A DNA stretch of 56,687 bases from an uncultured Anaerovibrio sp. (GTDB lineage: Bacteria > Bacillota > Negativicutes > Selenomonadales > Selenomonadaceae), in the NCBI RefSeq assembly GCF_947302755.1, contig NZ_CAMYWM010000003.1:1-56687 (forward strand). The letters run 5' to 3'. Made by a program: the position numbers and the translations under genes. The notes under the pieces are model-generated. The model was not told the DNA's origin, did no database searches, and worked only from the letters and a program-made list of their open reading frames with translations. Below, piece after piece: positions 1-56,687 of the stretch. Within the stretch, counting starts at the first letter, position 1. Each line of letters begins with the position of its first letter.

Positions 1-41
1 TTATATGAATGTGAGTCTAGAATAATTTAGAGGTGAATTTT

Positions 42-1262
42 GTGACTGGGTTACAGCGTCTGGCTTCTTCTCGGGCCGTTAAGGATATGATTTATTTGTC
101 AATACTGATGGAGGCTTTTTTCATCGGATTATCACAATGGGTTGCTATAGTATTTATGGGAATTGGCATAGCACTGTTTTTGCTTCGGTGGTGGAAGGAT
201 CCGACATTTCATGTAAAGCGCACCACCTTTCATTGGGCCATAAGCCTTTATCTAGCATGCAGCATCATATCCATCCTGGTGTCGCCGGATAAGATGTATA
301 GCCTGACCATATGGTTTGTGCTGGTCATAATATATTTTTTGACCTATGTGTTGATAAGTCAGAATGTGGAGTCGGCGGACCAGGTTAGGTATATTGCCCT
401 ATCCCTGGGAGCCTCCGCAGCCATTATTGTAGCCTATGGTTTTTTTCAGTATTTTTTTGGCATTGATACCAGTGAAATGAAGTGGGTGGATGGTGAAGCC
501 TTTCCTGAGCTGACCAAGCGAATATTTTCAACCCTGGAAAATCCCAATATTTTGGCAGCTTATCTCGATGTAGTGGTTTGCGTGCTGTTAGGGCTGTTTA
601 CCAATTTGCCGGGAAAACGAATTCGTATTATGCTCGCCCTGGCCATGGCCTGTACCCTGGCCTGTGTTGCAATGACCTATGCCCGGGGCGCCCTCCTTAC
701 TGTGGCCGTTATCATGGCCGGCTATGGAATAATAAAGGATAAGCGGATATTGGCCGCAATTGTGGTACTTGTGGCGGTATTCCTAGCAGTCAATCCGATA
801 TTATTGGAGCGGATGAGCACCATGTTTACGGTGGTCGATACCTCATCGGAAATGCGGATTGCCATGTGGGAAAGTACGGTTCAAATGATTTTGGATCACC
901 CAATATTAGGTATCGGCGGTGGGGCCTATTCACTGGTTTATCCCATTTATGATACCTATATTGTGGATGGCAGTGTGACCTTGGTTCATGCCCATAACAT
1001 TTATTTAAATTATTTGGCGGAAACCGGTATTGTGGGGGGCTGTGCCTTTTTGTTTTTTTTCCTCGGCTATACCGTCACGGCCCTGTTTCCCCAGAAAGCT
1101 ATGCCCGACAACTTTTCCAGGGGAATGCTGCTGGGCTTGGGACTGGCTTTGGTATCGGTGGCCCTTAATGGCCTTACAGATGATGTTTTGTATAATGTCC
1201 CCTCCTCCATGTATCTGTGGATGATGTGCGGACTTGTTTATGTATTAAAGGAGAAGATATAA
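42..1262 (+). CDS. O-antigen ligase / polymerase-like membrane protein (Wzy_C family)
   Basis: Polytopic membrane protein of about 406 residues with ten or more hydrophobic segments. The family joins or polymerises polysaccharide on the periplasmic face of the inner membrane, for example O-antigen onto lipid A-core. Family-like features are an ARG in a loop after the sixth or so helix, a long periplasmic stretch (MWESTVQMILDHP followed by GIGGGAYS) and the HAHNIYLNYLAETG block with its conserved His, Asn, Glu and Gly. The GTG at 42 is preferred over the in-frame GTG at 33 because GAGGTG (30-35) then becomes a ribosome site six bases away. It ends three bases before the next gene, so the two are probably co-transcribed. 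Donor and acceptor cannot be told; O-antigen ligase, polymerase or another glycan ligase are all possible. Confidence 0.75.
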   Translation: MTGLQRLASSRAVKDMIYLSILMEAFFIGLSQWVAIVFMGIGIALFLLRWWKDPTFHVKRTTFHWAISLYLACSIISILVSPDKMYSLTIWFVLVIIYFLTYVLISQNVESADQVRYIALSLGASAAIIVAYGFFQYFFGIDTSEMKWVDGEAFPELTKRIFSTLENPNILAAYLDVVVCVLLGLFTNLPGKRIRIMLALAMACTLACVAMTYARGALLTVAVIMAGYGIIKDKRILAAIVVLVAVFLAVNPILLERMSTMFTVVDTSSEMRIAMWESTVQMILDHPILGIGGGAYSLVYPIYDTYIVDGSVTLVHAHNIYLNYLAETGIVGGCAFLFFFLGYTVTALFPQKAMPDNFSRGMLLGLGLALVSVALNGLTDDVLYNVPSSMYLWMMCGLVYVLKEKI

Positions 1263-1265
1263 TTA

Positions 1266-1940
1266 ATGACAGTAATGACTTTGGATTTTTGGACAGCCTT
1301 ATTTTCTATTGTGATTTTGGATTTGGTTTTGGCCGGTGACAATGCGGTGGTCATTGCCATGGCGGCCCATCGCCTGCCCCATGATCTGAAAAAGAAGGCT
1401 ATTCTGGTGGGTACCGCCGGAGCCGTGATTATACGGATTATTATGACTTTGTTGGCAGTATATCTGTTATCCATCCCATATCTTCAGGCCTTGGGCGGCT
1501 TGCTGTTATTGCCTATTGCTATTAAACTGCTGGCCCCAGCCAAGGAAGGTCATGTGGAGGAGGCCGATAATTTTGCCGGAGCTGTCAAGACTATTATTGT
1601 AGCCGATGCGGCCATGGGCATTGACAATGTGCTGGCTGTAGCCGGAGCAGCTCACGGAAGCTTCCTGCTGGTGGTCATTGGCCTGATAATAAGTGTACCT
1701 ATTGTGGTGGGCAGCAGCCAGATTATCGGTAAGCTGCTGGATAATTGGCCGGTGCTGATTTACCTTGGGGCGGCAATTTTAGGCTGGACCGGTGGCAGCA
1801 TGGTGGTTCACGATGCCAGTATTGGTCCTGTGATTGAAAGCTCCTTGGGGGCTATGGCACCAAAGCTTATTCCGGCCCTGCTGGCCTTGGGCGTATGTGC
1901 CATTGGCTACAGTAAAAAGAAGCAGGCTCAGCCTGAATAA
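1266..1940 (+). CDS. TerC/YjbE-family integral membrane protein (putative metal exporter)
   Basis: A 224-residue membrane protein with about seven hydrophobic helices. Two acidic motifs inside membrane segments, LAGDNAVV near residue 22 and MGIDNVL near residue 118, are the hallmark of the TerC/YjbE/YkoY family and probably form a metal site across two inverted halves. Some Bacillus relatives (YceF, YkoY) take part in Mn2+ export; older annotations say tellurium resistance. A short KKK tail follows the last helix. It starts three bases after the ligase-like gene and lies next to a cation ATPase, which supports a role in metal homeostasis. The substrate is an inference. Confidence 0.8.
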   Translation: MTVMTLDFWTALFSIVILDLVLAGDNAVVIAMAAHRLPHDLKKKAILVGTAGAVIIRIIMTLLAVYLLSIPYLQALGGLLLLPIAIKLLAPAKEGHVEEADNFAGAVKTIIVADAAMGIDNVLAVAGAAHGSFLLVVIGLIISVPIVVGSSQIIGKLLDNWPVLIYLGAAILGWTGGSMVVHDASIGPVIESSLGAMAPKLIPALLALGVCAIGYSKKKQAQPE

Positions 1941-1976
1941 GTGAAGTAGTGTGTTGTACAGTTGTAGGGGTGCTTT

Positions 1977-4622
1977 ATGAGCTTAATGGGTTTGAGTTCC
2001 GGTGAAATCGGGGAACGTCGTGCCAAATACGGTACTAACTCCCTGACTCAGCTGGAACGGGATTCTCTGTCTAAAAAAATTCTTTATGGGTTTAAGGACC
2101 CGATGATTATGATACTCTTAGTCGCTCTGATTATTCAGGGCGTACTTTATTTTATGGGTCAGGCCCAGTGGTTTGAACCGGTGGGTATTTTGGTGGCTGT
2201 GCTTATTGCCAACGGTGTGGCCTCGGTCAGCGAATATCGGCAGGAGGGCAAGGCGGTGGCCCTGCGCAATGACGAAGCCGCCAAGGATATGACCAAGGTG
2301 CTGCGGGATGGTGAGCTTTCAGAAATTCCTGTTGGTGAGGTGGTGCAGGGAGATATAATTTTCCTCCAGGCCGGGGATCGGCTGCCAACTGACGGGGTTT
2401 TTCTGGAGGGCACTGTTCATGTTGATCAGTCGGTGCTAAACGGCGAAACGGAGGAAATATATAAATACCCGGTGGAGGAGGGGTCAGAGGAACAAATCGA
2501 TGTTGATGATCTGCTAAATCCCCATTATGCCTACCGGGGAACGGTGGTATGCAGCGGCGAAGGATATCTGGAAACCAGGGTGGTGGGGGATAATACCCTG
2601 TTTGGTCAATTGGCCCTGGAGGCCCAGTCGGTGGCCCGCCGTACTCCGTTGCAGGTAAAATTGGATAAGCTGGCCAGGCATATCTCCACCTTTGGATATG
2701 TGGGGGCCATTGCCATTGTGGCCGGCATTCTCATGAAGACGGCTATGACAGGTGCAGCCCCTGAGTCCATATGGGAGTGGGTACGCCTGATAATTGATGC
2801 AGTTACGGTGGCGGTAACGGTTATTGTCTGTGCTGTGCCGGAGGGGCTGCCCATGCTTACCTCCATGCTGCTGTCCGTTCAGAGCTTAAAAATGGAGAAG
2901 GACAATGTGCTGGTGAAAAAGATAAATGGCATTGAAACCTCCGGCAGCCTGAGCATTTTGTTCAGTGATAAAACCGGTACCATCACTGAGGGAAAGCTTT
3001 CGGTAATGGATATCACCCTGGGTGATTTATCCAACCTAAGGAAAATTGGTCAATTGGAGCTTAAAACCAAGGGGGGACCAGAGGCCTCCCCGGCATATCT
3101 TGAAAAATTCCTCAATGCCGCCGGGCTTAACAACAGCGCCCACGCCGGCAATGGCAGTATCATAGGCGGCAACAGCACCGACCGGTCAATTATCAAGGCA
3201 CTGATGAAGGCCGATTTGGTGGACAAAATCCATCGGGAGGCCGCCCTGGGCTTTAAATACTTTAATTCCAGGGATAAGTACTCGGCGGTGGCAGTGGATG
3301 AACACAATGAGTGCCGGTGCTATCTGAAGGGCGCACCGGAGGTACTGGTGAGCCGCTGCAGTCATTATTTGTCGGCTGATGGCTCGGTCCATGTATTGGC
3401 CTCCCATGATGCGCTTTTGCAATATCTGGACGACCAGGCAAGGCGGTCCATGCGCTTATTGGCGTTGGCCTATGGCCCGGGCAGCGTCACTGAACAGGGA
3501 GAGGCCGAGGCAATGGGACAGCTTGTTCTGGTGGGAATTATCTGTATTCGGGACAATCTTCGTCCTGAGGCTGTGGGGGCCATTCGCGAGGTACAGAATG
3601 CCGGTGTACAGGTGGTGATGATTACCGGTGATAAGCGGGAAACGGCAGTGGCCATTGCCAAGGAATCCGGATTGCTCCACTCCAGGGAGGATGTGGTGCT
3701 GACCTCCAATGAAATGAAAAAAATGTCTGATGATGAAGTAAAGCATATATTGCCCAAGCTGCGGGTGGTGGCCAGAGCCCTGCCCACGGACAAGAGCCGG
3801 CTGGTACATATCGCCCAGGAGCTGGATATGGTGGTGGGCATGACCGGCGACGGGGTAAACGATGCCCCTGCCCTTAAGAAGGCTGAGGTGGGCTTTGCCA
3901 TGGGCAGCGGTACGGAGGTGGCCAAGGAGGCCGGTGATATTACTATTTTGGACGATAATTTCCAGTCAGTGGTCAAGGCCATTTTATACGGACGGTCAAT
4001 TTTCAAGAGCATCAGGAAATTTCTGATTTTCCAGCTTACAGTAAATGTGGCGGCGGTGCTGGTCTGCTTTCTGGCTCCAATGCTGGGGGAAAATATTGTT
4101 CTTACTGTTATCCAGCTGTTATTGATTAATCTGGCCATGGATACCCTGGCGGCCGTAGCCTACGGCAGTGAGCCGGCCCTGGAGGAATATATGCTGGAAA
4201 AGCCGGTAGCCCGTCAGGAAAGCATCGTTACCCGGAGGATGCTGGTTCAGGTGATTATAAATGCCCTGGTAATAACCATAATTTGTCTGAGCATTTTGTT
4301 CCTTGAACCAGTCAGGAGCCTGTTTGGCGATGTAACCACTACCTATCTGAAATCGGCCCTTTTTGCCACCTTTATGATGGCCATAACCTTCAATGGGTTT
4401 AATGCCCGTACGGAGCATCTGAATGTCTTTGAGCATTTGGGCCGCAATAATACCTTTTTGCTGGTAAGCTTTGCTATATTTGCCATGCAATGGTTATTCG
4501 TGGAATTTGGCGGAGAAATTCTCAGCGTGGAACCCCTTTCTTTAAAGACCTGGCTTATATGTGCTGCAATGGCCATATTGGTTATACCGGTGGACGTAAT
4601 AAGAAGAATAATAATGAGATAG
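1977..4622 (+). CDS. Calcium-type P-type ATPase (P2 family)
   Basis: 881-residue P-type ATPase that should move Ca2+ (or a related cation) across the cytoplasmic membrane using ATP. The phosphorylation motif DKTGT lies near residue 331, the actuator loop reads NGET in place of TGES, and the hinge motifs MITGDK and TGDGVNDAPAL are intact. The ion-site motifs point to the Ca2+ subfamily: VPEGLP in the fourth helix (Glu309 of SERCA) and NLAMDTLAA in the sixth (Asn796/Asp800 of SERCA). The N-terminus resembles the cation-ATPase N domain and the C-terminus has the usual six extra helices. GTAGGGGTG precedes the ATG. It follows TerC by 36 bases and ends at a terminator. Ca2+ against Mn2+ or Na+ cannot be decided by sequence alone. 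Confidence 0.9.
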   Translation: MSLMGLSSGEIGERRAKYGTNSLTQLERDSLSKKILYGFKDPMIMILLVALIIQGVLYFMGQAQWFEPVGILVAVLIANGVASVSEYRQEGKAVALRNDEAAKDMTKVLRDGELSEIPVGEVVQGDIIFLQAGDRLPTDGVFLEGTVHVDQSVLNGETEEIYKYPVEEGSEEQIDVDDLLNPHYAYRGTVVCSGEGYLETRVVGDNTLFGQLALEAQSVARRTPLQVKLDKLARHISTFGYVGAIAIVAGILMKTAMTGAAPESIWEWVRLIIDAVTVAVTVIVCAVPEGLPMLTSMLLSVQSLKMEKDNVLVKKINGIETSGSLSILFSDKTGTITEGKLSVMDITLGDLSNLRKIGQLELKTKGGPEASPAYLEKFLNAAGLNNSAHAGNGSIIGGNSTDRSIIKALMKADLVDKIHREAALGFKYFNSRDKYSAVAVDEHNECRCYLKGAPEVLVSRCSHYLSADGSVHVLASHDALLQYLDDQARRSMRLLALAYGPGSVTEQGEAEAMGQLVLVGIICIRDNLRPEAVGAIREVQNAGVQVVMITGDKRETAVAIAKESGLLHSREDVVLTSNEMKKMSDDEVKHILPKLRVVARALPTDKSRLVHIAQELDMVVGMTGDGVNDAPALKKAEVGFAMGSGTEVAKEAGDITILDDNFQSVVKAILYGRSIFKSIRKFLIFQLTVNVAAVLVCFLAPMLGENIVLTVIQLLLINLAMDTLAAVAYGSEPALEEYMLEKPVARQESIVTRRMLVQVIINALVITIICLSILFLEPVRSLFGDVTTTYLKSALFATFMMAITFNGFNARTEHLNVFEHLGRNNTFLLVSFAIFAMQWLFVEFGGEILSVEPLSLKTWLICAAMAILVIPVDVIRRIIMR

Positions 4623-4625
4623 CTG

Positions 4626-4670
4626 ATATGCCTGTGGAGATATAGTAATATTTTCGCAGGCATATTTTGT
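4626..4670 (+). terminator. Intrinsic terminator after the cation ATPase gene
   Basis: ATATGCCTG (4626-4634) pairs perfectly with CAGGCATAT (4657-4665) and is followed by TTTTGT. It closes the first transcription unit before the promoter of the riboswitch operon. Confidence 0.65.
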
Positions 4671-4702
4671 AATAATCATCATACAAATATGCCTATTATG
4701 CA

Positions 4703-4731
4703 TTGACATTTATTGTATTACGATTTAGAAT
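4703..4731 (+). promoter_or_regulatory. Sigma-A promoter of the cobalamin-riboswitch/mutAB operon
   Basis: TTGACA at 4703-4708, a 17-base spacer and TAGAAT at 4726-4731. A start of transcription near 4738 places the riboswitch at the very 5' end of the message. Confidence 0.8.
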
Positions 4732-4752
4732 GAAATTAATTAAATAGAGTGA

Positions 4753-4974
4753 GGACAGGTGTCTGTCGATCAGACTTAATAGAGAATCCGGTATAAGCCG
4801 GAGCGGTCCCGCCACTGTAAGGGCGAGCAAGATACATGTATGTCACTGGGTCACGGGTAATGTGATCTGGGAAGGCGTATCAAGCGTTGAACCCGAGCCA
4901 GGAGAACTGCCTGTTTTATCATTTCCGTTAGCGAATATTTCAGAGAGCTGCCAGCAACCCTCTGAATGGTAAGA
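4753..4974 (+). promoter_or_regulatory. Cobalamin (adenosylcobalamin-class) riboswitch
   Basis: The conserved core is easy to read: ACAGGTG at 4755, GCGGTCCCGCCACTGTAA at 4803-4820, CACTG followed by CTGGGAAGGCG, and the B12 box GAGCCAGGAGAACTGCCTG at 4895-4913, whose CCTG closes the first stem with CAGG near 4756. A hairpin with loop GGGTAAT (about 4852-4866) could make a kissing contact with a downstream hairpin, CAGAG (4941-4945) with CTCTG (4970-4974), whose loop carries CAACC; this L5-L13 contact is typical of the large AdoCbl class and is inferred by eye. It lies between a good promoter and two terminators ahead of mutA, so it should gate transcription of mutA-mutB-meaB and the MsrA-like gene. 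Whether ligand turns expression off (usual) or on cannot be told. Confidence 0.93.
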
Positions 4975-5063
4975 TGCTTATACCTGCGAGCGATGGGTAG
5001 GGGATGGAACTATGATGGATGGAATATGGCGAGTTTAGGCGATTCCGTTATCTGGTATCAATC

Positions 5064-5097
5064 TCCGACTTATTTTTTTTAAGTCGGATTTTTATTT
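5064..5097 (+). terminator. First intrinsic terminator of the riboswitch expression platform
   Basis: TCCGACTT (5064-5071) pairs with AAGTCGGA (5081-5088) and is followed by TTTTTATTT. It lies about 90 bases after the putative kissing-loop hairpin of the cobalamin aptamer and before the mutA ribosome site, so it is the likely attenuator. Confidence 0.8.
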
Positions 5098-5124
5098 GCC
5101 GGATGCATATTTCAACCATCAAAT

Positions 5125-5160
5125 CCATCTGCACACTCTAGGCAGATGGTTTTTTATTTT
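5125..5160 (+). terminator. Second tandem terminator before mutA
   Basis: CCATCTG (5125-5131) pairs with CAGATGG (5143-5149) and runs into TTTTTTATTTT. It is a second terminator-like hairpin only 28 bases after the first, still upstream of the AAGGAGG of mutA. Either it tightens the riboswitch gate or it is the actual switch helix. Confidence 0.7.
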
Positions 5161-5182
5161 TCGTGTGAAGGAGGTAAATTCA

Positions 5183-7384
5183 ATGAATGAGGAGAAAAGC
5201 GGTCAGGCCCAGGAAGAGCTGGATCTTCAGGCCATTCTGAAAAAGGCAGAGCAGCAGACTACATTTCCTGATGTGCCTTTGGATGAATTTACGCCGCCTA
5301 CTTATGATGAATGGAAGGAAGCATGTATTGCCCTGCTGAAAGGTGCTCCATTTGAAAAGAAAATGTATACCAAAACCTATGAGGGTATAACATTTTCACC
5401 AATGTATTTCCGTAAAGATACGGACCCTATCTTGCCGAAAAAATCCTTCCCAGGTATGGATGATTTTATGCGGGGGGCCAAGCCAAATGGCTATATTGAA
5501 GCTCCATGGGGTATAGCTCAGGCCTGTGATGAAACAATGCCAAAGGAGAATAACGATCTTCTGAAGCATGAAATAGATCGGGGTTCAACGATTTACAATA
5601 TTACCCTTGATAAGGCCAGCCTTGTCTGTGGGGATGCACGGGAGGCTGACAAGCCAGGTGATGAAGGCTGCAGTATTACCACCCTGCAGGATGTCCATGA
5701 TTTGTTGGATGGGCTGAAGCTGGACAAGTATCCTGTGTACATTTATGCCGGTGCTTCGGCAGTTCCGATGCTGTCCATGGTGGCTGCCAATTTAAAATCC
5801 AGTGGACAGTCAACTGATATTTTGAAGGGTATTATCGGTGCAAATCCAATCGGTGAATTGGTGGCAACCGGCCACAATACCCAATCCCTGGCCAAGCTCT
5901 ATGATGAAGCCTATGAAGCAGCCCGGTGGGCCATCAAAAATGCACCGGGGCTGAAGACCTGCTTTGTAAAGAGTGATGTATTCAGCAATGGCGGCGCCAA
6001 TGATATTCAGGAGATTGCCTACAGTCTGGCTGTGGCTGCCGATTATATCAGGGCTATGCTGGAGCGCGGTCTTACGGTGGAGGAAGCTGCCGGTCAGGTG
6101 GCCTTTGAATTCTCCATGGGGGCCAATTTCTTCATGCAGATTGCCAAGCTCAGAGCAGTCCGTCCTATTTGGTCCCAAATCGTTGAGGCCTTTGGCGGCA
6201 GTGCCGATGTTCAGAAAATGTACATTCACGCCCGTCCGGCCCGGTTCTTTAAGACTGTATACGATCCATATGTAAATATGCTCCGCAATACCTCGGAAAT
6301 TTTCTCCGGTGTTGTCGGGGGACTGGATTCCTTTGAAAATCCACCCTTTGATGAGGTTATCAGAAAGGGCGACGAATTCTCCCGTCGTATTGCCCGGAAT
6401 GTCCAGATAATGCTTCAGGAGGAATTTGGCCTGTTACAGCCAATTGACCCTGCCGGCGGCTCCTGGGCCGTTGAAACCCTTACCAAGCAGGTGAAGGAAA
6501 AAATCTGGGATGAGTTCAAGGTTATTGAAACCAAGGGCGGTATTGTGGAGGCCCTGAAGGAGGGCTATCCTCAGGAGCAGATTGGTCTTATTCTGGCCGA
6601 GCGGTTCAAGAAGCTGGAGCTTCGCCGTGACCGTATTGTTGGCTCCAACATGTATCCGAACATGACAGAGGTCCGCCTTGATCCAAGACCGGAGGATTTT
6701 GGGGAGAACAAGCAGCAGCGCACAGCTGATATTACGGCATATCTTGATGATATTGACAATAAATTCTGTGATGAGGCCCTGAACAAAATCAAGGAAACCA
6801 AGGGGAGCATGGAGGCGGTTATCGAAGCTGCCAAGGCTGGTGCTACTATTGCTCAGCTGCGAGAAGCCCTGACCTGCCCGAAGTGTGCTGAAAATGCTGA
6901 GAGGGTTGAAAAAATAGACAGACACCGTTGGAGTGAGCGTTATGAGGCACTGCGCATGATTACTGAGGCCTACAAGGAAGAGAAGGATGATAATGTGCGG
7001 ATTTTCCTGGCCAATATGGGTCCAATCCCGCAGCATAAGGCCAGAGCCGATTTCTCCACCGGCTTCCTCCAGGTAGGTGCCTTTGAGGTATTGGGCAACA
7101 ACGGCTTCCCCACTGAGGAGGAGGCTGCGGCTGCTGCCAAGGAATCCGGTGCTGATGCAGTAGTTATCTGCTCCACCGATGCTACCTATCCTGATATTGT
7201 ACCTAAGCTGGCACCAATGCTTCATGAGGCATTGCCTAATGCAACGGTGTTCCTGGCCGGTGAGGCTCCGAAGGATCTCAAGGAAACCTACGATAATGCC
7301 GGTATTGATAAATATATTTCCGTTAAGGCAAATTGTTATGAAATCCTGCAGGCACTGCAGAAGAAGAAAGGGATGATTGAGTGA
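5183..7384 (+). CDS. mutA: Methylmalonyl-CoA mutase small (beta) subunit
   Basis: 733-residue non-catalytic partner of the heterodimeric adenosylcobalamin-dependent mutase that interconverts succinyl-CoA and methylmalonyl-CoA. The TIM-barrel half is recognisable from the [17 protein letters not shown] block and the [18 protein letters not shown] helix, and the last 130 or so residues have the B12-domain fold but lack the DxHxxG cobalamin-ligand motif, as expected for the small subunit (Propionibacterium MutA type). The ATG at 5183 has AAGGAGG nine bases upstream; the longer reading frame from 5096 would start inside the terminators. It overlaps the mutB start by one base (TGATG). Expression should depend on the riboswitch at 4753. 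Confidence 0.93.
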
Positions 7385-9585
7385 TGGCTTCTTTTAAAAA
7401 TCCTGATTTTACCAGCATGAACCTGAAAGAAGCTCCAGAGAGAAGCCCTGAAGAATGGCGTAAGCTGTTTGAGGACGCTGCCGGTGCCAATTTCGACAAG
7501 CTGACTGGCAAGACAATGGAGCATATTCCTATAAAACCGCTGTATAACTATGATGAATATGAGCATATGAATCATCTGGATTTTGCCTCAGGTATTCCAC
7601 CATGCCTTCGTGGCCCATATTCCACCATGTATGTATTCCGTCCTTGGACGGTACGTCAGTATGCAGGCTTCTCCACAGCCGAGGAATCCAACGCTTTCTA
7701 CAGAAGAAACCTGGCTGCTGGTCAGAAGGGTCTGTCCATTGCCTTCGACCTGCCTACCCATCGCGGCTACGACTCTGATAATCCACGGGTTTTGGGTGAT
7801 GTTGGTAAGGCTGGCGTTGCTATTGACTCCATTTTGGATATGCGTATTCTGTTCAGCGGTATTCCCCTTGACCAGATGTCCGTATCCATGACCATGAACG
7901 GTGCTGTACTGCCGATTTTGGCCTTCTACATCCTCTCCGGTGAGGAGCAGGGGGTAGATAAGAAGGTTATGGCCGGTACCATTCAGAATGATATTTTGAA
8001 GGAATTCATGGTGCGTAATACCTATATTTACCCACCTGAAATGTCCATGCGTATTATCGGTGATATATTCGAGTACACCACCAAGTACATGCCTAAGTTC
8101 AACAGTATTTCCATTTCCGGCTACCACATGCAGGAGGCCGGTGCCACGGCTGATATTGAGCTGGGCTATACTTTGGCTGATGGTCTTGAGTACATCCGTA
8201 CCGGTGTGGCTGCCGGCCTGCCGGTAGATGCTTTTGCCAAGCGTCTGTCCTTCTTCTGGGCTATCGGTAAGAATTACTTTATGGAGGTTGCCAAGATGCG
8301 TGCGGCTCGTGTGCTGTGGGCGAAGATTGTTAAGTCCTTTGGGGCTACCAATGATAAGTCCATGGCCCTGAGAACCCACAGCCAGACCTCCGGTTGGTCA
8401 CTGACAGCCCAGGATCCATTTAACAATGTATCCCGTACCCTGATGGAGGCCATGGGTGCTGCTTTGGGACATACCCAGTCCCTCCATACAAATGCGCTGG
8501 ATGAGGCCATTGCCCTGCCAACTGACTTCTCCGCCCGCATTGCCCGTAATACCCAGCTTTATATTCAGGATGAGACCAGCGTATGTAAGATTATTGACCC
8601 TTGGGGCGGTTCCTACTATGTTGAGGCTCTCACCAATGAAATTATCCGCCGTGCCTGGGCTCATATCCAGGAGGTTGAGGCACTGGGCGGCATGGCCAAG
8701 GCTATTAACAGCGGTCTGCCTAAGATGCGTATTGAGGAGGCTGCAGCACGTCGTCAGGCTCAGATTGACTCCGGTAATGAATCCATCGTAGGCCTGAACC
8801 GGTTCCGCCTGGAGAAGGAGGATCCGCTGGAGATCCTGGCCATTGATAATACTGCCGTTCGTCAGGCTCAGATTGAACGCCTCGAAAAGCTCCGTGCCGA
8901 GCGTAACGATGATGATGTTCGTCGTTGTCTGGAGGGCATTACCAAGGCTGCTGAGTCCCGTGACAATGGTAACCTCCTTGAAGCAGCCGTTGATGCAGCT
9001 CGTGCCCATGCTTCCTTGGGTGAAATTTCCGATGCTGTTGAGAAGGTTTCCGGTCGCTTCCAGGCCGTTATCCATACCATTTCCGGTGTTTATTCCTCCG
9101 AGTTCACTGACAAGAGTGCATTGGAGAAGGCTCGGGAAATGGCTGATGAATTTGAAAATCTTACTGGTCGCCGTCCAAGAATTTTCGTGGCCAAGATGGG
9201 CCAGGATGGTCATGACAGAGGCCAGAAGGTTATAGCTTCTTCCTTCGCCGATATGGGCTGGGATGTTGATGTAGGTCCTCTTTTCCAAACCCCGGAAGAG
9301 ACTGCACAGGATGCCGTCGATAATGATGTTCACATGGTTGGGTTCAGTTCCTTGGCCGCTGGTCATAATACTCTCCTTCCACAGCTGGTACAGGAGCTGA
9401 AAAAGCTTGGCCGTGAGGATATCATGGTATGTATCGGCGGCGTTATCCCAGTACAGGATTATGATTTCCTGTATGAAAGCGGTGCAGTGGCCATATTTGC
9501 CCCTGGAACCAATATTCCTGAGGCAGGCATCAAGCTGCTGACCCTTTTGATTGAGCGTGCCAAGGAAGACTTGGCAGAGGAGTAA
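7384..9585 (+). CDS. mutB: Methylmalonyl-CoA mutase large (alpha) subunit, B12-binding
   Basis: 733-residue catalytic subunit. It carries the substrate barrel followed by the C-terminal cobalamin domain with GQDGHDRG (His is the lower cobalt ligand), FSSLAAGH and CIGGVIP. Residues that set substrate choice fit methylmalonyl-CoA: Tyr in VRQYAGFST (Tyr89 of the Propionibacterium enzyme) and Arg in [11 protein letters not shown] (Arg207), which are Phe and Gln in isobutyryl-CoA mutases. The catalytic His is in SGYHMQEAG. Similarity to P. freudenreichii MutB is very close along the whole length. The ATG at 7384 overlaps the mutA stop, giving translational coupling. It forms the MutAB dimer and is serviced by the MeaB encoded next. 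Confidence 0.96.
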
Positions 9586-9597
9586 TGGTGACGAGTT

Positions 9598-10791
9598 ATG
9601 GCAAAATATACCACTTCAAAACCAAGCTGGGTTCCTGATGAACCCAATGAAAAATTCGCCTGCAGTGTAATGGGCGGCATTGAGGGGATAAAGGACACCA
9701 CCGTAGGCAACATTAATCCTAATTTATTGAACGGTAAGATGAAGCCAAGACGGCGTCTGGTCTTAAGTGAGGATGATTATGTCAACGGGGTACTTAAGGG
9801 TGACCGCATGACATTATCCCGGGCTATAACTCTCATTGAAAGTAACAATTCCAAGCATTTTGCCAAGGCACAGCGGGTATTGCAAAGGCTTTTACCACAT
9901 ACTGGAAAAGCACTTAGAATAGGTATTACCGGTGTGCCGGGAGCTGGCAAGAGTACCATTATCGAAGCCTTCGGTAATATGCTTTGTGATGCTGGCCATA
10001 GGGTGGCCGTCTTGTCCGTGGACCCGACGAGCTCTGTTACCAAGGGCTCCATATTGGGCGACAAAACGAGAATGGGAACCCTTTCCCGCCGTCAGGAGGC
10101 CTTTATAAGGCCTTCTCCTGCGGGAGGTACCCTGGGCGGTGTAGCCAGAAAAAGCCGGGAAACCATGCTTATGTGCGAGGCAGCAGGGTATGATATTATC
10201 TTAATTGAAACCGTTGGCGTAGGCCAATCGGAAACCACTGTACGGTCCATGGTGGATTTCTTTATGCTCGTTGTGCTTACCGGTGCCGGTGATGACCTGC
10301 AGGGTATCAAGAAGGGCATAATGGAGCTGGCTGATGCCATAGTTATCAATAAGGCCGATGGGGATAACCTGCTGAAGGCCAAGGTGGCCCGAGGTGAATA
10401 CGAGCGGATGATTGAATACATCCGTCCGGCCACTGACGGCTGGCCAACCCACGCCTATCTGTGCTCCGCCTATACAAAATACGGTCTGCCGGAGCTCTGG
10501 AAGGTAATTCAGGCCTTTAAGGAAATGACCACGGAAAGTGGCGTGTTTAATAAAAGGCGTAACCGTCAGCTTTTGGAATGGATGTACAGCATGATTGATG
10601 AACACCTTCACAGCCTGTTTTTTGATGATCCGGTGATAACCGGCAGAATGCCGGAGGTGAAGGAGGCTGTACTCAACGGTGTAATTTCACCTACCCAGGC
10701 GGTAAAGGAGCTGATAAATATGTTCGATGTGGACATGGCAGCCCGCCGTCAGGTGGATATATTCCATCCGGAAGCCGAGGTGAAGTCCTGA
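9598..10791 (+). CDS. meaB: Methylmalonyl-CoA mutase-associated GTPase MeaB (ArgK family), N-terminally extended
   Basis: 397-residue G3E-family GTPase that chaperones loading of adenosylcobalamin into the mutase and protects it from inactivation. Walker A is GVPGAGKST near residue 110, followed by VDPTSS, the ETVGVGQSE switch and NKAD specificity motif. A MeaB normally begins close to the GDRMTLSRAITLIES helix; here about 65 residues come before it (WVPDEPNEKF, then GIEGIKDTTVG), which I do not recognise. The start is twelve bases after mutB. It is a close paralogue of the second MeaB at 15295, which lacks this extension, so each mutase seems to have its own chaperone. Confidence 0.92.
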   Translation: MAKYTTSKPSWVPDEPNEKFACSVMGGIEGIKDTTVGNINPNLLNGKMKPRRRLVLSEDDYVNGVLKGDRMTLSRAITLIESNNSKHFAKAQRVLQRLLPHTGKALRIGITGVPGAGKSTIIEAFGNMLCDAGHRVAVLSVDPTSSVTKGSILGDKTRMGTLSRRQEAFIRPSPAGGTLGGVARKSRETMLMCEAAGYDIILIETVGVGQSETTVRSMVDFFMLVVLTGAGDDLQGIKKGIMELADAIVINKADGDNLLKAKVARGEYERMIEYIRPATDGWPTHAYLCSAYTKYGLPELWKVIQAFKEMTTESGVFNKRRNRQLLEWMYSMIDEHLHSLFFDDPVITGRMPEVKEAVLNGVISPTQAVKELINMFDVDMAARRQVDIFHPEAEVKS

Positions 10792-10792
10792 A

Positions 10793-11359
10793 ATGTATAC
10801 CAAGAAAATTTATTTCTCCGGCGGCAGCTTTCATGAGCTGCAGGCGGTGTTTGAAGAGCTGTCCGGCGTAGTGAAGGTAAGGACCGGCTACATTAATCCC
10901 GACAAGTCCCCGGTAGATTATGAAGGGGCTGTGGGAGGACAGGTTAAGACCGTAATGGGTATCTGCGTTGAATACAATCCAAAGAAAATTGATGTTTCCA
11001 GCCTGCTTGATATCTTGTTTTCTGTTACTGATCCCTACAGTGAAAATCGTCAGGGTGATTTAATTGGTCCGATGTATACGTGTGGAATATACTATAATAC
11101 TCCAGAAGATTTACCCCAAATACAGCTTCATTTAAATTTTATGGCCAATAGAACCAACCCACCGGCGGTGACGGGAAGCAATCTGACCATTAACGATCCG
11201 GTAAGTGATCAGAAGCAGAGGCGCCGGCTTCATGTCAGGTCGGAAGAATTAATGCTCTTTGTGGAGGCTGAGGATGCACATCAGGAATATTTAAAAAAGC
11301 ATCCTGATGCAAGGACGCAAATTGATATCAAAAAGTTCAAGGAGTATATCAATTCCTGA
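10793..11359 (+). CDS. MsrA-like protein lacking the catalytic cysteine (probable pseudoenzyme)
   Basis: 188 residues that follow the methionine-S-sulfoxide reductase A fold from end to end: GGSF where MsrA has GGCFW, then GVVKVRTGYI, PVDYEGAV, VEYNPKKIDVSSLLDILF, DPYSENRQGD, IYYNT and the C-terminal AHQEYLKKHP. The nucleophilic Cys is Ser (residue 11), the next aromatic is His, and the Glu of the GHAE motif is also missing, while the NRQGD aspartate and a Tyr remain. By family knowledge it should not reduce methionine sulfoxide. It begins one base after the meaB stop and shares the riboswitch operon, suggesting a role tied to MutAB, perhaps binding, but this is only inference. A terminator follows. 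Confidence 0.8.
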   Translation: MYTKKIYFSGGSFHELQAVFEELSGVVKVRTGYINPDKSPVDYEGAVGGQVKTVMGICVEYNPKKIDVSSLLDILFSVTDPYSENRQGDLIGPMYTCGIYYNTPEDLPQIQLHLNFMANRTNPPAVTGSNLTINDPVSDQKQRRRLHVRSEELMLFVEAEDAHQEYLKKHPDARTQIDIKKFKEYINS

Positions 11360-11408
11360 ACAAAATGTGAATTAACTTCTGTAATTGACAAAAAAACATT
11401 ATTATGAA

Positions 11409-11437
11409 GGGGATGGCGAAAGCTGTCCTCTTTATTT
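11409..11437 (+). terminator. Terminator of the riboswitch operon
   Basis: GGGGATGGC (11409-11417), GAAA tetraloop and GCTGTCCTC (11422-11430), with some G-U pairs, followed by TTTATTT. Confidence 0.7.
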
Positions 11438-11461
11438 GTATGACAATTTATGTAACTTTTC

Positions 11462-11644
11462 TTGACTCAGCCCCCGTGTAGTGGTAGACTTTGAGTGATG
11501 TATAATGTTTATATGCGAGAACGTATAACTATGATTGGCCTGCATTATACCTAAAAGTTATGATTGCCAGTCACAGAGAATAACACATACGTATCGCACA
11601 GAAAATTTTTAGTCGCATACAACGACTTTAGGGGAGGATTTTCG
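11462..11644 (+). promoter_or_regulatory. Promoter and leader of the second propionate operon
   Basis: A perfect TATAAT lies at 11501-11506. A TTGACT is found at 11462, too far upstream (33 bases) to pair with it, so the -35 is poor or another activator is used. The following leader is about 135 bases, has a small hairpin AGTCG (11611-11615) with CGACT (11623-11627) and ends in GGGGAGGA before the CoA-transferase ATG. No riboswitch is recognised in it. Confidence 0.45.
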
Positions 11645-13150
11645 ATGATTGACATTCTCGACAGGGTACGCAACAAGGAATTGCAGGCTAAGATTGTAAC
11701 TGCTGAAGAGGCAGCTGCATTCATTAAGCCAGGTATGAATGTTGGTACCTCCGGCTTCACACCATCAGGTTATCCAAAGGCTGTTCCAATGGCTTTGGCT
11801 GCTCGCATGGAAAAGGAGCATTTCAAGATTAACCTTTGGACCGGCGCTTCTACCGGTGATGAAGAGGACGGATGTCTTGCAAGAGCTGATGGTATTGCAT
11901 TCCGTATGCCATACCAGACTAACAAGGATATGCGTAATGCTATTAACAGCGGTAAGATTGAGTATGCTGACCTGCATCTGTCCGAGTCTGCACAGCTGGC
12001 TCGTTATGGATATTTAGGCGGCAAGATCGATGTGGCTATCGTAGAGGCTTGTGCTATTACTGAAGAAGGTAATATCATTCCTACTACTTCCATGGGTAAC
12101 ACTGCATCCTATGTTCAGACTGCTGATGTAGTTATCGTTGAGGTAAATACCAGTCAGCCACTGGAATTGGAAGGTATGCATGATGTATATGTTCCTTTGG
12201 ATCCGCCAAATCGTCTCCCAATTCCTGTTGTTAAGCCTAACGACAGAATTGGTACTCCATATATTCCTTGTACTCCAGATAAAATCAAGTACATCGTACC
12301 TTGCGACATTACCGACAAGGTTCGTCCACTTGGTGAAATCGACGAGAACTCCCGCAAAATGTCCCAGAACTTTATTGAACTGCTCCATGCAGAAGTAAAG
12401 GCTGGCCGCATGCCTAAGAACCTGCTGCCATTGCAGTCCGGTGTAGGCGCAGTTGCCAATGCAGTCATTAGCGGATTTGTTGAATCTGATCTGAAGGATC
12501 TCTCAGTTTACACTGAGGTTATCCAGGATGGTATGTTTGACCTGATTGATGCCGGAAAGCTGAATTTCGCCTCCGGTACTTCCCTGTCACCATCCCCAGA
12601 GGGCTTGAAGCGTTTCTATGATAACATTAAGGAATACAGAAAGCATATTGTGCTTCGTCCACAGGAAATCGCCAATAGCCCGGAGGTTGCACGTCGCATC
12701 GGTGTAATCGCCATGAACACCGCCATCGAGGCAGATATTTATGGCAACATCAACTCTACCCACATCATGGGTACCAAGATGATGAACGGAATCGGTGGTT
12801 CCGGTGATTTCGCCCGCAACGCTTACCTGACTGTATTCTTCACCGTATCTACTGCCAAGGATGGAAAGATTTCTTCCATCGTTCCTATGGTTTCCCATGT
12901 AGACCATACTGAGCATGATGTAGATATTATTGTTACTGAGCAGGGTCTGGCTGATCTCCGTGGTCTGTCTCCACGTCAGCGTGCAAAGGTTATCATTGAG
13001 AACTGTGCACATCCAGACTTTAAGCCTATGCTGATGGACTACTATGAGAGGGCATTGGCAGAAACCAAGAGTGCTCATACTCCACACATTTTACATGAAG
13101 CACTTTCTTGGCATGAAAGATTTATGAAAACAGGCACAATGAAGAAATAA
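11645..13150 (+). CDS. Succinate CoA-transferase (propionyl-/acetyl-CoA:succinate, class I)
   Basis: 501-residue enzyme of the acetyl-CoA hydrolase/transferase family (Cat1, ScpC, AarC). It moves CoA from propionyl-CoA or acetyl-CoA to succinate, producing the succinyl-CoA used by the mutase encoded next and releasing propionate. The family's catalytic glutamate is in [12 protein letters not shown], near residue 289, and the glycine-rich NGIGGSGDF and [13 protein letters not shown] blocks near the C-terminus are conserved. The ATG at 11645 follows GGGGAGGA; a longer frame from 11564 lacks a site. Codon use is strongly biased (CGT, GGT, ATC, TTC, AAC), as for abundant central-metabolism enzymes. 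The acyl donor preference is inferred from the neighbours. Confidence 0.88.
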
Positions 13151-13167
13151 TAGGAGGATATTTCACT

Positions 13168-14814
13168 ATGAGCAATGAAAAGATTCAGGCTGGCTTAGAT
13201 AAATATAATGCCAGCGTAGAAAAAGCTACTTCAAAGTTCCCAGAGCGTCCTAACCTGCCAGAGCAGCGTCTGTACACTCCACTTGATATCAAGGACACCG
13301 ACTATGCTGATGAAATTGGTTTCCCTGGTATGTATCCTTATACCCGTGGCGTACAGCCTACCATGTATCGTGGCCGTTTCTGGACTATGCGTATGTATGC
13401 TGGCTTCTCTACTGCGGCTGAATCCAATAAGCGTTATCGCTATCTGATCGAGTCCGGTGCTACTGGTCTCTCCTGTGCATTTGACCTTCCTACCCAGATT
13501 GGTTATGACTCTGATGATCCTATTTCTGAGGGTGAGGTTGGTAAGGTAGGCGTTGCCATCGATTCCCTGGCTGATATGGAGGTTCTCTTCGACCAGATCG
13601 ACCTTGGCAAGGTTTCTACCTCTATGACTATCAACGCTCCTGCATCTGTACTGCTTTCCATGTACATTGCAGTTGCTGAGAAGCAGGGTGTTCCTGCTGA
13701 CCAGCTGAAGGGTACTATTCAGAATGATATTCTGAAGGAGTATGCAGCACGTGGTACTTATATTTTCCCTCCACGTCCTTCCATGCGTTTGATCACTAAC
13801 ATCTTTGAGTATTGCTCCAAGAATGTTCCAAAATGGAATACCATTTCCATTTCCGGTTATCATATTCGTGAGGCAGGTTCCACTGCTTCCCAGGAAATCG
13901 CATTTACTATTGCAGATGGTATTGCATACTGCGAGGCTGCCATTAAGGCCGGTCTCCACATCGATGATTTTGCAGGCCGTCTGTCCTTCTTCTGGAATGC
14001 TCATAACAACGTACTTGAGGAAGTTGCCAAGTTCCGTGCTTCCCGTCGCGTATGGGCCAAGGTTATGAAGGAGCGTTTCCACGCTGAGAAGCCTAAATCC
14101 ATGATGCTTCGCGTACATACTCAGACTGCCGGTTCCATGCTGACTGCTCAGCAGCCTAACAACAACATTATCCGTGTTGCTCTCCAGACTGCTGCTGCTG
14201 TTATGGGTGGCACCCAGTCCCTCCACACTAACTCCCGTGATGAGGCTTTGGCACTTCCTACCGAGGAGTCTGTAATGATCGCTCTCCGTACTCAGCAGAT
14301 TGTTGCTTATGAGTCCGGTCTGGCTGACGTAATCGATCCATTGGCTGGTTCCTACTATGTAGAGGCTCTTACCAATAAGATTGAGAAGGAAGCTTGGGAA
14401 TACATCAAGAAGATTGATGAAATCGGCGGTGCTGTTGCAGCTATCGAGAAGGGCTATATCCAGAAGGAAATCCAGGATTCCGCTTACAAGTGGCAGATGG
14501 ATGTTGAGTCTGGTGCAAAGACCATCGTTGGTGTTAACAAGTTCCAGATTGAAGAGGAGCCACCTAAGGGTCTGCTGAAGGTAGATGCTTCCGTAGGTGT
14601 TGCACAGTGCAAGCGTCTGGCTGATATGAAGGCTAAGCGTGACAATGATGCTGTTAAGTCTGCTCTTGCTGATCTGAAGAAGGCTTGTCAGGATGAAAAT
14701 GAAAACCTCATGCCACATATTCTGAATGCAGTACGCACCTATGCAACTCTCGGTGAGATTTGCGGCGTAATGCGTGAAGTATTTGGTGAGTATGAAGCTC
14801 ATGTAAATCTTTAA
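13168..14814 (+). CDS. Methylmalonyl-CoA mutase, stand-alone catalytic subunit (split type)
   Basis: 548-residue substrate-barrel subunit without a cobalamin domain; the latter is the next gene. It is of the archaeal/Veillonella split type: [45 protein letters not shown] and [11 protein letters not shown]. Tyr before AGFST and Arg in [10 protein letters not shown] match the methylmalonyl-CoA-specific residues (Tyr89/Arg207) and argue against isobutyryl- or 2-hydroxyisobutyryl-CoA mutase, which share the split layout. AGGAGG precedes the ATG. It is only distantly related to MutB at 7384, so the two mutases are not a recent duplication. Codon bias is very strong, so this is probably the main catabolic enzyme. 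Confidence 0.93.
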
Positions 14815-14831
14815 TTGGAGGTAAATGAGAA

Positions 14832-15221
14832 ATGGCTAAAGTTAGAGTATTAGTAGCAAAACCAGGCCTTGATGGCCATGACCGTGGTGCAAAGGTAGTT
14901 GCCAGAGCACTTCGTGATGCTGGCTTTGAGGTTATCTATACAGGTCTCCGTCAGACTCCAGAGCAGATTGCTGAAGCAGCTTTGCAGGAGGACGTTAATG
15001 TTGTGGCTATGTCCATCCTTTCCGGTGCACATCCACACCTCTTCCCTAAGGTTGTTAACCTGCTCCGCGAGAAGGGCATGAATGATGTTCTTATCATTGG
15101 CGGCGGTGTTATTCCTGAGACTGATATCCCAGCTCTGAAGGAAGCAGGCATTGCCGAGGTATTTACTCCAGGTACCCCAACCGGCGATATTGTTGAATTC
15201 ATTAAGGCTAACGTTAAATAA
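14832..15221 (+). CDS. Methylmalonyl-CoA mutase, separate cobalamin-binding subunit
   Basis: 129-residue B12-binding domain protein, equal in length to the C-terminal domain of fused mutases. DGHDRG at about residues 14-19 supplies the cobalt-ligating His, followed by SILSGAH and IGGGVIP that line the nucleotide tail, and a final TPGTPTGDI loop. It completes the catalytic subunit encoded 17 bases upstream. GGAGG lies about 11 bases before the ATG. Confidence 0.95.
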
Positions 15222-15294
15222 TTAGTTATGATACAGCAGGGATGATGGCTGCATTGGCGGCTGTCATCCTATTGCTGGTAACGGTGGTGCATAG

Positions 15295-16233
15295 ATGGAC
15301 ATTGTAGAAGAGCTTTTAAAGGGGAACCGACTGGCATTATCCCGTGCGATTACAGCCATCGAAAATGAGACTGATGAAGCTATGGATATTATGAAAAAGC
15401 TTTATCCTCATACTGGTCACGCATTTGTTCTTGGAATTACCGGACCTCCAGGTGCTGGTAAGAGTACCTTGACTGATAAGCTGGCCAGGGCTTACAGAGA
15501 GCAGGGCAAGACAGTTGGTATTATCGCCATTGACCCGACCAGCCCCTTTACCGGTGGTGCTATCCTGGGTGACCGCATCAGAATGAATGGTCTGACCATG
15601 GACGAGGGAGTTTTCATTCGCAGTATGGGAACTCGCGGAAGTCTGGGCGGACTTTCTCATAAGACAGCAGATGCAGTAAAGGCCATGGATGCCTTCGGTA
15701 AGGACATTATTTTCGTCGAGACTGTTGGTGTTGGACAGTCCGAGGTAGATATTGTTAAGGCAGCAGATACAACCATGGTTGTATTAATTCCTGGTATGGG
15801 TGATGACATTCAGGCCATAAAGGCAGGTATCCTTGAAATTGGTGACGTGTTCACCATCAACAAGGCAGATCACGACGGCGCTGACAAGCTAGTTCGTGAA
15901 ATGAACATGATGCTTGATTTGGATGGCTTGATGACAGATTGGCGCCCACCTATTCAAAAGGTAATTGCCAGTCAGAATGAGGGCATTACCGAAACAATCG
16001 AAAACATTGAAAAGCACTTTAAGTATATTTCTGAAAACGGGATATTGACTAAACGCCGTACAGAACGTTCCAAGAACGAGATGCTGGACGTGCTTCATAG
16101 CCGAATCGGTTCGTATATTACCAACAAGCTTGTTGAAACGGGCAAGATGGACGAATATGTTGAAAAGATAAAAGCTAGAGAAACGGATCCTTATACGGTA
16201 GTCAGCCATGTAATGAAGGATATGCTTAAATAA
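15295..16233 (+). CDS. meaB: Methylmalonyl-CoA mutase-associated GTPase MeaB, second copy
   Basis: 312-residue G3E GTPase. Walker A GPPGAGKST near residue 48, IDPTSPFTGG, the FVETVGVGQSE switch region and NKADHDG are all present, and the C-terminal helices that dimerise the protein are intact. It begins directly at the GNRLALSRAI helix, without the N-terminal extension of the copy at 9598. It should load and guard the split mutase. In the 73 bases before it, GGATGA (about 15240) can pair with TCATCC (about 15264), which may be a processing or tuning hairpin inside the operon. Confidence 0.93.
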   Translation: MDIVEELLKGNRLALSRAITAIENETDEAMDIMKKLYPHTGHAFVLGITGPPGAGKSTLTDKLARAYREQGKTVGIIAIDPTSPFTGGAILGDRIRMNGLTMDEGVFIRSMGTRGSLGGLSHKTADAVKAMDAFGKDIIFVETVGVGQSEVDIVKAADTTMVVLIPGMGDDIQAIKAGILEIGDVFTINKADHDGADKLVREMNMMLDLDGLMTDWRPPIQKVIASQNEGITETIENIEKHFKYISENGILTKRRTERSKNEMLDVLHSRIGSYITNKLVETGKMDEYVEKIKARETDPYTVVSHVMKDMLK

Positions 16234-16271
16234 ATAAAGTGTGAATAAAGGATTTAGGGGGAAAAAGTAAA

Positions 16272-16694
16272 ATGGCATTCAAGATTTTAGGCGTAGACCA
16301 CATTGGTATTGCATGCAAGGATTTACAGCAGGGCAAGGATCTCTGGACCACTATTGGCTTGGCTTGCACCGGTGAAGAGACCGTTGCCGAGCAGAAGGTT
16401 ACCACTACCTTCCATCCAACTCCAAACGGTTCTGAGATTGAGCTTCTGGTAGGTACTGCTGATGACAGCCCTATTGCAAAGTTCATCGAAAAGAATGGCG
16501 GCCGTGGTGGTATTCAGCACATCGCTCTCCGTGTTGATGACCTCCCTGCAGCAATTGCTGATCTTCAGGAAAAAGGTATTGTTATGATTGACAAGGCTCC
16601 TCGTAAGGGTGCTGGCGGTGCTGATATCGCATTTGTTCATCCAAAATCTGCTGGTGGCGTTCTCCTCGAACTTTGTCAGCACGAAGACCGTTAA
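16272..16694 (+). CDS. mce: Methylmalonyl-CoA epimerase
   Basis: 140-residue VOC-superfamily enzyme that interconverts (R)- and (S)-methylmalonyl-CoA, linking the mutase product to the decarboxylase. Metal-ligand positions are visible: His in VDHIGIA (residue 10), His in IQHIALRV (near 83) and Glu in LLELCQ (near 134), with a further Glu in the NGSEIELL strand. GGGGG precedes the start. Its place between meaB and the decarboxylase alpha gene fits the pathway order. Confidence 0.94.
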   Translation: MAFKILGVDHIGIACKDLQQGKDLWTTIGLACTGEETVAEQKVTTTFHPTPNGSEIELLVGTADDSPIAKFIEKNGGRGGIQHIALRVDDLPAAIADLQEKGIVMIDKAPRKGAGGADIAFVHPKSAGGVLLELCQHEDR

Positions 16695-16739
16695 TCATAT
16701 TCAAAATACAGCCACTTGTGGTTGATTAGGAGGCAAAAA

Positions 16740-18275
16740 ATGGCTACAGTTCAGGAAAAAATTGAACTTATGAAAGAAAAGAAGGCTCACATTGAGCTTG
16801 GCGGCGGCGAGGCTCGTATTGAGAAGCAGCATGCCAAGGGCAAGATGACTGCCCGTGAGCGTCTTGAGCTCCTCTTTGATGAGGATTCTTTCACGGAACT
16901 GGATGCTTTTGTAAAGCATCGTTGTACTAACTTTGGTCAGGAGAAGAAGGATCTTCCTGCAGAGGGCGTTGTAACCGGTTATGGTACTGTTGATGGCCGT
17001 CTGGTATATGCCTTTGCACAGGACTTCACCGTAGAGGGAGGTTCCCTTGGTGAGATGCATGCAAAGAAGATCTGGAAGGTTCAGGATCTGGCAATGAAGA
17101 TGGGTGCTCCTTGTATCGGCATTAACGATTCCGGCGGTGCCCGCATTCAGGAGGCTGTAGATGCTCTGTCCGGTTATGCCGGTATTTTCTACCGCAATAC
17201 CGCAGCATCCGGTGTTGTTCCTCAGATTTCTGTAATCATGGGACCATGTGCAGGCGGTGCTGTGTATTCTCCAGCTATCACCGACTTTATCTACATGGTT
17301 GACAAGTCTTCCCAGATGTTTATTACCGGCCCGGCAGTTATTAAGTCCGTAACCTATGAGGAGGTTACTGCTGAGGCTTTGGGTGGTGCTATGACTCATA
17401 ACACCAAGTCTGGTGTTGCTCACTTTGTAGCTGCAGACGAGACGGACTGCATTGAGCAGATTCGTTATCTCCTGAGCTTCCTGCCAAGCAACAACATGGA
17501 GACTGCTCCTATGTTTGATACTGGTGATGATCCAGATCGTATGGACGAGAGCTTGAACACCGTTATTCCAGATGACCCTAACCAGCCTTATGATATGAAG
17601 GATATCATTACTGCGTTAGTGGATAACGGCGAGTTCTATGAAGTTCATCAGCATTTTGCTACCAACATCATTACCTGCTTTGCACGTTTTGATGGCCGTA
17701 GCGTAGGTATCATTGCAAATCAGCCTAAGGTTATGGGCGGCTGCCTTGATATTGATGCTTCTGATAAGTCTGCTCGTTTCATTCGGTTCTGCGATGCATT
17801 CAACATCCCACTTGTTAACCTGGTTGACGTACCAGGCTTCCTGCCAGGTGTTGGCCAGGAGCATGGCGGTATCATTCGTCATGGTGCAAAGATGCTGTAT
17901 GCATACAGTGAAGCAACTGTTCCAAAGATTACTGTTATTACCCGTAAGGCTTATGGCGGTTCCTACATCGCTATGTGCTGCCGCGAATTAGGTGCTGACC
18001 AGGTTATGGCTTGGCCTACCTCCGAAATCGCAGTTATGGGTCCTGCCGGTGCAGCTAACATTATCTTCAAGCGTGATGAGCCGGATGTAAAGGCTCAGCA
18101 TACTCAGGATTATGTGGATGAGTTTGCAACTCCTTATAAGGCTGCTGAGCGCGGTTATGCTGATATGGTTATTGAGCCTATCGAGACCCGCCCTCGTATC
18201 ATCACTGCACTGAATGCCTGCGCCTGCAAGCGTGAGGCTATGCCTGCCAAGAAGCACGGCAACATTCCACTTTAA
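16740..18275 (+). CDS. mmdA: Methylmalonyl-CoA decarboxylase alpha subunit (carboxyltransferase)
   Basis: 511-residue acyl-CoA carboxyltransferase, the length of Veillonella MmdA. It transfers the carboxyl group of (S)-methylmalonyl-CoA to the biotin carrier, releasing propionyl-CoA; in the complete enzyme the carboxybiotin is then decarboxylated by a membrane subunit that pumps Na+. Both crotonase-like halves are present: DSGGARIQEAVDALSG and GPCAGGAVYSPA in the first, DVPGFLPGVGQEHGGIIRHGAK and TRKAYGGSYIAMC in the second. The start at 16740 follows AGGAGG; the upstream frame begins inside that site's leader. Highly biased codons. Propionyl-CoA carboxylase beta subunits look similar, but the following carrier gene and operon context favour the decarboxylase. 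Confidence 0.9.
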   Translation: MATVQEKIELMKEKKAHIELGGGEARIEKQHAKGKMTARERLELLFDEDSFTELDAFVKHRCTNFGQEKKDLPAEGVVTGYGTVDGRLVYAFAQDFTVEGGSLGEMHAKKIWKVQDLAMKMGAPCIGINDSGGARIQEAVDALSGYAGIFYRNTAASGVVPQISVIMGPCAGGAVYSPAITDFIYMVDKSSQMFITGPAVIKSVTYEEVTAEALGGAMTHNTKSGVAHFVAADETDCIEQIRYLLSFLPSNNMETAPMFDTGDDPDRMDESLNTVIPDDPNQPYDMKDIITALVDNGEFYEVHQHFATNIITCFARFDGRSVGIIANQPKVMGGCLDIDASDKSARFIRFCDAFNIPLVNLVDVPGFLPGVGQEHGGIIRHGAKMLYAYSEATVPKITVITRKAYGGSYIAMCCRELGADQVMAWPTSEIAVMGPAGAANIIFKRDEPDVKAQHTQDYVDEFATPYKAAERGYADMVIEPIETRPRIITALNACACKREAMPAKKHGNIPL

Positions 18276-18314
18276 TATTTTAGAAAAAATTACGTAAATT
18301 TGGAGGAAAATTAA

Positions 18315-18701
18315 ATGAAGAAGTTCAATATCAAAGTTAATGGTACCGCTTATGAGGTTGAGGTTGAGGAAGTAAAGAGCGCAGCTAAGGCTGCTGCTCC
18401 TAAGGCTGCTCCTGCTGCTCCAAAGGCTGCTCCTGCTCCAGCTGCTGCTCCTGCTCCAGCTAAGAAGGCTGTAGCTGCCGGTGCTGGCGAGACTGCTGTA
18501 GCTGCTCCAATGCCTGGTAAGGTTCTGAAGGTTGTTGCTGGCGAGGGCACTGCTGTTAAGGCCGGCGAAACTGTAGTTATCCTCGAGGCTATGAAGATGC
18601 AGAACGAGATTCCTGCTCCTTGCGATGGTACTGTTAAGGCTGTTAACGTATCCGAGGGCTCCACTGTTGCTGCAGGCGAGGCTATGGTTATCATCGGCTA
18701 A
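18315..18701 (+). CDS. mmdC: Biotin carrier protein of methylmalonyl-CoA decarboxylase (gamma subunit)
   Basis: 128-residue carrier. Residues 1-20 form a short beta segment, about 20-62 are an Ala/Pro/Lys-rich flexible linker, and the C-terminal biotinyl domain has the EAMKMQNEI motif whose middle Lys is biotinylated. It shuttles the carboxyl group from MmdA to the membrane decarboxylase. It is the last gene of the operon; in Veillonella mmdE, mmdD and mmdB accompany mmdA and mmdC, but no such genes follow here. A terminator lies at 18801. Confidence 0.94.
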   Translation: MKKFNIKVNGTAYEVEVEEVKSAAKAAAPKAAPAAPKAAPAPAAAPAPAKKAVAAGAGETAVAAPMPGKVLKVVAGEGTAVKAGETVVILEAMKMQNEIPAPCDGTVKAVNVSEGSTVAAGEAMVIIG

Positions 18702-18705
18702 AATC

Positions 18706-18790
18706 CTATACCTTGCCTTCTCCTATAGGGAAAGGGGACCGCTTACGAGGCAAAGCTAGTCCCGTAAGGGTGGTGGATGAGGTTGTGACA
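18706..18790. repeat. Palindromic intergenic repeat, family 2
   Basis: Compact palindromic segment typical of repeats scattered between genes of gut Firmicutes. CCTT..CCTATAGG..AAGG makes one hairpin (about 18711-18734) and CTTACG (about 18742) pairs with CGTAAG (about 18763), ending in GGTGGATGAGGTTGTGACA. A diverged, inverted relative lies at 46950-47007. Confidence 0.45.
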
Positions 18791-18800
18791 GAATAGTAAA

Positions 18801-18832
18801 GGGATGCTTCCTATGGGGGCATCCCTTTTTTT
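18801..18832 (+). terminator. Terminator of the second propionate operon
   Basis: GGGATGC (18801-18807) pairs with GCATCCC (18819-18825), followed by seven T. Confidence 0.85.
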
Positions 18833-18897
18833 ACCAATATAGTCCTTGATAATAAGATAGGCTAATGATATACTTCAGACAAGAATTGCAGGAGGTG

Positions 18898-19071
18898 TTG
18901 ATTATTACTGATAAAATTGAAGTTAGCGAAGATAATCAGGAATAGGTAAAAAGAGTCGTACTTAACTCTCGTAATAGTGAGGCTATCAAAGAGGCAATAC
19001 GGGAAGTGTCTCAGGAAATAATGAAAAAGAATGAAGAGCTATATCGGAGGCTGGCTTATAACGAGCTTTAA
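18898..19071 (+). pseudogene. Small ORF (57 codons) interrupted by an in-frame TAG
   Basis: Reading from TTG at 18898, just after GGAGG, gives a small acidic-then-basic helical protein with one TAG at codon 16 (18943-18945): ITDKIEVSEDNQE, stop, VKRVVLNSRNSEAIKEAI, then EVSQEIMKKNEELYRRLAYNEL and TAA. The last codons (YNEL, stop) lie inside the repeat that begins at 19057. The charged helical composition recalls small antitoxins, but I do not recognise a family. It could be a pseudogene, or the region may simply be non-coding. Confidence 0.35.
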
Positions 19072-19240
19072 GATGTCCCCCATCTCTTTAGGTGGGGGAA
19101 AACAAACTACAACAGCTGGCGAGCATATCTCTCAGTGCGGACATATCAAAGCAGCAACGATGCTTTGTTAATACGTCCCATGCGAAAGTGTCCTACAAAG
19201 CAAGACAATAGTCGAAGCTGAGTAGCTGACACTGACCGCC
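19057..19240 (+). repeat. Structured dispersed repeat, family 1, copy A (variant left end)
   Basis: The left 53 bases (19057-19109), including the terminator-like stem TCCCCCATCTCTTTAGGTGGGGGA, match the right edge of the window with one difference. The core GCGGACATATC ... AATACGTCCCATGC and the arm AAAGTGTCC ... GACACTGACCGC match copies B and D. Within the core, CAAAGCA pairs with TGCTTTG, a stem kept despite a changed sequence relative to copy B. Confidence 0.7.
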
Positions 19241-19388
19241 TCGTTGAAACGCTAATTGGAAGATTTTTCTTCTAAAGAAGAAAAATTTGAACAATGGCGT
19301 TATAAATGAGTTATGCTGGTATATAAAAGAGGAATAACCAGATAATTGTTGAATTAAAAAGGTATAGATTTTTTATGGAGGTGCATTT
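19241..19388. other. Spacer with a long perfect palindrome ahead of fabK
   Basis: ATTTTTCTTC, TAAA, GAAGAAAAAT (about 19263-19287) is a ten-base-pair perfect hairpin with no clear T-tail, framed by AACGC (about 19248) and GCGTT (about 19297). After it comes AT-rich leader with GGAGGTG before the fabK ATG. No clear promoter is seen. Confidence 0.4.
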
Positions 19389-20333
19389 ATGGCAAAGAGT
19401 ATTTGTGAGGTTTTGGGGATTAAGTATCCGATTATTCAAGGTGGAATGGCCTGGATTTCTGATGCCAGGATGGCGGCAGCGGTATCTAACGCAGGGGGAG
19501 CCGGTATCATTTCCTGTGGTGGCCGTACCACCGATTATGTAAGGGAAGAAATCCGTAAGGCCAAGACCTTGACGGATAAGCCTTTTGGGGTGAATATCAT
19601 GCTGATGGCTCCCAACAAGGACGAGATTTTGGAGGTTATCTGTGAGGAGAAGCCGGCCTTTGTAACCCTGGGGGCTGGTAATCCGGTTCCTTTTGTGGAG
19701 CCGCTTCATAAGGCCGGTATAAAGGTTATTCCGGTAGTGCCAAATGTTAAGCTGGCCAAGCGGCTGGAGCAGAACAATGCAGATGCCATCGTGGTAGAGG
19801 GCATGGAGGCCGGTGGCCACATTGGGGTGCTTACCACCATGGCACTTATGACCCAGGTTATTCCGGAGGTAAATATTCCGGTGGTAATGGCTGGCGGTAT
19901 TGCCGATGGCCGCGGTATTGCAGCAGCATTGCTTATGGGAGCAGCCGGCGTTCAGATGGGTACCCGCTTCCTGGTGGCAGAGGAGTGCCCTGTACATGAT
20001 AATTTCAAGCAGAAGCTGATTGAGGCTGTGGATACTGATACTATTGTTACCGGCCAGACCATCAAGAGTGCCGTAAGAGGTCTTAAAAACAAATTCTCCG
20101 AGGAATATCAGGCCCTGGAATTTTCCGGCAAGGCCACCAAGGAGGAACTTCTTAAGCTGGCCACTGGAACCAATAAGCTGGCAGCTGTGGACGGCGATAT
20201 GGAAAAGGGCATGATTCAGGCCGGGCAGAGCCTGACCCCGTTGAAGAAGATTGAGCCAATGGCTACTATAATCGAGAGCTTAGTGACCGAAGCACGGGCA
20301 ACCCTGGCTGAGGCCCAGAATATCAATCTATAA
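19389..20333 (+). CDS. fabK: Enoyl-ACP reductase II / nitronate monooxygenase-like flavoprotein
   Basis: 314-residue FMN-binding TIM-barrel protein of the FabK/2-nitropropane dioxygenase family. The N-terminal YPIIQGGMAWIS motif, the EGMEAGGHIG loop carrying the catalytic His, and the phosphate-binding MAGGIADGRG and GAAGVQMGTRF stretches are present. FabK performs the last reduction of each fatty-acid elongation cycle in Firmicutes without FabI; the length and motifs suit FabK, although a general nitronate monooxygenase is possible. It has a GGAGGTG site. No other fatty-acid gene is next to it, so it stands apart from a fab operon. Confidence 0.8.
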   Translation: MAKSICEVLGIKYPIIQGGMAWISDARMAAAVSNAGGAGIISCGGRTTDYVREEIRKAKTLTDKPFGVNIMLMAPNKDEILEVICEEKPAFVTLGAGNPVPFVEPLHKAGIKVIPVVPNVKLAKRLEQNNADAIVVEGMEAGGHIGVLTTMALMTQVIPEVNIPVVMAGGIADGRGIAAALLMGAAGVQMGTRFLVAEECPVHDNFKQKLIEAVDTDTIVTGQTIKSAVRGLKNKFSEEYQALEFSGKATKEELLKLATGTNKLAAVDGDMEKGMIQAGQSLTPLKKIEPMATIIESLVTEARATLAEAQNINL

Positions 20334-20337
20334 CAGC

Positions 20338-20540
20338 TCATATGAATACGGTAGTCAGTGATAGTTGACTTCACCTCGGGTCTCTGGGCTAAAACTATTT
20401 TTTGCCTTTACTTAGCAACGATAAAAGTCGAACTCGCTTCGCTCAAACAACGACATTTTCTCGCTGTGTGAGAACGCAAATAAATAGCTTTCGACGCCCA
20501 TCCCCCTAATGCTTCAGTCAATCTATCATGACCACCATTT
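20338..20540. repeat. Intergenic repeat-like element with inverted ends, family 3
   Basis: GTCAGTGATAGTTGAC near 20354 and GTCAATCTATCATGAC near 20517 form imperfect inverted ends. Between them are AAAACTATTTTTTGC, a TCGCTTCGCTCAAACAACG segment of the kind repeated in many gut genomes, and GCAAATAAATAGCTTTCGACG. No coding sequence is convincing. Only one copy is in the window, so the call rests on composition. Confidence 0.35.
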
Positions 20541-20552
20541 ATGTACATAAAA

Positions 20553-20583
20553 AGGACGTCTGGATTTTCCAGACGTCCTTTAA
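20553..20583 (-). terminator. Terminator of the DUF1858 gene (possibly bidirectional)
   Basis: AGGACGTCTGG and CCAGACGTCCT form an eleven-base-pair stem; read on the minus strand it is followed by TTTTTATG. It lies just past the minus-strand gene and could also stop fabK transcripts. Confidence 0.8.
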
Positions 20584-20611
20584 GTTGACTAAAGCTATAC
20601 CCTGTCAGCTA

Positions 20612-20812
20612 TCAGTTTTCACCAACAACCTCGTTCAGACCTGCAATAAGCTGATCAATATCGATGCCATGGGCAGAAGCACCCTGCTCGATATTTTCAA
20701 AGTGTGCAGCTGCACAGCCGATGCAGCCCATACCACTGTTCATGAAAACTGGTACGGTATCCGGATATTTAGTAACAACCTCCATGATGGACATGTCCTT
20801 TGTGATAGTCAT
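20612..20812 (-). CDS. DUF1858 domain protein (small CxxC redox-like protein)
   Basis: 66-residue protein matching the DUF1858/hybrid-cluster-protein-associated disulfide domain: ITKDMSIMEVVTKYPDT, then the conserved FMNSGMGCIGCAAAHFENIEQGA with a CxxC pair near residues 30-33, and a LIAGLNEVVGE tail. Such proteins are common in anaerobes and may act in redox or Fe-S handling; function is unproven. AAGGAGG (20823-20829, complement) precedes the start and a TATAAT (20857-20862, complement) lies further upstream. It is a monocistronic minus-strand gene between two plus-strand units. Confidence 0.85.
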   Translation of the reverse strand: MTITKDMSIMEVVTKYPDTVPVFMNSGMGCIGCAAAHFENIEQGASAHGIDIDQLIAGLNEVVGEN

Positions 20813-20953
20813 ATATAAACAACCTCCTTAATAATAGTTATTAATTACACTACCCGATTATATCATAAATAAGAAAAATTTCCTAATATAATATGGGAAA
20901 ATTAAAAAGATTGAGGTATAATGTAGTGGTGCAATTTATTACGGAGGAATATG

Positions 20954-21787
20954 ATGGTTAATTTTGAGGAATATGTTCAAAAATACAGGTTGTTTATAAT
21001 AGCAGGCATTATTCTGCTGGCTGTTGGTATGATAGCTCTGATGGGCAAGAAGGAAGAGACTGTGCCTCAGCAGGCTGCCAAGGCGGAGGACCATAGAGGT
21101 ATTACGGTTCTTAACTACCACAAGATAGATAATACCTTTCATTCCTTATCAGTGAGACCTGAGGATTTTGAGAAGCAGATGCAGTGGCTGAAGCAGCATG
21201 GCTATCATTCCATTACCCCTGATCAGCTGTACGAATTTGTAACCAATGGTGTGGAGCTGCCGGACAATCCGGTTATGATAACCTTTGATGATGGTTATAT
21301 AGACAATTATACAAATGCCTATCCTATAATGAAAAAATATGGCTTTGTGGGAACGATTTTCGTAGTTACTTCATTTTTGGAAAAATACCCAAATTATCTG
21401 ACCTGGAATCAGGCCAGGGAATTGGAGGACAATGGTTTTTGCATTGAATCCCATACCAATACCCATAAGTCTATGACTGAGGCCAGTGATGATCAGATTA
21501 TGGAGGAGCTGACCACCTCCAAAGCCATGATTAAGGAGAAGCTGGGTAAGGAGTCGGGATTTATTGCCTATCCAACTGGGTCTTATAACCTCCATATTGC
21601 CCAACTGGTAAAAAATGCCGGATACAAGGCCGGGTTTACCATAAAGTATGATGCAGTCAGCCGCGGCAGTAATGTTTACGCCCTGGAGCGGGTACCTATA
21701 TTTCATACAGAGGATACCAACAGAGACTTTTTGGAAAGGGTCCTGTACCTCCCACTTATGAATAAGGATGGTTGGATTAAAAAATAA
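20954..21787 (+). CDS. Membrane-anchored polysaccharide deacetylase (NodB/PgaB-like)
   Basis: About 277 residues. A hydrophobic segment near residues 12-31 anchors the protein outside the cytoplasmic membrane. The NodB domain follows: TVLNYHKI, the TFDDGY motif (general base and metal Asp), SHTNTH (two metal His), and AYPTGSYN. Such enzymes remove N-acetyl groups from poly-GlcNAc or peptidoglycan; the HYHKI-like start is closer to the PgaB/IcaB type. GGAGG at 20943 favours the ATG at 20954 over the one three bases earlier. A TATAAT lies at 20917-20922. It stands alone, closed by a terminator, just before the dcw cluster. Confidence 0.85.
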   Translation: MVNFEEYVQKYRLFIIAGIILLAVGMIALMGKKEETVPQQAAKAEDHRGITVLNYHKIDNTFHSLSVRPEDFEKQMQWLKQHGYHSITPDQLYEFVTNGVELPDNPVMITFDDGYIDNYTNAYPIMKKYGFVGTIFVVTSFLEKYPNYLTWNQARELEDNGFCIESHTNTHKSMTEASDDQIMEELTTSKAMIKEKLGKESGFIAYPTGSYNLHIAQLVKNAGYKAGFTIKYDAVSRGSNVYALERVPIFHTEDTNRDFLERVLYLPLMNKDGWIKK

Positions 21788-21799
21788 ATAAAGCTAATT

Positions 21800-21834
21800 A
21801 ACGTCTTTGATTTTATTTCAAAGGCGTTTTTTTT
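21800..21834 (+). terminator. Terminator after the deacetylase gene
   Basis: AACGTCTTTG pairs with CAAAGGCGTT (one mismatch) and runs into eight T. Confidence 0.8.
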
Positions 21835-21934
21835 ATATGCATAATTATTAAAGAGATAGAAAAATAATTATCTAGGACCTTTTTCCATTTTTTTATGTTT
21901 TTGGTGATTTTGGAATTGTAAAAATTACTAAAAA

Positions 21935-21959
21935 GTGGAAAAAAGTGGGGCGATGTGGT
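21935..21959 (+). promoter_or_regulatory. Putative MraZ operator repeats
   Basis: GTGGA (21935), GTGGG (21945) and GTGGT (21955) recur with exact ten-base spacing, placing them on one face of the helix, 30-54 bases before mraZ. This is the known arrangement of MraZ-box repeats in other bacteria, where MraZ represses its own dcw operon. A further GTGGT lies at 21976. Confidence 0.65.
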
Positions 21960-21988
21960 AGACTATGTCTACAAGGTGGTGATGAAGG

Positions 21989-22420
21989 ATGTTGATGGGT
22001 GAATATAACCATTCCCTGGATGCGAAGGGGCGGGTAATTTTACCGGCGGATTTTCGCAGCGAAATGGGGGACTCCTTCATAATTACCAAGGGCTTGGACA
22101 GTTGTCTGTTTATCTATCCCCAGTCTGAGTGGGAGCAGCTTTCGGTGAAGCTTCGTCAACTACCTTTAGCCAAAACTGAGGCCCGTGCCTTTGTGCGCTT
22201 CTTCTTCGCCGGTGCCCGCCAGGTTGAGCTTGATAAGCAGGGACGGTTTTTGATACCTGCCACCCTTCGTCAGCACGCCGCCCTGAAAAAGGATGCGGTA
22301 CTTATTGGTGTATCCAACCGTATTGAGGTTTGGAGCAAGGATGAGTGGCTTAAGTACAATGAGGAAATTACTCCATCGGTGTCTGCTATAGCTGAAACAT
22401 TGGCCGAGCTGGGGATATGA
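21989..22420 (+). CDS. mraZ: Transcriptional regulator MraZ
   Basis: 143-residue protein with two AbrB/SpoVT-like half-domains: MLMGEYNHSLDAKGRVILP at the start and ELDKQGRFLIPATLR in the second half. MraZ binds DNA as a ring-shaped oligomer and controls the division and cell-wall operon it heads. The start at 21989 fits the family's MxMGEY beginning. Operator-like repeats are found directly upstream. It is followed eight bases later by rsmH, the conserved order. Confidence 0.95.
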   Translation: MLMGEYNHSLDAKGRVILPADFRSEMGDSFIITKGLDSCLFIYPQSEWEQLSVKLRQLPLAKTEARAFVRFFFAGARQVELDKQGRFLIPATLRQHAALKKDAVLIGVSNRIEVWSKDEWLKYNEEITPSVSAIAETLAELGI

Positions 22421-22428
22421 GGTAGCAA

Positions 22429-23373
22429 ATGAGTGAGAAATTTCATCATGTAAGCGTAATGCCTGAGGAGACGGTTAATGGCCTGGTAACCAATTTATCT
22501 GGTATATATGTGGACTGTACCTTAGGTGGGGCTGGTCACTCCAAAATGATTGCTGACAGATTAAATGAAGCTGGCCGCTTAATAGGCATTGACCAGGATA
22601 TATCAGCCATAGAGGCTGCCAGGGAGCGGTTGGCTGATTGCAGATGCCGTGTTGATATTGTAAACAGTAATTTTTCCAATCTGGAAAGCATCCTAAGTGA
22701 GCAGGGAGCAGAAAGTGTAGATGGCATTCTGTTCGATCTGGGGGTTTCCTCCCATCAGCTTGATACAGCCGAGAGAGGGTTTTCCTATATGCTGGATGCA
22801 CCTCTGGATATGCGTATGAATCAGCAGGCGGATTTTTCGGCCTATGATGTGGTCAACAGCTATGATATGGATGAGCTTTGCCGTATTTTTAAGGAATATG
22901 GCGAAGAACGATGGTATAAGCGGATAGCCCAGTTTATTGTGGAAGCCCGTAAGGATGCTCCAATAGGGACTACCGGTGAATTGGTAGATATAATAAAAAA
23001 AGCGGTTCCGGCGGCAGTGAGAAATGCCAAGGGGGGCCATCCGGCCAAGCGGATTTTTCAGGCCATCAGAATAGAGGTCAATAATGAGCTGGGAATTTTG
23101 GAGGAAGCCTTCCGCACGGCCGTCAAGCACTTAAGGCCAGGGGGCAGAATAGGGATTATAACCTTTCATTCCCTTGAGGACAGGATAGCCAAGAATGTAC
23201 TTAGGGAGATGTCCAGCAGCTGTATTTGTCCACCATCTCTTCCGGTGTGCGTATGTAACCATAAGCCGGAAATCAAATTGCTCGTGAAGGCTGCCGTGGC
23301 CTCGGCTGATGAATTGGAGCATAATTCAAGAGCTAAAAGCGCAAAGCTGCGTATAGCGGAAAAACTGGCCTGA
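22429..23373 (+). CDS. rsmH: 16S rRNA (cytosine1402-N4)-methyltransferase RsmH
   Basis: 314-residue SAM-dependent methyltransferase that modifies C1402 in the ribosomal P-site. The start has the family's HHVSVMPEETVNGL, SAM motif DCTLGGAGHS, FDLGVSSHQLD, GFSYMLDAPLDMRM and, later, PGGRIGIITFHSLEDR. Length and position after mraZ are standard. GAGGTAGC is the ribosome site. Confidence 0.96.
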   Translation: MSEKFHHVSVMPEETVNGLVTNLSGIYVDCTLGGAGHSKMIADRLNEAGRLIGIDQDISAIEAARERLADCRCRVDIVNSNFSNLESILSEQGAESVDGILFDLGVSSHQLDTAERGFSYMLDAPLDMRMNQQADFSAYDVVNSYDMDELCRIFKEYGEERWYKRIAQFIVEARKDAPIGTTGELVDIIKKAVPAAVRNAKGGHPAKRIFQAIRIEVNNELGILEEAFRTAVKHLRPGGRIGIITFHSLEDRIAKNVLREMSSSCICPPSLPVCVCNHKPEIKLLVKAAVASADELEHNSRAKSAKLRIAEKLA

Positions 23374-23407
23374 TGTAAGGCTACAGGTATGGAAAGGAGG
23401 TAATTGT

Positions 23408-23782
23408 GTGCTTGCCCGTCAATTAGTAGAAGAAGAATATTTTGAAGAACTTCCTCAGCAGCAGCAAAAAATCATACGGCGTAGGGTCGTAAGGCGTAAT
23501 GCGCATGAGGATCCTCGCCGCAAGCAGGCATTATGTTTGTTCGTATTAGGTGCACTTATTTATGGATTAATTTTGTGGTTCAGCAGCTGCCTGGCCAGTG
23601 AGGTGTACGAGGTGGGCCGTATCCAGGCCGAAGCCAGTGGGCTGGAGAAAAGCAACGAGGATCTTAAGGTAGAAAACGCAAAATTGAAGTCTCATTCCCG
23701 AATAAAGGAAATAGCTGTGAACCAGTTGGGGATGACTGTACCGCAGGAGAATTATTTTGCAGGGAGCAAGGCCAAGAATTAA
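23408..23782 (+). CDS. ftsL: Cell-division protein FtsL-like
   Basis: 124-residue bitopic membrane protein: a basic cytoplasmic part rich in Gln and Arg (residues 1-44), one hydrophobic helix (about 45-64), and a short external coiled coil (EASGLEKSNEDLKVENAKLK) ending in IKEIAVNQLGM, as in the FtsL/DivIC family. FtsL scaffolds FtsQ and FtsB at the division site. It begins with GTG after AAAGGAGG. A terminator follows and the transpeptidase gene ftsI, normally next, is missing. Confidence 0.8.
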   Translation: MLARQLVEEEYFEELPQQQQKIIRRRVVRRNAHEDPRRKQALCLFVLGALIYGLILWFSSCLASEVYEVGRIQAEASGLEKSNEDLKVENAKLKSHSRIKEIAVNQLGMTVPQENYFAGSKAKN

Positions 23783-23798
23783 GAGAATAAACCATGTG

Positions 23799-23831
23799 AA
23801 AAAGGGATTTGCGTAAGCGGTCCCTTTTTGA
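23799..23831 (+). terminator. Terminator between ftsL and murE
   Basis: AAAAAGGGA (23799-23807) pairs with TCCCTTTTT (23821-23829). Two TATAAT boxes follow at 23866 and 23897 without good -35 partners, so a new transcript may begin here for murE. Confidence 0.7.
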
Positions 23832-23941
23832 TTTTGGCAAAATAATCCACGGCTTAAAATAAGTATATAATAGTAGAAAAATACTTGTTTTAGGGGTATA
23901 ATATCTTAGTTATGTTATGGTTAAAATTAGGAGGAGCGTTA

Positions 23942-25438
23942 ATGGAAAAAACATTGGGTTCACTGGCTGCCCTTATTGAAGGGGCAGAGATTATTGGAAG
24001 CAGTGAAACTGTAATTAAGGATATAGAGCATGATTCCAGAAAAGCAACGGAGGGAACCCTGTTTGTATGTATTGCAGGGGCCCATGTGGATGGTCATGAT
24101 TTCATTCCCCAGGCCAGGGATAAGGGAGCTGCAGCCATTATTACAGATAATGAGAACGCTCCTATGCCTGCCGGAATGGATGTACTGCTGGTGCCAAAGC
24201 TGAAGGAAGCCCTGAAGGTTATTGTGCCATTTTTTTATGATTATCCCGCCCGGCGTATGCGTGTAATTGGCATAACCGGTACCAACGGCAAGACCTCCAT
24301 AAGCTACATGATACGGGCTATGCTGCGCAGGATGGGCTTTAGGGTAGGCCTTATCGGCACCATTCAGATCATGATCGAGGATGAGGTGCTGCCTGTTCAT
24401 AATACTACTCCTGATGTGGTGGAGCTTCAGCATACCATGTATATGATGCTGGAGAAAAACATGGATTATGTGGTTATGGAGGTATCCTCCCATGCCCTGG
24501 ACCAGGACCGGGTGGCCGGCGTGGAATTTGATACGGTAGTATTTACCAATCTCACCCAGGATCACCTGGATTATCACAAGACCCTGGAAAACTACAAGCT
24601 GGCCAAGGCCAAGCTTTTTGGGCTGGTGAGCAGTCCGTCAAATGTGAAAAATGGTAAAACGGCTGTTGTGAATATTGATGATGGAGCTGGTCAGTTCATG
24701 CTTGATCACGCCCATTGCCGTCATATTACCTACGGTATTGACCATGAGGCGTCCCTGAAGGCCGAAAATATTCAGGTATTGGCCAGCGGTGCCAAATTCG
24801 ATATAAAGCAGCAGTTTGGCTCCCTGCCCTTGGATTTAAAGATTACCGGGATTTTCAATGTGTATAACGTAATGGCGGCGGCAGGGGCGGCTATGGCCGA
24901 GGGAATCCCGCTGCCAATTATTAAGGCTGCCCTGGAGGAATTCAGCGGTGTACCTGGTCGCTTCGAGTTGGTTCGTGGTGGTCAGGACTTTGCTGTTATT
25001 GTGGATTATGCCCATACCCCTGATGGTCTGGAAAATATTCTCCATACTGCCCGCCAGATTTGTGATAATCGTATTATTACCGTCTTTGGCTGCGGTGGCG
25101 ACCGGGATCGGACCAAGCGGCCAATTATGGGACGGATTGCGGCGGAGCTTTCCGATGTTATTGTGGCCACCTCAGATAACCCCAGAACCGAGGACCCTTC
25201 CTTTATTCTCGGTCAGGTGGTGGAAGGTGTTGAGCAGGCGGCAGGCCGTAAGCAGCACGAGGCCATTATTGATCGCCGTGAGGCTATTTTCAGGGCCGTG
25301 GAAATCGCGGAAAAGGGGGATATTGTGGTAATTGCCGGCAAGGGCCATGAGGATTACCAAATTCTCAAGGATAAGACAATTCATTTTGATGATAAAGAGG
25401 TGGCTGCCGAGGCCATCAAAGTAAAAATGGGAGAATGA
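23942..25438 (+). CDS. murE: UDP-MurNAc-L-Ala-D-Glu:meso-diaminopimelate ligase
   Basis: 498-residue Mur ligase that adds meso-diaminopimelate to the peptidoglycan stem. ATP-binding GITGTNGKTSI is near residue 115, HTTPD and MEVSSHALDQ mark the UDP-substrate site, and DNPR in ATSDNPRTEDP identifies the meso-DAP (not lysine) type. The ATG at 23942 has AGGAGGAG upstream; an earlier in-frame ATG at 23912 lacks one. It overlaps murF by four bases (ATGA). Confidence 0.96.
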   Translation: MEKTLGSLAALIEGAEIIGSSETVIKDIEHDSRKATEGTLFVCIAGAHVDGHDFIPQARDKGAAAIITDNENAPMPAGMDVLLVPKLKEALKVIVPFFYDYPARRMRVIGITGTNGKTSISYMIRAMLRRMGFRVGLIGTIQIMIEDEVLPVHNTTPDVVELQHTMYMMLEKNMDYVVMEVSSHALDQDRVAGVEFDTVVFTNLTQDHLDYHKTLENYKLAKAKLFGLVSSPSNVKNGKTAVVNIDDGAGQFMLDHAHCRHITYGIDHEASLKAENIQVLASGAKFDIKQQFGSLPLDLKITGIFNVYNVMAAAGAAMAEGIPLPIIKAALEEFSGVPGRFELVRGGQDFAVIVDYAHTPDGLENILHTARQICDNRIITVFGCGGDRDRTKRPIMGRIAAELSDVIVATSDNPRTEDPSFILGQVVEGVEQAAGRKQHEAIIDRREAIFRAVEIAEKGDIVVIAGKGHEDYQILKDKTIHFDDKEVAAEAIKVKMGE

Positions 25439-26820
25439 GCATGCCTGAGTTTTCTTTAAATGACGTGAAGCAGGCCCTGAGTGGGGCGGAAATATTGGAA
25501 TGTGTCCAGGAGCAGTTTTCTGAAATTGTTACCGATAGCCGCAAAATTGTGCCCGGCTGCCTCTTTGTTGCCCTGAAGGGGGAGCGGTTCAATGGTGAAG
25601 CCTTTGCAGAGGAGGCCTTGAAGCTGGGGGCAAATGGTGTATTGGTCAGCAGTGAATATGCAATGCCACAGGCCAGACTGGGGGGCACCGTAATCAAGGC
25701 TGCCACCGATACCCAGAGGGCATACCAGCAGCTGGCCCATTTTTGGCGCATGAAATTTGATATTCCTGTGGTGTGTATTACCGGCTCCAATGGTAAGACC
25801 ACCACCAAGGATTTGACGGCTTCGGTGCTTTCGGCCCGGTTCCCTGTTTTAAAGACCCAGGCCAACTATAATAATGAAATTGGTTTGCCAATGACCTTGC
25901 TTAATATGAACGGGACGCACCGGGCGGCTGTGGTGGAAATCGGTATGCGTGGCCTGGGCCAGATTAAGGCCCTGGCTCCTGTTGCGGCTCCCACTATTGG
26001 CATAGTAACCAACGTAGGGGAAACCCACATGGAGCTGCTGGGCTCCATAGAGAATATTGCCAGGGCCAAGGCGGAGCTGGTGGAGGCTATTCCGACCGGC
26101 GGTACAGTTATCTTGAATAATGATAATGAATATACGGCGGCTATGCGTGATAAATGCAATAGTGGCGTTCGGGTCATTACCTTTGGGATAGATAAAGAGG
26201 CAGATATACAGGCCTTTGATGTAGTTGGGGGCCTTAATACCACTACCTTTAAATGTCGGTTAGGTACGGATGGGCCGGTAGGCGACTTTAGCCTCCCTAT
26301 GGTGGGACGTCACAATGTATCCAATGCCCTGGCGGCCATCGGGGCCGGCTTCGCCCTTGGCCTGGATGCGGAGACAATTCAGCGGGGCCTGGATAATTTG
26401 GAAATGACCGGCATGCGCTTTGAGGCCAAACGGGTGGGCCGGTATAACGTAATAAATGATGCGTATAATGCCAGCCCAATGTCCATGGAGGCCGCCATCA
26501 ATACTTTGGCGGAAATAACCAAGGGACGTCGGATTGCTGTACTGGGTGACATGCTGGAGCTGGGTGATGTTTCGGTGGCAGCTCATCAAAGGGTGGGCCG
26601 TCAGGTGGCCCAAAGTGGTGCTGTGGCTCTGGTGGCCTTTGGTACCATGGGCCGGGAAATCGCCAAGGGGGCCAGTGACGCTGGTATGGAAAATGTTTTC
26701 CATGTGGACAGCCATGAGGCGGCAGCCGCCAAGCTGAAGGAGCTGCTTCAGCCCGAGGATACAGTGCTGTTCAAGGGCTCACGGGGGATGAAGATGGAAG
26801 CAATCATCGATCTTATTTGA
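25435..26820 (+). CDS. murF: UDP-MurNAc-tripeptide:D-Ala-D-Ala ligase
   Basis: 461-residue Mur ligase that completes the UDP-MurNAc-pentapeptide by adding D-Ala-D-Ala. Motifs: TDSRKIVPGCLFVAL at the start, CITGSNGKTTTKDL, NYNNEIGLPMTLL, VVEIGMRGLGQI, INDAYNASPMSM and KGSRGMKMEAII at the end. Coupled to murE by the ATGA overlap; a second in-frame ATG lies at 25441. Confidence 0.96.
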   Translation: MSMPEFSLNDVKQALSGAEILECVQEQFSEIVTDSRKIVPGCLFVALKGERFNGEAFAEEALKLGANGVLVSSEYAMPQARLGGTVIKAATDTQRAYQQLAHFWRMKFDIPVVCITGSNGKTTTKDLTASVLSARFPVLKTQANYNNEIGLPMTLLNMNGTHRAAVVEIGMRGLGQIKALAPVAAPTIGIVTNVGETHMELLGSIENIARAKAELVEAIPTGGTVILNNDNEYTAAMRDKCNSGVRVITFGIDKEADIQAFDVVGGLNTTTFKCRLGTDGPVGDFSLPMVGRHNVSNALAAIGAGFALGLDAETIQRGLDNLEMTGMRFEAKRVGRYNVINDAYNASPMSMEAAINTLAEITKGRRIAVLGDMLELGDVSVAAHQRVGRQVAQSGAVALVAFGTMGREIAKGASDAGMENVFHVDSHEAAAAKLKELLQPEDTVLFKGSRGMKMEAIIDLI

Positions 26821-26869
26821 TTGCAAAAAATATGTTATGGGTTAATCTTTTGGAGGCTTTGTCTTTATT

Positions 26870-27856
26870 ATGTTGGATTTTACAATAGCAGGTACTCCTT
26901 GCAGCCTGCCAATGGGGGCAGCTTTTGCCCTTGCCCTAAGCTTTATTTTGGTAATTGCTGCCGGGCCATGGCTTATACCGCAGCTGCACAAGCTGAAATT
27001 TGGTCAGGCCATCCGCGAGGAGGGACCCCAAAGTCATCAGGCTAAAAGTGGTACCCCAACCATGGGCGGTATGATGATTATTTTGGGATTGGTGCTTTCC
27101 ACGCTGGTATTTGCCAATCATACCGTAGAAATAATGCTGGCGGTGTTTGTTATTTTAGGTCATTTTGCTTTGGGCTTTCTCGATGACTATATTAAGGTAG
27201 TCAGAAAGCACAATGAAGGTCTTAAGCCGCGTCAGAAGCTGCTGGGGCAGATTATTATGGCGGCTTTGGTAGCTATATTTGGTGGGCTGCCAACCGATCT
27301 TTGGGTGCCCTTTGCCGGTAATATTGATCTAGGCTATGGGTTTTATGCCCTGTTGTTTTTTGTAATGGTGGGTGCGACTAATGCAGTAAACCTTACTGAT
27401 GGCCTGGATGGACTGGCTTCCGGTACGGTGGCGGTGGCCTCATTCTTTTACATGCTGGTGTGTGGGGCCATGGGCAAGGCCGATTTGGCCATTTTATCGG
27501 CGGCTGCTATTGGTGCCTGCCTGGGCTTTTTGAAATTTAATTATCACCCGGCCAGGATTTTTATGGGAGATACGGGCTCCCTGGCTTTGGGCGGTGTGAT
27601 GGCTGCCCTTGGTATTCTTACCCACACAGAAATTCTTTTGGCTGTAATTGGTCTTATATTTGTATGTGAAGCCTTATCGGTTATAATACAGGTTATTTCC
27701 TTTAAGTCTACCGGTAAGCGGGTGTTCCTTATGAGCCCTATCCATCATCATTTTGAGCTGAAGGGCTGGAGTGAGGTCCGGGTTGTCTGGACCTTCTGGA
27801 CTGTGGGAGCCATAGCAGGAGCCCTGGGTCTGGGATTATATATATTCGGTATTTAA
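26870..27856 (+). CDS. mraY: Phospho-N-acetylmuramoyl-pentapeptide transferase
   Basis: 328-residue integral membrane enzyme that moves phospho-MurNAc-pentapeptide to undecaprenyl phosphate, making lipid I. About ten hydrophobic helices; GTPTMGGMM, the acidic LDDYIKVVRKHN, NAVNLTDGLDGLASG, FMGDTGSLALGG and SPIHHHFEL are the family motifs. TTTTGGAGG lies upstream with an unusually long gap of about 13 bases to the ATG. Its stop codon touches the start of repeat copy B. Confidence 0.96.
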   Translation: MLDFTIAGTPCSLPMGAAFALALSFILVIAAGPWLIPQLHKLKFGQAIREEGPQSHQAKSGTPTMGGMMIILGLVLSTLVFANHTVEIMLAVFVILGHFALGFLDDYIKVVRKHNEGLKPRQKLLGQIIMAALVAIFGGLPTDLWVPFAGNIDLGYGFYALLFFVMVGATNAVNLTDGLDGLASGTVAVASFFYMLVCGAMGKADLAILSAAAIGACLGFLKFNYHPARIFMGDTGSLALGGVMAALGILTHTEILLAVIGLIFVCEALSVIIQVISFKSTGKRVFLMSPIHHHFELKGWSEVRVVWTFWTVGAIAGALGLGLYIFGI

Positions 27857-28080
27857 TGAGACTCATTCAGTGGGAGATTTATACACCCACTGAATGCAGT
27901 CGAGTTTATCCAGAGCTTTGCGGACGTATCCAAGAGGCAAAGCCTATTGGTTAATACGTCCCATGCGAAAGTGTCCTGCAAAGCAAGACCATGGTCTTAG
28001 CTGAGCAGCTGACACTGACCGCTATGGGTGCTTTTCCACCACCTAGGGGGGGAGACTTAGCACCCGTTAGCGTGGGGTTA
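27855..28080 (+). repeat. Structured dispersed repeat, family 1, copy B (full length)
   Basis: About 226 bp, nearly identical to the reverse complement of 46714-46938. Modules: hairpin CATTCAGTGGG/CCCACTGAATG; a long stem GGACGTAT-CCAA-AGGC/GCCT-TTGG-ATACGTCC; AGTGTC/GACACT enclosing AAGACCATGGTCTT; and GGGTGC/GCACCC. It separates mraY from murD and begins inside the mraY stop region. No open reading frame in it looks real. Confidence 0.85.
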
Positions 28081-28111
28081 AAGCTGATTGTCGGAAATAG
28101 GAGATGTGAAA

Positions 28112-29479
28112 ATGGAGTTCATGGGAAAAAAGGTGTTGGTAATCGGTGCTGGTATCAGCGGCAATGCGGTTGCCAAGATTGCCAAGAACATGGGGGCTGA
28201 TGTGACCCTCAGCGATGCCAAGGCTGAGGCTGATATAAGCTATAATATGCAGGAGCTTCGGGATGCCGGAGTCCGGCTGAAATTTGGGAAGCAGGAGCCA
28301 AGCCTTTTGGATGGGGTGGATATGGTTATCCTCTCTCCGGCAGTCCCGGTTCGTATACCACTGGTTCAGGAAGCCTATAAGCGGAATATTCCGGTTACTA
28401 CCGAGGTGGAGGTGGCCTACCATCTGGCCAAGTCCCCTATTTTGGCTGTAACAGGGACCAATGGCAAGACCACTACAGTCAGTCTGCTGGGTCAGCTGAT
28501 GAAGACCAGATATCCCAATGCCGGTATAGGCGGCAATATAGGCATTCCCCTTTGCGAGGAGGCCCTCAGGGCTGGGGAAAACAGCTGTATTGTAGCGGAG
28601 ATTTCCAGCTACCAGATGGAGGCCTCCAGTACCTTTAATCCCCATGTGGCCGTGGTGCTGAATGTTACCCCTGACCATGTGGTCCGTCATGGCAGTCTGG
28701 AGGTATATCAGGCCATGAAGGAGAAAATGTTTGCCAATCAGGGACCGGAGGATTTTCTGGTACTGAATTACGATAACGAAAAGACCCGCGATATGGCCAA
28801 TCGGGCCAAGGGCAAGGTGTTCTTCTTCAGTCGCAGGGAAATTCTTAAGGAGGGGGCCTTTGTCAACGATGGCTGGCTCACCATTTCCTGGAATGGCCAG
28901 ACCTGTAAGCTGTGCCGTACCGATGAATTGAAGATTAAGGGCGGCCACAATATTGAAAATGCCTTGGCGGCGGCTGCGGCTGCCTACTTAGGCGGCGTGC
29001 GCCTTCCTAAAATCGGGGAGAGCCTCAAGTCCTTTGAGCCGGTGGAGCATCGTATCGAACCGGTGGCTACTGTCAATGGTGTACCCTATTTCAATGATTC
29101 CAAGGCCACCAACACGGATTCGGCCATTAAGGCCCTGGAGAGCTTTGATGGTCATCTCATCCTCATTGCCGGCGGCGATGACAAGCATACCGATTTGACG
29201 GAGTTTATGAATTTGGTGAAGGAACGGGTGGATGAATTGATTTTGGTAGGCGATGCGGCTGCCCGGTTTAAGGAATGTGCCATAGCCGCCGGCTATGCTG
29301 GAGAGCATATTCACGAGGCTGGATATTCCATGGAAAAGGCAGTGGAAATCGCCCATAATATTGCCGGTATTCCTCAGACTGTGTTGTTGTCCCCGGCCTG
29401 TGCATCCTTTGATATGTTTTCAGGCTTTGAAGAACGCGGTCGTGTATTCAAGGATTTGGTAAAGGATTTGCTTAAATGA
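28112..29479 (+). CDS. murD: UDP-MurNAc-L-alanine:D-glutamate ligase
   Basis: 455-residue Mur ligase adding D-Glu to UDP-MurNAc-L-Ala. The N-terminal Rossmann loop VIGAGISGNAVA, the ATP motif AVTGTNGKTTT, VAEISSYQME, NVTPDHVVRHG and FNDSKATN are conserved. The ATG at 28112 follows AGGAGATG; a TTG at 28088 would lie in the repeat's edge. Its stop overlaps the murG start, so ftsW, often found between them, is absent. Confidence 0.96.
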   Translation: MEFMGKKVLVIGAGISGNAVAKIAKNMGADVTLSDAKAEADISYNMQELRDAGVRLKFGKQEPSLLDGVDMVILSPAVPVRIPLVQEAYKRNIPVTTEVEVAYHLAKSPILAVTGTNGKTTTVSLLGQLMKTRYPNAGIGGNIGIPLCEEALRAGENSCIVAEISSYQMEASSTFNPHVAVVLNVTPDHVVRHGSLEVYQAMKEKMFANQGPEDFLVLNYDNEKTRDMANRAKGKVFFFSRREILKEGAFVNDGWLTISWNGQTCKLCRTDELKIKGGHNIENALAAAAAAYLGGVRLPKIGESLKSFEPVEHRIEPVATVNGVPYFNDSKATNTDSAIKALESFDGHLILIAGGDDKHTDLTEFMNLVKERVDELILVGDAAARFKECAIAAGYAGEHIHEAGYSMEKAVEIAHNIAGIPQTVLLSPACASFDMFSGFEERGRVFKDLVKDLLK

Positions 29480-30594
29480 AAATAATCGTATCCGGCGGTG
29501 GTACCGGCGGCCATATATATCCGGCCGTTACCATCATACGGGCATTACAAAAGAGAATAGATAATCTGGAGGTTCTGTATGTGGGCACCAGTAAAGGGCT
29601 GGAAGCAGATATTGTGCCCAAGGAGGGATTTCCCTTTACGACGGTGGATTTACAGGGCTTTAAACGTAGTCTGAGTCCGGCTAATTTCATCAGGGCACTT
29701 AAGGCTGTCAAGGGTGTAGGCAAGGCGGCGGGCATAGTCCGCTCCTTCAGGCCCGATGTGGTAATTGGTACCGGCGGCTATGCATGCGGCCCTGTGCTGA
29801 TGGCCGCCAGTCTAATGGGCATTCCTACCCTCATTCAGGAACAGAATGTGGTTCCCGGTATCACCAATAAAATTTTATCCAATTTCGTTTCCCGTATTGC
29901 TACGGGGGCCATTGAGGCCAATAAGCATTTTCCCCAGGACAAGGTGATTTTTACGGGAAATCCAATTCGCGATGAGGTGGTTAATACCCAACGGGAGCCT
30001 GGCTACAGCATATTTGATTTGGCTCCATCCAGGAAAACCGTGCTGGTTTCCGGGGGAAGCCGCGGGGCTCGCAGCATCAATCGGGCTATGGTGGGTGTGT
30101 TGAAGCATTTTGCCGGAAGCAAGCGGGTGCAAATTCTTCATGCTACCGGTAAGGCAGAGCACGACGATATTATGCGGCGCATTGCCGAGGCGGGCCTGGA
30201 TTTGGCTAAATTCCCCAATCTTAAGGTATATCCCTACCTTTACAATATGCCTCAGGCCATGGCCGTAGCTGATTTGGCCGTATTCCGGGCTGGTGCCACG
30301 GGGCTGGCCGAGCTTACGGCCAAGGGAATACCGGCGGTATTGATACCTTATCCCTATGCGGCAGAAAATCATCAGGAATTCAATGCCCGGGCCATCGAAA
30401 AGGTAGGGGCTGCCCGGGTAATTCTCAATAAGGATATCAGTCCGGAAATATTGATTTCCACCATTGAAGAGCTGCTGTCTGATGAAAATAAATTGCAGGA
30501 CATGGCCCACAGAAGCCATAGTCTGGGTCATCCGGAGGCAGCGGACACTATCGCGGAAATGATTATTGAGTTAGCCCGTAGTAAACAAAAATAA
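29476..30594 (+). CDS. murG: Undecaprenyl-PP-MurNAc-pentapeptide GlcNAc transferase (lipid II synthase)
   Basis: 372-residue GT28 glycosyltransferase on the inner face of the membrane that turns lipid I into lipid II. GGGTGGHIYPA at the start, IGTGGYACGP, QEQNVVPGITN, VSGGSRGARSIN, and the donor-site FRAGATGLAELTAKGIPAVLIPYPYAAENHQ motif (split for reading) identify it. The start codon overlaps the murD stop. Confidence 0.96.
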   Translation: MKIIVSGGGTGGHIYPAVTIIRALQKRIDNLEVLYVGTSKGLEADIVPKEGFPFTTVDLQGFKRSLSPANFIRALKAVKGVGKAAGIVRSFRPDVVIGTGGYACGPVLMAASLMGIPTLIQEQNVVPGITNKILSNFVSRIATGAIEANKHFPQDKVIFTGNPIRDEVVNTQREPGYSIFDLAPSRKTVLVSGGSRGARSINRAMVGVLKHFAGSKRVQILHATGKAEHDDIMRRIAEAGLDLAKFPNLKVYPYLYNMPQAMAVADLAVFRAGATGLAELTAKGIPAVLIPYPYAAENHQEFNARAIEKVGAARVILNKDISPEILISTIEELLSDENKLQDMAHRSHSLGHPEAADTIAEMIIELARSKQK

Positions 30595-30615
30595 TTTTTT
30601 GAAGGGAAGTATTAT

Positions 30616-31986
30616 ATGCTTACAGGCATTAAGAAGGTTCATTTTGTAGGTATTGGCGGGGCTGGCATGAGTGCTCTGGCCAAGATACTGGTGGAAAAGG
30701 GATACAGTGTTTCCGGCTCAGATGTAAAGGAGTCCGTTATGACAGGTATCCTCAAGGATTTGGGGGCCAAAATTTATATTGGTCAGCGGGCAGAAAATGT
30801 GAAGGACACCGAGGCAATTGTGGTTTCCAGTGCCATTCGCGAGGAAAACCCTGAAGTGGTGGAGGCCAAACGCCTGGGACTGAAACGCCTTCATCGGTCT
30901 GATGTAAATGCATTTTTGATAAATAATTCCAAGGGGATTGCCGTTGCCGGTGCCCATGGAAAAACCACCACCACCTCCATGCTGGGGGTTGCCCTGGATT
31001 ATGAGGGAGTATCACCCAGCATTATTATTGGTGGTGAGGTAGATTATTTGGGCAGCAACGCCAAGCTTGGCAAAAGCGATTATCTGGTTTCCGAGGCGGA
31101 TGAAAGCGATGGTACCTTCTTGAAGTATTATCCGTATATTGGCGTCGTTACCAATGTGGAAAACGACCATATGGATCATTACGGCACCATGGAAAATATT
31201 ATCAAGGCCTTTACCCAGTTCCTGAATCAGATCCGGGAGGATGGCTGGGGCGTTGTGTGCTTTGACAATGAACATATCAGAAATATTGTTAAACAGGTTA
31301 ATCGCCGGATTGTATCCTATGCCATTGATCACGAGGCAGATTATATGGCGGCCAATATCCAGGCGGATGCCAGCGGTACCTCCTTTGATGTTATGCATAG
31401 GGGGGAGAACCTTGGCACAGTTAAGCTGAATATTCCTGGCCGCCATAATGTACTTAATGCCATGGCCTGCGTGGTAACGGGTATAACCCTGGGACAGTCT
31501 GTGACCCAAATGGCCGAGGGCCTTACCATGTTTAATGGTGCCAAGCGCCGCTTCCAGACCAAGGGCAAGGTTAATGGAGTCTGGGTGGTGGATGATTATG
31601 CCCATCACCCTACAGAGATTGCCACCACTTTAAAGGCTGCCCGTCAGACCCAGCCAAAACGGCTGGTGTGCGCCTTCCAGCCCCATCGTTACAGCCGTAC
31701 CCAGCTGCTGCAAAAGGATTATGGCAGCTGCTTTGCCGAAGCTGATTTATTGGTATTGACTGATGTATATTCTGCCGGTGAGGACCCCATACCGGGGGTA
31801 GATGGTGAGCTGCTGGTGAAGGAAGTGGCTGAGCAGACCGGGCAGAAAACGATTTACATCAAGGACAAGGGGGAAATTGCCGCCTACCTTAAATCCATTG
31901 CCCAGGCGGGAGACCTTATCATGACCATGGGGGCCGGTGATATTGTTAAGTGCGGTGAAGAGCTGGTTGACCTCTTAAACAAATAA
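30616..31986 (+). CDS. murC: UDP-N-acetylmuramate:L-alanine ligase
   Basis: 456-residue Mur ligase that attaches the first amino acid. HFVGIGGAGMSALA at the start, AVAGAHGKTTTTSML for ATP, EADESDGTFL, NVENDHMDHYG and VVDDYAHHPTEI are visible. GAAGGGAAG is the ribosome site. murB, which often follows murC, is not found; ddl comes next. Confidence 0.96.
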   Translation: MLTGIKKVHFVGIGGAGMSALAKILVEKGYSVSGSDVKESVMTGILKDLGAKIYIGQRAENVKDTEAIVVSSAIREENPEVVEAKRLGLKRLHRSDVNAFLINNSKGIAVAGAHGKTTTTSMLGVALDYEGVSPSIIIGGEVDYLGSNAKLGKSDYLVSEADESDGTFLKYYPYIGVVTNVENDHMDHYGTMENIIKAFTQFLNQIREDGWGVVCFDNEHIRNIVKQVNRRIVSYAIDHEADYMAANIQADASGTSFDVMHRGENLGTVKLNIPGRHNVLNAMACVVTGITLGQSVTQMAEGLTMFNGAKRRFQTKGKVNGVWVVDDYAHHPTEIATTLKAARQTQPKRLVCAFQPHRYSRTQLLQKDYGSCFAEADLLVLTDVYSAGEDPIPGVDGELLVKEVAEQTGQKTIYIKDKGEIAAYLKSIAQAGDLIMTMGAGDIVKCGEELVDLLNK

Positions 31987-32010
31987 ATTTGAAAACGTGG
32001 GAGTTTTTTT

Positions 32011-32949
32011 ATGAATAAGAAAATTGTTGTTGTTATGGGCGGGCCCTCCAGTGAGGGGGAGGTTTCCCGTCGCAGCGGTACAGCTATTTTAAATGCATTG
32101 AAGTCCAGGAATTATAACGCAGTGGGCCTGGAGCTGGTTCCGGAAACCTTTGTGGACCAGATCAGGGAAATGAAGGCTGATTTTGTATTTAATGCCCTCC
32201 ATGGCAAATTCGGTGAGGATGGCATTATTCAGGGCACCCTGGAAATGCTGGGGATACCATATACCAGCTCCGGGGTGTGTGCGGCGGCTGTTACCATGGA
32301 TAAGGTAGCCACCAAGCGTTTCTTTCAGGCCGGGGATGTGCCTACGCCCCGTTCCCATACCTATTTCCGTTTTGAGCACAAGCAGCGGGATTTGGTAAAG
32401 GACATTCAGGCGGAATTCTCCATTCCGGTGGTGGTTAAGGCTGCGGCCCAGGGCTCCAGCATCGGTGTGGTCATTGTTAAGGAGGCCAAGGAGCTGAAGG
32501 ATGCCCTTAATGAGGCCTTTAAATATGATAACGCAGTTTTGGTGGAGGAATATATCAAGGGCCGGGAGCTGACGGTGGCTGTATATGGCAATGAGGAAAA
32601 GCAGGAGGTTCTGCCGATTATTGAGATTACCACCTCTGAGGGCTGGTATGACTACGTGAACAAATACAAGGTGGGGGCTTCCCAGCATATTATTCCTGCT
32701 CCCCTCAGTGACGGGCTTACAGAGGAAATTCAGGCCATTGCCAAGCGGGCCTTTGCCGTATGTGGCTGCTGTGGTGTGGCCCGGGTGGACTTTATGCTCA
32801 GTGAGGCAAATAAGCCTTATGCCATCGAGGTAAATACCGTACCTGGTATGACGGAAACCTCCCTGGTTCCTGATGCGGGACGGGCAGCCGGAATTGAATT
32901 TCCTGAGCTCTGTGAGAAAATTCTCTTTATGGCCGGTTTTGAGGACTGA
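32011..32949 (+). CDS. ddl: D-alanine:D-alanine ligase
   Basis: 312-residue ATP-grasp enzyme making the D-Ala-D-Ala dipeptide for MurF. VVMGGPSSEGEVSRRSG, NALHGKFGEDG, VVKAAAQGSSIGV, EEYIKGRELTVAV and the metal-binding EVNTVPGMTETS at the end are typical of the DdlB form. It has a Tyr-containing substrate loop (GWYDYVNKY), not a lactate-type signature that I can identify. Confidence 0.95.
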   Translation: MNKKIVVVMGGPSSEGEVSRRSGTAILNALKSRNYNAVGLELVPETFVDQIREMKADFVFNALHGKFGEDGIIQGTLEMLGIPYTSSGVCAAAVTMDKVATKRFFQAGDVPTPRSHTYFRFEHKQRDLVKDIQAEFSIPVVVKAAAQGSSIGVVIVKEAKELKDALNEAFKYDNAVLVEEYIKGRELTVAVYGNEEKQEVLPIIEITTSEGWYDYVNKYKVGASQHIIPAPLSDGLTEEIQAIAKRAFAVCGCCGVARVDFMLSEANKPYAIEVNTVPGMTETSLVPDAGRAAGIEFPELCEKILFMAGFED

Positions 32950-32951
32950 TA

Positions 32952-33863
32952 ATGATGAATGGCGATGATATCGATAATAAGGAACACATCGATAATACAA
33001 TGGAATATAAGCCTTTAATGGCCGGGGAGGCTGTCAGGGAAGATTTAATTGACAGTACGGTGATTAAAGGTAATGTGGGAAAATCTGCACAACTGAAGGA
33101 CAATCCTTCGTCAAGGCAGACAGAAAATGGAGATAAGGCCAAGAGGAAAATGATTACCCGGAAGGGAATAGTCCGTGTTTTGGGTCTTTTGGCGGCGTTC
33201 TTGGCCTTTATTGCCATTGCCCTGTCGCCGGTGTTTGTACTGAAGCATGTTTATGTTCACGGTAATTCTTATATATCCGACGATGAGGTCATCCGTATAT
33301 CCGGTATTAATATGGGAGAAAATCTTTTCCAATTGGCCACTGATGAGATTATGCAGACTATGGCGAAGGACATCCGGGTGGATCAGGCCATCGTGAAGCG
33401 CAGATTTCCTGATGCCTTGGATATTCAGGTGATAGAACGTATTCCATTGGCGATGATCAAGTGCGATTATGGTTATTTGGAGGTTGGCCGCGGTGGTGTA
33501 ATTCTGGATGCACATCGAACCCTGGCCCAGGTGCCTGTACCTATTGTAAGCGGTGTTGAGGTTTCTAATCTTTTTGTGGGGGATGTAGTGAATAATGAGC
33601 AGCTTGATAAGGTTTTGAATTACCTTGAAAAGCTGGATTATGATACATCTGTCAGTATTGCGGAGATTAATATTATGGATCCGGCCAATGTCACGGTTTA
33701 TATGAATCGCTCCGTACTGCTGAAAATGGGTGGTCTGGACAGTCTTCAGAAAAAGCTGGAAATAACGGAAAGTGTCAACCGGGAGGTAAAACAGGCAAAG
33801 CATCCTATAGAATATGTGGATGCCAGATTTGAAGGATCCTATTCCATTAAGCTAAAGGAATAG
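32952..33863 (+). CDS. ftsQ: Cell-division protein FtsQ/DivIB
   Basis: 303-residue bitopic protein: an unusually long, polar cytoplasmic tail (about 1-68), one membrane helix (IVRVLGLLAAFLAFIAIAL area, about 69-92), then a POTRA domain beginning VFVLKHVYVHGNSYISDDEV and a beta domain with RRFPDALDIQVIERIPLA. It recruits FtsL/FtsB and regulates septal peptidoglycan synthesis. Two ATGs (32952, 32955) stand side by side two bases after ddl. Confidence 0.9.
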   Translation: MMNGDDIDNKEHIDNTMEYKPLMAGEAVREDLIDSTVIKGNVGKSAQLKDNPSSRQTENGDKAKRKMITRKGIVRVLGLLAAFLAFIAIALSPVFVLKHVYVHGNSYISDDEVIRISGINMGENLFQLATDEIMQTMAKDIRVDQAIVKRRFPDALDIQVIERIPLAMIKCDYGYLEVGRGGVILDAHRTLAQVPVPIVSGVEVSNLFVGDVVNNEQLDKVLNYLEKLDYDTSVSIAEINIMDPANVTVYMNRSVLLKMGGLDSLQKKLEITESVNREVKQAKHPIEYVDARFEGSYSIKLKE

Positions 33864-33882
33864 TTGGTATAGGAGGATAAAA

Positions 33883-34578
33883 ATGCATTTTGAAAAAGGG
33901 CGATTGTCTATTGCCTGCGTTTGCATGGTTCTAGGTTTTATGCTGGTTGTCCAGTTTAAGAGTACAGAGGACATCCGGGCTTCCCAACCGACCCAGAGGG
34001 TGGAGGAGCTTGCTGCCCGACTTCATCAGGCTGAGGTAGAAAATAAGGAATTGGAAGCTGAAAATCGTGATTTAAAGGGAATGTCCGGTGCTGCCAAGTC
34101 CGAGAAAATATCGGATGATATTTTAATGATTTCCGGTATGACACCACTGGAAGGACCAGGGGTGATTATTACCATTGATGACAGTGCCAAAAAGGCGAAG
34201 ATGGAAAATGACCCCAATCTTTACCTGGTCCATGATGAGGACATCCTGAAGGTGGTAAATGAGCTGCGGGCGGCTGGTGCCGAGGCACTGTCCATAAACG
34301 GACAGCGGCTGACGGCCAATTCGGAAATCCGCTGTGCCGGGCCCACCATATCCGTAAATAATGTGCGGTCAGCCCCACCCTTTGAAATTCGGGCCATCGG
34401 AGAAAAGGATAATCTGGTGAATGCCATAAATATGCGTGGGGGAGTGGCTGATTCCCTTAAGGTATGGGGTATAAGCCTTAATATCCAGCCTATGGATAAC
34501 GTATGGATTCCGGCATACAAGGCTGCCGCCAAATATAAGGTGGCTGTGCCGTCCGCAAAAAAGGAGGAGACAAAATGA
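33883..34578 (+). CDS. DUF881 family protein (YlxW/YlxX-like)
   Basis: 231-residue protein with an N-terminal membrane helix (about 9-24), a coiled coil (EELAARLHQAEVENKELEAENRDLK region), and the DUF881 domain (GPGVIITIDD, LVHDEDILKVVNELRAAGAEA, INGQRLTANSEIRCAGP). The family sits beside division genes in many Firmicutes and probably faces the cell exterior; its molecular role is unknown. It overlaps the next gene by four bases. Confidence 0.88.
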   Translation: MHFEKGRLSIACVCMVLGFMLVVQFKSTEDIRASQPTQRVEELAARLHQAEVENKELEAENRDLKGMSGAAKSEKISDDILMISGMTPLEGPGVIITIDDSAKKAKMENDPNLYLVHDEDILKVVNELRAAGAEALSINGQRLTANSEIRCAGPTISVNNVRSAPPFEIRAIGEKDNLVNAINMRGGVADSLKVWGISLNIQPMDNVWIPAYKAAAKYKVAVPSAKKEETK

Positions 34579-34907
34579 TTTATGCAGCAGTAGGTCTCCT
34601 GATAGGCGGAACCTTGGGTTATTTGCTTCCCTTTGGCATTCCGGCAGGATATTCAAGCCTGTTTTCAGTGGCGTTGATGGCCTGCATGGATTCGGTATTT
34701 GGCGGTATCAAGGCGGCCTGTGATGGAACCTTTGATGATAAAATATTTATTTCCGGATTTTTTACCAATTCGCTGATGGCGGCCTTTCTGGTTTATGTAG
34801 GTGACAGGCTGGGTATTGATTTATACTATGTGGCCTTGTTGGCATTTGGTCTGCGAATATTTAACAACCTTGGTTTTATTCGTCAGCATTTACTTAAAAA
34901 GCATTAA
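34575..34907 (+). CDS. sbp: Small basic protein family (DUF1290)
   Basis: 110-residue membrane protein with about three hydrophobic segments and the family's conserved YSSLFSVALMACMDSVFGG and FFTNSLMAAFLVYVGDRLGID blocks. It is regularly found between DUF881 and ftsA/ftsZ genes. Function unknown; the context suggests division or envelope. Translation is coupled to DUF881 through ATGA. Confidence 0.88.
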   Translation: MIYAAVGLLIGGTLGYLLPFGIPAGYSSLFSVALMACMDSVFGGIKAACDGTFDDKIFISGFFTNSLMAAFLVYVGDRLGIDLYYVALLAFGLRIFNNLGFIRQHLLKKH

Positions 34908-34918
34908 TTTAGATTTCG

Positions 34919-34961
34919 TGTAAGGGCGTAGTGCAAAATATCATTTTGCACGGAGTTTTCT
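34919..34961 (+). repeat. Short hairpin repeat, copy 1 (left of ftsZ)
   Basis: TGTAAGGGCGTAGTGCAAAA ... TTTTGCACGGAGTTTTCT, with stem GTGCAAAA/TTTTGCAC. A near-identical copy in the same direction lies at 36467-36509, after ftsZ. Confidence 0.7.
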
Positions 34962-34985
34962 ATGGATTTTGCAATGGATAAATGT

Positions 34986-34991
34986 TATAAT
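34986..34991 (+). promoter_or_regulatory. Possible -10 box of the ftsZ promoter
   Basis: A perfect TATAAT with a weak TGGATT at the right distance upstream (34963-34968). It would give ftsZ a leader of about 180 bases that holds repeat copy C and further hairpins (GGGG/CCCC near 35036-35050). Confidence 0.35.
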
Positions 34992-35079
34992 GCTTTATGT
35001 ATGAGTATGTTGATAAAATGGAGGCTTGTTCAGAGGGGGCTTTAGACCCCAGCCTGATTAAGTCTGGCTTTATCCATTA

Positions 35080-35131
35080 CCATGCGGACGTATCAAAAGG
35101 GCGAAGCTCATTTGCTTGTGCGTCCCATTAA
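35080..35131 (+). repeat. Structured dispersed repeat, family 1, copy C (core only)
   Basis: ATGCGGACGTATC ... GTGCGTCCCATTA keeps the core stem (GGACG/CGTCC, CAAA/TTTG) with a changed inner sequence. It lies in the ftsZ leader, on the same strand as copies A and B. Confidence 0.6.
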
Positions 35132-35179
35132 CATCGGATAATGTTTACGAAGTAAAATATATGTGTGGGGGTATTTTGC

Positions 35180-36367
35180 GTGCCAATAGAGTTTGATAAT
35201 TTTGATTTTGATGACAAGGCCGTAATAAAGGTTGTTGGCGTCGGCGGCGGCGGCAGCAATGCGGTGAATTGTATGGTTAATGCCGGAGTAAAGGGCGTTG
35301 AGTTTATTGCTGTAAATACTGATGCCCAGGCTTTATCCCAGTCCCTGGCGTCCGTTCGCATTCAGATAGGCGGCAAGGCTACCCGCGGATTGGGTGCCGG
35401 TGCCCGTCCGGAGGTGGGGGCAAAGGCCGCTGAGGAAAACCGTGAAGAAATATTGGAAGCACTGCAGGGTGCGGATATGGTGTTTATTGCTGCCGGAATG
35501 GGTGGCGGTACCGGTACAGGTGCGGCACCTGTGGTGGCAGAGTGTGCCAAGCAGGTTGGTGCCTTGACTGTAGGTGTGGTAACCCGTCCATTTTCCTACG
35601 AGGGGCGGATGCGCTCCAAGCGGGCTGAGGCCGGTATTGAGGCCCTGCGTCAGCGGGTGGACACCATTATTACGGTTCCAAATGAAAAGGTTTTGAATAT
35701 TATCGACAAGTCAACCTCCTTCAGAGATGCCTTTAAGGAAGTTGACGATATTCTTCGTCAGGGTGTACAGAGTATTTCTGACCTGATTAATGAGTCAGGC
35801 TATGTAAATTTGGATTTTGCAGATGTGGAGGCCGTCATGAGCAATGCCGGTCCGGCTCTCATGGGTATCGGTGAGGCCTCCGGTGACAATGCACCTATGA
35901 TTGCCCTTAGGGAGGCCGTTAATTCTCCATTGCTGGAGGTATCTGTAAGCGGTGCCAGAGGGGTTATCATCAACTTTGTGGGTGAGCACTCCCACCTTAA
36001 TATGATGGAGCTTAATGAGGCCAGTCAGAGCATTACTGCCGAGGCCCATCCGGATGCAAATATTATCTGGGGTGTTTCCGTGGATGATACTATGGGTGAC
36101 CGGATTCGTGTTACCGTTGTGGCAACCAGCTTTGAGTCCGAGCAGACCAATGCTGCCCAGCCTTTGAAAATGCCTAACATATTGCAGGGCCAGCAGCCAC
36201 AGTCTCCGCAGCAGGGCCAGCCTCAGTCCCAGCCACAGCAAACCGGCATGCGTGTTCCGGTCTTTGGCAATCAGGGGGCTAATGCTGCGAATATTGGCGT
36301 ACCTAAGCAGGATTTCTACAAGGCCAATGGGATTGATATTCCGGTGTGGATGCGCTCAAACAAATAA
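35180..36367 (+). CDS. ftsZ: Cell-division GTPase FtsZ
   Basis: 395-residue tubulin homologue that forms the division ring. [14 protein letters not shown] near the start, the tubulin signature [22 protein letters not shown]-like T7 region ([14 protein letters not shown]) and the C-terminal membrane-adaptor peptide DIPVWMRSN are all present; a Gln/Pro-rich linker of about 45 residues separates core and tail. GTG at 35180 is chosen because GTGGGGGT then lies eight bases upstream; GTG at 35165 would add five residues. ftsA, its usual upstream partner, is missing. Confidence 0.96.
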
Positions 36368-36380
36368 TGGGGTTCAAATA

Positions 36381-36411
36381 AATCGGACTGGCCAATACAG
36401 TCCGATTTTTT
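36381..36411 (+). terminator. Terminator of ftsZ
   Basis: AATCGGACTG pairs perfectly with CAGTCCGATT, followed by TTTTT; ten base pairs. Confidence 0.9.
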
Positions 36412-36466
36412 ACTACGAACACTTAGCGAGCACAAGCCTACGGCGCAGTGGGAGCTTAGTGTTAGT

Positions 36467-36509
36467 TGTAAGGGCGCAGTGCAAAATATCGTTTTGCACG
36501 GAGCTTTCT
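36467..36509 (+). repeat. Short hairpin repeat, copy 2 (right of ftsZ)
   Basis: TGTAAGGGCGCAGTGCAAAA ... TTTTGCACGGAGCTTTCT, matching 34919-34961 with a few changes. Just before it AACACTTAGC (about 36418) faces GCTTAGTGTT (about 36453) as an imperfect inverted repeat. Confidence 0.7.
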
Positions 36510-36563
36510 GCGACGCCTTATCAGCTCATGATTGAGAGTAATAAAATCAATGGTGAATAGTGT

Positions 36564-37589
36564 ATGAAAAGATATTCGATGTTGCTCACCATCTCGTTTC
36601 TTATGATTGTTGGGTCTATTTTTTGTGCCCTGTATTTTACCAATGGGGATACCAGCTATGATGAAAGCCGTCTGCGGGGCAGTATTACCGTTTATACGAC
36701 CCTGCCGGCGGAGAACGTGGCCCCTTTGGCAGAGGCCTATGAAAAAAGTCATAAGATTCGGGTCACCTTCGTTCCTATGACGGAGGATGAACTGGCAAAT
36801 AAAATAAAGGATACCGGCAAGGCAGACCTTATTATGACGGACAGCCGGTTATTGCGCAGAGCCGCCAGTAATGGCTGGCTTTTGCCCTATATTTCTGAGC
36901 ATGGTGATGTGGTCAGCGACCGGCTTAAGGATGACAAGGGCTTTTGGACAGGCCTGTGGTATGATCCGGTGGTATTTTGTATAAATACGGACTATATGAA
37001 GCGGTTGCCTCATATTCCCGCTTCCTGGACCGAATTGGGGCAATTGCAGGATTATCGCCTGGGAATTACGGATTTTATGGCTGCGGACAATGCTGCCAAT
37101 ATTTATATGTTTATGGTGGCCCAATATGGCGAGGAGAATGCCTTGACCTATATGAAGCAGCTTCATCCCCACGTGGTACAGTACGCCAAGTATTTGTCCA
37201 CCCCGGCCCGGATGACCGGCATGGGTGAGGCGGATATATCCATCGTGGTTCAAAGTGAGGCCCTGCGCTATATCGGGGAGGGATATCCACTGAAGCTAAT
37301 CTATCCTGTGGAGGGTACGGCATATACTCTTACGGGAATTGGCCTGCTGTTAAACGGTCCTAACGAAGATAATGCCAAGGAATTTGTTAATTGGATGCTG
37401 ACGGACGAGCCGCAATTGGCCATGATGAATGGGGGCTTTTATTTTATGTCGGCCAATGGCTCCCTGGTGGCGGCCAAGCATTTTGCCGGCAAGAATGTGG
37501 TTTTATATGAACAATTGGCGGACTATCCTGTCAATGAACGCAGAAAATTATTGGATCGCTGGCTTAAAGAGGTACGATTTGGGAGATAG
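36564..37589 (+). CDS. Orphan extracellular solute-binding protein (iron(III)/polyamine ABC type)
   Basis: 341 residues. An N-terminal hydrophobic segment (about 7-25) without a clear lipobox suggests an uncleaved anchor or signal peptide. The rest is a periplasmic-binding-protein fold of the Fe3+/spermidine group: GSITVYTTLPAENVAPLAEAY, TGKADLIMTDSRLL, GLWYDPVVFCINTDYMK, PASWTEL and NAKEFVNWMLTDEPQ. It should capture a ligand for an ABC importer, yet no permease or ATPase gene is near. Only a weak GGTGAA precedes the ATG. It lies between ftsZ and rimO. Confidence 0.8.
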   Translation: MKRYSMLLTISFLMIVGSIFCALYFTNGDTSYDESRLRGSITVYTTLPAENVAPLAEAYEKSHKIRVTFVPMTEDELANKIKDTGKADLIMTDSRLLRRAASNGWLLPYISEHGDVVSDRLKDDKGFWTGLWYDPVVFCINTDYMKRLPHIPASWTELGQLQDYRLGITDFMAADNAANIYMFMVAQYGEENALTYMKQLHPHVVQYAKYLSTPARMTGMGEADISIVVQSEALRYIGEGYPLKLIYPVEGTAYTLTGIGLLLNGPNEDNAKEFVNWMLTDEPQLAMMNGGFYFMSANGSLVAAKHFAGKNVVLYEQLADYPVNERRKLLDRWLKEVRFGR

Positions 37590-37604
37590 TTTAGGAGGTA
37601 AAGC

Positions 37605-38933
37605 TTGAAAGCAGGATTTGTCAGTCTTGGCTGTTCCAAGAATTTGGTAGATACAGAGGTAATGTTGGGACTTATTAGGGAGCGGGAAATTGAACTGGTA
37701 AACGATCCGGCAGAGGCGGATATTCTGATTGTGAATACTTGTGCCTTTATCCAGTCTGCCAAGGAAGAGTCCATAAATACCATTTTGAAGATGGCGGAAT
37801 ACAAGGAGCCGGAGAAGGGCCATTGTAAGAGCCTGATTATTGCCGGGTGTCTGGGCCAAAGGTATGGTCAGGAGCTGCTGGATGAGCTGCCGGAGGCCGA
37901 TGGTATCATTGGAACCGAGGCCTGGAACCGGGTAACTGAGGTCATTGATGAAACCATGAAGGGCAATCGGCTGGTGGTAAAGGGGGAGGAGGAAATCATT
38001 TATGATGCTTCTGTGCCGCGTATTCCCACTACGCCAAAGCATACGGCCTATGTAAAGATTGCTGAGGGCTGCAACAACCGCTGTGCCTTTTGTGCCATAC
38101 CCCTGATACGGGGCCGGTTCCGCAGCCGCAGGCTGGAGGATATAGTGGCAGAGGTCAAGGCTTTGGCGGCTGACGGGGTCAAGGAAATTGTTCTGATTGC
38201 CCAGGATACCACCAATTATGGCCACGACCTTTATGGGGAACCAAGGCTGGCCCAGCTGCTGCGGGAGCTCTGTAAGGTAGAGGGCATCATGTGGATCCGA
38301 AGCCTATATAATTATCCAAGGTTCCTTAGTGATGAGGTAATCGATGTTATGGCCTCTGAGGAAAAGGTAGTAAAATACGTGGATATTCCATTACAGCATG
38401 CCAGCAATGAGGTACTCAGGAAAATGCGCCGACCTGATACCAGGGAGCAGATTGTTGCGCTGCTGAACAAGCTTCGTCAGCGGGTGCCGGGGGTGGTAAT
38501 TCGTTCCACCTTTGTCGTGGGGTTCCCCGGGGAAACCGAGGAGCAGTTCAATGAATTAAAGGAATTTATTCAGGAGCAGCGGTTTGATCACGCCGGGTTC
38601 TTTACCTATTCCAGGGAGGAGGATACTCCGGCAGCCGCCATGGATGACCAGGTGCCCGAGGCTGTCATGCAGGACAGATACCATGAAATAAAGGCCATAC
38701 AGAGCCTGATTTCCCAGGAGATAAATGAATCCCTGGTGGGTCAGGTAATGGAGGTAATTGTGGAGGGCCATACGGATGAGGGAACAGCCTATGGGCGTTC
38801 CTATCGTCAGGCCGATGATGTGGATGATTTGGTATATATTGAGGATGATACCACCAGTAAAATTGGTGATGTGGTAAAGGTTCGTATTCTTCAGGGCTTT
38901 ACCGAGGATCTGGTGGGAGAACGGGCGGAGTAA
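37605..38933 (+). CDS. rimO: Ribosomal protein S12 methylthiotransferase RimO
   Basis: 442-residue radical-SAM methylthiotransferase modifying an Asp of ribosomal protein S12. The UPF0004 domain begins SLGCSKNLVDTE and has Cys in NTCAF and GCLGQRYG; the radical-SAM cluster motif is CNNRCAFCAIP (near residue 156); a TRAM domain forms the end. The start is TTG at 37605 with AGGAGG seven bases upstream. It ends four bases before pncC. Confidence 0.95.
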   Translation: MKAGFVSLGCSKNLVDTEVMLGLIREREIELVNDPAEADILIVNTCAFIQSAKEESINTILKMAEYKEPEKGHCKSLIIAGCLGQRYGQELLDELPEADGIIGTEAWNRVTEVIDETMKGNRLVVKGEEEIIYDASVPRIPTTPKHTAYVKIAEGCNNRCAFCAIPLIRGRFRSRRLEDIVAEVKALAADGVKEIVLIAQDTTNYGHDLYGEPRLAQLLRELCKVEGIMWIRSLYNYPRFLSDEVIDVMASEEKVVKYVDIPLQHASNEVLRKMRRPDTREQIVALLNKLRQRVPGVVIRSTFVVGFPGETEEQFNELKEFIQEQRFDHAGFFTYSREEDTPAAAMDDQVPEAVMQDRYHEIKAIQSLISQEINESLVGQVMEVIVEGHTDEGTAYGRSYRQADDVDDLVYIEDDTTSKIGDVVKVRILQGFTEDLVGERAE

Positions 38934-38937
38934 GCTT

Positions 38938-39411
38938 ATGCGTGAAGTATTGGAGGAGCAGGCGGGAAAATGCCTGCTGGCAGCAAATAAAACAATTGCC
39001 TGTGCGGAATCCTGTACGGGAGGCCTGCTGACCAGCCGGCTGACCGATGTGGCCGGCAGCTCGGCCTATGTGCTGGGCAGCATTGTGTCCTATACCAATC
39101 GGGTGAAAATGTCACATTTGGGCGTTAGGGAGGAAACCCTAAAGCACCATGGGGCAGTAAGCCAGGAGACGGCACGGGAAATGTCGGAGGGTGTCAGGAT
39201 ACGCTTGGGGGCCGATATTGGCCTTGGAATAACCGGTATTGCAGGACCGGGGGGCGGCACACCGGAGAAGCCGGTGGGGCTGGTCTACATTTCCATTGCC
39301 GGCGATAAAGGAATAACCGTAACGAAAAATCTTTTTTCCGGCAGTCGGCGGGAAATAAAACAGCAAACTGCTGACAAGGCATTGACAATGCTGATAGAAT
39401 ATTTTGAGTGA
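38938..39411 (+). CDS. pncC: Nicotinamide-nucleotide amidase PncC (CinA C-terminal domain)
   Basis: 157-residue stand-alone CinA C-terminal domain that deamidates NMN in pyridine-nucleotide recycling. AESCTGGLLTSRLTDVAGSS, GITGIAGPGGGTPEKPVGLVYI and FSGSRREIKQQTADKAL are the family blocks. The N-terminal MoaB-like half of full-length CinA is absent, as in the short E. coli type. Closely spaced after rimO. Confidence 0.92.
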   Translation: MREVLEEQAGKCLLAANKTIACAESCTGGLLTSRLTDVAGSSAYVLGSIVSYTNRVKMSHLGVREETLKHHGAVSQETAREMSEGVRIRLGADIGLGITGIAGPGGGTPEKPVGLVYISIAGDKGITVTKNLFSGSRREIKQQTADKALTMLIEYFE

Positions 39412-39511
39412 TTTTAATGTATGTTTAATACTGCTTTCACTATTTTTTTAAAATCCGGGTCTACAATGACCACAGTGAAATTCAAATTATATGGAATTGT
39501 GGGGGATAAGA

Positions 39512-40249
39512 ATGAAAATAAACAAAGTATTGATTAAGGGAATTATGGCAGCAATGATGGGAGCCTTCCTTATGGTGCCCTTTATGTCATCGGTGTCTGC
39601 TGAGCAGGGATCGGCGGCACCAGCAACCGGGGCAGTTGCTGCTGATGAGAACGGTGCTGCAACAGTGGAGGTTTCTTTGCCAATAAAGTATACCAGCCAG
39701 CGCTATGGCTACACCATCATGTGTCCCAGCACCCCAAATGTGGTTCCGGCCAGCTTCTTTGATGAGGAAGCCAAGGGCGATGTGCTGATATTTGAGGGTG
39801 ATATCGACAATATTAAGAAGGGCTGGGTTATTTTGATAAATGCCTACGAGGATGGTGATATTCCGGCCAATGCAGGTACTGCAACCGATGAGGAGCGTAA
39901 GGCCATTCTGGATAAATTTGCCGATAAGTATATCCTCGTCAATACCCGGGTGGTAGAGGTGGCGGAAAACACCTTTGGTATTTACGGCTATACCCCGAAG
40001 GAGCTCAAGGTGGATACTACGGGAACCGGTACCATGGAAACTGTAACTACTGAAAGCCAGATGATAAAGACCTATATGCCTGGTGAATTCGGTGGCCATT
40101 TCATGATTTCCCTGGTGGATAATCCGGATTTGTCCCTGGCTGGTATTGCCACCTATAATGCAGCTCTGACCACCTTCAAGCAGTGGCCTACCTCTGAATA
40201 TCAGCAGTTCCTGGAGCTGTCCAAGCTGCCGAAGAAAAAGAAAAAATAA
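39512..40249 (+). CDS. Secreted protein of unknown function
   Basis: 245 residues. A clear signal peptide (KINKVLIKG then a hydrophobic stretch, with a likely cut after SVSA near residue 30) is followed by an Ala-rich stretch and a globular domain starting IKYTSQRYGYTIMCPSTPNV. It ends with QFLELSKLPKKKKK. I do not recognise the family; the opening of the mature domain recalls small lipoprotein/PsbP-like modules, which is weak. The ATG at 39512 has GGGGGAT upstream and gives the cleaner signal peptide than the ATG at 39491. Single gene closed by a terminator. Confidence 0.7.
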   Translation: MKINKVLIKGIMAAMMGAFLMVPFMSSVSAEQGSAAPATGAVAADENGAATVEVSLPIKYTSQRYGYTIMCPSTPNVVPASFFDEEAKGDVLIFEGDIDNIKKGWVILINAYEDGDIPANAGTATDEERKAILDKFADKYILVNTRVVEVAENTFGIYGYTPKELKVDTTGTGTMETVTTESQMIKTYMPGEFGGHFMISLVDNPDLSLAGIATYNAALTTFKQWPTSEYQQFLELSKLPKKKKK

Positions 40250-40267
40250 TTTTTTGTGAAAATAAAG

Positions 40268-40303
40268 GAACCTGTACCGATTAGGTACAGGTTCTGTTTT
40301 TCT
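40268..40303 (+). terminator. Terminator after the secreted-protein gene
   Basis: GAACCTGTACC and GGTACAGGTTC form an eleven-base-pair stem with a GATTA loop, followed by TGTTTTTCT. Confidence 0.9.
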
Positions 40304-40318
40304 GTTGGGAAGTAATTT

Positions 40319-40347
40319 TTGACATTTTTGACTTTTGGATGTCTTAT
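40319..40347 (+). promoter_or_regulatory. Promoter of htpG
   Basis: TTGACA (40319-40324), 17 bases, TCTTAT (40342-40347). The expected start near 40354 falls just before the CIRCE element. Confidence 0.65.
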
Positions 40348-40359
40348 TTCACTTGTGAG

Positions 40360-40386
40360 TTGGCACTCATGTGTTGGGAGTGCTAA
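40360..40386 (+). promoter_or_regulatory. CIRCE operator (HrcA binding site)
   Basis: TTGGCACTC, nine bases, GAGTGCTAA: one base away from the consensus TTAGCACTC-N9-GAGTGCTAA. It lies just after the htpG promoter, where HrcA would block transcription until heat shock. Confidence 0.92.
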
Positions 40387-40426
40387 AATTTACCAATTAA
40401 TATATTTATATAAAGGAGTCTTTACA

Positions 40427-42385
40427 ATGGCAAAAGAAACCCATGAATTTCAGGCGGAAACCAAACAGCTGCTGAATTTGATGATTCACAGCATCTATAC
40501 AAATCACGAGATATTTCTCCGTGAGCTGATTTCCAACGCCTCTGACGCAATTGACAAGCTGCATTTTGCTTCCCTGACCAATAAGGATATTTTGGAGGGA
40601 AATGAGGATTATGAGATTTTTTTGGTACCTGACAAGGACAGCCACACCCTGACCATTTCCGATAATGGTATTGGTATGAATAAGGATGAGGTGGTGGAAA
40701 ACCTGGGTACCATTGCCAAGTCCGGCACCAAGGCCTTTTTGGAGCAGCTAAAGCAGGAAAAGGAGCAGGCCGGTAATTTGGAAATCAGTGAAAATCTGAT
40801 TGGACAGTTTGGCGTAGGCTTTTATTCAGCCTTTATGGTGGCTGAAAAGGTTACTGTAGTAACCCGTAAGGCCGGGGAGCAGAGGGCTGTGCGTTGGGAG
40901 TCAACCGGTGACGGCTCCTACACCATGGAGGAATGTGAGAAGGAGACCAGGGGTACCACCATTACCATTACCCTGGGGAAGGACTTCTACGGTGATAATG
41001 CTGAGGAAAATTTCACTGACAATTGGAATATCCAGAATTTGGTAAAGAAGTATTCCGACTATGTCCGTTATCCTATCAAGATGAATTTTGAGACTGAGGA
41101 AGCTCCCCGGGATGAAGAGGGCAAGGAAATAGAGGGGGCCGAGAAGATCAAGAAGACCGAGGTCCGTACCCTTAATTCCATGCAGCCACTGTGGACCAAG
41201 AATAAGTCCGACATTACCAAGGAGGAGTACAGTAAGTTCCTAAAGACCCAGTTCCATGAGTGGGATGAGCCAATGGAGGTCTTCCATAACAAGGCCGAGG
41301 GCACTGTGGAGTATACCTCACTTCTGTATATCCCCTCCAAGGCCCCATTTAACCTTTATCACACCGATTATGAGCCAGGCATTCAGCTGTATTCCCGTCA
41401 CGTATTTATAATGGACAAGTGCAAGGACCTGCTGCCTGATTATCTGGGCTTTGTCAAGGGCTTGGTGGATTCTCCGGATTTGTCCCTGAATATTTCCCGT
41501 GAGCTGCTGCAGCAGAGCCGTGAGCTCAAGACCATCGGCAAAAATATGGAAAAGACCATATTAAAGTCCCTGGAAAGGAAGCTCAGCAAGGATCGTGAGG
41601 GCTATGAGAAGTTCTGGGCCGAATTTGGTAAGTCCTTAAAGATTGGTATTTATAACAGCATGTTTACCGGTAATGATATTATCAACAAGCTGAAGGAGCT
41701 GCTGCTCTTTGTATCCTCCAAGGAGGGGAAGAACGTTTCCCTGAAGGAATATGTGGAGCGTATGCCGGAAAGCCAGAAAAAGATTTATTATGCTACCGGT
41801 ACCGACCAGGCTACTATTGAAAAGCTGCCTCAGATGGAGCTGTTGAAGGAAAAGGGAATTGAGGTTCTCTATCTCCTTGATCCGGTGGACGAATTTGCCA
41901 TTGAGGCTATCCGTACCTATGCTGACAAGGAATTCCAGTCCATCAGCCGCGGTGACCTGGATTTGGATGATGCTGAATCCCAGGAGGTTAAGAAGGAAAC
42001 TGAGGAGCTGGCCAAGACCAATGACGACCTGATTAAGGATATTAAGGAGGCTCTTGGCGACAAGGTGGCTGAGGTTAAGGTCAGTGCCCGTCTGAAGTCC
42101 AGTGCCGTATGCCTGGTGGCTGATGCCCAGGGACCATCCCTGTCCATGGAGCACACCTTCGCCGCTATGGATAATCCAATGTTCAAGGCAAAGCGTATTT
42201 TGGAGATTAATCCACATCATGCCCTGTTTACCCGGCTGCAGAACCTGCATTCTGCCGGCAAGGACAGCCAGGACTTTAAGGATTATTGCGATCTGCTGTA
42301 TACCCAGGCCCTTATCATCGAAGGGATTATGCCTGACAACCCGGTGGACTTTGCCAACAAGATTGCTGAGCTTATGGCCAAGTAA
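40427..42385 (+). CDS. htpG: Chaperone protein HtpG (Hsp90)
   Basis: 652-residue Hsp90 family chaperone. The ATPase domain starts ETHEFQAETKQLLNLMIHSIYTN, with FLRELISNASDAIDKL, the DNGIGMN nucleotide loop and GQFGVGFYSAFMVA; the middle domain has the ISRELLQQSREL catalytic loop (Arg); the dimer domain ends in DNPVDFANKIAELM. The ATG at 40427 has AAAGGAG upstream. It has its own promoter and CIRCE site, so control by HrcA is expected. Confidence 0.97.
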   Translation: MAKETHEFQAETKQLLNLMIHSIYTNHEIFLRELISNASDAIDKLHFASLTNKDILEGNEDYEIFLVPDKDSHTLTISDNGIGMNKDEVVENLGTIAKSGTKAFLEQLKQEKEQAGNLEISENLIGQFGVGFYSAFMVAEKVTVVTRKAGEQRAVRWESTGDGSYTMEECEKETRGTTITITLGKDFYGDNAEENFTDNWNIQNLVKKYSDYVRYPIKMNFETEEAPRDEEGKEIEGAEKIKKTEVRTLNSMQPLWTKNKSDITKEEYSKFLKTQFHEWDEPMEVFHNKAEGTVEYTSLLYIPSKAPFNLYHTDYEPGIQLYSRHVFIMDKCKDLLPDYLGFVKGLVDSPDLSLNISRELLQQSRELKTIGKNMEKTILKSLERKLSKDREGYEKFWAEFGKSLKIGIYNSMFTGNDIINKLKELLLFVSSKEGKNVSLKEYVERMPESQKKIYYATGTDQATIEKLPQMELLKEKGIEVLYLLDPVDEFAIEAIRTYADKEFQSISRGDLDLDDAESQEVKKETEELAKTNDDLIKDIKEALGDKVAEVKVSARLKSSAVCLVADAQGPSLSMEHTFAAMDNPMFKAKRILEINPHHALFTRLQNLHSAGKDSQDFKDYCDLLYTQALIIEGIMPDNPVDFANKIAELMAK

Positions 42386-42554
42386 TACCTAGCTTTTTAG
42401 TAACAAATTCCCATGACCAATAGCATGAGTCTTATTCATGGGGGAGCTCCGGCTCCCCCAGTGTTGGATACAATATATTGGTTGTGGGAGTTTTTTTGGG
42501 TTTAAAAAAGGAAAAAAATATTTCCTGTCGAATAGTTGAATAGAGAAATAAAAA
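42386..42554. other. Intergenic hairpins between htpG and the chemoreceptor gene
   Basis: CCCATGA (42410) can pair with TCATGGG (about 42434), directly followed by GGGGGAGC/GCTCCCCC (42440-42460). No T-run follows closely, so these are poor terminators; they may end htpG transcripts or be repeat remnants. Confidence 0.4.
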
Positions 42555-42572
42555 ATGATTAGGGGTGGTATT

Positions 42573-44669
42573 ATGCAGGATGAATTTTCCGGTAAATTCC
42601 GTAGCGTCAAGTTAAAAATGTGCCTATCGTTGCTTCCGCCTATTGTGATAGGGCTTATAATTATCACGGCCTTGGCAGGTTACAATTCCTTTGGTAACAT
42701 TTCTGAGCTGACAGAACACAGTACCAATCAGACCATTAAGGCCAATGCTTTTGATATTCATGAGCGCCTGAGCCGTATGAAGCTTATCTGTGAGAATATG
42801 GGCGCAGCCATGGAGTACGATTATCTGAAGGAGTCCCAGCAGGAATTGGCCAACGACCTTGTGAAGTCCTTAAATGATGAGGAAATGGCCAATGGCGGCG
42901 GCGTTTGGTTTGAGCCCTTCGCCTACAGACCAACGGATATGTATGTATGTCCCTTTGTCTTCCGGGATAACGGCACCCTAAAGACCTCCTTTAATTATGT
43001 ACAGGAAAGCGGTGACTACATACCAACCGACTGGTACAAGCTGGGCAAGGCCGCCAAGCATGGTGATGCAGCCCTTACGGAGCCATATTATGATCCGGCG
43101 GCAAAAATCATGATGGTAACCTATTCAGCACCTATGTATTCAGAGGGGAAAGCAGGACAATATATTGGTAATGTAACCCTTGATATCTCATTGGCCTCCA
43201 TTGCGGAAATGGTGAAGAAGATTCATATTAATGGCAAGGGCTATGCCATCCTGACCTCGGAAAATGGTACCTATATTGCCGGTGTGGATGAGGCAAAGCT
43301 GAACGGTGAAACTAACGCCATCAATGAATCCAATCCATCGCTGGCAGCGGCTATGAAGGAGATGGTTTCTGCAACCCAGGATGGCAGGACGGAGTTTGAA
43401 AGCGAAAATGGGGATACCATGATCGTTTATTATCAGACTGTACCGGATATAAACTGGCATCTTGGTGTGGTTATTTCCAAGAGCGATCTGTATGCCGGAG
43501 CCTATGGCCTGCTGCTTACCTTGGCAGGCATTGCTTTTGTGGTACTGTTGCTGCTGATGTTTGCGGCTTATTATACCGTTTCAGGCTATGCCACCCGGAT
43601 TGGGGTAGACCAAAAGTTTGCTGAGGATCTGGCAGATGGTAATTATGCCCGTTCTGAGGTTACAGCAAAGTCCAATGATGAAATCGGCCGGTTGGGCAAC
43701 GCGATTAATCGGATGTACCGTCAGACCAAGAATGTTATTAAGATGATTTCCGACCATTCAGGCAGCATGAGCGAGTCAAGCAGCACCCTGGGAACGTCCG
43801 CCGATAAGCTTAATGCCAGAATGGATATTATCCAGCAGAAGATGTCGTCCATAAATGAGGCAATGATGAATGCCAGCTCGGCAACAGAAGAGGTCAATGC
43901 TTCGGTGGACAGCGTAAGCGAAGCTGCCAATGTATTGTCCGGTGAGGCAACACATGCCCTTAAGCAGGCAGAAGAAATTCGCGTCAGAGCCAAGGAGGTA
44001 GAGAAAAACTCTACAGAGGCCAGTCTTTCAGCGGAAAAGCTGGCAAAGGAGTTTAGTGCCAAGCTGGCCGCATCCATTGAACAATCGAAGACGGTGGAGC
44101 AGGTGGGAACCATGGCAGCCACTATTTCCGGTATTGCCAAGCAAATAAATCTCCTGTCCCTGAATGCCTCCATAGAGGCAGCCAGTGCCGGTGAGTCGGG
44201 CCGTGGCTTTACTGTAGTGGCCATGGAAATTGGCAAGCTGGCCAAGGAAACGGCTGATACAGTGGAGGAAATCCAGCAAAATATAAATGCAGTTCAGAGT
44301 GCTGTGGCAACGCTGTCCAGCGATGCGGAACAGATATTGAAGTTCCTGAATGAGACTGTGGCTCCTCAATATATTGAGTTTACCAAGGTGGCTGAGCAAT
44401 ACGGAGCTGATGCGGAAACCTTCCGGGCAGTTTCCCAAAAGATTGCTGAAACCAGCAGCAATGTAAATGGAACCATGGAGCAGGTTAATAAGGCTATAGC
44501 CCAGATAGCCAATTCGGCCCAGTCCACGGCTGCCCTTACAATTCAGGTTACCGATGCAGTTAATGACGTATCTGATTCCGTCAGTGATGTTACGGATATC
44601 AGCAAGCAGCAATCTGAAATAGCTGATAGCCTCCGTGAGGCAGTAAGTAATTTCAGGCTAAGGAACTAA
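42573..44669 (+). CDS. Methyl-accepting chemotaxis protein with extracellular Cache-type sensor
   Basis: 698 residues. First membrane helix about 18-38; an external double-Cache-like sensor (about 45-300, with TDWYKLGK, EPYYDPAAKIMMVTYSAPMY and IHINGKGYAILTSENGTYI); second helix about 308-335; HAMP; then a long signalling coiled coil. The tip reads INLLSLNASIEAASAGESGRGF, close to the canonical receptor hairpin but with Ser for the usual Arg after AA. It should signal through CheA/CheW to a motility or other output, but no che genes are in the window. ATG at 42573 follows AGGGGTGG; an ATG at 42555 lacks a site. Confidence 0.88.
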   Translation: MQDEFSGKFRSVKLKMCLSLLPPIVIGLIIITALAGYNSFGNISELTEHSTNQTIKANAFDIHERLSRMKLICENMGAAMEYDYLKESQQELANDLVKSLNDEEMANGGGVWFEPFAYRPTDMYVCPFVFRDNGTLKTSFNYVQESGDYIPTDWYKLGKAAKHGDAALTEPYYDPAAKIMMVTYSAPMYSEGKAGQYIGNVTLDISLASIAEMVKKIHINGKGYAILTSENGTYIAGVDEAKLNGETNAINESNPSLAAAMKEMVSATQDGRTEFESENGDTMIVYYQTVPDINWHLGVVISKSDLYAGAYGLLLTLAGIAFVVLLLLMFAAYYTVSGYATRIGVDQKFAEDLADGNYARSEVTAKSNDEIGRLGNAINRMYRQTKNVIKMISDHSGSMSESSSTLGTSADKLNARMDIIQQKMSSINEAMMNASSATEEVNASVDSVSEAANVLSGEATHALKQAEEIRVRAKEVEKNSTEASLSAEKLAKEFSAKLAASIEQSKTVEQVGTMAATISGIAKQINLLSLNASIEAASAGESGRGFTVVAMEIGKLAKETADTVEEIQQNINAVQSAVATLSSDAEQILKFLNETVAPQYIEFTKVAEQYGADAETFRAVSQKIAETSSNVNGTMEQVNKAIAQIANSAQSTAALTIQVTDAVNDVSDSVSDVTDISKQQSEIADSLREAVSNFRLRN

Positions 44670-44706
44670 TGAATTTCCGTTGTCAGCCATGATGAGGTAT
44701 TAAATT

Positions 44707-44751
44707 AAGCCCTCGGCTTTTATCCTGATTAGGAGAAAGCCGGGGGCTTTT
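44707..44751. terminator. Bidirectional terminator between convergent genes
   Basis: AAGCCCTCGGCTTT pairs with AAAGCCGGGGGCTTTT, giving T-rich ends on both strands; it serves the chemoreceptor gene and the convergent AraC-type gene. Confidence 0.75.
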
Positions 44752-44761
44752 AAGTGCAAAA

Positions 44762-45616
44762 TTATTCCTGACGAAATTTTCTGGCCGAAACCCTGAAATG
44801 CTTTTTAAATTCCCGGGAGAAGGAAGAATAATCCCGGAAGCCGCATTGGAAGCAGATATCTGTAATGGATTGGCTGGTGGTGGTGAGCAGCTCCCTGGCC
44901 AACAGCAGGCGCTTGCTGGTAATATACTGATGGACACTGTAGCCGGTTTCCGCCTTGAATTTTCGCATTAGGTGGTATTTGCTGACAAAGGCCGTATCAG
45001 CCAGCAGATCCACAGTCAGCTCCTCCTCCAGATGGGAATTGATATATTCCAGTACCAGCTGAATTTTTGGGTCATAGGTGGCGTCGTGCAGCTTGTCCAG
45101 CTGATTGCTTTGGAGGGCCCGGTTCAGTAAAATCATGAATTCAATAAAGAGAATTTCAGTATATAGCTGGTTGGCAAAGCCCTCACCCTTATCCACCCGC
45201 TCAAGCTTTTTCATGTGGAACAGCAGGTCATGCTCTGTCCCCTTGGGCATATGCATAACACTGGAGGTGCTCCGGGCCAGCCTAAAGCACTCCGACAGGT
45301 CGTTTTTCGACTCCTCCCAGGTGGTGGTATTCCAATGGGTCAGAAATTCCTGGGACACATATATAACGATGCGCTCGTACAATTTGCCGGGATAGGTAAC
45401 GGGGCGATGAATTTCCCCGGCACTGACAAAGAGGATATCCCTTGGCTTCAGCGGATAGCTTTTTCCTTCAATGATGTACTGGCCTTCACCGTCTATAAAT
45501 ATAATGATTTTATGAAAGTCGTGATAGTGAAAGGGGATTTCCTTCATGGCAGTATCCTTTAGGTGAAAGATACGAAAATGCTGGTGCAGGAAGCCCTTCT
45601 TTTCATAAGCAGTCAT
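44762..45616 (-). CDS. AraC-family transcriptional regulator with cupin sensor
   Basis: 284 residues on the minus strand. The N-terminal cupin (PFHYHDFHKIIIFIDGEGQYIIEG, RDILFVSAGEIHRP) probably binds a small ligand; the C-terminal double helix-turn-helix shows LLADTAFVSKYHLMRKFKAETG and ITDICFQCGFRDYSSFSREFKKHF. GAGG lies seven bases before the ATG, and a TATAAT (complement of 45652-45657) lies upstream. It is divergent from the small DapF-like gene, its most likely target besides itself; the signal is unknown. Confidence 0.88.
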   Translation of the reverse strand: MTAYEKKGFLHQHFRIFHLKDTAMKEIPFHYHDFHKIIIFIDGEGQYIIEGKSYPLKPRDILFVSAGEIHRPVTYPGKLYERIVIYVSQEFLTHWNTTTWEESKNDLSECFRLARSTSSVMHMPKGTEHDLLFHMKKLERVDKGEGFANQLYTEILFIEFMILLNRALQSNQLDKLHDATYDPKIQLVLEYINSHLEEELTVDLLADTAFVSKYHLMRKFKAETGYSVHQYITSKRLLLARELLTTTSQSITDICFQCGFRDYSSFSREFKKHFRVSARKFRQE

Positions 45617-45749
45617 AGGAGTACCTCACAGTTCTGTAATATTTCCTATACATTATAGCATTTTTTACAATATAAACAGCAATATTTTCATATTTTATGT
45701 AAAATGTGCCTGTTATAATAAAACCATCAAAGCTAAGGAGGTAATGGCT

Positions 45750-46076
45750 ATGCAGATTGTATATGGCTTGGATATAAATAACTTGAAATACCTGGTAATG
45801 GACTACCGGGAATCCCTGATGAACGGCGAGTCCATCCGTAAGCTGGCTTCCTTCCGCCATGGTGTAGGGGCCGATAAGGTAGTATTCATGGATTTGGTTA
45901 ACGGCATGGTCATTGCCATCTACAATGCTGCCGGTCAGAATGTGGTTCCTGATATGGATGATTTTAGGGCAGCGCGAATGATTTCGGCAGGCAGTCATGA
46001 TCGTGAATACCATTTAACTGATTATTATTTGGGCAGGATTTTAGTAGAAAAGTCACCTATTAAGGCTGCATGTTAA
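45750..46076 (+). CDS. Small protein resembling half of diaminopimelate epimerase
   Basis: 108 residues. The stretch RKLASFRHGVGADKVVFMD, then MVIAIYNAAGQNV, looks like the first DapF half-domain (RRFGIGADG ... MRIFNADGSE). The Cys-containing MCGNG motif that should follow is replaced by a VPDMDDFRAARM segment, and the second half is absent, so epimerase activity is unlikely. AAGGAGG at 45735 favours ATG 45750 over 45744. A TATAAT lies at 45714. The similarity is by eye and could be chance; otherwise it is an uncharacterised small protein. Confidence 0.5.
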   Translation: MQIVYGLDINNLKYLVMDYRESLMNGESIRKLASFRHGVGADKVVFMDLVNGMVIAIYNAAGQNVVPDMDDFRAARMISAGSHDREYHLTDYYLGRILVEKSPIKAAC

Positions 46077-46100
46077 TACCAATCAATTTAAACTAATTGA

Positions 46101-46156
46101 AACACTGTTGACAAAGGAGATAATGGGCTCCTTTTCGTTGACAGTGTTTTATTTTT
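46101..46156 (+). terminator. Terminator after the small DapF-like gene
   Basis: Two nested stems, AACACTGT/ACAGTGTT outside and AAAGGAG/CTCCTTT inside, followed by TTTTATTTTT. Its outer right arm overlaps the purE -35 box. Confidence 0.8.
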
Positions 46157-46167
46157 GATGATATATT
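46138..46167 (+). promoter_or_regulatory. Promoter of purE
   Basis: TTGACA (46138-46143), 18 bases, TATATT (46162-46167). The -35 lies inside the right arm of the preceding terminator. No purine riboswitch or clear PurR box is seen before purE. Confidence 0.65.
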
Positions 46168-46222
46168 GTATGGGTAAGTTGTCGTCTGTCATGTTTTTTT
46201 TAACAGAGGAGTTGAGAACTAA

Positions 46223-46717
46223 ATGAAAGCATCCATTATTATGGGAAGCGATTCAGATTGGCCAATCCTGAAGCCGGCCTATGAGCTTTTAAAGCAGTTT
46301 GGCATTGAGTCAGAGGTTACTGTGGCATCGGCTCATCGTACCCCGGCCAAGGTTAAAGAAATAGTGTCTACTGCACCTGAACGAGGTGTGGGAGCATTCA
46401 TATCAGCAGCGGGGGCTGCAGCACACTTAGGTGGCGTTATTGCGAGTTATACTACCCTGCCGGTTATTGGAGTACCTATAAATGCTACTTCCTTGAACGG
46501 CATGGATGCATTGCTTAGTACTGTTCAGATGCCTTCGGGCATACCTGTGGCTACTATGGCTATTAACGGAGCAAAAAACGCCGCCATTTTTATTGCCGAA
46601 ATTTTTGCCCTTTCCGATGACGATATAAAGGATAAGCTGGTTAAATACAGAGAAAAAATGGTTTCCGATGTTGAAGCAAAGGCCAAGCGTGTGGAGCAGC
46701 AGCTCAACAAGGCTTAA
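46223..46717 (+). CDS. purE: N5-carboxyaminoimidazole ribonucleotide mutase (class I PurE)
   Basis: 164 residues. GSDSDWPIL, SAHRTPAK, the AAHLGG loop and the VQMPSGIPVATMAI block identify PurE; the AAHL rather than the class II loop argues for the N5-CAIR mutase that needs PurK, although purK is not in the window. The loop reads AAGAAAHLGG where GAGGAAHLPG is usual. First gene of the purine group; its stop codon lies at the edge of repeat copy D. Confidence 0.93.
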   Translation: MKASIIMGSDSDWPILKPAYELLKQFGIESEVTVASAHRTPAKVKEIVSTAPERGVGAFISAAGAAAHLGGVIASYTTLPVIGVPINATSLNGMDALLSTVQMPSGIPVATMAINGAKNAAIFIAEIFALSDDDIKDKLVKYREKMVSDVEAKAKRVEQQLNKA

Positions 46718-46938
46718 CCCCACGCGAAGGGGTGCTCAGTCTCCCTTCTCTTAGGTGGAAAGCACCCATAGCGGTCAGTGTCAGCTGCTCAGCTAAGACC
46801 ATGGTCTTGCTTTGCAGGACACTTTCGCATGGGACGTATTAACCAATAGGCTTTGCCTCTTGGATACGTCCGCAAAGCCCTGGATTAATTTGGCTGCATT
46901 CAGTGGGCGTATAAATATACCGCTGAATAAGTCTCATT
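46714..46938 (-). repeat. Structured dispersed repeat, family 1, copy D (full length, inverted)
   Basis: About 225 bp; the reverse complement of copy B (27855-28080) with a modest number of changes, keeping every hairpin. It overlaps the purE stop codon and ends in AAGTCTCATT. It separates purE from purC. Confidence 0.85.
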
Positions 46939-46949
46939 CAACAAGCAGG

Positions 46950-47007
46950 GACACACCTCACCGTCAGCTTGCCTGACCCAATCCCGTACAGGGAATGGAG
47001 GGCTTGT
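46950..47007. repeat. Palindromic intergenic repeat, family 2 (inverted relative)
   Basis: ACACCTCACCGTCAGC ... CTGACC ... CCCGTACAGGGAATGGAGGGC; the reverse complement follows the plan of 18706-18790. Diverged, so low certainty. Confidence 0.4.
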
Positions 47008-47050
47008 TATATATTCATATGTTTTATTTAAATTGGAGGTAATTTAAACA

Positions 47051-47767
47051 ATGGAAAAGAAGAACGCAATCTACGAAGGCAAAGCAAAGATTTTGTACGC
47101 TACTGACAATCCGGACCAGCTGATTTGCTACTACAAGGATGATGCTACTGCCGGTAATGGTGCAAAGAAGGGTACAATTGTGGATAAGGGTATCATGAAC
47201 AACAAGATTACCATGTTCTTCTTTGATTTGTTGGCAAAAGAGGGTATCAGCAATCACGTTATTGAGGTTATGGATGACCGTAACGTATTGATTAAGAAGC
47301 TGGATATCGTTCCATTGGAGGTTATTATCCGTAATGTGGCTGCCGGCAGCCTGGCCAAGCGGCTTGGCCTGGAGGAGGGAACTCCTATGTCCATGCCGGT
47401 TATTGAGCTTTGCTACAAGAATGATGATTTGGGTGACCCAATGGTTAACCGTTATCATGTACTGGCCTGCAAGCTGGCTTCTGCCCAGGAGCTGGATGAA
47501 ATTGAGGCTCAGGCATTGAAGATCAATAAGATTATGGTTGATTATCTCAAGACCAAGAATATTGATCTCATTGACTTTAAGCTGGAATTTGGCCGCGATA
47601 AGGATGGCAAAATTATTTTGGCAGATGAGATTTCTCCGGACAACTGCCGCTTCTGGGATTCTGTAACCAAGGAAAAGCTGGACAAGGATCGTTTCCGTCG
47701 CGACCTGGGCAATGTGGAGGATGCATACAAGGAAATCCTTAAGAGATTAACCGGCGAGGTTCGCTAA
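47051..47767 (+). CDS. purC: SAICAR synthetase
   Basis: 238-residue ATP-dependent ligase joining aspartate to CAIR in purine synthesis. YEGKAKILYATDNPDQLI, KKLDIVPLEVIIRNVAAGS, IDFKLEFGRDKDGKI and LADEISPDNCRFWD are conserved. TTGGAGGTAA precedes the start. It may begin a new transcript after the repeats. Confidence 0.96.
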   Translation: MEKKNAIYEGKAKILYATDNPDQLICYYKDDATAGNGAKKGTIVDKGIMNNKITMFFFDLLAKEGISNHVIEVMDDRNVLIKKLDIVPLEVIIRNVAAGSLAKRLGLEEGTPMSMPVIELCYKNDDLGDPMVNRYHVLACKLASAQELDEIEAQALKINKIMVDYLKTKNIDLIDFKLEFGRDKDGKIILADEISPDNCRFWDSVTKEKLDKDRFRRDLGNVEDAYKEILKRLTGEVR

Positions 47768-47816
47768 AAGCTGATATAGGGTTTGATTTTATATTTGAGA
47801 TAGGAATGATTGTATA

Positions 47817-49253
47817 GTGATTGATTTTGAAGAAGACAAGATGAAGGAGGAGTGCGGCGTTTTTGGCGTCTACTCCCGCAGCTTCAATGTCTCCGAATTG
47901 ACTTATTATGGGCTTATTGCCTTGCAGCATCGCGGTCAGGAAAGCACCGGTATTGCTGTGACGGATGGAGCCTGGATGGATGTGAGCCGGGGCATGGGCC
48001 TGGTTCGTGAGGTATTTCGTCATCAGATACCTCAAATGGAAAATCAGTATATTGCCGTTGGCCATGTCCGGTACTCCACTACCGGTTCAAGCCTGTTGGC
48101 CAATACTCAGCCACTAATGGTTTCCTATTCCGGCGGCAAGATTGCCCTGGCCCATAACGGTAATCTCACCAATGCCGGTGAAATCCGCAAAAAGCTGGAG
48201 GAAAACGGTACCATCTTTCAGACCACCATTGATTCAGAGGTGTTTGTCAACCTGATTGCCCGTTCCAGAAAGGTTACCATCGAAGAAAAAATCATTGATA
48301 GTCTAAAGAAAATCAAGGGTGCCTACTGCCTTACTATAATGACTGAGGATAAGCTGATTGGTGCCAGGGATCCCCAGGGCTTCCGCCCGTTATGTATCGG
48401 CCGCCTGGAGGACGGGGGCTATGTCCTCAGCTCTGAAAGCTGCGGCCTGGACGTGGTGGGGGCGGAGTTTATCCGGGATGTGGAGCCGGGTGAAATGGTG
48501 GTTATTGACGAAAATGGTCTGGAATCCCACCGCTTTGCCAAGGCCAAGCCTTCCATGTGCGTTTTTGAATTTATATATTTTGCCCGTCCAGATTCCGTAA
48601 TTGATGGTCAGAGCGTTCACGAATCCCGATTTGAGATGGGCCGAATTCTGGCCAGGGAGGCAAAATGCAAGGGGGATATTGTAATTTCCGTTCCTGACTC
48701 CGGTAATGTGGCGGCCTCAGGCTATGCCTACGAGGCGGGACTGCCCTATGTCAGCGGCCTTATCAAGAACCGGTACATTGGCCGGACCTTTATCCAGCCC
48801 AGTCAAAAGCAGCGGGATACGGCGGTAAAGCTGAAGCTTAATCCCGTAAAATCTGTGGTCAGAGACAAGTCTGTAATCGTAATTGATGACTCCATTGTGC
48901 GGGGAACCACCAGTGGTAAAATCGTCAAAATGCTGCGGGACGCCGGTGCCAAGGAGGTGCACATGATTATCAGTTCACCGCCTATTGGCTTCCCCTGCTT
49001 CTATGGTATTGATACCTCGGCCCGTAAGGAGCTGATTGCGGCTACTAAGTCCGTGGAGGAGATCCGGGAATATATAGGGGCTGATTCCCTGCATTTCCTG
49101 TCTCTGGAGGGACTAAAAAAATGCGTGCCGCTGCTTAATCCAAAAAATATGTGTTTCGCCTGCTTTAATGGAGGATATCCGATTGAGCAGAAGTCCCAGT
49201 CCCCGGCTGAGGTGGATAAATACATTTTTGAAACGAGAAAAAAGAAGAAATAA
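47817..49253 (+). CDS. purF: Amidophosphoribosyltransferase
   Basis: 478 residues; first committed step of purine synthesis. A short propeptide precedes the nucleophilic Cys of EECGVFGVY (about residue 12), as in the Bacillus type processed to expose Cys. RGQESTGIAV, the PRPP loop VIVIDDSIVRGTTS, and Cys of GIDT/CFACFNGGYP-type cluster region (FACFNGGYP) suggest a Fe-S-containing enzyme. The start is GTG at 47817 with a weak AGGA site; an ATG at 47841 lies too close to the Cys. Confidence 0.95.
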   Translation: MIDFEEDKMKEECGVFGVYSRSFNVSELTYYGLIALQHRGQESTGIAVTDGAWMDVSRGMGLVREVFRHQIPQMENQYIAVGHVRYSTTGSSLLANTQPLMVSYSGGKIALAHNGNLTNAGEIRKKLEENGTIFQTTIDSEVFVNLIARSRKVTIEEKIIDSLKKIKGAYCLTIMTEDKLIGARDPQGFRPLCIGRLEDGGYVLSSESCGLDVVGAEFIRDVEPGEMVVIDENGLESHRFAKAKPSMCVFEFIYFARPDSVIDGQSVHESRFEMGRILAREAKCKGDIVISVPDSGNVAASGYAYEAGLPYVSGLIKNRYIGRTFIQPSQKQRDTAVKLKLNPVKSVVRDKSVIVIDDSIVRGTTSGKIVKMLRDAGAKEVHMIISSPPIGFPCFYGIDTSARKELIAATKSVEEIREYIGADSLHFLSLEGLKKCVPLLNPKNMCFACFNGGYPIEQKSQSPAEVDKYIFETRKKKK

Positions 49254-49270
49254 CATTTATGGAGGCTACA

Positions 49271-50323
49271 ATGGAAGAAAAGCTGACTTACCGTGACGCC
49301 GGTGTGGATATTGATGCCGGCAATTACTCTGTAAAGCTTATCAAGGACAGTGTTAAGGCAACCTATCGCCCGGAGGTATTGGGGGATTTAGGGGGCTTTG
49401 GCGGCCTGTTTGCCCTGAATACCGGCAAATATAAGGAGCCGGTGCTGGTTTCCGGCACCGATGGGGTAGGAACTAAGCTTCGGTTGGCCTTCATGCTGGA
49501 CAGGCATGATACCATTGGCCAGGATGCTGTGGCCATGTGCGTCAATGATATACTGGTGCAGGGAGCTGAGCCACTTTACTTCTTGGATTATCTGGCAGTT
49601 GGCAAGCTGGATCCGGAGCAGGTGGCTGCTGTGGTAAAGGGTGTGGCCAATGCCTGCAAGGAGTCAGGCTGTGCCCTCATTGGCGGTGAGACCGCTGAAA
49701 TGAGCGGCTTTTATCCGGTGGGGGAGTACGATATTGCCGGCTTTGCCGTAGGCGTGGTGGATAAGTCACGGATTATTACTGCTGAAAGGGTGCAGGCTGA
49801 TGATGTGCTGCTGGCCCTGCCCTCCTCCGGGGTTCATTCCAACGGATATTCCCTGGTGCGCAAGATCGTGTTTGAGAAGATGGGCTACAAGGGGGATGAG
49901 TTTATTGAGGAGCTTGGCAAAACCATTGGTGAGGAGCTTCTGACTCCCACCAGGCTCTACCCTAAGACCTGCCTGCCCCTTATAGAGAAATACGATATTC
50001 ACGGCATGGTGCATATTACCGGTGGCGGCTTCTATGAAAATATTCCCCGTGCCCTGCCTGATAATATGGGCTGTGTAGTGGATACCACGGCTTGGGAGGT
50101 ACCGGCCATTTTCAAGCTCCTGCAGAAGTGGGGCAACGTGGATTGGAAGGAAATGTACCGTACCTTTAATATGGGTATCGGTATGGTGCTTATCGTGTCC
50201 CGGGAGGAGGCTGAGGCCATCAAGGCTGACCTTAAGGCCAAGGCTGAGCCGGTATATGAGATTGGCCATGTAACCACCGGCAATCATCAGGTTATTACCA
50301 AAGGCGGCGTGTTCAATGAGTAA
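49271..50323 (+). CDS. purM: Phosphoribosylformylglycinamidine cyclo-ligase (AIR synthase)
   Basis: 350 residues. YRDAGVDIDAGN, SGTDGVGTKLRLAF, VAMCVNDILVQGAEPLYFLDY and HITGGGFYENIPRAL are the family motifs. The ATG at 49271 has GGAGG upstream; the in-frame ATG at 49259 directly precedes that site. It overlaps purN by eight bases. Confidence 0.96.
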   Translation: MEEKLTYRDAGVDIDAGNYSVKLIKDSVKATYRPEVLGDLGGFGGLFALNTGKYKEPVLVSGTDGVGTKLRLAFMLDRHDTIGQDAVAMCVNDILVQGAEPLYFLDYLAVGKLDPEQVAAVVKGVANACKESGCALIGGETAEMSGFYPVGEYDIAGFAVGVVDKSRIITAERVQADDVLLALPSSGVHSNGYSLVRKIVFEKMGYKGDEFIEELGKTIGEELLTPTRLYPKTCLPLIEKYDIHGMVHITGGGFYENIPRALPDNMGCVVDTTAWEVPAIFKLLQKWGNVDWKEMYRTFNMGIGMVLIVSREEAEAIKADLKAKAEPVYEIGHVTTGNHQVITKGGVFNE

Positions 50324-50930
50324 GCATATATTAGGTATTCTCTGCTCCGGCCGGGGCTCCAATATGCAGTCTATTTTGGCGGCAATTAAATCAGGCCAGA
50401 TTAAGGCCGAGGTGGGAATTGTGCTGACGGATAAGCCGGAGGCCCGGGCCCTTACGGTGGCCAGGGAGAATGGCATTAAGAGTATCTGCATCAACCGCAA
50501 GGAATGCAAGGATCAGCAGGACTTTGAGGAAAAGCTGGTGGCTGAGCTCAGAGGGGCCGGAGTTACTTTGGTGGTGCTGGCTGGCTTTATGCGGATTTTA
50601 AGCCCATATTTTGTAGGGGAATACCGGCATCAGATTTTAAATATTCATCCCTCTCTGCTGCCAGCCTTTGGCGGAGCCCACGCCCATCGGGATGTGCTGG
50701 CCTATGGTACCAAGGTATCAGGCTGTACCATTCATTTTGTGGATGAGGGAATGGATCATGGCCCTATTATTTTGCAGGATACGGTGCCTGTATTGGAGAA
50801 TGATACAGAGGAAACCCTGGCGGCCAGGGTGCTGAAAAAGGAGCATATCCTTTATCCACGGGCTATAGAGCTGTATGTCGACGGTAGACTGGAGCTGGTG
50901 GGCGAGCGTCATGTACGTATCAAAGAATAA
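50316..50930 (+). CDS. purN: Phosphoribosylglycinamide formyltransferase
   Basis: 204 residues; transfers formyl from 10-formyl-THF to [53 protein letters not shown] (catalytic His) and [17 protein letters not shown] are visible. Its start lies inside the end of purM. Confidence 0.96.
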
Positions 50931-50956
50931 TTTTTAATAATAAAGGAGACTTTACC

Positions 50957-51550
50957 ATGAAAATCAAACGCGCATTAATCAGTGTATCTGACAAAACCGG
51001 TGTGGTTGAGCTGGCAAAGAAGCTTCACGCTGCAGGAGTGGAAATCGTATCCACCGGCGGCACCATGAAGGCCATAAAGGATGCGGGCATTCCCGTTATC
51101 TATGTCAGTGATGTTACCGGCTTTCCGGAGATTATGGATGGCCGGGTAAAGACCCTGAATCCGATGATTCACGGTGGTATTCTGGCCGTCCGCGATAACC
51201 CAAATCACGTTCAGGCCATGAAGGAGCACAAGATTACTGCTATTGACATGGTTGTAGTAAATCTCTACCCATTCAAGGAAACCATCTCCAAGCCGGAGGT
51301 TGCTTTGGCTGAGGCTATTGAGAATATTGATATTGGTGGTCCGGCCATGATTAGGGCAGCCGCCAAGAACTTTAAGTACGTTACCGTTATTACTAATCCA
51401 AGCCGTTATGATCAGGTGGCTGAGGAGATTGCCAAGAACGGCTGTGTAAGCGGTATGCTTCGTATGGAGCTGGCTCAGGAGGCCTTTAAGCACACCTCTG
51501 AGTATGATGATTGTATTCAGAACTATCTTATGGAGCAGGTGAACAAGTAA
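50957..51550 (+). CDS. purH: IMP cyclohydrolase domain of PurH, stand-alone
   Basis: 197 residues matching only the N-terminal MGS-like IMP cyclohydrolase half of Pur[73 protein letters not shown]. It stops where the AICAR transformylase domain would start, followed at once by purD, with an intact-looking end (YLMEQVNK). It therefore closes the IMP ring, while formylation must be encoded elsewhere. No frameshift remnant of the missing half is seen. Confidence 0.93.
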
Positions 51551-52830
51551 TGAATATTTTAGTAATCGGCAGTGGCGCACGGGAGCACACCTTGGTATGG
51601 AAGCTGAGCCAGAGTGCCAAGGCTGACAAGCTCTACGCCATTCCCGGCAATCCAGGTATGGCCTCCTTGGCCCAGTGCGTTCCGGATATTTCCATTACCG
51701 ATAACGATTCCATGGTGAAATTCGCCCAGGAAAAAAATGTGGAGCTGGTGGTGGTAGGTCCGGAGGTACCCCTGACCAATGGTGCTGTGGATGCCTTTAA
51801 TGCGGCTGGTATCAAGGCCTTTGGCCCGGTACAGGCTGCGGCGGAAATCGAGGGCTCCAAGGCCTTTTCCAAGGGGCTTATGAAGAAATACAATATCCCT
51901 ACGGCCAAATACGAGGTGTTTACCGATGCATCCGCCGCCAAGGAATATATTAAAGCTGAGGGTGCGCCCATTGTTATTAAGGCTGACGGACTGGCGGCCG
52001 GCAAGGGGGTAATCGTGGCCATGACCTTGGAGGAAGCCCTGGGGGCCATTGACGAGATCATGGGCGACGGGGCCTTTGGCAGTGCCGGAAGCCGGGTGGT
52101 GGTTGAAGAATTTATGGCTGGTGAGGAGGTCTCTGTGCTTTGCTTCACCGATGGCAAGACCATTATCCCCATGGTTCCCTCCCAGGATCACAAGCGGGTC
52201 AACGACAATGACCAGGGACCAAATACCGGCGGTATGGGTGCCTATGCCCCTGCTCCCGTGGGAACGCCTGAGCTGTTGGCTGAAACCCAGAGGCTGATTC
52301 TTGACCCAACCATTAAGGCCATGGAACAGGAAGGCCGCCTTTATAAGGGCTGCCTTTATGCAGGACTGATGGTGACTGACGGCAAGCCGCGGGTTGTGGA
52401 ATTTAACGCCCGCTTTGGCGATCCGGAAACCCAGGTGGTGCTGCCCCTTCTGGAAAGTGATTTGGTGGAGGTAATGCTCTCCTGTATTGATGGCACCTTG
52501 GCTGAAACTGAGGTGAAGTGGAGCAAGGGGGCGGCCGTATGCGTCGTTATGGCGGCCGGCGGCTATCCAAAGAGCTACAACAAGGGCGATGAAATAACTG
52601 GCCTAAAGGAGGCTGAGGCTGACGGCAATATTGTGTTCCATGCCGGTACGGCTGAAAAGGATGGCCATATCTATACCAATGGGGGCCGGGTATTGGGCGT
52701 GGTGGCTAAGGCGGACGGCATCAAGGAAGCCGTGGATTCTGCCTACGCCTCTGTGGACAAGATTCATTTCAAGGATGCCCACTTCCGCCACGATATTGCC
52801 CATTGGGCCTTGGAACGCTTGAAGAAGTAA
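51550..52830 (+). CDS. purD: Phosphoribosylamine:glycine ligase
   Basis: 426-residue ATP-grasp GAR synthetase. [61 protein letters not shown] and EFNARFGDPETQ are conserved. The ATG overlaps the upstream TAA by one base, so translation is coupled. Last gene of the purine group. Confidence 0.97.
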   Translation: MNILVIGSGAREHTLVWKLSQSAKADKLYAIPGNPGMASLAQCVPDISITDNDSMVKFAQEKNVELVVVGPEVPLTNGAVDAFNAAGIKAFGPVQAAAEIEGSKAFSKGLMKKYNIPTAKYEVFTDASAAKEYIKAEGAPIVIKADGLAAGKGVIVAMTLEEALGAIDEIMGDGAFGSAGSRVVVEEFMAGEEVSVLCFTDGKTIIPMVPSQDHKRVNDNDQGPNTGGMGAYAPAPVGTPELLAETQRLILDPTIKAMEQEGRLYKGCLYAGLMVTDGKPRVVEFNARFGDPETQVVLPLLESDLVEVMLSCIDGTLAETEVKWSKGAAVCVVMAAGGYPKSYNKGDEITGLKEAEADGNIVFHAGTAEKDGHIYTNGGRVLGVVAKADGIKEAVDSAYASVDKIHFKDAHFRHDIAHWALERLKK

Positions 52831-52861
52831 TAGGGTTGTTAGCTTAATAAAGTGTAAAAAT

Positions 52862-52906
52862 AAGTGCCAAGGATTGTTTGCGTAAAACAATTCCCTGGCA
52901 CTTTTT
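52862..52906 (+). terminator. Terminator of the purine operon (hairpin also found at 55545)
   Basis: AAGTGCCAAGGA pairs with TTCCCTGGCACTT (one mismatch) and runs into TTTTT. The stem sequence recurs at 55545-55587. Confidence 0.85.
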
Positions 52907-53236
52907 ACATTATAGTATGCAAAAAATAATCATAGGTTTCCTTGGCGGCAACCATTTTCCGTTTGCCTCCTGTATACTGTTATTATGCAGGAATTAATAT
53001 TATTATGTAAGCCAGTAAAGGAAGAATGGGAAAAGGCTTGGATAGTGGGAGGTGGCCGGTGAAAAGAGGCTTATTCCCTATCATATATGGACAATTTACT
53101 CAATTAAGAGTATAATTGCACTAACAGTTTGATAGATATTTTTAGGCATAGAAGGTTCCTGTTTAAATGAAGATAGCCGCTGCCCCCGTTGGCGGCGGTT
53201 GGAAATACTTACCTTCCGCCTATTTTTTATGGTATG
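52907..53236. other. Non-coding stretch with short decayed-looking reading frames
   Basis: A 25-codon frame from ATG at 52985 (MQELILLCKPVKEEW...) ends in TGA and overlaps GTG KRGLFPIIYGQFTQ, which ends after 18 codons; neither looks like a known gene. Further on GCCGC (about 53177) and GGCGGC form a hairpin. Possibly remains of a lost gene. Confidence 0.3.
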
Positions 53237-53268
53237 CGGTTGCTGGTTGGCAACCGTTTCTTGTTTTC
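53237..53268 (+). terminator. Terminator-like hairpin before repeat copy E
   Basis: CGGTTGC pairs with GCAACCG, followed by TTTCTTGTTTT. Confidence 0.55.
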
Positions 53269-53269
53269 C

Positions 53270-53443
53270 AATGCTAACGGGTGCTGATGCTCCCTCCTTT
53301 TAGGTGGGAGTAAATCACCCATAGCTGACACTTTCCTATGGGGCGTATTAACCAATAGGCATTGCCTCTTGGATACGTCCGCAAAGCGATGGGGATAATT
53401 CGACTAAATTCAGGTGGAGTTTAAAATTCCATCGGAATAAGCT
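53270..53443 (-). repeat. Structured dispersed repeat, family 1, copy E (inverted, internal deletion)
   Basis: Reverse-complement orientation like copy D: CTAACGGGTGCT, a GGTGGGAG stem, then CACTTTCCTATGGGGCGTATTAACCAATAGGC and GGATACGTCCGCAAAGC. The AAGACCATGGTCTT arm is missing, removing about 45 bases. It lies directly before the 636-residue protein gene. Confidence 0.75.
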
Positions 53444-53466
53444 ATCATTTTATGGAGGTGCTGGGT

Positions 53467-55377
53467 ATGTTTACTACTTATGAAAAAGCTGTTCTCACTT
53501 TGTTTAGGGCTGTGCCCCGTACAGGCAAAGCCTCAGCACAGCCAGATAATGAAAAAAATACGGCCCATGGCATATATATAACCTCTGAAGCAATGGCTGC
53601 TTGCCCATCTCTGCAGGATAGTGACAGCTGTAATTTTGTGTGGGAAAATTTTGGCTATGATATGTGGGCCATGAATCAGGGCTTTTACAAGAATTTTCAC
53701 GAGGTACGGGACGCTTCACCGGAGCAGTGGCTGATTCATCAGATTTTCCACTATATGTCCGTATATCTGCAAAATGGCGATATGACCAATGGGGCAAAGG
53801 TTGACAGCAATTTGGTATTTATACCACCTACAGAGCTGAATTTACCTGAAGGTGAGCCAATAAAGCTTACGGTTATTGACGTTATCGAAAACGAAGAAAT
53901 TAAAGACCGGGTGCAGAAGGCAATTATGTCCGGTATGGCCCTGTCCCAGGAAACATTGGACAGTGTGGTCATCATTATGGGGGAGCTGGATATGCTGTCC
54001 ATGGATATAAGTAAAATTCCTAACAAGGAGCTACGGATACGTTTATATGATAAATTGGATCAGCTTCCGGCCAACGGTCAGGAATTTCTGCGCCTGCTGC
54101 TGTATAAAGCCACAGGCAACAGCTTATTGATAAAAAGTCAGGCGGTCATAAGGCACATAATGCTGCTGCGGGATAATGGGCAAATGGACTGGCTGGCCCA
54201 ATTGTTCCAGCGATTTGTTGCCCAAAACGGAATTGAGCCATTGGCTGCCGAGTTTTTGCGGTATAAAAGACTGTGGCTGGCCTTCAAGGGAGATGCCGCA
54301 GTTTCACCCATTATCAACAGGGCCAGAAAATATTCTGAACGGTGTAAATACGTAAAGAATATAGGCGTATTGGAGCGTATTACGTGGGATGATACCGTCG
54401 ATACAGATGAGGTTGTTGCGGAGCTTTCAAAGGTTACCATATACAAAAGGGTGGTATTGGCCAATTGCCTGTTATATCGTCGGCAAAAGCCGGAGTCAGC
54501 CCTGTATCTGATTAGAAATGGCACAGCCTTTGCCAGGGAGCTGCCGTCGATGCCTAGGTTTACGGAGAAGCATGAACAAATTCTGGATGCAATAATAGGA
54601 AGCATTGTGGAGGAGGTCAAAAGGAAGGTAGAGGGAAAGGTATTTTATATCCCTGATAAGGTGGAATATGCCATGCCGACCGGTGAAAAGCATTTTGTAG
54701 GTGGTGTACCATTTTATTCTGCCCTGAATTTAGGTAAGGATATAGTTGTGGGCATACATTGGGAAAATTTGCCCTCTGAACGAGTGGATCTGGATTTACA
54801 TTATGTATCGAATAAGTACTATTTGGGGTGGAATACTCAACAGACCAGATTGCAGGAGGTTATATTTTCCGGTGATATGACAGATGCCCCCAAGGATAAG
54901 GGGGGTGCCACGGAGGCGTTCTTCATCGGGGAACAGGTACAGGAGGACTGGGCAGCTGTTTATTTGAATTGCTATACCGGCAATCATCAGGCCGTACCAT
55001 ATAAATTTGTGGTGGGGGATGTGGAGCCGGAGGCAGTTAATCATGATTATTTGATTAACTGTCATAAGCTGGTGCTGAATATCAATAACAGCATCGACCG
55101 GGGCGAAGCCCTTCTGGGCTTTTTGGCGGCAGATGAACATGGCAACAAGGCCTTCTATTTTATGACGGCCGGTTTTGGAAACAGCATTGTGGCCTGTGAT
55201 GATGATAAGGGAAGACAGGCTGTAAAAGCCATGGAAACCCAGGTGGTATCGGTGCTGAAGCTGAGGGAGGTGCTGAGCATGGCCGGAGCCAGGGTGGTAA
55301 ATGAGCTGTCAGAGCCGGTTGACGTGGATTTGTCACTGGATAAGGTTACTAGGGAGACCTTTATAAATTTGCTGTAA
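53467..55377 (+). CDS. Large protein of unknown function with a possible C-terminal TerD-like domain
   Basis: 636-residue soluble protein, no signal peptide or membrane segment. The N-terminal two thirds are helical (NFVWENFGYDMWAMNQGFY, MGELDMLSMDISKIPNKEL, RLYDKLDQLPANGQEFLRLLLY). Around residues 405-525 comes a beta-rich region, IVVGIHWENLPSERVDLDLHY, then EVIFSGDMTDAPKDKGGATEAFFI and PYKFVVGD, that resembles the TerD-like part of MXAN_6230/SCO0854-type proteins (stress-linked, RNA- or metal-related in proposals). The RING-like Cys motif of that group is absent. The ATG at 53467 has GGAGGTG; ATG 53452 precedes that site. It stands alone between repeat copy E and a hairpin. Family assignment is from memory and uncertain. 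Confidence 0.6.
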   Translation: MFTTYEKAVLTLFRAVPRTGKASAQPDNEKNTAHGIYITSEAMAACPSLQDSDSCNFVWENFGYDMWAMNQGFYKNFHEVRDASPEQWLIHQIFHYMSVYLQNGDMTNGAKVDSNLVFIPPTELNLPEGEPIKLTVIDVIENEEIKDRVQKAIMSGMALSQETLDSVVIIMGELDMLSMDISKIPNKELRIRLYDKLDQLPANGQEFLRLLLYKATGNSLLIKSQAVIRHIMLLRDNGQMDWLAQLFQRFVAQNGIEPLAAEFLRYKRLWLAFKGDAAVSPIINRARKYSERCKYVKNIGVLERITWDDTVDTDEVVAELSKVTIYKRVVLANCLLYRRQKPESALYLIRNGTAFARELPSMPRFTEKHEQILDAIIGSIVEEVKRKVEGKVFYIPDKVEYAMPTGEKHFVGGVPFYSALNLGKDIVVGIHWENLPSERVDLDLHYVSNKYYLGWNTQQTRLQEVIFSGDMTDAPKDKGGATEAFFIGEQVQEDWAAVYLNCYTGNHQAVPYKFVVGDVEPEAVNHDYLINCHKLVLNINNSIDRGEALLGFLAADEHGNKAFYFMTAGFGNSIVACDDDKGRQAVKAMETQVVSVLKLREVLSMAGARVVNELSEPVDVDLSLDKVTRETFINLL

Positions 55378-55544
55378 TTTGCCCAAGCAAATAGGGGCAC
55401 TTTTTTAGTGCAATGAGTAAAACAATGGGTAATTTTGGACATTGACATATATTATTATGAATACAAATGATATGCTGAAGAAAAAACAATAGTTAGATAC
55501 TTGAGGAAAGTATTACATTGGCCTCCAAAAATAAAATACAAAAT

Positions 55545-55587
55545 AAGTGCCAAGGAATGTTTAGGCAAAAACAAATCCTTGGCACTT
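55545..55587. terminator. Hairpin matching the purine-operon terminator
   Basis: AAGTGCCAAGGA and TCCTTGGCACTT form a perfect twelve-base-pair stem. It lies just past the minus-strand Rpn gene and downstream of the large plus-strand gene, so it may serve both; T-richness is modest on both sides. Confidence 0.6.
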
Positions 55588-55614
55588 ATTATCTTATGTT
55601 ATCGGGTAAAAGCA

Positions 55615-56427
55615 TCAAATATCGTTGGGCAGCTCCTGTATGCGCTCTGGCGGGAGCTTGGTATATTTGGAAATTTCTTCGACCGGCTTATTGTCACGGA
55701 GCATATCAAGAGCCATATTGATGGCCATTTCCTCGCGTCCTTCTTCTCGTCCCTCTTCACGTGCTTCCTGCATTTTCATCTCAAAGGTCATATAGCTCAC
55801 CCTTTCCTCTTTGTTAGTTTTTACCTCACGAATATATTCGTCTATCTCACTGACAAAATCGTCCTTGACCGGCAGCCCCTTTATGTAGTCGAGAAAAGCC
55901 TTTATATCCGGGGAAACATCATCCATGGTGCCGCCAGCACAGAGAAAGATTTTAGCACTGCCATCATCAAGCTCAATGCTCTTGTCCTGAATGCAGATGC
56001 TTCGGAATGTGTACATATGCCGTTTCTTATCAAACATATCAAAAGGACAAATAAAAATGATATAGGACCTTTTCAGTTTATTATAATGCCTTGTACCGGC
56101 CGGAAGTGCCTCAACATCAATCATTGCCTGATAATATCTGGCGCGATAGGCCATTTCCTTATCACCATAGTCTCTGACCTGCATCTCGATTTCGTAGATT
56201 GTGTTATCTCCCTCTACATATACATCTAAACGAATGCCTTTGCCATCATAACGAGCTTTTAGAGTTTTTTCATCCTCCAGATATGTTAGGTGCTTTATCC
56301 TGATTTTAAGAATTTTTTCAATAAGCCGTTTGCAGATATGGGGATGCCCCATGACCAGCTTAAACATGTAGTCGTCAGCAATGGTCAGTTCTTCCCATGG
56401 TTTGATGTGTCTCTTTGTATTGCCCAT
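55615..56427 (-). CDS. Rpn-family recombination-promoting nuclease / PD-(D/E)XK transposase-like protein
   Basis: 270 residues on the minus strand. DYMFKLVMGHPHICKRLIEKIL at the start, GIRLDVYVEGDNTIYEIEMQ (the Asp and Glu of the PD-(D/E)XK nuclease core), YRARYYQAMID and SYIIFICPFDMFDK match the family. The C-terminal tail has the common REEGREEGREE repeats and a helical end. E. coli relatives (RpnA-E) cleave DNA and promote RecA-independent recombination; recent work links some to defence. No partner gene is visible. AT-rich upstream sequence may hold its promoter. Confidence 0.88.
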   Translation of the reverse strand: MGNTKRHIKPWEELTIADDYMFKLVMGHPHICKRLIEKILKIRIKHLTYLEDEKTLKARYDGKGIRLDVYVEGDNTIYEIEMQVRDYGDKEMAYRARYYQAMIDVEALPAGTRHYNKLKRSYIIFICPFDMFDKKRHMYTFRSICIQDKSIELDDGSAKIFLCAGGTMDDVSPDIKAFLDYIKGLPVKDDFVSEIDEYIREVKTNKEERVSYMTFEMKMQEAREEGREEGREEMAINMALDMLRDNKPVEEISKYTKLPPERIQELPNDI

Positions 56428-56634
56428 AATATAATCTACTCCTTTATTATATCATAAATTTTAATGCTTTTATGCGAGATTAAACAAATAATAACTAAAG
56501 GTATTATATCATTTATAGTGTAATAAAACAAACAGTAAACTTAAATTTGCATTATAAAATAAATAGAAAATAATATTTATCAAATAATTATAAATAACAA
56601 AAAGGAGCTCCGTTTTACATTTATGTTAACTGTA
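56428..56634. other. AT-rich intergenic sequence, no gene seen
   Basis: Long A/T stretches upstream of the minus-strand nuclease gene. AAAAAGGAGCTCC near 56600 is ribosome-site-like and is followed by an eight-codon frame (MLTVYNEL) that ends inside the repeat at 56635. Confidence 0.35.
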
Positions 56635-56687
56635 TATAACGAGCTTTAAGATGTCCCCCACCTCTTTAGGTGGGGGAAAACAAACTA
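56635..56687 (+). repeat. Structured dispersed repeat, copy F, cut by the window edge
   Basis: 53 bases that match 19057-19109 except for one T/C difference, including the stem TCCCCCACCTCTTTAGGTGGGGGA. By analogy with copy A the rest of the element probably continues beyond the window. Confidence 0.75.

Follow-up and report, generated by a model that had tools for sequence, protein, structure and literature searches.

A conserved cobalamin riboswitch, probably an OFF switch, precedes the B12-dependent methylmalonyl-CoA mutase operon of an Anaerovibrio

The window, by which we mean the whole 56,687-nucleotide stretch of Anaerovibrio DNA analysed here, carries in front of mutA a cobalamin riboswitch that is real, conserved and of an ordinary type in an unusual place, and whose anatomy is that of an already known kind of riboswitch. 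Very probably, the mutA leader is a transcriptional OFF switch of the ordinary cobalamin (corrinoid) type that works via a P13 element, an antiterminator and a first intrinsic terminator (T1). By the simple rule, what B12 riboswitches guard is uptake, synthesis or isozymes that do without B12, and the direction of control was rightly treated as the key question in the preliminary description of this DNA. Of the two directions offered there, OFF is favoured by the structure of the leader and by a published reporter experiment on the mutA leader of a relative: PMC9600662 reports that the V. parvula mutA riboswitch repressed GFP in response to corrinoids in B. subtilis, that it answers to several corrinoids, and that it is one of 38 GFP-repressing riboswitches, 37 of which have a predicted terminator. 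That switch shares with ours the gene, the bacterial class and the form of a cobalamin riboswitch with P13-L13, whereas the window leader is set apart by its pair of terminators and its hairpin insert at L13; in genus label g59, probably Veillonella, each of the six leaders examined has a single terminator. The published repression was that of a relative's leader in B. subtilis, whereas the OFF direction of the window leader is predicted; we infer the same direction of control for this leader in Anaerovibrio, together with the kissing contact and the role of the second terminator (T2) described below. The features on which this reading is built are as follows.

4703–4731, + strand: sigma-70-type promoter, TTGACA-17-TAGAAT (11/12 consensus matches)
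4740–4928, + strand: cobalamin riboswitch aptamer, RF00174 (101.8 bits, E 2.2e-24)
4788–4801, + strand: P5 hairpin with the L5 loop UAUAAG at 4792–4797 (from the sequence; six Watson–Crick pairs possible with 4977–4982)
4897–4911, + strand: B12 box (sequence and RF00174 alignment)
4920–4926, + strand: 5′ strand of the outer P13 stem, CAUUUCC, pairing with 5000–5006 (covariation in leaders without the loop insert)
4938–4966, + strand: hairpin inserted on the L13 side of P13 (variable among relatives; absent in 51/79 unique leaders)
4977–4982, + strand: L13 strand CUUAUA, putative kissing partner of L5 (complementary to UAUAAG at 4792–4797)
4983–4997, + strand: inner P13 hairpin, CCUG-CGAGCGA-UGGG (four pairs in 79/79 unique leaders)
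5000–5006, + strand: GGGGAUG, shared by the outer P13 stem (as its 3′ strand) and the antiterminator (as its 5′ arm) (pairing, swap tests, folding)
5000–5066, + strand: antiterminator hairpin, basal pairs 5000–5005 with 5061–5066 (pair probability, folding)
5064–5096, + strand: intrinsic terminator T1, stem 5064–5088 (−12.3 kcal/mol) followed by a U-run (folding, pattern scan)
5125–5160, + strand: intrinsic terminator T2, stem 5125–5149 (−12.7 kcal/mol) followed by a U-run (folding; equivalents in relatives)
5168–5174, + strand: Shine–Dalgarno sequence AAGGAGG (from the sequence)
5183–7384, + strand: mutA, methylmalonyl-CoA mutase small subunit (TIGR00642, 376 bits, below the cut-off of 617)
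7381–9585, + strand: mutB, methylmalonyl-CoA mutase large subunit (NF006944, 1250 bits, cut-off 876)
9598–10791, + strand: meaB (NF006958, 481 bits, cut-off 329)
10793–11359, + strand: final gene of the unit, encoding an MsrA-fold protein that lacks the GCFW motif (TIGR00401, 88.8 bits, cut-off 108.1)
13168–15221, + strand: split mutase, catalytic part 13168–14814 and B12-binding part 14832–15221 (TIGR00641, 823 bits; TIGR00640, 185 bits)

The order of promoter, full cobalamin aptamer and mutA given in the preliminary description was confirmed by the near-consensus promoter, by the RF00174 match and by the ATG start codon of mutA at 5183. The aptamer score far exceeds the gathering cut-off of 31.5 bits, the match covers model positions 1–189 of 189, and it is the sole Rfam match above cut-off within the window; 3′ of the aptamer no other Rfam element rose above its cut-off, a trpB motif at 5054–5161 reaching 26.1 against 59. 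All 14 relatives scanned have a promoter with 10–11 of 12 matches and 17-nt spacing, located 157–181 nt 5′ of the B12 box. An independent promoter at 5097–5183, which had been named as grounds for rejecting control by the riboswitch, was looked for over 4732–5183, where the promoter scan found no + strand promoter-like site. Family matches for mutA, mutB and meaB likewise uphold the view that a B12-dependent mutase operon lies downstream of the switch; the MutA protein is 93–94% identical to three records named A. lipolyticus and 73% identical to a fourth such record (L022).

Anaerovibrio, the host, is a rumen bacterium, and propionate formation in these bacteria runs via methylmalonyl-CoA mutase. 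About 285 bases, containing promoter-like sites, lie between the mutA operon and a propionate cluster that encodes a succinyl-CoA:acetate CoA-transferase, the split mutase, a second meaB, an epimerase, mmdA and mmdC. No riboswitch was found at this cluster, as the window holds no further RF00174 match.

The preliminary description had proposed a search for the same arrangement before mutA in other Negativicutes, and the arrangement proved widespread. The class supplied 40 further leaders, 39 of them outside the window's family, and 37 of the 40 show an RF00174 match oriented with mutA; the three without a match over the roughly 1.1 kb upstream that was checked all bear genus label g73. Within the window's family, 47 of 80 loci have an aptamer no more than 700 nt before mutA, as detected with a profile HMM built from the aptamers of the class (39 matches before duplicate removal, two of which, in L175, belong to the family itself). 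One of the other 33, L025, has a leader cut by the contig end that retains the P13 motif, and upstream of mutA in the remaining 32 of 80 the aptamer is absent. On a MutA tree built by a quick method, these 32 loci group as a single clade (SH-aLRT 100), which points to one event, and 27 of their leaders have a promoter with at least 9/12 matches within 260 nt.

The split mutase is also common, being present in 93/151 genomes of the order (a match in G099 that falls on its mutB was left out), with the best copy 85–100% identical to that of the window; two genomes of the order have a further copy at 63–64% identity. Across the class, 112/130 genomes have a split-mutase match at E ≤ 1e-160, and 64/130 have a near-full-length MutA among the matches listed. 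For the family, 71 of 128 MutA places could be matched by coordinates to family loci: 42 of these 71 genomes have the switch and the split mutase, 24 have neither (all of label g11), four have the switch only, and none has a split mutase without the switch, one more genome (G120, locus L025) having a leader cut by the contig end. These counts suggest that MutAB serves as an accessory mutase repressed by corrinoids and that loss of the second mutase accompanied loss of the switch. A strict rule, that the riboswitch occurs only where a second mutase exists, was rejected: all 40 class genomes with leaders analysed have a split-mutase match, including the three g73 genomes without a switch, so that the rule is not strict, and the four switch-bearing family genomes in which no split mutase was found (labels g24 and g22; assemblies 85–93% complete) have the switch alone.

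Why a cofactor-dependent mutase should be repressed is a separate matter, on which we are less sure. Our tentative view is that MutAB may be the mutase that is raised under corrinoid scarcity, with the split mutase, which lies with the propionate genes, as the standing enzyme. A rival account, which concerns purpose alone and is compatible with an OFF switch, holds that repression saves cofactor for the second mutase; it agrees with the riboswitch-free split mutase found in 42 of the 46 scored switch-bearing genomes, yet the four switch-bearing genomes without a detected split mutase do not fit it, and sparing would presumably be least needed when the cofactor is plentiful, which leaves this account doubtful. 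Any purpose that involves two mutases has to face those four genomes, the three with a split mutase and no switch, and the fact that the 24 genomes with neither lie in one clade. V. parvula has both mutases, and according to PMC6759758 complementation of S. meliloti succeeded with the heterodimer, which was taken for study as the active form in preference to the heterotetramer, a choice that lends no help to the split enzyme as the standing mutase.

The path from aptamer to terminator runs through P13. We assembled 95 riboswitches for swap tests, namely that of the window, 47 family mutA leaders, eight others of the same genome and 39 class matches, two of which do not adjoin mutA (L175, on the minus strand, and L186, at 907). 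Parsing gave 94 leaders (79 unique), among them ten riboswitches not adjoining mutA. Across the class, the two strands of the outer P13 stem covary: none of 1000 swaps was as good as the native pairing in the 51 leaders without the insert, and six of 1000 were as good both in all 79 unique leaders and in the 42 mutA leaders without the insert, a subset that leaves out the eight paralogues and the L175 and L186 matches. In the 28 insert-bearing leaders, the window's own group, the test was not significant (830/1000 swaps as good). The outer pairs change jointly between lineages, with CAUGUC/GAUAUG in one and AAUCACC/GGGGAUU in others. The inner hairpin follows the consensus CCYR-CGANNGA-YRGG, whose four pairs, of several pair types, are kept in 79/79 unique leaders; its pairing beats all 1000 shuffles, a result favoured by the anchor having been picked by that pairing. 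Between L5 and L13, 11 of 1000 swaps were as good as the native pairing (75 leaders). The kissing-loop hairpin of the preliminary description, probably that at 4938–4966, was rejected as such; it is the variable insert on the L13 side, and the strand complementary to L5 is the one at 4977–4982.

The stretch of 90 bases that had been called an unusual expression platform consists mostly of the antiterminator hairpin and of P13 elements common to the class. The base of the antiterminator is GGGGAU:AUCUCC, one side of which is the 3′ strand of the outer P13 stem, and the same base was found in 7/7 leaders folded. For a transcript that stops at 5070, the mean pair probability of the antiterminator was 0.93; once T1 was complete, T1 stood at 0.87 and the antiterminator at 0.20. 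Before the 3′ arm of T1 is available, the P13 state has −34.0 and the antiterminator state −45.5 kcal/mol, and with T1 available the values are −46.5 and −45.8 kcal/mol, respectively, so nearly equal that the ligand can decide between them. The antiterminator being favoured before T1 completes, the default would be read-through of T1, and a ligand that stabilised P13 modestly would tip the leader to termination. The probability of T1 was 0.99 with P13 enforced against 0.64 with the antiterminator enforced: the two hairpins share 5064–5066, and since the antiterminator thus covers just three of T1's nine pairs, a shortened T1 remains. The free fold of 4912–5096 (−48.5 kcal/mol) is better than either enforced state, and neither state is complete in it. 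In the unconstrained fold of the window leader P13 is missing (mean probability 0.00–0.02), which fits a need for ligand and also means that the model, which leaves ligand and kissing contact outside, is incomplete. Pairing of the T1 5′ arm with the P13 3′ strand was better than with shuffled strands: it fell in the best 5% of each leader's own shuffles in 17 of 81 leaders and in the best 20% in 37.

From these elements we propose the following mechanism. In the absence of ligand, the emerging leader would form the antiterminator at 5000–5066, RNA polymerase would pass T1, and mutA, mutB, meaB and the msrA-like gene would be made. When an adenosylated corrinoid is bound, the L5–L13 contact (4792–4797 with 4977–4982) would hold the P13 element, made up of 4920–4926 paired with 5000–5006 and the inner hairpin at 4983–4997, and this element would tie up GGGGAU, the 5′ arm of the antiterminator. 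With that arm sequestered, T1 would form fully and transcription would stop; T2 would provide a second stop, perhaps as a fail-safe. It is this hold of P13 on the antiterminator arm that makes ligand binding an OFF signal.

The two intrinsic terminators before mutA that had been described do stand, each a stem followed by a U-run. The pattern scan reported T1 alone because the 9-nt loop of T2 exceeds its loop limit of 8, and it found two terminator-like sites in 2 kb against a shuffle mean of 1.8; as the scan is no richer than the shuffles, T1 and T2 rest on position, conservation and the lack of terminators in switch-free leaders. At least one terminator within 450 nt was found in 42 of 47 riboswitch leaders, against none between the best promoter and the mutA start in the 32 leaders without a riboswitch, indicating that terminators go with the switch. 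The doubling, in turn, had been thought unusual and is not special to the window, given that 31 of 94 parsed leaders have two terminators less than 130 nt apart, two of the 31 being transporter-type.

T2 had a probability of 0.77 in the whole leader and 0.99 without the aptamer, and it formed with P13 enforced (1.00) as well as with the antiterminator enforced (1.00). With T2 present in either state, the model offers no account of how it is passed when the switch is ON; T2 may be either a partial, unregulated stop or a hairpin handled by something outside the model. The evidence suggests only weakly that one antiterminator strand could block T1 and then T2 in a relay. Complementarity of the T2 5′ arm to the P13 3′ strand fell in the best 20% of shuffles in 17 of 30 leaders and in the best 5% in only two, and the mean probability of T2 was 0.88 with the native strand against 0.96 with a shuffled one over the 30 leaders, the drop coming mostly from L010–L013 (the A. 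lipolyticus group) and L009. We consider it very unlikely that T2 sets the level and T1 is minor, so that corrinoid would be bound but attenuation would be mostly constitutive and the response to ligand weak. The formation of T2 in both modelled states and the persistence of a T2-type hairpin in leaders without a detected T1, such as L018 and L022, speak for such an arrangement, and the confinement of terminators to switch-bearing leaders and the partial complementarity of T2 5′ arms to the P13 3′ strand speak against it.

The favoured OFF reading gains further from the other riboswitches of the host genome, which has nine RF00174 matches. The eight others belong to the same aptamer family, and five of them carry the CCUGCGAGCGAUGGG P13 motif within two mismatches; none of the eight has the loop insert that the window leader carries. 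Where named, the genes they precede encode Peripla_BP_2 (twice), a TonB plug, an ABC permease and CbiK, and uptake and cobalt-chelatase genes are the usual targets of cobalamin riboswitches. The P13 motif also lies 3′ of the RF00174 aptamers before the CbiK, periplasmic binding protein and ABC permease genes, which are expected to be OFF targets.

The opposite direction, which the preliminary description had put forward and which dropped from favour after the swap tests and the published V. parvula result, would have ligand-bound P13 use AUCACCG/CGAGCGAU, leaving GGGGAU free for the antiterminator, so that MutAB would be made only with adenosylcobalamin. An enzyme made together with its cofactor is biologically plausible and many leaders allow the alternative stem to be drawn by eye, but this is the least probable of the readings weighed here and a highly improbable one: the search for a conserved antiterminator-freeing stem yielded that single drawable stem, for which 979/1000 (79 leaders), 987/1000 (51 leaders) and 996/1000 (42 mutA leaders) swaps were as good as the native pairing; it is incompatible with the inner hairpin seen in all 79 unique leaders; the swap tests support the outer P13 stem instead; the same P13 motif is found behind aptamers that precede cbiK-like and uptake-type genes of this genome; and reporter expression from the V. 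parvula mutA leader was repressed (PMC9600662).

A metatranscriptome study, PMC7160235, notes a cobalamin riboswitch before a Veillonella mutase gene. According to PMC11575231, cobalamin modestly raises MutAB in Xylanibacter ruminicola, which has no riboswitch near mutAB; this counts against the OFF reading. The same paper describes propanediol genes of Listeria that are expressed with cobalamin. Listeria resembles the window in tying a cobalamin riboswitch to a catabolic pathway and differs in that its pathway is turned ON with cobalamin via an antisense RNA (PMC11575231), whereas the window switch lies in cis and is predicted to be OFF. In the literature searched, which covers few subscription journals, we found no other paper on a Negativicutes mutA cobalamin riboswitch.

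A broader picture, which as a whole we regard as unlikely, is that of an isozyme switch between two B12-dependent enzymes: the OFF corrinoid riboswitch would make MutAB, along with MeaB and an MsrA-fold partner lacking cysteine, the scarcity-induced mutase of Negativicutes, with the split mutase as the standing enzyme; one antiterminator strand would read the tandem terminators in turn; and a Quinella-like clade would have lost the switch along with the second mutase. A switch found widely in the class that lowers a mutase when its own cofactor is plentiful would be a misfit with the simple rule for B12 riboswitches, and the two-mutase layout makes the reason for the repression directly testable.

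Sequence comparison of the fourth gene of the riboswitch operon, which follows mutA, mutB and meaB, revealed a protein with an MsrA fold in which the catalytic GCFW motif is replaced by GGSF.

10793-11359: MsrA-fold protein gene, fourth in the riboswitch operon

In the DNA covered at each locus, homologues of this protein were identified at 40 of the 47 mutA loci carrying the cobalamin riboswitch, and the GCFW motif was absent from every one of them (40/40). Among the 32 loci without the riboswitch, the sole homologue match was a GCFW protein, encoded elsewhere in L071. By eye, a gene 5' of mutA in two loci of genus label g73 resembles the MsrA-fold gene.

In the L049 mutA leader, only 109 nt separate the B12 box from the start codon, and neither a T1-type nor a T2-type terminator could be clearly recognised; this leader is perhaps translational or degenerate. 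A second cobalamin aptamer was located about 0.7 kb or less from the mutA aptamer at six loci (L031, L044, L053, L175, L186 and L196), on the opposite strand in L175 and truncated by the end of the stretch in L196. The L030 and L042 leaders carry a second CCTGCGAGCGATGAT motif 3' of the first P13 stem, with no second aptamer seen 5' of it. The long Selenomonas leaders L043, L044 and L051 contain an extra stretch, possibly engaged in long-range GAACTGAATG/CATTCAGTTC pairing, and their comparison with Rfam returned only cobalamin aptamers above the cut-off. Near another gene of the window, no Rfam riboswitch scored above the cut-off:

1266-1940: YjbE/TerC-type gene, 'R_switched' families (TIGR03717)

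In the clade lacking the riboswitch, a block, AAAACTTTTCGCA, is positioned just 5' of the Shine-Dalgarno sequence and is common to the mutA leaders of L034, L037, L039, L056, L064 and others; its pattern was matched in 15 of the 20 scanned leaders.
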